Assembly (NCBI GenBank): GCA_944324235.1
Contig: CALUVN010000024.1
Coordinates: forward strand, 1 to 33,475
Length of the DNA: 33,475 nt
Source of the DNA: Candidatus Gastranaerophilales bacterium
GTDB taxonomy: Bacteria > Cyanobacteriota > Vampirovibrionia > Gastranaerophilales > Gastranaerophilaceae
Direction of reading: 5' to 3'
Each line of letters opens with the position of its first letter. The stretch's first letter is position 1. A program made the translations under genes and the position numbers. The notes under the pieces were generated by a model. That model saw only the letters and a list, made by a program, of their open reading frames with translations, was not told where the DNA came from and did not search any database. Shown piece by piece: positions 1-33,475 of the stretch.

Positions 1-80
1 GCATGTGGTGGAATGGTAGACACGCTAGTCTTAGGAACTAGTGCTAACGCGTGGGAGTTCGAGTCTCTTCATGCCCACCA
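1..80 (+). tRNA. tRNA-Leu (anticodon UAG), first two bases outside the window
   Basis: The sequence folds as a class II tRNA with a long variable arm. The 7-bp acceptor 3' strand CATGCCC (70-76) is followed by discriminator A and an encoded CCA. Its 5' partner GGGCATG is only partly present, so the gene starts two bases before the window. The anticodon stem CTAGT/ACTAG encloses the loop CTTAGGA, giving anticodon UAG, which reads CUA leucine codons. A GTTCGAGTC T-loop is present. A terminator follows directly. Confidence 0.93.
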
Positions 81-81
81 T

Positions 82-120
82 AAAAAGAGGGTGGGAAATA
101 TCCTGTCCTCTTTTTATTTT
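82..120 (+). terminator. Intrinsic terminator of tRNA-Leu
   Basis: AAAAAGAGG (82-90) pairs with CCTCTTTTT (107-115) around a 16-nt loop and runs into TTTATTTT. The stem begins one base after the encoded CCA. A near copy of this terminator, with the same CCACCAT lead-in and loop length, sits at 19866-19913. Confidence 0.85.
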
Positions 121-175
121 GCAAGACAAAAGATTTTTACAAAATTTAATCTGTACTTGCATATATTTTTTTTTT

Positions 176-203
176 ACATTAATATTGAAATACCGATTAA
201 TGT
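176..203. promoter_or_regulatory. Inverted repeat upstream of rplS, possible operator
   Basis: A perfect 8-bp inverted repeat, ACATTAAT (176-183) and ATTAATGT (196-203), is separated by 12 bases. Half-site centres are 20 bp apart, about two helical turns, which would suit a dimeric repressor. It lies about 60 bp before the rplS start in an otherwise featureless AT-rich leader. No matching regulator is recognised, and in AT-rich DNA such a repeat could be chance. Confidence 0.3.
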
Positions 204-261
204 CGGGGAGTATTTTATTGTTTGAAATATAAGTAGAATAAGAATATAAAGGAAAAGGAAA

Positions 262-615
262 ATGAACCCTATTATTAACGAATTAGAAAAACCATTCACG
301 GAAAAAGAACTTCCTCAAGTAAATCCAGGCGATACAGTAAAAGTATTCGTAAGAATTATTGAAGGTAACAAAGAAAGAACTCAGGCTTTTGAAGGTACTG
401 TTATTAAAATGCATGGTTCAGGCATCAACAAAACAATGACTGTTAGAAAAGTATTCCAAGGTGTTGGTGTTGAACGTGTATTCTTGATGTACTCTCCAAG
501 AATCGAAAAAATCAATGTATTGAGACGCGGTGACGTTAGACGTTCTAAACTTTACTATCTGAGAGAACGTTCAGGTAAAGCAACCCGTATTAAGGAAAAA
601 ATTGAAAAAAGATAA
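262..615 (+). CDS. rplS: 50S ribosomal protein L19
   Basis: Ribosomal protein L19 lies at the 30S-50S interface of the ribosome. The 117-residue product has the usual family length of about 115 and the conserved features: [18 protein letters not shown] near the N terminus, FEGTVI, then [15 protein letters not shown] and the C-terminal [19 protein letters not shown] block. The ATG has an AAGGAAAAGGA purine tract just upstream. The last codons overlap the start of ylqF by 14 bases, so the two are translationally coupled. The order rplS-ylqF-rnhB is familiar from Firmicutes. Here rplS is detached from rimM-trmD, which lie 6 kb away on the other strand. Confidence 0.97.
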
Positions 616-1453
616 GCTCCATATACACTGGTATCCAGGTCATATTGCGAAAGCAGAAAAAAAACTGAAAGAACAGCTTTCACTAGTGGATGCAGTTATA
701 GAAGTTATGGATGCGAGATTACCTTTATCAAGCAGTTATGATAATATTGCGCGGCTTTTAAACGAAAAGCCGCGTTTAATATTGTTGAACAAAGCAGATT
801 TAACTGATAAAAACGAATTAAAAAAATGGATTTCTTATCTGGAAGATAAAACCGGTTATCCGGTTTTGCCGACTGATGCCAAAAACTCTAAAGACCTTAA
901 TATAATCGTAAAAAAAGCAGTAGAATTATCAGAACCGAGAATTCAGGCAATAATGAAAAAAGGTCTTCTTCGCCGCCCTGCAAGAGTCATGGTTGTAGGA
1001 ATGCCAAATGTCGGAAAATCAAGTATAATCAACAAATTAACAAAATCGTCCAAGACAAAAATAGGTGCAAAAGCAGGCGTCACAAGACAGCAGCAATGGG
1101 TAAGAATTAATCCGCAGCTTGATTTGCTTGATACCCCAGGTATTATACCGATGAAACAGGAAAATCAATCCAGAGCACAAAAATTGGCGTTTGTTAACTC
1201 CATTTCAGAAAATGCATACTCTAATGAGCCTGTTGCCCGAGCATTATTAATGCTTCTTGATGAAAAATATCCTGAAGAAACAAGAAACTATTATAAGGTC
1301 GAAGATGATTTGACAATCGAAAATATATCTAAGGCAAGAAACTGGATTAAATCAGGAGGAGAAGCTGATATTGAACGAACTGCAATTTATATATTAAGAG
1401 ATTTTAGAGAGGGAAAAATCGGCAAATTTATACTTGATGATTTTGAGGAGTAA
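602..1453 (+). CDS. ylqF: Ribosome biogenesis GTPase YlqF/RbgA
   Basis: This is a circularly permuted GTPase of the YlqF/RbgA family, which acts in late assembly of the 50S subunit. The permuted motif order is visible: G4 NKAD (residues 63-66) comes first, then G1 GMPNVGKS (133-140), a G2 threonine in GVTR (159-162), and G3 DTPG (177-180). The N terminus [10 protein letters not shown] is the family hallmark and fixes the start at a TTG codon. That TTG lies inside rplS, with AAGGA (592-596) five bases upstream. At 283 residues it matches the family. It ends four bases before the rnhB ATG, so rplS, ylqF and rnhB probably form one operon. Confidence 0.95.
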
Positions 1454-1454
1454 A

Positions 1455-2096
1455 ATGCCTGTAACAGAATTATTTGATTTTGACAAAAAACAAAACAGCC
1501 TAATTATCGGAACAGACGAAGCCGGCAGAGGTCCTGCAGCAGGAGGCGTTTTTGCAAGTGCGGTATTTTTTCCTGAAATCAATTCGAAGCTGATAACAGA
1601 ACTTGCAATCCTCAACGACAGCAAAAAATTAACCCGCAAAAAACGCGAAAGTATATATGACGTTATAAAAGAAAACACTATCAATTCTACAGTCTGCATA
1701 GAAGTTGAAGAAATCGAAGAAATAAATATCCTGAATGCTTCACTCAAAGCAATGAAAACAGCCTGCCAAAATGTAATTCAACAAGCCGGAGCTAAAAATT
1801 TTCTTGTCCTTGTTGACGGGAACAAATTAATAAAAGAATTCACAGTTCCACAAAAATACGTAATAAAAGGGGACAGTAAATCCGCATCAATCGCAGCAGC
1901 AAGTATTCTGGCAAAAGTAACAAGAGACAGATATATGGATGAATTAGATAAAATATGCCCGCAATACGGCTGGTCAAAAAACGCAGGATACCTCACAAAA
2001 GAACATATAGAAGCAATAGACAAATACGGATTGACAAAGTATCACCGCCCGTCATTTCTAAAAAAACACTTTGAAAAACAGCTTGCTTTGTTTTAA
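1455..2096 (+). CDS. rnhB: Ribonuclease HII
   Basis: RNase HII cleaves the RNA strand of RNA-DNA hybrids and removes misincorporated ribonucleotides. The 213-residue product carries the motif DEAGRGP with catalytic D21 and E22, DSKKL, a third acidic residue D121 (LVDGN) and D140 in KGDSKSASIAAASILAK, where two-metal catalytic residues are expected. I chose the ATG at 1455 because GAGGAG (1445-1450) precedes it. An in-frame TTG at 1434 would add seven residues inside ylqF. The stop is shared with the convergent minus-strand gene in a TTAA overlap at 2093-2096. Confidence 0.95.
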   Translation: MPVTELFDFDKKQNSLIIGTDEAGRGPAAGGVFASAVFFPEINSKLITELAILNDSKKLTRKKRESIYDVIKENTINSTVCIEVEEIEEINILNASLKAMKTACQNVIQQAGAKNFLVLVDGNKLIKEFTVPQKYVIKGDSKSASIAAASILAKVTRDRYMDELDKICPQYGWSKNAGYLTKEHIEAIDKYGLTKYHRPSFLKKHFEKQLALF

Positions 2097-2518
2097 ATTT
2101 TCTTTCTTACTTCTTTAATCAACATTCTGATAGAAGCCAAATGTTCCTTTTGCTCAGGAGTAGGCGGGTAAGAGGATTGTGAAGCTGCTATATTATATAC
2201 AGTTTCATAACAACTTAAAGCCTTTGATGGCATAGGTTTTGTACCGATACCTTTTTCATACAGTTCAGCCAGCTGTAAAATCAAATCCTCTGTTTTTTTA
2301 ATATCAGCAAGGTGCTTAGTCCACTTAAATAAATCTTCAGGAACATATCCGGAATCTGAATTATATAATGAAACAATTTGGTATTGAGCTTCTTCATTGC
2401 CGCGTTCAGCACGCTGAACAAGTTTTGTATAGCCTTTGCCCACCATGAAGCTTTTGCCCTCTTTATCTTGCACCATCTCAGTTTCAGTATTCCAGAACTT
2501 TTGCATCATTCTAAACAT
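2093..2518 (-). CDS. Small Sel1-like repeat protein
   Basis: The 141-residue protein has helical repeats of the Sel1/TPR type: A-x-x-G-x-x-x-A-x-x-x-I-x-x-L-Y around residues 37-53, and LAELYEKGIGTKPMPSKAL further on. Such solenoids mediate protein-protein contacts. No catalytic motif, signal peptide or membrane segment is seen. The ATG is preceded on the minus strand by AGGAGAG. It lies 12 bases downstream of the TPR gene and is very likely co-transcribed with it. The specific role is unknown. Confidence 0.75.
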   Translation of the reverse strand: MFRMMQKFWNTETEMVQDKEGKSFMVGKGYTKLVQRAERGNEEAQYQIVSLYNSDSGYVPEDLFKWTKHLADIKKTEDLILQLAELYEKGIGTKPMPSKALSCYETVYNIAASQSSYPPTPEQKEHLASIRMLIKEVRKKI

Positions 2519-2530
2519 TAATAGTCTCTC

Positions 2531-4192
2531 CTATGCCTCAAATAACTTATGCAATCGAGCTTTCACATCACTTTCATCTAAATCATCAGTAATCTTATTC
2601 AAATCAATAGCCATCTGGTAATAATTAGCTGCATCATTAATAAACCCCATAGCCTGACTTGCACGACCTGCATTGAAGTAAGCAAGAGTATAACTCGGAT
2701 TAAGTTCAATAGCTGTTTCAAAATACTCAAGAGCTTCTTCAGCATCACCCAAACCGTCAAGATAGAGAATGCCAAGATTATTTTGTGCAAACTCGTTTTC
2801 AGGGTTCAACTCAACAGCTTTATGGTAAGAAACAAGAGCTTCCTCCAGATAATCTTTTTCCCACAAAGCAATACCGGCCTTCATATAACCGCGATAATCC
2901 TCTGGATTTAAAGTAATAGCATCGCAATAAGATTTTATAGCTTTCTCTAAATCGTATTCAGCCATATGAATATCCCCGAGAGCAAGATATAAATCATAAT
3001 TGTTTGGATCAAGAATTATACCGGCCTGATATGTTGCAACAGCAGCTTCAATGTTACCTTTAACCTCAGCATAAATTGCACCGAGAGCCTGACAGACAAT
3101 AGAAGTCCATTCATTATCAGGGTTAATAGCTATTGCTTTTTGATAATATTCAATGGCATCATCATAAAGTTCTGCTTTTGAAAAAGCATACCCTAAAGAA
3201 TTGTTGTAGAAAGGATTATCCAAATCATGCTCAAGTGCAAGCTTGAATGCACTGATTGAATTAATTTTATCTTCTTTGCGCAGGTACAAATGACCTAATT
3301 CATAATAAATTTGAGCCTTGTTAGGATGAACTTCGAGCAGTTTTTCATAACAATCAATAGTTTCTTCAATTCGTTCAGGGAAATAAGTTTGGAGAACTGT
3401 AGCAAGCTTAACAAGAGCGTCCGGATTCAACGGGTTTGACTCAAGAACTTTCTGGTAGCAGTCAACGCACAAATCCAAATCTTTATTTTTAAGCGCCAAA
3501 TCACCTATTTTATCGTAAAATATGTCACTATGCGCAGTTTCCATAAGAGCTTTGCGATAAATATCGGCGGCAGCAGGATACATTTTGAATTTTTCCAGAA
3601 ATTTACCTATTGAATTGAACGTAAACACTGAAAAATCATCTGACATATTTTTGTAGAACATCTTCAATGAAGGGCTGTCCCATGCAATCATTAAACTTCC
3701 GGAAAGAAAATAGTACAGGAAATTCATATAATCAGAAGCTTTTGCGTTATTTGAATTAATCTTTTGCAAAATCGTCTGAGAAAGAACAAGCCGAGGTCTT
3801 GCAGATTTAAGACGTGAAGACTTGATAGCTTCTTTAAACTCCTTTTCAGCGGCTTTATAATCTTCAGCAACTTTCATAAAATACCCTGCATAAAGGTGTG
3901 CATTCATATTATCAGGAGCAAGCGCCACTGCCGTTTTACACTGTTCAATAGCCGTACTGACACTAATCTGCCCCTGTTCCCACATAAGGCTTGCAAGACG
4001 ATAGTAGCTTTCCGGCAAACTAGGGTCATATTTTACAGCGTCAATGTAATTAGAAATAGCCATTTCCAAATCATTATTATTTTTTCTGATTAAATATCTT
4101 TCATGTGCTTCTCTGGCTTTTTCTAAAGAATACTTTGCTTTTTCTTTATTATCGTTAATAGCAACGGTATTTATAATAATCTGTTCTGACAT
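2531..4192 (-). CDS. Tetratricopeptide repeat protein
   Basis: The roughly 553-residue protein is built almost entirely of 34-residue TPR units, recognisable by repeated A-x-x-x-Y-x-x-A-[IV]-x-[LI]-[ND]-P. Clear examples are DAIEYYQKAIAINPDNEW, KAIKSYCDAITLNPEDY, EALVSYHKAVELNPENEF and EALEYFETAIELNPSY. It has no signal peptide or membrane helix, so a cytoplasmic scaffold is likely. I chose the ATG at 4192 because TTGGAG lies eight bases upstream. A TTG at 4204, inside that same SD-like sequence, would add four residues. It leads a two-gene unit with the Sel1-like gene. The repeats resemble those of O-GlcNAc transferases, but no glycosyltransferase domain follows. Confidence 0.9.
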   Translation of the reverse strand: MSEQIIINTVAINDNKEKAKYSLEKAREAHERYLIRKNNNDLEMAISNYIDAVKYDPSLPESYYRLASLMWEQGQISVSTAIEQCKTAVALAPDNMNAHLYAGYFMKVAEDYKAAEKEFKEAIKSSRLKSARPRLVLSQTILQKINSNNAKASDYMNFLYYFLSGSLMIAWDSPSLKMFYKNMSDDFSVFTFNSIGKFLEKFKMYPAAADIYRKALMETAHSDIFYDKIGDLALKNKDLDLCVDCYQKVLESNPLNPDALVKLATVLQTYFPERIEETIDCYEKLLEVHPNKAQIYYELGHLYLRKEDKINSISAFKLALEHDLDNPFYNNSLGYAFSKAELYDDAIEYYQKAIAINPDNEWTSIVCQALGAIYAEVKGNIEAAVATYQAGIILDPNNYDLYLALGDIHMAEYDLEKAIKSYCDAITLNPEDYRGYMKAGIALWEKDYLEEALVSYHKAVELNPENEFAQNNLGILYLDGLGDAEEALEYFETAIELNPSYTLAYFNAGRASQAMGFINDAANYYQMAIDLNKITDDLDESDVKARLHKLFEA

Positions 4193-4343
4193 CGTGAGCT
4201 CCAAATAAAATGTGTCATAATATTAATCGGTATAATTCAAATAATTCTTTATTATAGATGACAAAATATCCTCCAAATGAATTAGATAACTATACAAAAA
4301 TTAAGACAATTCTTGAGAAATGAATATTAAAACTTCTTTGTAC

Positions 4344-4355
4344 TATAATATAGCT
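4344..4355 (+). promoter_or_regulatory. Candidate -10 element for leaderless mnmG
   Basis: TATAAT (4344-4349) is followed by exactly six bases and then the ATG of mnmG at 4356, so transcription starting at the usual +1 would begin on the A of the ATG. The base match at the -35 distance (TGAATA, 4321-4326) is weak. The 4193-4355 stretch is the divergent gap with the TPR gene. It also holds a 21-codon ORF (4258-4323) of uncertain meaning. Confidence 0.55.
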
Positions 4356-6248
4356 ATGGATTATGTGAATAATAAATTTGATTGTATAGTCGTAGGAGCA
4401 GGTCACGCAGGATGTGAGGCCGCAATAGCCTGTGCAAGACTGGGTGCTAAGGTTTTATTGTGTACGCTGAATATTGACAATATCGCACTAATGCCTTGTA
4501 ATCCGGCAATCGGAGGCCCAGCAAAGTCTACACTTGTCAGAGAAATTGACGCCCTCGGCGGAGTTATGGGAGAAGCAGCAGATGCTACTTACATACAAAT
4601 GAAAATGCTTAATTCCTCAAAAGGTCCTGCCGTACGAGCACTCCGTGCGCAATCAGATAAGCGGCTCTATATGGATTATATGAGAAATATAATCGAAAGC
4701 ACAGAAAATATTTACCTTAAACAATGCTGCATCACAGAAATAAAAGTTGAAAACGGAGAAATTACAGGCGCAATAGATGAATTCGGTATTGAATATCAAA
4801 CACGTGCAATCGTACTTACAACAGGAACTTCCCTTGAAGGACGTATTTTTGTAGGTCTGCAATCATACAGTGCCGGCAGACTCGGTGAAAAAGCCGCTAT
4901 CGGCCTTTCAGAATCTCTAAGACAACACGGAATTCAAACAAAAAAATTAAAAACAGGAACACCTTGTCGTGTGGATAAAAGAACTATTGATTATTCAAAA
5001 ATGACAATTCAACCGGGGGATGAAGAATTAAACTTCTATTCATTCAAACCAAACAGACCCGTACGTCCGCAGTATCCGTGCTACCTCACCAGAACAACCG
5101 AAGAAACTCATAAAATTATCAGAGCAAATCTTGATAAATCACCTATGTACAGAGGACTGATTCACGGTGTAGGTCCGCGCTACTGTCCTTCTATAGAAGA
5201 CAAAGTAGTAAGATTCAGCGAAAATCCTTCACACCATATTTTTATTGAACCTGAAGGACTTGGAACTTATGAAGTTTACATTCAAGGATTTTCTTCAAGT
5301 CTTCCGGCGGATGTCTATACGCAAATGCTGCGTACTATGCCGGGATTAGAGCATGCGCATATTATCAAACCTGCCTATGCGGTTGAATATGATTATGTTC
5401 CTGCCGTACAAACAACGCATTCACTAATGTCAAAACAAATAAAAGGTCTGTTCTTAGGCGGTCAAATAAACGGCACAAGCGGTTACGAAGAAGCTGCGGC
5501 ACAAGGTTTAATTGCAGGTATAAATGCATATAACTACCTGAACAATTCAGAAATGCTTGAACTTTCAAGAAGTTCTTCCTACATCGGAACACTGATTGAT
5601 GATTTAGTAACAAAAGACATAGACGACCCGTACAGAATGCTTACATCGCGATCAGAATACAGGCTGCTTCTGAGACAGGACAATGCAGACGCAAGATTAA
5701 CCCCAACAGGACACAAAATAGGTCTGGTTGATGATGCTCAGTTCAAAATTTTTACCGAAAAGCAGGAACTCATAGAAAAAGAAAAACAAAGATTAATGGA
5801 AACAAAACTGCCTGCAACAGACGAAGTTAATGCAATACTGGCAAAATACGGTGAACACATTGAACGAGGAATGAAACTCGGAGAAATCCTTAAACGCCCT
5901 AATGTTTCATACAAAATTCTGAAAGAAGTTGATAATGAAACAAACGCTCTGAACATTCCAAGAGATGTATATGAACAGGTGGAAGTTCTTATAAAATATG
6001 ACGGATATTTGAAACGTCAGGAATTTCAGGTAGAACAGTCAGGAAAACTTGATAAATACAAAATTCCTGATGACATAGATTATACAAAACTTGACCACAT
6101 ATCATCAGAAACTAAAGAAAAATTAAACAAAATCCGGCCAAAAACACTTGCGCAAGCCTCAAGAATCGGAGGGGTTAAACCTGCAGACATATCGATATTA
6201 ATGGTTCTTCTGGAACGCAACGAAATAGCAAGAAAAGTACTGTCTTAA
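4356..6248 (+). CDS. mnmG: tRNA uridine 5-carboxymethylaminomethyl modification enzyme MnmG
   Basis: MnmG (GidA) is the FAD protein that, with MnmE, installs the (carboxymethyl)aminomethyl group at U34 of several tRNAs. Visible are the dinucleotide-binding motif [12 protein letters not shown] (from residue 12), [22 protein letters not shown] (from about residue 49), the segment [31 protein letters not shown], and [22 protein letters not shown]. The C-terminal part has the MnmE- and tRNA-binding character. Starting at ATG 4356 gives 630 residues, matching the usual 620-630. An in-frame ATG at 4320 would add 12 residues that do not look like the family N terminus. Neither start has a good SD. 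Its TAA forms a TTAA overlap with the convergent small gene. Confidence 0.95.
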
Positions 6249-6517
6249 AAATCTCCTAGCCGCTTATATTTGATGTTAGCGTTTTTCAAAATAGTTTCAA
6301 TAATGTGATTTCTGTCATCTTTTGTAGTAATTTCAACAGTATCGAACACATTTGTGTTACGTATTCTTGTAAATGTATAGCGCGCATTATCTATCCAGAA
6401 ATTACTCATTAGCATACCTAAAGTAAAAACCTGCGAACGTGATTCAGCTGATGATGTATCAATCTGGTATCTTGCGTTAAAATTAGGGGTATATGAATTT
6501 ACACGATTAATCTGCAC
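6245..6517 (-). CDS. Small unknown protein with N-terminal F-x-A tag
   Basis: This is a 90-residue protein of unknown function. It starts at GTG with a GGAGG sequence ten bases upstream. Its opening MQINRV followed by PNFNAR belongs to the N-terminal tag shared by several unrelated proteins here (30037, 27686 and 23445). The rest is soluble and polar, with no membrane segment or recognisable domain. It may be the last gene of the minus-strand rimM-trmD transcription unit, 80 bases after trmD. However, an extended -10 (TGATAGAAT on the minus strand, near 6539-6547) offers it a promoter of its own. Confidence 0.7.
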
Positions 6518-6597
6518 TTATAAAAACCTCCGGTTACTATTCTATCAAAGCTGCTGAAAAATAAAATTGCTCAAATTATTTATAAACTTAATAAAAA

Positions 6598-7293
6598 TTA
6601 ACCTTTTGATTTATTTATATAAATTTCGTACAAATCAGGACGTCTCTGTCTGGTACGTTCAAGCCTGCAGCGTTGACGGAATTCCGCAATCTCTTTATGA
6701 TTTCCGTTTAAAAGAACTTCAGGAACATGCAACCCTCTAAATTCACGCGGTTTTGTATACTGCGGGTATTCAAGCAAACCGTCTGCAAAACTGTCCTCGT
6801 CAGCAGATTCAATCTTTCCTAAAGTACCTTCAATTTTTCTGCTGACAGCATCAATAACACAAAGTGCAGGAAGCTCGCCTCCAGTCAGCACAAAATCTCC
6901 GATTGAAATTTCTCTTGGCTTAATCACCTCGCGGATTCTTTCGTCAAACCCTTCGTAATGCCCGCACAGCATTATTATCTGATTAAAAGCTGCTAATTCA
7001 TTGACTGTTTTGTCGCAAAAAGGTTCTCCCTGAGGTGAAAGCATTATTGTCACAGAATTTTCGCATTTATCAATACTATCATACGCATCAACATAAGGCT
7101 GCGGCATCAAAACCATTCCTGCACCACCGCCGTAAGGAGTATCATCGACTTTTTTATGCTTATCAAGCGTAAAATCGCGGGGATTGATTGTATTTACCTT
7201 TATAATATTATTTTCTAAAGCCCTCTTTAAAATACTGAAATTACAAGCATTTTCAATCATTTCCGGAAACAGGGTCATCACATCAAAAATCAT
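6598..7293 (-). CDS. trmD: tRNA (guanine-N1)-methyltransferase TrmD
   Basis: TrmD methylates G37 of tRNAs at N1 using S-adenosylmethionine, preventing +1 frameshifting. The 231-residue product shows the N-terminal FDVMTLFPEM, DDTPYGGGAGMV, and the trefoil-knot SAM site LCGHYEGFDERI and IGDFVLTGGE. The C-terminal tRNA-binding helices include RPDLYEIY. It is slightly shorter than the usual 240-255 residues but complete. The start codon overlaps the rimM stop as ATGA (7290-7293), so translation is coupled. This RimM-TrmD pairing is ancient and widespread. Confidence 0.97.
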   Translation of the reverse strand: MIFDVMTLFPEMIENACNFSILKRALENNIIKVNTINPRDFTLDKHKKVDDTPYGGGAGMVLMPQPYVDAYDSIDKCENSVTIMLSPQGEPFCDKTVNELAAFNQIIMLCGHYEGFDERIREVIKPREISIGDFVLTGGELPALCVIDAVSRKIEGTLGKIESADEDSFADGLLEYPQYTKPREFRGLHVPEVLLNGNHKEIAEFRQRCRLERTRQRRPDLYEIYINKSKG

Positions 7294-7805
7294 TCTTCAA
7301 CCAGCCCCTCCAGATTATTTATAACGACTTTTTTATCCTTTATGCTAACGTGTGTAACAATAGCCTTTACAAAAGGCACAAGCGAAACTTTTTTTGACTT
7401 AGTTTTTACAGAAAGCAAATCAGTAGCACCGTTATTTGATACGCCGATAATAAAACCTATTTTTCTGTCATTTGTATCAAAAACCTCAAGTCCGACAAGC
7501 TCATCTATAAGGAATTCATCTTCATCAAGAGATTCACGTATTGTTTCCTCCTGAACAAACAGGAGTGAATTTTTGTACGGCAAAATATCATTTATAGAAT
7601 TAATGCCCTCAAATTTGACAATAGCAAAGGATTTATTTAACCTGCAGGATTTAATCTTTAAGGGAACGTACTCGTGTTCCGAAAGCACAAAAACTTCTTT
7701 CAAAGAACAAAAGAAATCCTGTTGATTCTTTGAATAACCGACTTTTGCCTCGCCTTGTATCCCATGGAAATTTAAAATCTTCCCTACAGAAATATATTTA
7801 CTCAT
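7290..7805 (-). CDS. rimM: Ribosome maturation factor RimM
   Basis: RimM assists maturation of the 30S subunit head through contacts with S19. The 171-residue product has the N-terminal GKILNFHGIQGEAKV signature, equivalent to the family's G-x-[IV]-x-x-x-H-G-[IL]-x-G-E. It also has a C-terminal PRC-barrel domain: LVGLEVFDTNDRKIGFIIGV, DLLSVK, SLVPFVKAIV. Both junctions are 4-base ATGA overlaps, with the zinc-ribbon gene upstream and trmD downstream. The three genes are therefore one translationally coupled operon. Confidence 0.96.
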   Translation of the reverse strand: MSKYISVGKILNFHGIQGEAKVGYSKNQQDFFCSLKEVFVLSEHEYVPLKIKSCRLNKSFAIVKFEGINSINDILPYKNSLLFVQEETIRESLDEDEFLIDELVGLEVFDTNDRKIGFIIGVSNNGATDLLSVKTKSKKVSLVPFVKAIVTHVSIKDKKVVINNLEGLVEE

Positions 7806-8890
7806 GACTCAGGAGTTTCTTCGGTCTTTTTAGGTTTTCTGCCGCGTTTTGGTTTTTCTTCAGCTGTTTTTTCATCTTTAGCACGAGCAGCCTTTGCTTC
7901 TTCAGCAGCTTTAGCCTCCTGTGCTGCTTTTCTGAATTCTTCCGGAGCATCTTCTCTTTCCTGATTCCAACGCTGAAGCCCCATTTGAGAGCGGATTAAA
8001 CCAATACCGACATGAACACGCCACTCATCCATTTTTAACTGAGCCGCAATAATCTTATGGCAACCTATAGGAGGAAGCGGAAGAAGCGGTTCATAAAGAT
8101 TTTTTATAGCGAAAAGCTGATCCGGAGAAATAGCCAGTTTACGTTTAGGGAATGGAAGTTTAGGGAGCATCATTTTTTGTCTTACAAGATTGATGCCGAA
8201 AAATACTTTTCTTGGTTCTAAACCGATTTTTTCACCGATAACTTCGTGGCAATCAGGATTTGGCAGCGGAAGCATAGCCTTGTACAGCAATTCAATTTGT
8301 TCCAATTGCTCCTTGCTTACTAAAAGCTGCTTAGGTCCTCTGCTTTTAGCAGGACGTTTGCCGCCGAATCTGTTATTTTGTGCTCTGTTAAAACCGCCTG
8401 ATCTGTTGTTATTAAAACGATTGTTCTGAGGTCTGTTATAGCCGCCCTGCGGTCTGTTGTTTCCGTAACCGCCACGGTTGTAGCCGCCTGAACGATTATC
8501 GCGATTTTGATTATTATATCTGTTATTAGAATAACCGCCTCTATTATTATAACTGCCGGCGCGATTATCACGTCTGTAACCGTCATTGTTGTATTGTCTT
8601 TGTTGAGGTCTGTTATTAGAATAACCTGCGTTGTAAGAACCTCTGTTATCTCCGCCGCTTGAATAACTGCTATAGAATTGAGGCTGTTCTTCTGTGCTGT
8701 AACCTCTTAACGGTTGCTGTGCTTCTGCCTGTTGCATATCAGGGGCAGCTGGTGTTTGTGAGTCAGCATCTACAGACGAAGCTGATATCATCATTTTTTT
8801 ATCAGGATACAAACAATCCGGACAGATAACTCTTTTGGGGTTTTTTGTCTCAAATTCACGACCGCATTTGGTACACTTGTTTACATACAT
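7802..8890 (-). CDS. Zinc-ribbon / RGG-like disordered / tandem-repeat nucleic-acid-binding protein (unrecognised family)
   Basis: I do not recognise this 362-residue protein as a named family. Residues 1-30 form a four-cysteine zinc ribbon (C6, C9, C23, C26). Residues about 60-185 are low-complexity, rich in Asn, Arg, Gly and Tyr, with repeated GGYNR, NNR and RSGG units like RGG-type RNA-binding and condensate-forming segments. Two copies of a domain of about 55 residues follow (191-247 and 254-308) and align without gaps: S-x-[ED]-Q-L, L-Y, LPLP, C-H, I, V-x-x-G-I-x-L-[VI]-R-x-x-M-x-L. The second half of each looks like a helix-turn-helix. The tail is Ala/Lys/Glu-rich (309-345) and ends in a basic AT-hook-like KPKRGRKPKK. 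It has an AAGAGG RBS, a TATAAT at 8919-8924 (minus strand), and a 4-base overlap with rimM. An RNA- or ribosome-related role is inferred from this context. Confidence 0.85.
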   Translation of the reverse strand: MYVNKCTKCGREFETKNPKRVICPDCLYPDKKMMISASSVDADSQTPAAPDMQQAEAQQPLRGYSTEEQPQFYSSYSSGGDNRGSYNAGYSNNRPQQRQYNNDGYRRDNRAGSYNNRGGYSNNRYNNQNRDNRSGGYNRGGYGNNRPQGGYNRPQNNRFNNNRSGGFNRAQNNRFGGKRPAKSRGPKQLLVSKEQLEQIELLYKAMLPLPNPDCHEVIGEKIGLEPRKVFFGINLVRQKMMLPKLPFPKRKLAISPDQLFAIKNLYEPLLPLPPIGCHKIIAAQLKMDEWRVHVGIGLIRSQMGLQRWNQEREDAPEEFRKAAQEAKAAEEAKAARAKDEKTAEEKPKRGRKPKKTEETPES

Positions 8891-9052
8891 ATTTGAAAGC
8901 CTCTTAATTTAAAATAAAATTATAACAACAAAAAATTTTTAATCTCTGAAATTCCCACTTAATTAATAAAATCAATTTTTCATAGTACTACTATTTATAT
9001 TTTATATAATAACATATAAATTATAATTTTGCAATAGTTTTTACAAAATATT

Positions 9053-9090
9053 AAAAACCGGAATGCAGAAAAGTTGCACATTCCGGTTAA
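9053..9090 (-). terminator. Intrinsic terminator of the response regulator gene
   Basis: On the minus strand AACCGGAATG (9088-9079) pairs with CATTCCGGTT (9065-9056) around a 13-nt loop and runs into TTTTTAAT. It lies about 30 bases after the regulator's stop. The remaining gap up to 8890 holds the TATAAT and RBS of the zinc-ribbon gene and is otherwise featureless AT-rich DNA. Confidence 0.85.
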
Positions 9091-9117
9091 TTTGTGGATA
9101 TAGAAACAAAGTAAAAC

Positions 9118-9807
9118 TTAGACCATTCCTTCTTTTACGGCCTTAACCGCAGCTTGAACCCTGTCATTTACGCACATTTTTTGGAGTATGGAGCAGACAT
9201 GGGCTTTTGCGGTATGAACACTTACAATAAGCTCTTTAGCGATTTCTGTATTGCTTTTGCCTGTTACAAGGTGTTTAAGAACCTCAAATTCACGTTCGGT
9301 AAGCGGAACACGACCTTCACCCTGTGACTTATTCGGCAAAAAGCCTATGTTATCAAGCTTAGGGAAAGAATTTAACGCAGCCTGTGCAACAACCGGATCA
9401 ATCCAGCAGACACCTGAGGCAACATCTCTTACAACATCAGCAAGTTTTTGCGGATCTATATCTTTGAGACAATAAGCATTTGCTCCGGACCCAAGTGCGG
9501 CTATAACTTCTTCATCTCTGTCATGCGAGGTTAAGGCAATTATTTTTATATCCGGAGCAAATTCCTTTACCTTAATAGTAGCCTCGATACCGTTCATATG
9601 AGGAAGACCCAAATCCATAAGAATTACATCAGGATGCAGACGCTCTATCAGTTTTAATCCTTCAATAGCATCCTCAGATTCTGCAACGACCTCCATATCC
9701 GGATTACTGTTTAAGGCGCATCTTAGACCCACTCTGGTTAGCTTAAAATCTTCTACAATTGCGATTCTGATTTTTTTAGTATTCTTTTCTTCTGTACTGT
9801 TTGACAT
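9118..9807 (-). CDS. LuxR/NarL-type response regulator
   Basis: This is a two-component response regulator of 229 residues. The receiver domain (about 12-130) has the acidic pair E19-D20, phospho-acceptor D65 in LMDLGLP, T93 and K115 (CLKD). The C-terminal LuxR-type helix-turn-helix (about 167-229) has PLTEREFEVLKHLVTGKSNTEI and VSVHTAKAHVCSIL. No histidine kinase lies next to it, so it is an orphan here. GAGGG precedes the ATG. It is divergent from the GH13-like gene at 9972. The 164-bp gap contains a GGATT-N4-AATCC palindrome (9855-9868) that could be an operator. The signal sensed is unknown. Confidence 0.93.
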   Translation of the reverse strand: MSNSTEEKNTKKIRIAIVEDFKLTRVGLRCALNSNPDMEVVAESEDAIEGLKLIERLHPDVILMDLGLPHMNGIEATIKVKEFAPDIKIIALTSHDRDEEVIAALGSGANAYCLKDIDPQKLADVVRDVASGVCWIDPVVAQAALNSFPKLDNIGFLPNKSQGEGRVPLTEREFEVLKHLVTGKSNTEIAKELIVSVHTAKAHVCSILQKMCVNDRVQAAVKAVKEGMV

Positions 9808-9930
9808 ATAAAACCCTCTACCAATTTTGTGTACTCCATAAAAATAGAATAGGCGGATTTAATAATCCATTACCAACATGGGCAGTATTGTAAAAATTGT
9901 TTATTTAAAAGAAATTTTAAATCAGGCTTA

Positions 9931-9939
9931 TGGTATAAT
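9931..9939 (+). promoter_or_regulatory. Extended -10 promoter of the GH13-like gene
   Basis: TGGTATAAT is a perfect extended -10 (TGn plus TATAAT at 9934-9939). No convincing -35 is seen. The transcript would start near 9946, leaving a leader of about 26 bases with GGGAG before the ATG at 9972. Confidence 0.6.
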
Positions 9940-9971
9940 TTTATTGAGATAATAGTTTACGGGAGTGTGTC

Positions 9972-12263
9972 ATGCTAGAATTTTTATTTGGCTCAAAAAA
10001 GAAAACAGCTGATAAATACATCAGACTAAATGAAATATATTCAGCCCTCAGAGAGAAATATAATCCTGACGGAATATCCGAAGAAAAGAAAACAACCTTA
10101 AAAAAGCAAATAGAAAAATACGGTTATCTCCCGATGCCGCACATCAAAGCACTGGAAGAACTTTCCTGTGCCGAAGTGCTGTACGGTCTTGAATTAAAAT
10201 GGGAAAAGTGCGGCATATTTAAAAACGGCAAATTTTGCTTTGAAAATGACAAAATAAGTGCACTTGCACGCGGCGGAGTAAAAAATTCCGACTGGATAAA
10301 ACGTGAAGGACACAACGTAAAACTTATTAACCTTGCCGGTCTTGGCAATGGAAACAAAACAAAAACGCCTGGCAAATTTATGGATTGGCTGTATCAGCTT
10401 TTGATACTCCCGACAGGCGCAGAAAAAAATAACATTTTAAATACAACAGTATATCTGATACCGTTTCACCCGAGAGAATTCGGCTGCGCATATCTTCCTA
10501 AAAGCAGTGAAGTCAGCGAAGCACTTTTAGACAAAGATTTGGAAGAACTTACGGGTATGAACGCCAAAGAACAGGTACAAACCTTCATTATGCTTGCGCA
10601 GCTTGCAGGTCACCCCGTTATTTATGATATTCTTCCGCAAACCGGAAGATTTTCAAAAGCAGTTCTTGCAAATCCTGCGATTGCACGCTGGTTTGATATT
10701 GAAGAATTAATAAAATCTCTAAAAGCCAAAATTGACGACGCCGTAGAAGAATTATCAAAAGAATTTGATTCTGATGATGTTGAAGTTGTAAAAGACATAT
10801 ATAAACAGGCTTTAAAAAACGGTGCAGGAGATTTAACAGAACATTATCAGACAATTTATAACAAAATGGAAGAAGTTTTACTTCCTGCAAAAAAAGAACT
10901 CTCCAATAATATGCTGAAAAAATCCAATCAAATTCAAATTCACAAACGCGTTAAAACAATAGTATCGGACATACACGGATTTAAAGGTAATAAATCAATT
11001 GATGAAAACGATATTACAAAACAAATTGACGTAATTCAGGAATTAATAAAAACAGGTCTTTGGCCTGCTCCCGGCGGCGCATGGTGCTCTGCAGGCGTGC
11101 CTGTATTTGACAAAATGAGCGAATGCGGAGGATATCCTACATTTAGACATTTTGACTACAAAGGCGATGACGTCACAAACTTTGCAAACCTCGACTGCCA
11201 GACACCTTATTATTTTGCATTTTTGGAAGACGGAACCTTTAACAAACCCGTAATTGACTACTTTATAAACTACATGAAACAAATTCAAAAAGATTACAAC
11301 TTTGACGGGTTCAGAGTTGACCATATTGACCATATCGTAGATACTGTCTCGGAAAAAGACGGAAAGCCTATTAGCTACCGCGCTCCGCGTTATGTATTAG
11401 GAAGGCTGAATTCAGCTATGAAAGAAGAAGTTCCGTACTTTGCAACACTTGCTGAATACATGCTCTGGGACGGATTTTTGAAAGAATACCATCAGGATAT
11501 GAATTTTGATATTCTCTGGGGTAACGATATAATTTCTCAATCTGACAAAACGCCTGAAAAGATTACAGAAGATAACCAGAACCTTACAAATTATAATGTA
11601 GGTATCGAAAATAAAAAATATCTTTCCATCTTAAAAACATACAACAATCAGGACGGAGAATTCAGATGTATAGACCAATATCCTGGACAGCTGGGAGAAA
11701 AAGGAGCTCTATACAAATGGTTTAAGTACAAATTTTTACCGGGAGGCAAATTTGCACAACGCTCTATGCTCTATGTTGACGGAGACGAAAGTTACACACA
11801 AAAAGGCATTGAACACGTAATCGGCGAAGAAGTTTCAATGGAACGTGAACAAAATTATAAATTCTACGCACAGTTTGATGCTATAGACAGATTCGTCAAA
11901 AATAACGAAATAATCGTAGACGGCGAAGCTCAAATTATCACGCAGGACGATGACGGGTTTGCGGTATGGCTAATCACGCGAGAACCTTTGAAAAAAGCTT
12001 ATCTTGTCGTTTCAAATTACAATTATCCGATAGAAAGAAAAGAAGTTAAAGATGAAAATGATGAATGCCGCAGAGACTGGGTTGAAGGCTCTTCAGTTTA
12101 TAAAAAAACATTCCGGCTTCCGGGGGACTACACTGTTGAAGCAAAACTGGAATTCGACGGAGAAAATTATATAGAAAAACCATTTTCATCAGCTGACGGC
12201 AACTTTGAGTTTGATGAACTCAAACCATCGGAATTCAGAGTATTCATATTAAGAAAACAATAA
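9972..12263 (+). CDS. Atypical GH13-like alpha-glucan enzyme
   Basis: The 763-residue cytoplasmic protein has an alpha-amylase-like catalytic core with unusual spacing. Region II is clear: FDGFRVDHIDH, with R448 and the putative nucleophile D450. E495 in TLAEYM fits the acid/base, and NNQD (558-561) fits region IV, with D561 kept but the usual His replaced by Gln. A region-I-like segment, VIYDILPQTGR (216-226), lies more than 200 residues before region II instead of roughly 80-100. The insert includes a charged, probably helical stretch (240-330). No signal peptide is seen. Glucanotransferase, amylase or another glucan role cannot be separated from sequence. An SD (GGGAG) and an extended -10 precede it, and recN follows after 39 bases. 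Confidence 0.75.
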   Translation: MLEFLFGSKKKTADKYIRLNEIYSALREKYNPDGISEEKKTTLKKQIEKYGYLPMPHIKALEELSCAEVLYGLELKWEKCGIFKNGKFCFENDKISALARGGVKNSDWIKREGHNVKLINLAGLGNGNKTKTPGKFMDWLYQLLILPTGAEKNNILNTTVYLIPFHPREFGCAYLPKSSEVSEALLDKDLEELTGMNAKEQVQTFIMLAQLAGHPVIYDILPQTGRFSKAVLANPAIARWFDIEELIKSLKAKIDDAVEELSKEFDSDDVEVVKDIYKQALKNGAGDLTEHYQTIYNKMEEVLLPAKKELSNNMLKKSNQIQIHKRVKTIVSDIHGFKGNKSIDENDITKQIDVIQELIKTGLWPAPGGAWCSAGVPVFDKMSECGGYPTFRHFDYKGDDVTNFANLDCQTPYYFAFLEDGTFNKPVIDYFINYMKQIQKDYNFDGFRVDHIDHIVDTVSEKDGKPISYRAPRYVLGRLNSAMKEEVPYFATLAEYMLWDGFLKEYHQDMNFDILWGNDIISQSDKTPEKITEDNQNLTNYNVGIENKKYLSILKTYNNQDGEFRCIDQYPGQLGEKGALYKWFKYKFLPGGKFAQRSMLYVDGDESYTQKGIEHVIGEEVSMEREQNYKFYAQFDAIDRFVKNNEIIVDGEAQIITQDDDGFAVWLITREPLKKAYLVVSNYNYPIERKEVKDENDECRRDWVEGSSVYKKTFRLPGDYTVEAKLEFDGENYIEKPFSSADGNFEFDELKPSEFRVFILRKQ

Positions 12264-12302
12264 AATATTGCCCGTTTACTGATTTTGGGATATCCTGAAA
12301 GT

Positions 12303-13961
12303 ATGATAAAACAGTTAAAACTTAAAGATTATATATTAATTGATGAATTAACTGCCAATTTTGATGCAGGGTTAAATGTCATAACAGGGGAAACCGGCTC
12401 AGGTAAAAGTATCCTGATTAGCGCGATTGACCTTGCTTTTGCCCCACGCGTATCAAAAGAAGTCATAAAAACCGGCTGCGAAAAAGCTGTCATTGAACTT
12501 GTTATAGATAATCAAAAACACGATTTAAGCAAATTGTTTGAAGAAAACGGAATTGATGACTGCGGAAACGAAATAATTTTGACTAAAGAAATTACACAAA
12601 ACGCAGTTCGCACACGTGTTAACGGGACACTGGTCAATCAGGATTTCATAAAACATTTACGCGCACTGTTTTTGGATATACATTCACAGCATCAGACTTA
12701 TTCATTTTTACAGCCTAAATACCATATTGTATTGCTTGATGAATATGCAAAAGAGCTGTACGGTAAAGAACTTACCGAATACCGCGAAAAGTATTCAGCA
12801 TACAAAAAACTGCAAGAACAACTTGAAAATGCTAAAAATTCCGCAAATATGACAGAATCCCAGCTTGAATTTTTACAATTTCAGGTGAACGAAATTGATT
12901 CCGCACAAATTCAAGGAGAAGATGAAGACGAAAAACTCAGCGCGGAACTTGAAGTTCTGGAAAATGCCGAAAAACTGAAAGAATTAACAGGGGCATCCTA
13001 CTGGGCACTAAATAGTGATGATGGTTCAATACTTGAAGCGATCACAAAGATTAAGCAAAATGTCTCAAAAGCAGCCTCATTCGATTCCAGTCTGGAACAG
13101 CTTGAGCAAAACCTTCTGGACGCTATGGAAAACCTGAAAGACATCAGTTCGGAACTTCGAGACTACAGTCAGAATCTCGATAATGATACGGAAAGATTGA
13201 ATGCTATTCAGGAAAGATTATTCCTGCTGGATAAACTTAAACGCAAATACGGCGGGACTCTTGCAGAGGTACTGACAACGTTTGAAAAATTATCGGCAGA
13301 ATTATCCTCTATTGAGTTTTCTACCCAAAATATCGAAGAGCTTGAAGAAAAAATCGCTCAATCAAAAGCCGAACTTGAAAAAATCGCGGCTGATATCAGT
13401 GAAAAACGTCAAAATTACGCAAAAGTGCTTTCAGTATACATTCAGGAAAAACTTGAAAAATTGGAACTGCCTAAATCCAGATTTGAAATATCCGTTAAAC
13501 CTAAAGAACTTTCATCTGACGGATGTGATGATGTTGAATTTCTGATATCCACAAATGTATCGGAAGACTTGAAGCCGCTTGCAAAAGTTGCATCCGGCGG
13601 TGAAATTTCCCGCGTTATGCTTGCTATCAAGTCTATTTTTGCCCAAACCGACAATATTGATACCGTAATTTTTGATGAAATTGATACAGGGATTTCAGGC
13701 AGAGCATCACAAAGCGTTGCAGATGAAATCGTTGAACTTGCAAAATATCATCAGATTATACTTATCACCCATCAGGCTATAATTGCATCAAAAGCCGATA
13801 AACACTTCTACGTCAAAAAATCACAGACTGATGAAACAAAAGTGGAAGTCTACGTACTCAAAGATGACAACAGAATTAAGGCACTTGCAGAACTTGCAGG
13901 CGGCGATATAAATGATACATCCATGGAATTTGCACGTTCTCTTATTGCAGGGCAAACGTAA
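12303..13961 (+). CDS. recN: DNA repair protein RecN
   Basis: RecN is an SMC-like ATPase of double-strand-break repair. The 552-residue product has N-terminal LKDYILIDELTANF, Walker A GETGSGKS (29-36), a central coiled coil (about 155-360, broken by short gaps), the ABC signature VASGGEISRVMLAIK, Walker B TVIFDEIDTGISGRA and the switch segment ILITHQ. The ATG at 12303 gives the family N terminus. A TTG at 12285 would add six residues. No SD is visible. Instead TTGCCC (12268-12273), a 17-base spacer and TATCCT (12291-12296) end six bases before the ATG, hinting at a leaderless transcript in addition to read-through from the GH13-like gene. Confidence 0.96.
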   Translation: MIKQLKLKDYILIDELTANFDAGLNVITGETGSGKSILISAIDLAFAPRVSKEVIKTGCEKAVIELVIDNQKHDLSKLFEENGIDDCGNEIILTKEITQNAVRTRVNGTLVNQDFIKHLRALFLDIHSQHQTYSFLQPKYHIVLLDEYAKELYGKELTEYREKYSAYKKLQEQLENAKNSANMTESQLEFLQFQVNEIDSAQIQGEDEDEKLSAELEVLENAEKLKELTGASYWALNSDDGSILEAITKIKQNVSKAASFDSSLEQLEQNLLDAMENLKDISSELRDYSQNLDNDTERLNAIQERLFLLDKLKRKYGGTLAEVLTTFEKLSAELSSIEFSTQNIEELEEKIAQSKAELEKIAADISEKRQNYAKVLSVYIQEKLEKLELPKSRFEISVKPKELSSDGCDDVEFLISTNVSEDLKPLAKVASGGEISRVMLAIKSIFAQTDNIDTVIFDEIDTGISGRASQSVADEIVELAKYHQIILITHQAIIASKADKHFYVKKSQTDETKVEVYVLKDDNRIKALAELAGGDINDTSMEFARSLIAGQT

Positions 13962-14050
13962 AGTTAACATCAAAAGTAAGGAAGTGTTAATAGTCAAGTT
14001 ACTATGATAAAAACTATTGCCACTTGATTGTAGCCTAGACTTAATCTTAA

Positions 14051-14090
14051 AAAAATAAGGTATGTAAATATTTTACATACCTTGTTTTTC
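14051..14090. terminator. Bidirectional terminator between recN and the sigma factor gene
   Basis: AAGGTATGTAAA (14057-14068) pairs with TTTACATACCTT (14072-14083), a 12-bp stem with a 3-nt loop. A GTTTTT run follows on the plus side and a TTATTTTTTT run on the minus side, so it can serve both convergent genes. The 13962-14050 stretch before it has no recognisable feature. Confidence 0.8.
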
Positions 14091-14098
14091 GGGTTTAA

Positions 14099-15100
14099 TT
14101 AATCCTCAATAAAATCCTTAAAATGTAAAAACTCTTCTTTTTCGCGTAATTTTTTCAACGCCAAATCCTCCAGCTGCCTTATACGTTCTTTAGAATAACC
14201 CATAATCTGCCCGAGCTGTTCCAGAGTTTTCGGCTGTTCTCCATTAATCCCGAAACGGCTTGATATAATTTTCTGTTCGCGCTCGTTTAGCGTTTCCAGT
14301 AATTTTCTTATACCGTTTTTCATATCCTTATTCTTCGTTTGATTTTCAGGAGAAGCAGTTGTTTTATCCTGAATATAATCGCCTATATTCAAATCGTCAG
14401 TCACAGGAGTTTCAAGACTAACAGGCTCTTTAATAATTGATTTTTTAATGGCAGCTATCTTTTTCAGCGGCAAGCAAAGACGGGTCGCAATTTCTTGCTC
14501 AGTTGGTTCTCTTCCCAGTTCAAAAGACAAACTTGTCAACGCTCGCTTATATTTTCGGATTTTATCAGCCATATGCACAGGAATTCTGATTGCTCTGGAA
14601 TTATTTGAAATTGCCCTTATTATCGTCTGTTTTATCCACCAGGTTGCATAAGTGGAAAATTTAAAATTCTTTGAATAGTCAAATTTTTCTGCGGCTTTAA
14701 TCAATCCCAATGACCCCTCCTGCACTAAATCCATAAATAACACGCCCTGCCCTATGTACTTTTTCGCAATGCTGACAACAAGGCGTAAATTAGCCTGTAT
14801 AAGTTTTCGTTTTGCAATATCAGCTTTATGTTTTTCGCCTTCCTTAATTTCTCTTCCGAGAGCCTTTTCCTCGCGTCCGGAAAGCAATTTAATTTTTCCG
14901 ATATCTTTGAGATACATTTGTAAAATATCGTCATCATTAGCAATAGAATTAAAAAATTTAGGCGGACATTCTTCTGAAAACTCAACTTCTTCAGTATTGG
15001 TATATTCATCATCAGTGTCAATAATTGATGAAACTCTGCTAAAATCTTTATACAACGTATTATCAAGTATTTCTTCCCCATATTTTACACACTCAGACAT
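14099..15100 (-). CDS. Sigma-70 family RNA polymerase sigma factor, probably group 2
   Basis: This is a 333-residue RpoD/SigA-type sigma factor. Region 1.2 is [21 protein letters not shown] (from 58), and region 2 (98-177) contains [29 protein letters not shown] and [18 protein letters not shown]. Region 3 covers about 190-250. Region 4 (265-320) ends in [20 protein letters not shown]. The [18 protein letters not shown] segment resembles group 2 sigmas of cyanobacteria. Tryptophans W154-W155 and Q158 match E. coli W433, W434 and Q437, but the position of T440, which reads -12, is I161. The N terminus is short and acidic. GGGAG precedes the ATG. Whether this is the housekeeping or an alternative factor cannot be settled here; I favour alternative. 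Confidence 0.9.
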
Positions 15101-15207
15101 AAATTCTCCCTCTCATTCCTAAATCTCCTTTAAGCCATACGGCTAATTTATGCTACTTTTTAGTATGTAGACGAAAGAGTGATATTTTTGTTTCAAAATG
15201 GGGATGA

Positions 15208-16458
15208 TTATTTTTTAGAAAGAATATCTTTTATTTCGTTTATAGAAAAATCAAGAGCTCCGCGGCTGGTTTCAAAAATCTTTTTACAATCGGAACAGCA
15301 CAGAGTATAGTAATCATCGTCAGACAAAAGTTTACGCATCTGCGCTTCAAGTTCATCAACATTATTTGCAACAGAACCTGCATTTGTAAGTAGTATGTAT
15401 TTATATATATCTTTAAAATTAAATTTAACAGGGCCTGTAATAACTGGTTTATTAAAAATCAACGCTTCCAGAGGATTATGTCCGCCTGTATTGTTGAAAC
15501 TTCCGCCGATAAAGGCAAAGTGGCAGATTGTATAAATTTTGCCAAGTTCGCCCATTGTATCAAGAATAATTATATCGTTATCAATAAAATTATCATCGTT
15601 TGAACGAAGCCCGAAAGACATACCAAAATCGGTTACAACCTTCTCAACATCCTTAATCCTGTCATTGTGACGAGGCGCAATGAGTAATTTTATATCCGGA
15701 AACTCAGCTTTAAGTTTTTTAAACGCGGTCAAAATAATCTCTTCCTCACCGGAATGAGTACTGCCGGCAATTATAATTCTGTTATTGTCATTTTTAATAT
15801 TAATATCAAAGTGTTTAGGCTCAATATCGAATTTTAAATTTCCCATTACTTTTGTAGTCTTGGGATTTGCACCCAGTGCAACCAGTTTATCCATATCAGC
15901 CTTGCTTTGAGTAAGATTAGCCGTATATTTTTCAAGAATAGGTTTAATAAAAAACTTCAACAATTTATAACTTTTAAAAGTACTGTCAGAAATTCTTGCG
16001 TTTACGGAACAGACAGGAATATGTCTTTTGTAAGCCTCGTTAGTAAAAACAGGCCACAGTTCAGTTTCTGCAATCACGACAAGCGACGGATTTATCTTGT
16101 CAAAAAACTTCTTCACACAAAAAGGAATATCAAAAGGATAGTATGTTATAAATTTACATACATCGCCTAATTTTTTATGAGCAATTTCCTGCCCTGTTCG
16201 TGTCCCTGTCGTTAAAACAATATCGTACTCGGGAAATTCCTTCGCAGCTCTCGCAACAAGATGCTCAACAGCATTCACTTCCCCAACCGAAATTGCATGA
16301 AAATGAATAACTTTATCGGATAAAACAGGCGCTTCAAACAACCCCAATTTTTCCCTGTAAGCGTAGCCCAATTTCGGGTTAAAACGGCTTGCTGCATACC
16401 AGAATGGCAGAATTACTATAAAAAATAAAGTTACTATTATATAGTAAATTGTAAACAT
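15208..16458 (-). CDS. waaA: 3-deoxy-D-manno-octulosonic acid transferase
   Basis: WaaA (KdtA) transfers Kdo from CMP-Kdo to lipid A precursor at the inner membrane. Its presence implies an outer membrane with LPS. The 416-residue product has an N-terminal membrane anchor (about 3-19), then HAISVGEVNA with the catalytic base E60, AETELWP, SVNARISDST, APRH, and the GGHNPLEA nucleotide-sugar motif near the C terminus. GAGG lies eight bases before the ATG. It is divergent from the secreted GH13 gene with interlocking promoters, and is followed on the same strand by the sigma factor gene after 107 bases. Confidence 0.95.
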   Translation of the reverse strand: MFTIYYIIVTLFFIVILPFWYAASRFNPKLGYAYREKLGLFEAPVLSDKVIHFHAISVGEVNAVEHLVARAAKEFPEYDIVLTTGTRTGQEIAHKKLGDVCKFITYYPFDIPFCVKKFFDKINPSLVVIAETELWPVFTNEAYKRHIPVCSVNARISDSTFKSYKLLKFFIKPILEKYTANLTQSKADMDKLVALGANPKTTKVMGNLKFDIEPKHFDINIKNDNNRIIIAGSTHSGEEEIILTAFKKLKAEFPDIKLLIAPRHNDRIKDVEKVVTDFGMSFGLRSNDDNFIDNDIIILDTMGELGKIYTICHFAFIGGSFNNTGGHNPLEALIFNKPVITGPVKFNFKDIYKYILLTNAGSVANNVDELEAQMRKLLSDDDYYTLCCSDCKKIFETSRGALDFSINEIKDILSKK

Positions 16459-16479
16459 TGTATATTCCTCACTACACTA

Positions 16480-16530
16480 ATTTTATCATAAATCATATTT
16501 TGTGTATAATTATGAAAAAGATTAGGGGGT
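16480..16530. promoter_or_regulatory. Interlocking divergent promoters of waaA and the secreted GH13 gene
   Basis: On the plus strand, TGTGTATAAT carries -10 TATAAT (16505-16510). A transcript from about 16517 contains AGGGGGT (16524-16530), five bases before the TTG at 16536. On the minus strand, TATACA (16508-16503), a 17-base spacer and TAAAAT (16485-16480) form a good promoter for waaA. The waaA -35 therefore lies inside the -10 of the other gene, so polymerase cannot occupy both at once. Confidence 0.55.
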
Positions 16531-16535
16531 ATAAA

Positions 16536-18641
16536 TTGGTTAATAGAATTTTTGCACTAATATTATCGTTGCTGCTTATAGTAAATCCAATGCTTATTAC
16601 GCCAGTATTTGCAGAAGATACACCCCGGAATATAGAAGCCAATAATCCAGATTCGGAAATACTGAAAGAGACAAATACAATCGTATCTCCGCAAATAGAA
16701 AAAGAACTAAAAGAGCATATAAGCAAAGTATATGGTGATGATAAATCAGATGAAATTTATGAAAATGTATTAAAAATAATAGAAGAGACTAAAAACCAGC
16801 GTCCGCAAACACTGGTTAATGAAGACTTCAACAGAAGTTCTGACTGGTATAAAGATGAAATTGTTTATATGTTTTACGCTGATCAATTCGGTGTAAATGA
16901 CAATAATCAGCCGTCAACATTCAAAAATACAATCAAAATGCTGGATTATTTAAAGACTCTCGGTGTAACCACTATTTATATACTGCCGTTTGCGGATTCC
17001 CCTATGAATGACTCGGGTTTTGACGTTCGCAACCCCCGCAATGTCCGCGAAAATTTAGGAGGAATGAAGGAATTTAAAGAATTTTTAGATGCAGCGCATC
17101 AGTACGGGTTTAAAGTTAAGGCCGACTTGGTGTTAAACCACCTTTCCGACCAGCACCAGTGGTTTCAGGATGCGCTAAAAGGAGATGTCAGCAAACTTGA
17201 TAACTTCGTAGTAAAAGAAAAAATGCCTGAATATACAACATATAAAGATGAAAAATTAGGTTTTGTTGCAGAATACAAAGAAGAAGACGGTTCGATTTCC
17301 AAAAGAAGAATTATATTCCCTGAAATTTCTGATTCGCATTACAGAAAAGTAACAATCAACGGCAGAGATTACTATTTGTACCATACCTTTTATCCTTTTC
17401 AGCTTGATATCAACTGGGAAAATCCCGAAGTTATGTATTATGCCCTTGGAACGGTTGCATACTGGGCCAATTTAGGCATAGATATTTTCAGATTTGATGC
17501 AATACCGTATCTTATAAAAGAAAACGGGACAAACGCAGAAAATTTGCCTAAAACACATGAAATAATTAAGATTATAAGTTTATTTATACAAGCGACAGCT
17601 CCACGTTCGGTTATACAGGCAGAAGCTTGCCAGACCCCGAAAAATATCCTGCCATACTTCGGAACAGAAAGAAAACTTGTTACTAATATCAACGGAAAAG
17701 AAAAAGAATTTATCAGAACAGATGAATTCCAAATTGCATATCACTTTCCGTATATGCCGGCAATATGGGCATCACTCGTATCTGCAGACAACAAATATTT
17801 TTGGAAAGCGCACAAACAAACACCTGAAATTCCTGACACTGCTACATGGGCAATATTTTTACGAGTACACGATGAATTAACACTTGAAATGGTAAACGAA
17901 AAAACAAGAGAATTGATTTATGACGATCTTGAACCAAAAGGCGCTGAATTCAGGAAAGGATTTGGCGTTAGCGGAAGAATGGCAAATTTTCTTGATAATA
18001 ATACCGACAGAATTGGAATGGCTTTTTCCATACTATTGTCACTGCCAGGAATTCCAATAATATACTATGGTGACGAAATTGGCAGTCAAAACAACTATAC
18101 TTACGCTCAAAGATTTGCAAAACTTAGAGAGCTTAAGCAGCGCGCAAAAAATAAAGATAAAAACAAAGTTGAAATGCTAAGCTATTTTGACAGCCGAGAT
18201 ATAAACAGGGGTGCTATTAAAAGAAGAACTTTCTATAACGCAACACGTGCGGAAAATTCTTTTGAGGGGAGAGTATTCAAAAAAGTTAAGCAGCTGATTG
18301 AAGTAAGGAAAAAATATCCTGTAATTGCCCGCGGAGATTTCACTCAAATAAAGACTAACGCTCCGGAAATTTTCGCATATATGAGAACGCTGGGAGATGA
18401 ACAGATTATCATTATCAATAACCTGTCTGATCACAGAACCGTTGCCGAATTAAATATTCCTAATATTCCGTGGTGGAAAAAAGATGATGATGTTTATCTC
18501 TTAGACTTGCTGAACAACAGAAAAAGACGGGTAAACTACTCAAAACCTGCAAAAAATTTAATCATGAGGCTTAAACCTTATGATTCTGTATGGTTTAAAG
18601 TCGAAAAACTTTCAGCCGTCGAAAATAGCAAAGAAAATTAA
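16536..18641 (+). CDS. Secreted GH13 enzyme related to trehalose synthase / alpha-amylase
   Basis: The 702-residue protein starts at a TTG with an SD. An alternative ATG at 16512 would add KKIRGYK, and the open frame reaches back to 16458. Residues 1-26 form a signal peptide ending PVFA before ED. The GH13 regions are complete: I DLVLNH (D197, H202), II FRFDAIPY (nucleophile D321), III QAEA (E363), IV VHDELTLE (H445, D446). The segments FRFDAIPYLI followed by NGTNAENLPKTHE, HDELTLEMV, and SDQHQWFQDA closely resemble trehalose synthase/maltose glucosyltransferase (TreS) rather than ordinary amylases. A linker of about 70 residues lies between signal and catalytic domain. Either glucan hydrolysis outside the cytoplasm or disaccharide isomerisation is possible. 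Its stop overlaps the convergent gene as TTAA. Confidence 0.88.
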   Translation: MVNRIFALILSLLLIVNPMLITPVFAEDTPRNIEANNPDSEILKETNTIVSPQIEKELKEHISKVYGDDKSDEIYENVLKIIEETKNQRPQTLVNEDFNRSSDWYKDEIVYMFYADQFGVNDNNQPSTFKNTIKMLDYLKTLGVTTIYILPFADSPMNDSGFDVRNPRNVRENLGGMKEFKEFLDAAHQYGFKVKADLVLNHLSDQHQWFQDALKGDVSKLDNFVVKEKMPEYTTYKDEKLGFVAEYKEEDGSISKRRIIFPEISDSHYRKVTINGRDYYLYHTFYPFQLDINWENPEVMYYALGTVAYWANLGIDIFRFDAIPYLIKENGTNAENLPKTHEIIKIISLFIQATAPRSVIQAEACQTPKNILPYFGTERKLVTNINGKEKEFIRTDEFQIAYHFPYMPAIWASLVSADNKYFWKAHKQTPEIPDTATWAIFLRVHDELTLEMVNEKTRELIYDDLEPKGAEFRKGFGVSGRMANFLDNNTDRIGMAFSILLSLPGIPIIYYGDEIGSQNNYTYAQRFAKLRELKQRAKNKDKNKVEMLSYFDSRDINRGAIKRRTFYNATRAENSFEGRVFKKVKQLIEVRKKYPVIARGDFTQIKTNAPEIFAYMRTLGDEQIIIINNLSDHRTVAELNIPNIPWWKKDDDVYLLDLLNNRKRRVNYSKPAKNLIMRLKPYDSVWFKVEKLSAVENSKEN

Positions 18642-19369
18642 TTAGTCTGTCCTGCTCTGTAACCGCACCAGGCTGCAACTACAGGAAGAATATTTTCTAT
18701 TTTGACATGCTGAAGCCATGATGCAGTTTTTCTGCTTGTAGTTTCTACAGCTTCACCAACAGCGCCGGCTTTTTTAGGCTTTAGTATTACAAAAACGCCC
18801 AGCGCATCATCAATATTTGCAAGAGCATCTTTGAACCCGAGTTTTCTGTCCGTAACTTTATTGTGAGGGTCTGTAATTTTATTTGTAAGATTAGAAGCTA
18901 GCTGCATGCCGAGTAACAGACCAACAACAGTCATAGAACCTTTAACTATAGGGGTATTATATTTAGCGCTGGATGAAAGCATTTTTATACCACCTGTAAC
19001 CAGAGCTGCAGGGAGCGCAGAGTTTAAGAATTGGAATAAGCCTTCAGCGCGTTTTTCTTTCTTATCTTCTTTAGAAGCACCGATACTGCCGACCGCAACA
19101 CCGCCTGTAATAGCTGAAGCCGCAAGCCCTATAAGTTCTCCTAGTCCGTATTCAATATTCCAAGGTTTGACATGCTGTTTTTTTGCCATGACAGCAACAG
19201 CGGCAGTAGCTCCGAGAGCAGCACCGACAACAGCTTTAGTTTTGGTAAATGTATCAGATTTTACCTTGTTGTGGTAACGGAACGTTCTCTTCGTTTTCGG
19301 GTCACTTTGACAAAAAGGTAAAAAGACATTTGGGATATTTGGACTAAGATTGTTTACTATTAATGTCAT
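18638..19369 (-). CDS. Unknown Ala/Gly-rich small membrane protein
   Basis: This 243-residue protein is not recognised. It has a polar N terminus (MTLIVNNLSPNIPNVF), then about four hydrophobic Ala/Gly-rich segments: near 45-60 (AVVGAALGATAAVAVMA), 75-95 (IGLAASAITGGVAVGSIG), 120-140 and 150-170. A last hydrophobic stretch near the C terminus reads ILPVVAAWCGYRAG. Basic loops such as KEDKKEKR separate them. I chose ATG 19369, since TATAAT lies exactly six bases upstream. A longer start at 19387 would overlap that promoter. Its texture resembles the 28577 protein, but homology is unproven. Confidence 0.7.
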   Translation of the reverse strand: MTLIVNNLSPNIPNVFLPFCQSDPKTKRTFRYHNKVKSDTFTKTKAVVGAALGATAAVAVMAKKQHVKPWNIEYGLGELIGLAASAITGGVAVGSIGASKEDKKEKRAEGLFQFLNSALPAALVTGGIKMLSSSAKYNTPIVKGSMTVVGLLLGMQLASNLTNKITDPHNKVTDRKLGFKDALANIDDALGVFVILKPKKAGAVGEAVETTSRKTASWLQHVKIENILPVVAAWCGYRAGQTN

Positions 19370-19375
19370 ATAAGT

Positions 19376-19381
19376 ATTATA
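19376..19381 (-). promoter_or_regulatory. Candidate -10 element giving a leaderless transcript
   Basis: On the minus strand TATAAT (19381-19376) is followed by six bases (19375-19370) and the ATG at 19369. No SD is present. The gap to the tRNA-Val promoter is short, so the two divergent promoters lie back to back. Confidence 0.5.
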
Positions 19382-19410
19382 ACCCAAACAAAAAATTTTT
19401 TGCCATAGGG

Positions 19411-19438
19411 TTGACAGGGAAAATTTATTTGATAGGAT
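19411..19438 (+). promoter_or_regulatory. Promoter of tRNA-Val
   Basis: A perfect -35 TTGACA (19411-19416) and TAGGAT (19433-19438) are separated by 16 bases. The expected start, near 19445, is just upstream of the mature tRNA 5' end at 19453. Confidence 0.6.
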
Positions 19439-19452
19439 AATAAATGTGGCAA

Positions 19453-19528
19453 GGGCGTTTAGCTCAGTTGGTAGAGCGTCTCCCTTACAAGGAGAGGGTC
19501 AGAAGTTCGAGTCTTCTAACGCCCACCA
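19453..19528 (+). tRNA. tRNA-Val (anticodon UAC)
   Basis: This is a complete cloverleaf. Acceptor GGGCGTT pairs with AACGCCC, followed by discriminator A and an encoded CCA. The D-arm is AGCTCAGTTGGTAGAGC. The anticodon stem TCTCC/GGAGA encloses the loop CTTACAA, giving anticodon UAC. The T-loop is GTTCGAGTC. Confidence 0.96.
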
Positions 19529-19529
19529 T

Positions 19530-19566
19530 AAAATACCAGATGACATTTGTTATCTGGTATTTTATT
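19530..19566 (+). terminator. Intrinsic terminator of tRNA-Val
   Basis: AAAATACCAGAT (19530-19541) pairs with ATCTGGTATTTT (19552-19563), a 12-bp stem with a 10-nt loop, ending in a T-rich run. It starts two bases after the encoded CCA. Confidence 0.85.
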
Positions 19567-19845
19567 ATGCGTCTTGATGATGAGAAGCTTATAGCCATAG
19601 CATCAATTGGGTTAGCCCCTAAAGGGGCATAAAATCAAGTTTCAAGCTTGTCTCAACGAATTTTGCAGCCAGTTCAGGATGACAAAAATTTTGGTTCGCT
19701 TTGTCAAACAAGTTCAGCATGACAGTTTATTTTATTTTCTTATGCGATATACGTTTGTTTAAAAAGGATATAGCGTTCTAAAAGCAAGACTGTGTCTGAT
19801 TTTTTGAGTTCTTCAATCAACTCTTTTATACAAGTTAAAAAGTTT
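19567..19845. repeat. Non-coding stretch with degenerate dispersed-repeat pieces
   Basis: No convincing gene is seen here. Two inverted pieces, AGTTCAGGATGACA (19671-19684) and AGTTCAGCATGACA (19711-19724), read on the minus strand as TGTCATCCTGAACT and TGTCATGCTGAACT. This is the TCATnCTGAAC core of intergenic repeats common in many bacterial genomes. A third related piece, TCATACTGAGCG, lies at 30328. A small GCCCCT/AGGGGC hairpin sits at 19615-19628. The region looks like decaying repeat debris between a tRNA and a tRNA remnant. Confidence 0.5.
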
Positions 19846-19913
19846 GAACTTCGACGCTTTACCTCCACCATAAAAAGAGGTTAGGATATTTCCAAGCCTC
19901 TTTTTATTTTGCA
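19846..19913 (+). pseudogene. Remnant of a tRNA 3' end with its terminator
   Basis: GAACTTCGAC followed by CCTCCACCA (ending 19870) resembles the T-arm and CCA end of tRNA-Leu, but no matching acceptor 5' strand, D-arm or anticodon arm can be found upstream. From CCACCATAAAAAGAGG (19865-19880) to CCTCTTTTTATTTTGCAA (19897-19914), it copies the tRNA-Leu trailer at 75-124. Loop length is the same (16 nt) but loop sequence differs. The AAAAAGAGG/CCTCTTTTT stem is intact and can also terminate the minus-strand gene ending at 19920. Confidence 0.55.
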
Positions 19914-19919
19914 AAATAA

Positions 19920-20195
19920 TTATTTTTTATATATTTGTTTTGCTCGTTTAACTATACTGTTATATTCAGGTTTTAATAAAGTTGCAATTCTGTGCCAATT
20001 ATGAGCCATTTTGGCACAAAAACAAGCCAAACCGTAAGATATCATCAAATTAGGCAGTTGATGATTTTTTGCATTGCTTACCCCTATTACAAAATTCATC
20101 ACAGCAAGCGTACTTCCACAGAGTCTGCCCATTTTGGCTTTTTTATATTTCCTTGTAACCATAAATTTGCTGGTGTCTATTTGTCCAACTTTCAT
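19920..20195 (-). CDS. Small unknown protein with a hydrophobic centre
   Basis: This is a 91-residue basic protein of unknown function. AAAGGAAAG precedes the ATG on the minus strand. The N terminus, MKVGQIDTSKFMVTRKYKK, is followed by a hydrophobic segment with Gly/Ala around residues 25-42 and another near 48-63. The tail is basic and amphipathic. A membrane-associated location is possible. No domain is recognised. It is flanked by terminators and has no operon partner. Confidence 0.6.
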   Translation of the reverse strand: MKVGQIDTSKFMVTRKYKKAKMGRLCGSTLAVMNFVIGVSNAKNHQLPNLMISYGLACFCAKMAHNWHRIATLLKPEYNSIVKRAKQIYKK

Positions 20196-20254
20196 ATCTT
20201 TCCTTTGTTTTTGATGTTACAGGAATATATAAAAAAGAAAAAAATTATTTTTTG

Positions 20255-20290
20255 TTATTTAAAAATCCCTAAATTAATAGGGATTTTAAA
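20255..20290 (-). terminator. Terminator of the nitroreductase locus
   Basis: AAAATCCCT (20262-20270) pairs with AGGGATTTT (20279-20287) around an 8-nt loop. On the minus strand the stem directly follows the nitroreductase stop and runs into TTTTTAAATAAC. Confidence 0.6.
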
Positions 20291-20803
20291 TTATATAAAA
20301 TTAACTGTATCTTTCAGTTCAAATCGCTCAAAGTGCCTTGGATTAGGTTCTGCGCCCTCTGCAGGATAACCTATAGGTAATATTGCGACAGGAATTATAT
20401 TTTCAGGGAGTTCAAATTCTCTAACTACAGCCTCGGGATCGAAATGTCCTACCCATGTTGTACCAAGTCCAAGATTTGCTGTTTCAAGCATCATTTGAGT
20501 TGTAACAATTGCTGCGTCAACTGCACCCATATCATAGTTATCGTATTTACGTTTCCAGCTTACAGTATTATCGTAGCAAATTATCAAGGCTACAGGGGCA
20601 TCAAAATGGTAACGTGTACAATTTTTCAGCTTATCTAAAGCGTCTTTGCTTTTAAGTACTCAAATTCTTTGGGGCTGGAAATTAACAGCAGTAGGTGCAA
20701 CGCGGCCGGCTTCAAGAATTTGGTTTAACTTATCATCCTCTACCGGCTTGTCACTAAACATTCTTACAGAATAACGCGCTTTTAATAAATTCATCAAATC
20801 CAT
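20291..20803 (-). pseudogene. Nitroreductase-family gene interrupted by one in-frame TGA
   Basis: Reading from the ATG at 20803 (AAGGAGAG upstream) gives an FMN-dependent nitroreductase of about 170 codons. The N-terminal ARYSVRMFSDKPVEDDKL matches the family's FMN-binding start, and APTAVNFQPQRI precedes a TGA at codon 48 (20662-20660). The same frame then continues without any shift as VLKSKDALDKLKNC to the family's C-terminal half: DMGAVDAAIVTTQMMLETANLGLGTTWVG and ILPIGYPAEG. Family members usually have an aromatic residue at this site, so a TGG-to-TGA or similar change is likely. TGA ends rimM, the zinc-ribbon gene and the 30037 gene normally, so global recoding is unlikely. It is a recent nonsense pseudogene, a sequencing error or a read-through case. 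Confidence 0.85.
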
Positions 20804-20844
20804 ATAAATCTCTCCTTATTTTTTATAATTATAGCATAATTTTA

Positions 20845-20859
20845 TGTTATTATGCACTT
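20845..20859 (+). promoter_or_regulatory. Extended -10 element giving leaderless rlmD-like transcript
   Basis: TGTTATTAT (20845-20853) is an extended -10 (TGn plus TATTAT). Exactly six bases later comes the ATG at 20860. There is no SD in between, so the expected transcription start coincides with the start codon. Confidence 0.6.
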
Positions 20860-22209
20860 ATGAAGCAAGACGATGAACTTACAGTAACAATAGAAGGATT
20901 TTCCAATCTCGGATACGGAATTGCCCGCGATAACGGGTTTGTAATTTTTGTTGAAAATTCCTGTCCGCAAGATGTCGTAAAAATTAAGCTGACAAAAGTT
21001 ACTAAAAATTATGCAAATGCCGATGTCACAGAAATAATTACGCCATCCCCATACAGAGTAAAACCTTTCTGTGCGTTGCAAAAAGTCTGCGGTGCATGCC
21101 AGCTTCAGTTTATAGATTATGATTATCAGCTTGAACTCAAAAGACAAATAACAGAAGAAGCTATTCATCATATCGCAGGGCTGGATATAGAAATTCCCCT
21201 AACAATCGCAAGCCCGCAAATAAAAGAATACCGTCATAAAGTCCAATACCCTGTTGCGGAAACAAAAGTTTCTAAAAGACTTCTTGCCGGTTACTACAAA
21301 CAAAAAACACACGAAATAGTAAATATAAAATACTGTCCTATTCAACCTGTAATTTGTGATGAAATTATTGAATTTATACGAGAAAATGCGCCGAAATTTT
21401 GTGTATCAGGCTATAACGAAAAGAAACATACAGGCGACCTGCGCCACGTTGTTTTAAGATGCTCGGCATCTACAGGTAAAGTACTCGTAACACTTGTCGT
21501 TAATTCAACAAAAGTTTTTGAAAATTTGAAAAACTTTGCAAACATAATTTATGAACAAATTCCGCAAGTTGTCGGCGTTTGCGTAAACTTTAACCCGCAA
21601 AAAACAAATGTAATTCTTGGTAAAAAATCAGAATGCATCTGCGGAGAAGACTTCGTTGAAGAAAATATTCTGGATAAAACTTTCAAAATCGGGTCTAACA
21701 CTTTCTTTCAAGTTAACCCGAAAAGCGCTGAAAATATCTTTCGCTATGTGAAAGATTATATTAAAAATAATCTGCAAGATGCCGTTGTTTTAGATGCTTA
21801 TGCAGGTGTGACATCTTTTGGAATTTGTATTTCTGATGTTTGTAAACAGATTGTGAGCGTAGAAGAAAATTCTGAATCAGTGCGGCTCGGAGAAAAAATT
21901 GCAAAAGAAAACGGGATTACAAATATAGAATTTCACAGCGGAGATGCTGCCGAATTTTTCAAAAACGAAACCAGAAAATTCGATGCAGTAATCCTTGATC
22001 CGCCGAGAAAAGGATGCACTAAAGAATCTTTAGACGAAGCTTTCAGGCTTTCTAAAGGGCTTATTATTTATGTAAGCTGCAACCCTGCGACATTAGCCAG
22101 AGATTTAAAAATCCTTACAGAAAAAGGCTGCCGCGTTAAAAGCATCCAGCCTTTTGATATGTTCTGCCATACTTATCATGTGGAAAATGTTGCGATTATA
22201 TCTAAATAA
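20860..22209 (+). CDS. rlmD: 23S rRNA (uracil-5-)-methyltransferase, TrmA/RlmD family
   Basis: This SAM-dependent m5U methyltransferase has 449 residues. A TRAM domain (about 4-60, with EGFSNLGYGIARDNGFVIFV) leads. Four cysteines for a 4Fe-4S cluster follow: C71, C77 and C80 with RumA-like spacing, and C159. The catalytic domain has FFQVNP, DAYAGVTSFGI, ILDPPRKGC, nucleophile C407 in SCNPATLARD and E442 in HVEN. The C407-E442 spacing equals that of E. coli RumA. The family includes RlmC, RlmD and RlmCD, so the target uridine (U1939, U747 or both) cannot be assigned. Its stop directly abuts that of the convergent RelA/SpoT-like gene. Confidence 0.92.
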   Translation: MKQDDELTVTIEGFSNLGYGIARDNGFVIFVENSCPQDVVKIKLTKVTKNYANADVTEIITPSPYRVKPFCALQKVCGACQLQFIDYDYQLELKRQITEEAIHHIAGLDIEIPLTIASPQIKEYRHKVQYPVAETKVSKRLLAGYYKQKTHEIVNIKYCPIQPVICDEIIEFIRENAPKFCVSGYNEKKHTGDLRHVVLRCSASTGKVLVTLVVNSTKVFENLKNFANIIYEQIPQVVGVCVNFNPQKTNVILGKKSECICGEDFVEENILDKTFKIGSNTFFQVNPKSAENIFRYVKDYIKNNLQDAVVLDAYAGVTSFGICISDVCKQIVSVEENSESVRLGEKIAKENGITNIEFHSGDAAEFFKNETRKFDAVILDPPRKGCTKESLDEAFRLSKGLIIYVSCNPATLARDLKILTEKGCRVKSIQPFDMFCHTYHVENVAIISK

Positions 22210-23445
22210 CTATTTCTCGCCAAATTTTTCAATAGTAGCTTTCAACATTTCCTGTGCTTTTGCAATAGTTGAAATATCTTCTGCTTCCATTACATCTAAT
22301 CTATCCATATAAAAACGCTTACGCTCTTTTATTTCATCAGAAGTTATGGTTTTATCATCACGTAACTTATATTCATTTGATTGTTCAATTAAATTTTTAA
22401 CATACTCATCAGATTTAAATTTTTGTCTAGCGTCTTTATAGTATAGAGGAATTTTTTGTCTGATACCTGACATATACCCGTCTAGCATTTCACTATGCAT
22501 TTTACTAATTACAACAGGAAGTTTTTCTTCGCCTCTGAGTTTGGCATCTGCAATGTAAGCATTCATAAATAACGGTTTTGAGATGTCTTCCCGCAATCTT
22601 GTTTTTATCACATCAACATTATTTGCAATTCTTCTTCCCGGAGTTTTTTCCGGATACATCTTCTTTGTATCAATATGCAATTTACCCATCGTTCTGGCAA
22701 TATTGTATACATATTTAGATTCAAGTTCTTTTGCTTTTGCATAATGCGGACCGTATAGAATTATCAATTCTAACGGCTGTCTGTTTTCTTTTTTACCAAT
22801 TTTATTTGAGGGTACAAATCTCATCTGATAATCAGAATATGTGCTGCTGCGTGGTTTTGAAATTTCAGCTTTGCTCAAAAAAGGCCCCAAAATTTCTAAA
22901 TCTTCGGGTGTAATACCGTTTTGGCGGATTTCTAAATCAGGTTTTCTTACCCACTTGCCGGTTTCAGGATTTAAAGTTTTAATTACCGCTATTTCATAGC
23001 CTTCATCTTTCATCGTATCAATAAATTTTTTAAATGATTGAATATTCTGTTGATCAGTCCAGTAAACCGTACCTCGCACTGCATCCTGAACATATCCCTG
23101 TCTTTCTAATTTATCAATAAAAGATGCACGTGATTTTACAGGATGCTTACTGTTATAAACTTCATCATAAACAAATCCCTCATCAGAAAGTTTTTCACAT
23201 GCATTTTTTAAACCTATATGAAAATTTTTGGCAGACTCAATAAATTTACCTACCTGTGAAAGATATGACTGTTGTATTGCTTCTGCAATAACATTTGTAG
23301 ACTCTTTGGTATTTTTTCTTGCAGTAAATGATACTGTATCTGCGCTTAATCCGTTTAGATTTGAGTGCTGAGTACATCTGCTGTTTGTATTATATTTTTG
23401 TCTGCTTGCTAAAATTTGGAAATTAGGGGTAATAGTAAGATTCAT
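22210..23445 (-). CDS. RelA/SpoT-like nucleotidyltransferase domain protein with N-terminal F-x-A tag
   Basis: The 411-residue protein has an unstructured N terminus containing MNLTITPNF and VSFTARK (about 38-44), the local tag. The central part fits the RelA/SpoT synthetase fold: VKSRASFIDKL (103-112) resembles the ATP-site R-x-K-x-x-S-x-x-x-K motif. D121 with R124 in DAVRGTVYW, then SSTYSDYQMRF (200-210) at the G-x-x-D/Y step, and LELIIL with E226 followed by H234, K239 and Y245-Y247 match the E-[IL]-Q...H...Y end. No HD hydrolase, TGS or ACT domain is visible. A charged helical domain of about 160 residues follows. It could make (p)ppGpp, pyrophosphorylate another target as ToxSAS toxins do, or be inactive. 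GGAG precedes the ATG. Confidence 0.65.
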   Translation of the reverse strand: MNLTITPNFQILASRQKYNTNSRCTQHSNLNGLSADTVSFTARKNTKESTNVIAEAIQQSYLSQVGKFIESAKNFHIGLKNACEKLSDEGFVYDEVYNSKHPVKSRASFIDKLERQGYVQDAVRGTVYWTDQQNIQSFKKFIDTMKDEGYEIAVIKTLNPETGKWVRKPDLEIRQNGITPEDLEILGPFLSKAEISKPRSSTYSDYQMRFVPSNKIGKKENRQPLELIILYGPHYAKAKELESKYVYNIARTMGKLHIDTKKMYPEKTPGRRIANNVDVIKTRLREDISKPLFMNAYIADAKLRGEEKLPVVISKMHSEMLDGYMSGIRQKIPLYYKDARQKFKSDEYVKNLIEQSNEYKLRDDKTITSDEIKERKRFYMDRLDVMEAEDISTIAKAQEMLKATIEKFGEK

Positions 23446-23568
23446 AATATTTTCTCCATGAAGATAACCGTTTATATAACACCCGTGAATTTAAAATTTT
23501 ACGCAAAAAATAAAAAAACAACAGTAATCTTTACAATAATTTACAAATAAAAAATTTTGGCTGATTTT

Positions 23569-23594
23569 TTGTCAAAATCGTATGTTTGTATTAT
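23569..23594 (+). promoter_or_regulatory. Possible nifJ promoter
   Basis: TATTAT (23589-23594), preceded by TTG, is the best -10 upstream of nifJ. TTGTCA (23569-23574) lies 14 bases before it, shorter than optimal, so the -35 is uncertain. A start near 23601 gives a leader of about 55 bases with AAGGAGG. Confidence 0.35.
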
Positions 23595-23656
23595 CATGCA
23601 AGGGTATAGTTACAATTAAGTAATAGCGCATATTTAAATAAGGAGGTCAGTTAATT

Positions 23657-26600
23657 ATGCCAGGAAAAACAATAACAGTTGACGGTAACTACGCCGCAGC
23701 GCATATTGCTTATGCACTGAGTGAAGTTTCCGCAATTTATCCTATCACTCCTTCATCTACTATGGGTGAATGGATTGATGAATGGGCGTCTCAAGGTAAG
23801 AAAAATATCTGGGGCAAAGAAGTAAAAGTTGCAGAAATGCAATCAGAAGCAGGTGCTGCAGGTGCAGTTCACGGCTCATTGGCTGCAGGTTCTTTAACTT
23901 CAACTTACACAGCTTCTCAAGGCTTACTCTTGATGATTCCTGTAATGCACAAAGCTGCAGGTGAAATGTTACCTCACGTAATTCACGTATCTGCTCGTGC
24001 TTTGGCTGCACAATCATTGGCAATCTTCGGCGATCACTCTGACGTTATGGGATGCCGTAACACAGGTTATGCAATGCTTGCCGCTAACTCTGTTCAGGAA
24101 GAAATGGATTTGGCTCTTGTAGCTCACCTTGCTACTTACAAAGCTAAAGTTCCGTTCTTGCAATTCTTCGACGGTTTCAGAACTTCTCACGAAGTACACA
24201 AAATCGAAGAAATCTCTTACGAAGATATTGCTAAATTAGTTGAACCTAAATATATCGAAGAGTTCAGAAAAAGAGCTTTAAGACCTGAAGCTCCTGTATG
24301 TAAAGTCGGTGCTCAAAACACAGACGTTTACTTCCAAGGTCGTGAAACAGTTAATAAATACTATGATATGGTTCCTGATATCGTTCAGGAATACATGGAT
24401 AAAGTTGCTGCAGTAACAGGAAGACAATATCATCCGTTTGATTACGTTGGTGCTCCTGATGCTACAGACGTTATCGTTGCTATCGGTTCAGGCTGCGAAA
24501 CTATTGAAGAAACTATTGAATACCTCAATGCAAAACGCGGTACTAAATACGGTTTAGTTAAAGTAAGACTTTACAGACCGTTTGACGTTAAACGCTTCAA
24601 CGCAGTTCTTCCTAAATCAGTTAAACGTATCGCTGTTCTCGACAGAACAAAAGAACCGGGTGCTATCGGCGAACCGCTTTATATGGACGTTGTTGCAGCT
24701 CTTGATAACAAAGACATCAGAGTTATCGGCGGACGTTACGGATTGTCTTCAAAAGAATTCACTCCGTCAATGGTTTACGCTGTTTACAAACATTCTGAAA
24801 ACAACGGATTCCACGGATTTACAGTTGGTATCGAAGATGACGTAACTCACAAATCATTGAAAGTTACAGAACACATCGTTACAGAACCGGAAGGCACTAC
24901 AAACTGCATGTTCTGGGGTCTTGGTTCTGACGGTACAGTTGGTGCTAACAAAAACTCTATTAAAATTATCGGTCAATATACAAACAAAGATGCACAAGCA
25001 TACTTTGCTTATGACTCTAAAAAATCTTTCGGTGTAACTGTATCTCACTTGAGATTCGGCGACAAACCGATTAAATCTACATACCTTATCACAGCTCCTG
25101 ACTTTGTATCATGCTCAGCTCATGCATACATCGGCAGATATGACCTGTTGAAAGGTATCAAAGAAGGCGGCACATTCCTGCTCAACTCTCCTTATACTAA
25201 AGAAGAAGCTTTCGCTCACCTTACAAGAGATATGCAGGAAACTATCATCAATAAGAAAATCAAATTCTACAACGTTGATGCTGAAGCTCTTATTGAAAAA
25301 CAACCGGGCTTGCGCGGTAAAGGTGCAAATACAGTTATGATGGTTGCCTACTTCAAAGTTTCAGGAATCATACCGTTTGAACAAGCTCTCGAAGGTATGA
25401 GAGAAATGACTAAGAAAACATTCAAGAAAAAAGGCGATGATGTTGTTAACATGAACCTTGCATTGATTGATGCGGCCGTTGATGCTTGTGAAGAAGTACC
25501 AGTACCTTCATCACTTGCCGGTGTTGCTCACGCTGATGACATCAAACTTATTCCGGATGATGCCTCTGACTTTGCAAAGAAAATCATTGAACCTTCAATG
25601 AGACAAAAAGGAGACGATATTCCTGTTTCAGCAATGTCAAATGACGGTGTTATTCCTACAGGAACAGCTTGTCTTGAAAAACGTGGTATTGCACCTAGAG
25701 TTCCTAAATGGAATCCTGAAAATTGTATTCAATGCGGCATTTGTGCATCAGCTTGCCCTCACGCTGCAATCAGAACTAAATTGATGGAACCTGAAAATCT
25801 GAAAGATGCTCCGGCTTCATTCACAACTCTTGATGCTAAACCAAATGATCACGGTGAAAAATTCAAAGTACAGGTTTATTGCAAAGATTGTACAGGCTGC
25901 GGCGTATGTATAGACCAATGCCCTATGGCTAAAAACCCTGAAAAAGCAGCTCTTACCTGGTCATCTATCGAAAAAGAAGAAGCTGCTGGTGAAATGGCAA
26001 ATGAAGAATTCTTCGATGCATTACCTGATAATGTAATGGGCAAAAACACAACAAAAACAATCAAAGGCGCTATGCTCAGAAAACCGTTGTTTGAATTCTC
26101 CGGCGCTTGCGCAGGCTGCGGTGAAACTCCTTACGTTAAATTGGTATCTCAATTGTTCGGAGAAAACGCAATCGTTGCAAACGCAACCGGATGTTCTTCA
26201 ATTTACTCAGGTACATTCCCTACTATTCCTTACACAACTAACAAGGATGGCAGAGGACCTGCTTGGGCTAACTCACTGTTTGAAGACAACGCAGAATTCG
26301 GTTTCGGTATGAGACTCGCTGTTGATCAAAACAGAAGCACTTTGAAAACTTATGTTGAAAAAGTTCTTGAAAATGAAAAAACTCCTGCCGACTTGAAAGC
26401 AGCTCTTGAAGGCGCTATGGCTCACTTCGACAACTCAAAAACAGAAGAAGCGATTGCTGCTCAGGAAAATGCTAAGAAAGTTCTTGCAAAATATGCAGAC
26501 GTTCAATGCCCTGATTTGGCAAAAGTAAGAGAACTTCAAGATTACTTCACTGATAAATCAGTATGGATTATCGGTGGTGACGGATGGGCTAACGATATCG

Positions 26601-27193
26601 GCTACGGCGGTATCGACCACGTTCTGGCTCAAAACCAAAACGTAAACATACTCGTTCTTGATACAGAAGTTTACTCTAACACCGGTGGTCAAGCTTCTAA
26701 ATCAACACCTACAGGTGCTGTTGCGAAGTTTGCTACAGGCGGTAAGAAAACTTACAAGAAAAACATGGGCTTGATGAGTATGTCTTACGGTTACGTATAC
26801 GTAGCATCAGTTGCACTCGGTGCTGACAGAGCTCAAACTCTGAAAGCATTCCAGGAAGCTGAAGCTTATGACGGACCATCTATCATCTTCGCTTATGCAC
26901 CTTGTATCGCTCACGGTATTGATATGTCTAAAACTCAGACAGAACAAAAACGTGCAGTTGAAGCAGGTTACTTCCCGCTTTACAGATACAATCCGGCAAA
27001 TCCTGAAGCTCCGTTCACATGGGATGCTAAAGAACCTAAAGAAAGCTATCAGGACTTCATTAAATCAGAAGGTCGTTACAAATCATTGCTGAAAACGAAC
27101 CCTGAACATGCCGATGAACTGTATGCACAAGCAGAAGAAGATGCTGCTAAACGTATGGCTGTTTACAAAGCAGTCGGCGAATTGATGAAGTAA
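23657..27193 (+). CDS. nifJ: Pyruvate:ferredoxin (flavodoxin) oxidoreductase
   Basis: This enzyme oxidises pyruvate to acetyl-CoA and CO2 with reduction of ferredoxin or flavodoxin, the core step of anaerobic pyruvate metabolism. The 1178-residue single-chain form has the usual domain order. Domain I (AYALSEVSAIYPITPSS) and domain II with the transketolase-like part come first, then the gamma domain. Two 4Fe-4S motifs follow, CIQCGICASACP (from C690) and CKDCTGCGVCIDQCP (from C742). Next are CAGCGETPY with ATGCSSIYSG, and the ThDP site GDGWANDIGYGG (from 974) with SNTGGQASKSTPTGA. A strong AAGGAGG lies before the ATG. Codon choice (many ATC, TTC, TAC, AAC) differs from AT-ending neighbours and suggests very high expression. 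A strong terminator follows. Confidence 0.98.
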   Translation: MPGKTITVDGNYAAAHIAYALSEVSAIYPITPSSTMGEWIDEWASQGKKNIWGKEVKVAEMQSEAGAAGAVHGSLAAGSLTSTYTASQGLLLMIPVMHKAAGEMLPHVIHVSARALAAQSLAIFGDHSDVMGCRNTGYAMLAANSVQEEMDLALVAHLATYKAKVPFLQFFDGFRTSHEVHKIEEISYEDIAKLVEPKYIEEFRKRALRPEAPVCKVGAQNTDVYFQGRETVNKYYDMVPDIVQEYMDKVAAVTGRQYHPFDYVGAPDATDVIVAIGSGCETIEETIEYLNAKRGTKYGLVKVRLYRPFDVKRFNAVLPKSVKRIAVLDRTKEPGAIGEPLYMDVVAALDNKDIRVIGGRYGLSSKEFTPSMVYAVYKHSENNGFHGFTVGIEDDVTHKSLKVTEHIVTEPEGTTNCMFWGLGSDGTVGANKNSIKIIGQYTNKDAQAYFAYDSKKSFGVTVSHLRFGDKPIKSTYLITAPDFVSCSAHAYIGRYDLLKGIKEGGTFLLNSPYTKEEAFAHLTRDMQETIINKKIKFYNVDAEALIEKQPGLRGKGANTVMMVAYFKVSGIIPFEQALEGMREMTKKTFKKKGDDVVNMNLALIDAAVDACEEVPVPSSLAGVAHADDIKLIPDDASDFAKKIIEPSMRQKGDDIPVSAMSNDGVIPTGTACLEKRGIAPRVPKWNPENCIQCGICASACPHAAIRTKLMEPENLKDAPASFTTLDAKPNDHGEKFKVQVYCKDCTGCGVCIDQCPMAKNPEKAALTWSSIEKEEAAGEMANEEFFDALPDNVMGKNTTKTIKGAMLRKPLFEFSGACAGCGETPYVKLVSQLFGENAIVANATGCSSIYSGTFPTIPYTTNKDGRGPAWANSLFEDNAEFGFGMRLAVDQNRSTLKTYVEKVLENEKTPADLKAALEGAMAHFDNSKTEEAIAAQENAKKVLAKYADVQCPDLAKVRELQDYFTDKSVWIIGGDGWANDIGYGGIDHVLAQNQNVNILVLDTEVYSNTGGQASKSTPTGAVAKFATGGKKTYKKNMGLMSMSYGYVYVASVALGADRAQTLKAFQEAEAYDGPSIIFAYAPCIAHGIDMSKTQTEQKRAVEAGYFPLYRYNPANPEAPFTWDAKEPKESYQDFIKSEGRYKSLLKTNPEHADELYAQAEEDAAKRMAVYKAVGELMK

Positions 27194-27218
27194 TAACTTA
27201 ATCAATACAGCAAAATTT

Positions 27219-27253
27219 AACGAGTCCGAAGAAATTCGGACTCGTTTTTTATT
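27219..27253 (+). terminator. Intrinsic terminator of nifJ
   Basis: AACGAGTCCGAA (27219-27230) pairs with TTCGGACTCGTT (27235-27246) around a GAAA tetraloop and runs into TTTTTATTTT. It is among the strongest terminators in the window. Confidence 0.93.
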
Positions 27254-27320
27254 TTAATAATGAAGATTTACGGGCATATTTCAGTATAAAATAGCCATCT
27301 TCAGTATCTATATCAACAAA

Positions 27321-27686
27321 CTAATTAATACCTTCCAGATTCCAATTTTTGTAATTTTTCAGGAAGTATTTCTGACCTGCTTCGTGATTTAAACCGCCGT
27401 ATAAAAAATCTAAAGCGCCTGATTCATAAGCATTTTGTAATTTCCCGCTGTTATGAAGGGCAGTGACATGTTTATTTACAATATCAATAATCTGCTGCTG
27501 TTCTTGGGTAAGTTGAGTTTTACCCTGTTCAGGCTTAACAACAGTGGTAATATCTTTCAACAGTCCCTCTTTCAACTGGTCGTGGGTAACAGGTGCAGAG
27601 AAACCTGCAGGAGTAAAAGTTTGTTGATTACCAAAAGATACTTTTTTAGGTGCTGACATTGCATAACTAATAGCACTGATGTTCAT
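27321..27686 (-). CDS. Small unknown protein with N-terminal F-x-G/N tag
   Basis: This is a 121-residue soluble protein of unknown function. It starts MNISAISYA and carries KKVSFGNQ at residues 14-21, the local tag. A Gln/Thr/Pro-rich stretch follows, then helices with GKTQLTQEQQQIIDIVNKHVTALHNSGKLQNAY. The C terminus has GGLNHEAGQKYFLKNYKNWN. AAAGGAA precedes the ATG at about 11 bases. It stands alone, 100 bp from the next minus-strand gene. Confidence 0.65.
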   Translation of the reverse strand: MNISAISYAMSAPKKVSFGNQQTFTPAGFSAPVTHDQLKEGLLKDITTVVKPEQGKTQLTQEQQQIIDIVNKHVTALHNSGKLQNAYESGALDFLYGGLNHEAGQKYFLKNYKNWNLEGIN

Positions 27687-27788
27687 ATTATTAACTATTT
27701 CCTTTCTATTTCTACCACAGAGAAACTAAAACGCCTAAATTTGAAAAATTGCTTTTATTAAATCAAGATAAAATTTACAATTCTTTAC

Positions 27789-28577
27789 TTAAGACGCGCT
27801 ATCAACATCAGCACGGGCAGCCGCAAGCTGCTGTTCTTTCAGCTCATTATAATTATTTCTGAATTTATTTTCAAAATTAGCATTGTTTGCAATAGAACCA
27901 GCAACGGAGCTAAAAATAACACCGGTTGTGGCATAAGCTAATATATTTTTAATACGGTTTTGAGCTTTTTCCGAGAATTTACCGGCAAGATTGTTATATC
28001 CGTTTGAAATTGCTTTTACCAGTCTGTTATTGTTGAAAGCATCGCCGTGTTTCGTAATTGTATTAAACATTTTTTCTATAGTTTCAGGTTTCATTCTATC
28101 CATAATAGCACCGGCACCTTTTTTAGCGCCAACAACCAGCGCTATAGCACCGGCAACAACACCGAGCCAGTTAATCATACTGTTATTTTCTCTGAATTCT
28201 TTATATTTTTCTGATTTTTCAGCAACTTTACGGGATGCACCGGAAACTAAAAGACCCGCTACAAGATAAGATGCAAGATTGCCAAAACCTTTCAGACCGT
28301 TTAAAGAACGTGCAGCTGCACCTTTTATATATGGAAGATTGCCATTTACATGATTAACTATGTTTTGCCCGAATCTTTCACTATTTAAAATTGCCGTATT
28401 ATTTATAGATAACTTCGGGCTGTTAACCATCGCAGCAACGCCTTCAATAACAGGAGTTGCAAGAATAGCGCCCTGAATAATTTTATTGCGCCTGTTGTAA
28501 TGAGAATCCTGCTCTGCCTTTGCAGCAGCAATATTACGGATGGCAGATTCATTATAATTATTTACATCTACTTTCAT
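27789..28577 (-). CDS. Unknown Ala/Gly-rich membrane protein
   Basis: This 262-residue protein is not recognised. It begins with a polar segment rich in Asn and Ala (MKVDVNNYNESAIRNIAAAKAEQ). Hydrophobic segments follow: IIQGAILATPVIEGVAAMV, LASYLVAGLLVSGAS, INWLGVVAGAIALVVGA and ILAYATTGVIFSSVAGSIA. Basic or polar loops separate them. I chose ATG 28577 because AAAGGTC lies five bases upstream. An ATG at 28604 would add nine residues without an SD. The layout resembles the 19369 protein. No catalytic motif is seen. Confidence 0.65.
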   Translation of the reverse strand: MKVDVNNYNESAIRNIAAAKAEQDSHYNRRNKIIQGAILATPVIEGVAAMVNSPKLSINNTAILNSERFGQNIVNHVNGNLPYIKGAAARSLNGLKGFGNLASYLVAGLLVSGASRKVAEKSEKYKEFRENNSMINWLGVVAGAIALVVGAKKGAGAIMDRMKPETIEKMFNTITKHGDAFNNNRLVKAISNGYNNLAGKFSEKAQNRIKNILAYATTGVIFSSVAGSIANNANFENKFRNNYNELKEQQLAAARADVDSAS

Positions 28578-28671
28578 ACAAAGACCTTTCACACTTTTAC
28601 GCAATAATTATATATAATTTAAAACAAAAAGTAAAAAAATTTGCGTTTTTCTATACTTTTGTGTAGAAATA

Positions 28672-28706
28672 TTTACAATAATTCTGCTTTTATATATGAT
28701 ACAGAA
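28672..28706 (+). promoter_or_regulatory. Canonical promoter placing the mtaB start codon at +1
   Basis: TTTACA (28672-28677), a 17-base spacer and TATGAT (28695-28700) form a near-consensus promoter. Six bases separate the -10 from the ATG at 28707, which has no SD. This is the clearest leaderless arrangement in the window. Confidence 0.7.
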
Positions 28707-29999
28707 ATGAAAAGATTTTACATCCATACAATGGGCTGTAAAGCCAACCAGTTTGAAAGCTCAATTATAGAAGAAAATTTAGCGGCAGCAGGTATAGAAA
28801 AAACGAATTCAATAGATGATGCGGATTATTACATATTGAATTCCTGTACTGTAACGCATAAAAGTGACAACGAAGCTTTGTACCACCTTCGGGCGGCAAA
28901 ACACAAAAATCCTGAGATAAAAACAGTTTTAACAGGCTGTCTTGCACAGATAGAAAAAGAAAAATTATTAGAAAATACTTTTGTAGATATAGTTGTCGGT
29001 AACGATGAAAAATTAAATCTTTCCAAAATCCTGCAGGAAGCTCAAAATTCACAAACCTGCATGGCCACTGATATTATGGAACTTTCAGAATTCCATAAAG
29101 CAGTACTTATTGATACAACCAAAACCCGCGCAAGTCTAAAAATTCAAGACGGGTGTGACAACAGATGCGCATACTGTATAATTCCTTTTGCCAGAGGAAA
29201 AAGCCGCAGTGCGGATATACCGTTTATACTGGAACAGATAAATAATTTTGTAGTCCACGGATTTAAAGAGATTGTTTTTACAGGAATTCACATAGGTTTG
29301 TGGGGACGCGAAAATGGAATGACGCTTCTGGACTTATTAAAAGAAGTAGAAGAAAAAACAAATATTCCACGCTACAGATTAGGCTCACTGAATCCGCTTG
29401 AGATTACGGATGAAATGCTTGAATTTTTACAAAAATCAGAAAAATTCTGTCCGCATTTTCACCTGTCACTGCAATCAGCCTGCAACAAAACACTAAAATC
29501 AATGAACAGATTTTACACAGTAGAAAAATACCTTGAGCAGATTGATAAAATTAATGAGTTATTTGATTTGCCGTTTTTAGGAAGCGATATCATAACAGGT
29601 TTTGCAGGTGAGAGTAACGAAGATTTTGAAATCACACGCAAAAACCTTGAAAAATCCGGTTTGTCACAAATCCATACATTTCCTTACTCTATAAGAAAAG
29701 GAACTGTTGGGGCTTCTTTACCTAATCAGGTTGATGACAAAGAGAAAGAAAGACGCGCCTCAGTAGTTAAAGAGATTTCAGCCCGTAAACTCGCAGAATT
29801 TATAAATAAAAATATAGGTACCGAACGCGAAATTCTGATTGAAAAACATCCTGACAAAAAAACAGGTTTCCTCAAAGGTGTAACAAAAAATTATTTGACG
29901 GTACTTATAAATTCAAAAAATGAAAATTTACTGAACACTTTAGCAAAAGTAAAAATCACAAAATATCAGGACGGCAAAATTTATGCCGAACTTGTGTAG
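28707..29999 (+). CDS. mtaB: tRNA N6-threonylcarbamoyladenosine methylthiotransferase MtaB
   Basis: MtaB is a radical-SAM methylthiotransferase that converts t6A37 to ms2t6A37 in tRNAs reading ANN codons. The 430-residue product has the N-terminal UPF0004 domain with three cluster cysteines, C11 (MGCKANQ), C47 (NSCTVT) and C78 (TGCLAQ). The radical-SAM motif CDNRCAYC follows (C150, C154, C157), then TGIHIGLWG, RLGSLNP, HLSLQSACNKTLKSMNR, DIITGFAGE, HTFPYS and a C-terminal TRAM-like region. MGCKANQ and the lone QSACNKTLKSMNR pattern favour MtaB over MiaB or RimO. The upstream ATG at 28641 would add 22 residues without family support and would span the promoter. Confidence 0.94.
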   Translation: MKRFYIHTMGCKANQFESSIIEENLAAAGIEKTNSIDDADYYILNSCTVTHKSDNEALYHLRAAKHKNPEIKTVLTGCLAQIEKEKLLENTFVDIVVGNDEKLNLSKILQEAQNSQTCMATDIMELSEFHKAVLIDTTKTRASLKIQDGCDNRCAYCIIPFARGKSRSADIPFILEQINNFVVHGFKEIVFTGIHIGLWGRENGMTLLDLLKEVEEKTNIPRYRLGSLNPLEITDEMLEFLQKSEKFCPHFHLSLQSACNKTLKSMNRFYTVEKYLEQIDKINELFDLPFLGSDIITGFAGESNEDFEITRKNLEKSGLSQIHTFPYSIRKGTVGASLPNQVDDKEKERRASVVKEISARKLAEFINKNIGTEREILIEKHPDKKTGFLKGVTKNYLTVLINSKNENLLNTLAKVKITKYQDGKIYAELV

Positions 30000-30036
30000 C
30001 TATATTTTAAGAAAATAAAAACGAAAGGAGTATATT

Positions 30037-30333
30037 ATGCAAATCAGATCTGTATCACCCTCATTCAAAGGGTTTGTCGAGGTAAATTGCAGACGGCAAT
30101 ACGATGGCTTCAATGCGCCATTTACATTCAACACAAATTCTATATCCTACTCTCCAAGACCGTACTGTTCGGATCCATTAGCCGACTACAATAGTACTGA
30201 AATTAAATGTGGTAGCGATACATATATTGCAGACTGCCCTTATGATACATTTCAGAAAGCTTGTTTACAATCAGACAGACCTGAGATGAAAGGAAAATTA
30301 GTAAAAATAATTTTTAAAACTATATCATACTGA
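30037..30333 (+). CDS. Small unknown protein with N-terminal F-x-G tag
   Basis: This 98-residue protein opens MQIRSVSPSFKGF, the cleanest example of the local tag. AAAGGAG precedes the ATG at 6-7 bases. The rest has five cysteines (NCRR, PYCSD, IKCGS, ADCPYD, KACLQ) and many Tyr and Asn, with no known domain. The TGA stop lies within a TCATACTGAGCG repeat, so the original C terminus may have been replaced by repeat insertion. It follows mtaB by 37 bases and may be co-transcribed. Confidence 0.65.
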   Translation: MQIRSVSPSFKGFVEVNCRRQYDGFNAPFTFNTNSISYSPRPYCSDPLADYNSTEIKCGSDTYIADCPYDTFQKACLQSDRPEMKGKLVKIIFKTISY

Positions 30334-30356
30334 GCGTTAGCGAAGTATCTCAATAA
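30328..30356. repeat. Dispersed intergenic repeat unit
   Basis: TCATACTGAGCGTTAGCGAA, followed by GTATCTCA, matches a short repeat I know from many bacterial genomes, in the general form TCATTCTGAGCG...CGAAGAATCTCA. It overlaps the stop codon of the preceding small gene. Degenerate relatives lie at 19671 and 19711. Confidence 0.55.
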
Positions 30357-30451
30357 AAAAAGTCTTCGTGTCAAAGTCCTCAGTGTTCAGTAAATTAATT
30401 TTTTGTTACACATTTGAGGAAACCTGATTTTTGTTAGGATGCTTTTCTTTT

Positions 30452-30485
30452 AAAAAGCTCCTTTTTAAAAAGGAGCTTTTTTATA
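30452..30485. terminator. Bidirectional terminator
   Basis: AAAAAGCTCCTTTTT (30452-30466) and AAAAAGGAGCTTTTT (30467-30481) form a near-perfect palindrome with T-runs on both sides. It lies between the small tagged gene and the Bax-inhibitor-like gene, which converge on it. Confidence 0.85.
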
Positions 30486-30486
30486 A

Positions 30487-31296
30487 TTAATTTCTGCTGT
30501 TTAATTTTGCTAGCAAACGAAGTATTTCAAGATACAACCATACAAGTGTGACCATAAGCCCGAATGCACCGTACCACTCATATCTTTTGTCTAAAAGACG
30601 ATTTGCACCTTGCTCTATAAAATCAAAATCAAGAATCAAGTTAATTGCAGCTATTGCAACAACAATAATACTAAATCCTATACCTACAGGACTTGCTGTA
30701 AAGATTTGCGGGATACCTCTGCCAAAAAATGAGGCCACAAACTGTATAAGATAAATAACTGCAACAGACCAAGTAGAAATGAAAAGTACAGAACGTAATT
30801 TTTCAGTAGCTCTTATCACATTTAGCCTATACAATAAAAGCATTGAAACCATCGCCGCAAACGTAGCAGTAACAGCCTGAATAACAATTCCTGACCATGT
30901 CCCCTCAAATATTGCTGAAAGACCGCCTACAAAGAATCCTTCAGCTACAGCGTATGCAGGTGCAAAAAACTTTATTCCGCGTGCATTTGAAAAAACAATA
31001 ATCATTGCAAGAATAAACCCTGCAATCGCACCGCCATAACACAAAATAACGGCTTTATCAATGAAACCGTCCATCATCAGGCTCCATGTATACATTGCTG
31101 CTAACAGCAGACAACCAAATAATATAAATGTCTTATTAATTGCACCATTTACCGTCATCGGTTCGGCTATAAATGCTTGCTCTTGATATCTGTTGATATC
31201 CTCATTATTTCTTGCAGCGCTGTCCTCTGCAACCGGTTCTGCATAGTGGACTTTTTCTTTATCAAGAAACCTTTTATTTAATATCGGATTTGACAT
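30487..31296 (-). CDS. Bax inhibitor-1/YccA-like integral membrane protein
   Basis: This 269-residue protein has seven predicted membrane segments after a polar N terminus of about 50 residues. MTVNGAINKTFILFG, VAEGFFVGGLSAIFE, DFDFIEQGA, and YEWYGAFGLMVTLVWLYLEILRLLAKL are typical of the bacterial Bax inhibitor-1 / YccA-like group. Related proteins act as pH-sensitive calcium leak channels or membrane-protease regulators, but the role here is unknown. AGGAGGG precedes the ATG. It is divergent from the ABC exporter gene with a 90-bp gap. Confidence 0.9.
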   Translation of the reverse strand: MSNPILNKRFLDKEKVHYAEPVAEDSAARNNEDINRYQEQAFIAEPMTVNGAINKTFILFGCLLLAAMYTWSLMMDGFIDKAVILCYGGAIAGFILAMIIVFSNARGIKFFAPAYAVAEGFFVGGLSAIFEGTWSGIVIQAVTATFAAMVSMLLLYRLNVIRATEKLRSVLFISTWSVAVIYLIQFVASFFGRGIPQIFTASPVGIGFSIIVVAIAAINLILDFDFIEQGANRLLDKRYEWYGAFGLMVTLVWLYLEILRLLAKLNSRN

Positions 31297-31386
31297 ATAG
31301 CTTTCCCTCCTTTACCATGATTATATATTATATTATAAAATTATGCATGATTATTAATAATTAATTAATAATGAGTAAGGGATAGA

Positions 31387-33195
31387 ATGAAATTTGAAAA
31401 TGTCCGGAAATTTGTAAAATATTTTGCTCAAGGCAGAAAAATAAAAATGTGCGGATTTTTTGTACTGTCGTCAATAGCCGCTTTCATGGAATTTGCAGGA
31501 ATTGCGCTCATCTACCCTGTTATACTGCTAATGGTTAACAAAGAAAAGTTTGCAAACACTCACGTGTACCACTCTATAGAAAATATAACCAATATACACG
31601 ACCCGTTTTTAAATGCGTTACTCATAGGTTCTATAGTGATAATGGTTTTTATTTTAAAAAACATCTTTATGATTTGGTTTATGAAAATGCAGTGGAAATT
31701 CATAACTTACTGGAAACGCGATATTAGAAAAATATTTCTCCAATATTTTCTATACGCGAACTACAACGATAACCTTAAAATATCAACCGCTGATAAATTA
31801 TATGAAACGAATACCGTCATAAATAATACGATGGATTCATTTGTCCTTAAATGTTTTACCATGCTCACAAATATCATAATAATTTTTGTAATCATAGGGC
31901 TTCTGCTTATAAAATTTCCGCTTGCAGCCTGTACGGCAATGTGCTTTATAGTAATCAGTCTGTACCTACAAAACAAATTTTTTAAGCAAAAAACTCTTCT
32001 CATCGGAAAAAAATATAACACGATAACTAAAGCTTATACTAACGACACACATAATGTGTTCTCTAACCTTAAAGAAATTGCTATATGCTCAAAACAGGAA
32101 TATTTCTTTAATAAAAACATGCAAAAAGCTGATGAACACGCTAAATTGCTGATAGACTATCAATTTTACACATCAATACCTCCGTATATAGTAGAAATAC
32201 TGGTTGTAACATCACTATTTATACTTGCAGCAATCATCACAATACAAAACCCCGAAGATTCAACCGTTGTTGTTGCTTCACTGGCGATTGTTGCAGCATC
32301 AGTATTCAGAATAGCTCCGGCACTGAACCGAGTTCAGGTATCCATGTCTGCAATAAATATGGGAAGAGAATTTGTAAAACGACTAATCACAAATTACGAA
32401 AACTTTGGACTTGAAAGTTTCAAACCGGTAAAAAACAAACCGTTCAGCAGATGGAACTTCAAAAATAGTATAGAACTGAAAAATATAACTTTTGCGTATA
32501 AAGATGTAAAAGTTCTGAAAAATATTTCATTAACAATAAATAAAGGAGATTTTATAGGAATAATAGGATTATCCGGAGCAGGTAAAACGACCCTTGCAGA
32601 CGTAATTATGGGGTTATTAAAACCTCAAGCGGGCGAAATATTTTTTGACGGGATTAAACTTACAACACAAAATTATCCGTCGTTCAGACAGTCAATAGCT
32701 TACGTTCCGCAAAATATAACAGTCACCGAAGGGTCATTTAAGGAAAATGTAGCATGGGGTGTTCCTAACAGTGAAATAGACGAAGAAATGGTAATACAAG
32801 CATTAAAATATGCACAACTGTATGACATTGTAATGACATATCCAGAAGGAATAAATGCCGCCCCGATAATCGGCACGGAAGGGCTTTCTCAAGGGCAAAA
32901 ACAGCGACTGGCTATCGCCCGTGCTTTGTACAGAAACCCTGATATCATAATTTTTGATGAAGCAACATCTGCACTTGATGTACAAATAGAACATGACATA
33001 ACAGAAATGCTTAATAAGCATCTTGCGCATGATAAAACCATGATTGCCATAGCACACAGATTATCAACATTAAAAGCATGCAACAAACTGGTATACATGA
33101 AAGATGGCGAAATAGTTGATATAGGGACATTTGCCGAGCTATCAGCCAGATATAAAGATTTTGATAATCTTGTAAAATTATCATCAATAAAATAG
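31387..33195 (+). CDS. ABC exporter, fused permease and ATP-binding domains
   Basis: This 602-residue half-transporter has an N-terminal six-helix exporter domain (about 20-330) and a nucleotide-binding domain (about 365-600). The latter has Walker A GLSGAGKTT (394-402), Q-loop VPQN, signature LSQGQKQR (a Q replaces the second position of LSGGQ), Walker B IIIFDEATSALD and H-loop IAHRLS. It belongs to the MsbA/lipid- and peptide-exporter type and would act as a dimer. The substrate cannot be told. With waaA in the genome, a lipid or glycan substrate is possible. AAGGGA lies upstream of the ATG. Confidence 0.95.
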   Translation: MKFENVRKFVKYFAQGRKIKMCGFFVLSSIAAFMEFAGIALIYPVILLMVNKEKFANTHVYHSIENITNIHDPFLNALLIGSIVIMVFILKNIFMIWFMKMQWKFITYWKRDIRKIFLQYFLYANYNDNLKISTADKLYETNTVINNTMDSFVLKCFTMLTNIIIIFVIIGLLLIKFPLAACTAMCFIVISLYLQNKFFKQKTLLIGKKYNTITKAYTNDTHNVFSNLKEIAICSKQEYFFNKNMQKADEHAKLLIDYQFYTSIPPYIVEILVVTSLFILAAIITIQNPEDSTVVVASLAIVAASVFRIAPALNRVQVSMSAINMGREFVKRLITNYENFGLESFKPVKNKPFSRWNFKNSIELKNITFAYKDVKVLKNISLTINKGDFIGIIGLSGAGKTTLADVIMGLLKPQAGEIFFDGIKLTTQNYPSFRQSIAYVPQNITVTEGSFKENVAWGVPNSEIDEEMVIQALKYAQLYDIVMTYPEGINAAPIIGTEGLSQGQKQRLAIARALYRNPDIIIFDEATSALDVQIEHDITEMLNKHLAHDKTMIAIAHRLSTLKACNKLVYMKDGEIVDIGTFAELSARYKDFDNLVKLSSIK

Positions 33196-33205
33196 GAAAA
33201 AGGAC

Positions 33206-33234
33206 TTTACAATAAAAATTTTTTATTCTATAAT
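33206..33234 (+). promoter_or_regulatory. Promoter of tRNA-Asn
   Basis: TTTACA (33206-33211), a 17-base spacer and TATAAT (33229-33234) make a near-consensus promoter. The start is expected near 33241, about 36 bases before the mature tRNA. The same TTTACA -35 is used by mtaB. Confidence 0.8.
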
Positions 33235-33276
33235 AATTACATAAGCCCCAACTGATTTAAGTTGCGGAAAGAATAA

Positions 33277-33348
33277 TCCTCAGTAGCTCAATGGCGGAGC
33301 AACCGGCTGTTAACCGGTAGGTTGTTGGTTCGAGTCCAACCTGGGGAG
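33277..33348 (+). tRNA. tRNA-Asn (anticodon GUU)
   Basis: Acceptor TCCTCAG pairs with CTGGGGA and discriminator G follows. The D-arm is AGCTCAATGGCGGAGC. The anticodon stem ACCGG/CCGGT encloses CTGTTAA, giving anticodon GUU. The T-arm is TTGGTTCGAGTCCAA. CCA is not encoded, unlike in tRNA-Leu and tRNA-Val here, so CCA addition is needed. Confidence 0.95.
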
Positions 33349-33357
33349 TTTTTTCTT

Positions 33358-33396
33358 ACAAACCAAAAGCCGGCATAAAGTCGGCTTTTGGTTTGT
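33358..33396. terminator. Strong hairpin terminator after tRNA-Asn
   Basis: ACAAACCAAAAGCCG (33358-33372) pairs perfectly with CGGCTTTTGGTTTGT (33382-33396), a 15-bp stem with a 9-nt loop. A T-run TTTTTTC lies before the stem but little T follows on the plus strand. On the minus strand AAGAAAAAACTCC follows, so neither side has a classic U-tract. It is placed where a terminator is expected. Confidence 0.6.
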
Positions 33397-33405
33397 CTGT
33401 CAAGC

Positions 33406-33475
33406 CTAGTGTTTGAGAACCAACCAGCCCTCAGGGCTCTTGGTGAAGAGTCCAGCGGATTTGCGGACGGACGAC
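33406..33475 (-). CDS. Possible 3' fragment of a minus-strand gene, or unrelated repeat
   Basis: On the minus strand an open frame runs from the window edge to a TAG at 33408-33406. It encodes about 22 residues ending SPEGWLVLKH. The DNA from 33425 on is clearly more GC-rich than the rest of the window. The reading looks protein-like but is far too short to identify, and no homologue is recognised. It could equally be a repeat or contig-edge sequence. Confidence 0.2.
   Translation of the reverse strand, partial: SSVRKSAGLFTKSPEGWLVLKH

Follow-up and report, generated by a model that had tools for sequence, protein, structure and literature searches.

A single-copy zinc-finger protein with a predicted double-homeodomain-like module, confined to one clade of non-photosynthetic Cyanobacteria, as a candidate nucleic-acid-binding factor

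What is the task of a bacterial protein that joins a zinc finger, through a long stretch of low-complexity sequence, to two copies of one small domain, and what is to be made of its place directly ahead of rimM and trmD? The question is raised by the reverse-strand open reading frame at 7802-8890 of the window (the whole stretch of 33,475 nucleotides that was analysed), which encodes a protein of 362 amino acids and is present in single copy in its own genome. Our best explanation, to which we assign a probability of roughly 45%, is that the gene encodes a nucleic-acid-binding protein with a housekeeping role, specific to a single clade of non-photosynthetic Cyanobacteria that comprises Gastranaerophilales and neighbours. 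If this core protein of a common gut lineage is indeed a general RNA- or DNA-binding factor, it would be a novelty of gene expression found in one clade only, and its absence from sister families makes such a role testable.

The gene, its operon and its parts

Both the gene and its architecture are confirmed: a C4 zinc finger is followed by presumably disordered sequence rich in Asn, Arg, Gly and Tyr, by two repeats of about 60 residues and by a basic tail. Downstream on the same strand lie rimM (7290-7805; PF01782, PF24986, TIGR02273) and trmD (6598-7293; PF01746, TIGR00088), and within the window both junctions are the four-base overlaps that an earlier note on this DNA had described, at 7802-7805 and 7290-7293. 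That note had also taken the protein to be new-looking, and so it appears: no curated Pfam or NCBIfam family covers the protein, nothing credible in NCBIfam matches the tandem domain, and the open-access literature yielded no paper on a bacterial homeodomain or on this protein. An L19-like (rplS) gene, identified by eye, lies at 262-615 on the forward strand, about 6 kb from trmD; as the classical order is rpsP-rimM-trmD-rplS, the operon is split in the window. Several proteins of the lineage encoded elsewhere in the window, at 6245-6517, 22210-23445 and 27321-27686 (-), share a similar short N-terminal motif (TPNFNAR, ITPNF, KVSFGNQ), possibly a common sorting or partner motif.

The zinc finger occupies residues 1-30 (8801-8890, reverse strand) and reads CxKCxxxFETKNPKRxICPxCLY, with C6, C9, C23 and C26 forming the pair of C4 knuckles expected of the zinc ribbon claimed earlier. 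Its two CxxC knuckles with a predicted beta-hairpin and helix (pLDDT 88 in the model) place it in the zinc ribbon or treble-clef class; the window sequence matches many zinc ribbons weakly and no family at its cut-off. Fifteen of 32 columns are invariant among 16 diverse aligned sequences. The linker that follows (residues 33-184; 8339-8794, reverse strand) is presumed to be disordered and has the composition reported earlier, with a length of 152 residues rather than about 125: N 18%, R 13%, G 13%, S 11%, Q 9% and Y 9%. Two RGG and four RG/GR motifs occur in the window protein and up to 10 RG/GR in other members. Linkers vary freely in length and composition, with tandem repeats of G/P/Q/Y/R instead of N/R/G/Y in three related families (f3, f8 and f9; family numbers f1 to f10 are arbitrary), yet every full-length member has one. 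At the C-terminus the AT-hook-like tail of the earlier note is present as KPKRGRKPKK (7826-7855, reverse strand).

A predicted pair of homeodomain-like units

Across the tandem region (residues 185-316) the two repeats align over 59 columns without a gap, as the earlier note had it, at 36% identity and with an hhalign E-value of 4.5e-16, which points to duplication and not chance. Repeat 1 (residues 185-244; 8159-8338, reverse strand) has predicted helices at 193-204, 214-222 and 226-239, and repeat 2 (residues 248-307; 7970-8149, reverse strand), which opens with the basic arm PKRKLA, at 256-269, 277-285 and 289-302. Given 70 related sequences, all taken from the window or from a scan of named genomes, AlphaFold2 arranged the six helices as two sets of three, with pLDDT near 90 within the helices and a pTM of 0.49 that leaves the mutual orientation of the two units uncertain. 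The top Foldseek matches were DUX4, tandem engrailed and the Oct-1 POU domain, at weak E-values of 0.3-0.7. VIA-align ranked DUX4 first (5z6z, 6e8c; Z 7.1-7.3, 111-112 residues aligned), some two units ahead of most single-domain matches (single homeodomains scored about 5) and still below 8, under which Z may reflect a common arrangement only. At the level of sequence, and independently of these comparisons, the homeodomain family PF00046 matched 13 of 17 members at E-values up to 5 with both repeats in register; one member exceeded the cut-off of 22.9 bits (29.7 bits, E 5.8e-7), the others shown scored 13-21 bits or not at all, and the window's repeat region reached 17.6 bits. At an E-value of 0.01 this locus alone matched in 117 genomes, and 14 control genomes gave nothing. 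One comparison profile was built from textbook homeodomain sequences and serves as support only, the claim being carried by Pfam and the PDB.

The PF00046 match fades in helix 3, where the W48, F49, N51 signature is absent: position 48 is Gly (Ala in a few), 49 is Ile or Met and 51 is Leu, with N50 and L51 invariant in repeat 1. R53, which contacts phosphate in homeodomains, is found without exception at position 53 of both repeats in an alignment of 17 rows, where the two columns are numbered R53 and R116. Each repeat is thus predicted to be a three-helix, homeodomain-like helix-turn-helix, in keeping with the helix-turn-helix look noticed earlier, and the modelled pair resembles the double homeodomain of DUX4; because W48 and N51 have given way to Gly and Leu although R53 is kept, we call the module double-homeodomain-like and not a homeodomain. 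Such a module in bacteria would bear on the origin of the homeodomain. We regard it as rather improbable that this tandem domain and the eukaryotic homeodomain are truly related by common descent, with transfer in either direction, and that the former serves as the core double module of one deep clade of non-photosynthetic Cyanobacteria, self-regulated via a conserved element at its ribosome-binding site.

A fold of this type invites a reading on the DNA side, as a nucleoid-associated protein or general transcription factor whose homeodomain-like units, basic arms and AT-hook-like tail bind AT-rich DNA while the linker holds several sites together. The best structural matches, the invariant R53 of both repeats and the PKRKLA arm fit this alternative, as do the RGR[PK] motif, present in the tail at 40 of 66 loci, and the TAATTA or TAATTA-like sequence within the conserved ribosome-binding-site element of most relatives. 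The absence of the base-reading pair W48/N51 from both repeats speaks against it, and the tail motif, which compared with the AT-hook core RGRP reads RGRK in the window and a canonical KRGRPKK in f8, is missing in many deep members. HU is present in 29 of 29 genomes tested, so that a role as HU substitute is rejected. We consider a DNA-side protein a serious possibility, with the odds somewhat against it.

Distribution, conservation and gene neighbourhood

Of 60 genomes of the family 59 contain the tandem domain, nearly always once, and all 53 of good quality are among them. At the level of the class it occurs in f1, f3, f8 and f9 and was not found in f2, f4, f5, f6 and f7; a sample of the phylum added one more family of the order, f10, and at most noise-level matches in its other genomes, sampled photosynthetic cyanobacteria included. 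Two apparent relatives outside the carrier families were discarded as noise, G095 (E 0.0046, with internal stops) and G260 (E 0.05). Searches with the zinc finger profile recovered the same genomes as the tandem domain. In 84,980 named genomes an exact motif scan led to 414 relatives that were confirmed, of which the 80 listed bear the labels Gastranaerophilales, Melainabacteria, Cyanobacteria or gut and rumen bacteria, apart from one Brachyspira and one Heliobacteriaceae label that both look like misnamed bins. No relatives were found among viruses (tblastn) or plasmids, nor any match in PHROGs. In an RpoB tree of 28 genomes all carriers form one clade (95/94), which fits a single origin. The protein is a single-copy core gene of the carrier clade, near-universal and of fixed architecture, and the earlier idea of a lineage-specific nucleic-acid-binding protein is retained as the leading reading.

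The tandem domain of the window protein shares 58-68% identity with its counterparts in f3, f8 and f9, where RpoB shares 74-77%, and within the family it is more conserved than RimM and TrmD. Zinc finger and tandem domain are under strong purifying selection and the linker is not, a pattern that marks a core factor in which both ends are fixed and a floppy middle is maintained by selection. Conservation of this order, close to that of RpoB, could also mark a structural subunit or partner-binder of a large machine (ribosome or RNA polymerase), in which hydrophobic, near-invariant repeat faces bind protein and touch nucleic acid little. In favour of this are the 43 of 132 tandem-domain columns invariant among 17 diverse members of four families, the LPLPN and PPxGxHK loops among them, together with F46/F47 and L51 in homeodomain numbering. 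Linkers rich in RG/NY and basic tails are, however, usually signs of nucleic-acid binding, and no partner is known; we hold a machine subunit to be less likely than not.

On RpoB itself, f2 genomes have, in addition to the normal gene, an rpoB-like one that is diverged and of full length (G060:C9:856286-859438 and G075:C37:14618-17764; about 1265 aa, more than 1000 bits to TIGR02013). An open frame given as 24,172 aa, which may be masked sequence or an artefact of assembly, contains a C-terminal rpoB fragment at G068:C1:7658-8002.

The coupling to rimM-trmD stressed in the earlier note holds for near relatives, where rimM is directly downstream in 77 of 77 loci with enough flank. Junctions among relatives range from -8 to +23 nt, and four-base overlaps are not the rule. 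The coupling fails in deep loci of the same family (L017, L018, L020-L023, L028, L033) and at every f3, f8 and f9 locus read, so that absence of the gene next to rimM in relatives, which that note had named as refuting its reading, was observed for part of them. Where rimM is absent the neighbours, named by eye from their translations, are sdaAB, secE-nusG, gatB, ftsZ or rpsF-ssb-rpsR, and none is constant across loci. The link is a derived arrangement and cannot define the function.

Many bacteria have a small KH-domain RNA-binding protein near rimM, and it had been suggested that the present protein takes its place. Above the Pfam cut-off, KhpA and KhpB occur among the class-level genomes in f2 and f7 only; the pair is missing together from most of the class (f1, f3-f6, f8, f9). 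In favour of a functional replacement, none of the carriers tested has KhpA/KhpB, the new protein is confined to a clade lacking the pair, and in the window lineage its gene precedes rimM, near the place that the earlier note gives for the KH-domain protein. The same absence in f4, f5 and f6, which have neither the pair nor the 362-residue protein, means that the pattern allows replacement and does not demonstrate it. Moreover, one coincident branch is a single event and not a correlation, the position beside rimM is derived and absent in deep carriers, and the protein has no KH fold (no match to PF13083). We consider replacement the least probable of the alternatives. Of 26 class genomes tested, carriers included, 25 gave no match to the cold-shock domain (PF00313), and with nearly the whole class lacking cold-shock proteins their replacement is an uninformative comparison.

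The leader element, the proposed role and known systems

Upstream of the start codon lies an exceptionally conserved, gene-specific ribosome-binding-site element, AATTAAGAGGCTTT (8896-8909, reverse strand). Conservation of the ribosome-binding site TTAATTAAGAGGCTTTTA amounts to 1.73 bits per base in 74 loci, where the starts of eight other orthologous genes reach 0.51-1.00; about 118 of 144 leaders include its core 7-mers, and an exact match to the 14-base form occurs once in the genome. Conservation is limited to closer relatives, the element being absent in deep ones. Further upstream is a promoter-like TTGCAA-17-TATTAT with an extended -10 TG (9006-9034, reverse strand), whose position ahead of the leader is conserved in relatives. 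No RNA hairpin was predicted from an alignment of 12 leaders, and the leader has no match in Rfam. Autoregulation through the own ribosome-binding site is common to many RNA-binding and ribosomal proteins, and the element is a candidate site for it: its sequence conservation suggests that it likely serves gene-specific translational control, most simply by the protein itself.

The finger, the helix-turn-helix pair, the basic arms and the R/G/N/Y linker make it highly probable that the protein binds nucleic acid. A target on the RNA or ribosome side, for which we put the chances just short of even, is slightly preferred over DNA for two reasons: the most conserved cis-element sits on the Shine-Dalgarno sequence, and hydrophobic residues (F47/V47 and L51 in homeodomain numbering) occupy the base-reading positions of the recognition helix. 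Both favour RNA or the transcription-translation machinery over sequence-specific DNA. The zinc finger and the two helix-turn-helix units would contact nucleic acid, a fixed partner or both, and the flexible linker would add loose multivalent contacts to RNA. The protein may restrain its own translation by binding at the ribosome-binding site of its message, a proposal about as likely to fail as to hold, if not slightly more so.

For a lineage-specific nucleic-acid-binding protein, then, we count its near-universal single copy, with finger and tandem domain in the same genomes; the conservation of the tandem domain relative to RpoB, RimM and TrmD; the predicted three-helix units, with their DUX4, homeodomain and POU matches and a PF00046 hit restricted to this locus; the ribosome-binding-site element; neighbours that often serve translation or transcription (rimM-trmD, rpsF-ssb-rpsR, secE-nusG); and carriers devoid of KhpA/KhpB and cold-shock proteins. 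Against it we count an AT-hook-like tail and basic arms ahead of both repeats, which fit DNA equally well, the small number of true RGG motifs (2) in the window protein, the lack of KhpA/KhpB also in f4-f6, which do not have this protein, and of cold-shock proteins almost class-wide, the lack of a constant neighbour, and an element confined to closer relatives in a leader with no hairpin.

Set beside known systems, the protein resembles KhpA/KhpB in its proposed role as a general RNA-binding protein near translation genes, and differs in never sharing a genome with them here. With RGG and other low-complexity RNA-binding proteins it has in common a long R/G/Y/N-rich linker with tandem units of YGG, PRGG or YNRP type, whereas true RGG triplets are few in the window protein, whose folded parts do not resemble RRM, DEAD-box or cold-shock domains. 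Its finger is like Zn_ribbon_8, the HypA finger, the RNA polymerase 7 kDa subunit and YjdM/PhnA in its C4 knuckles, predicted beta-hairpin and short helix, and stands apart through its own invariant core FETKNPKRxICPxCLY. With the DUX4 double homeodomain (5z6z, 6e8c) and single homeodomains (PF00046) the tandem module shares two head-to-tail three-helix units, predicted here, with helices at homeodomain positions, as well as invariant R53, basic arms and the in-register match of both repeats, which exceeds the cut-off in one member. Unlike these it is bacterial, has one extra residue before helix 2 and Gly and Leu for W48 and N51, falls below the Pfam cut-off in most members, and occurs in one polypeptide with a zinc finger and a linker of N/R/G/Y type.
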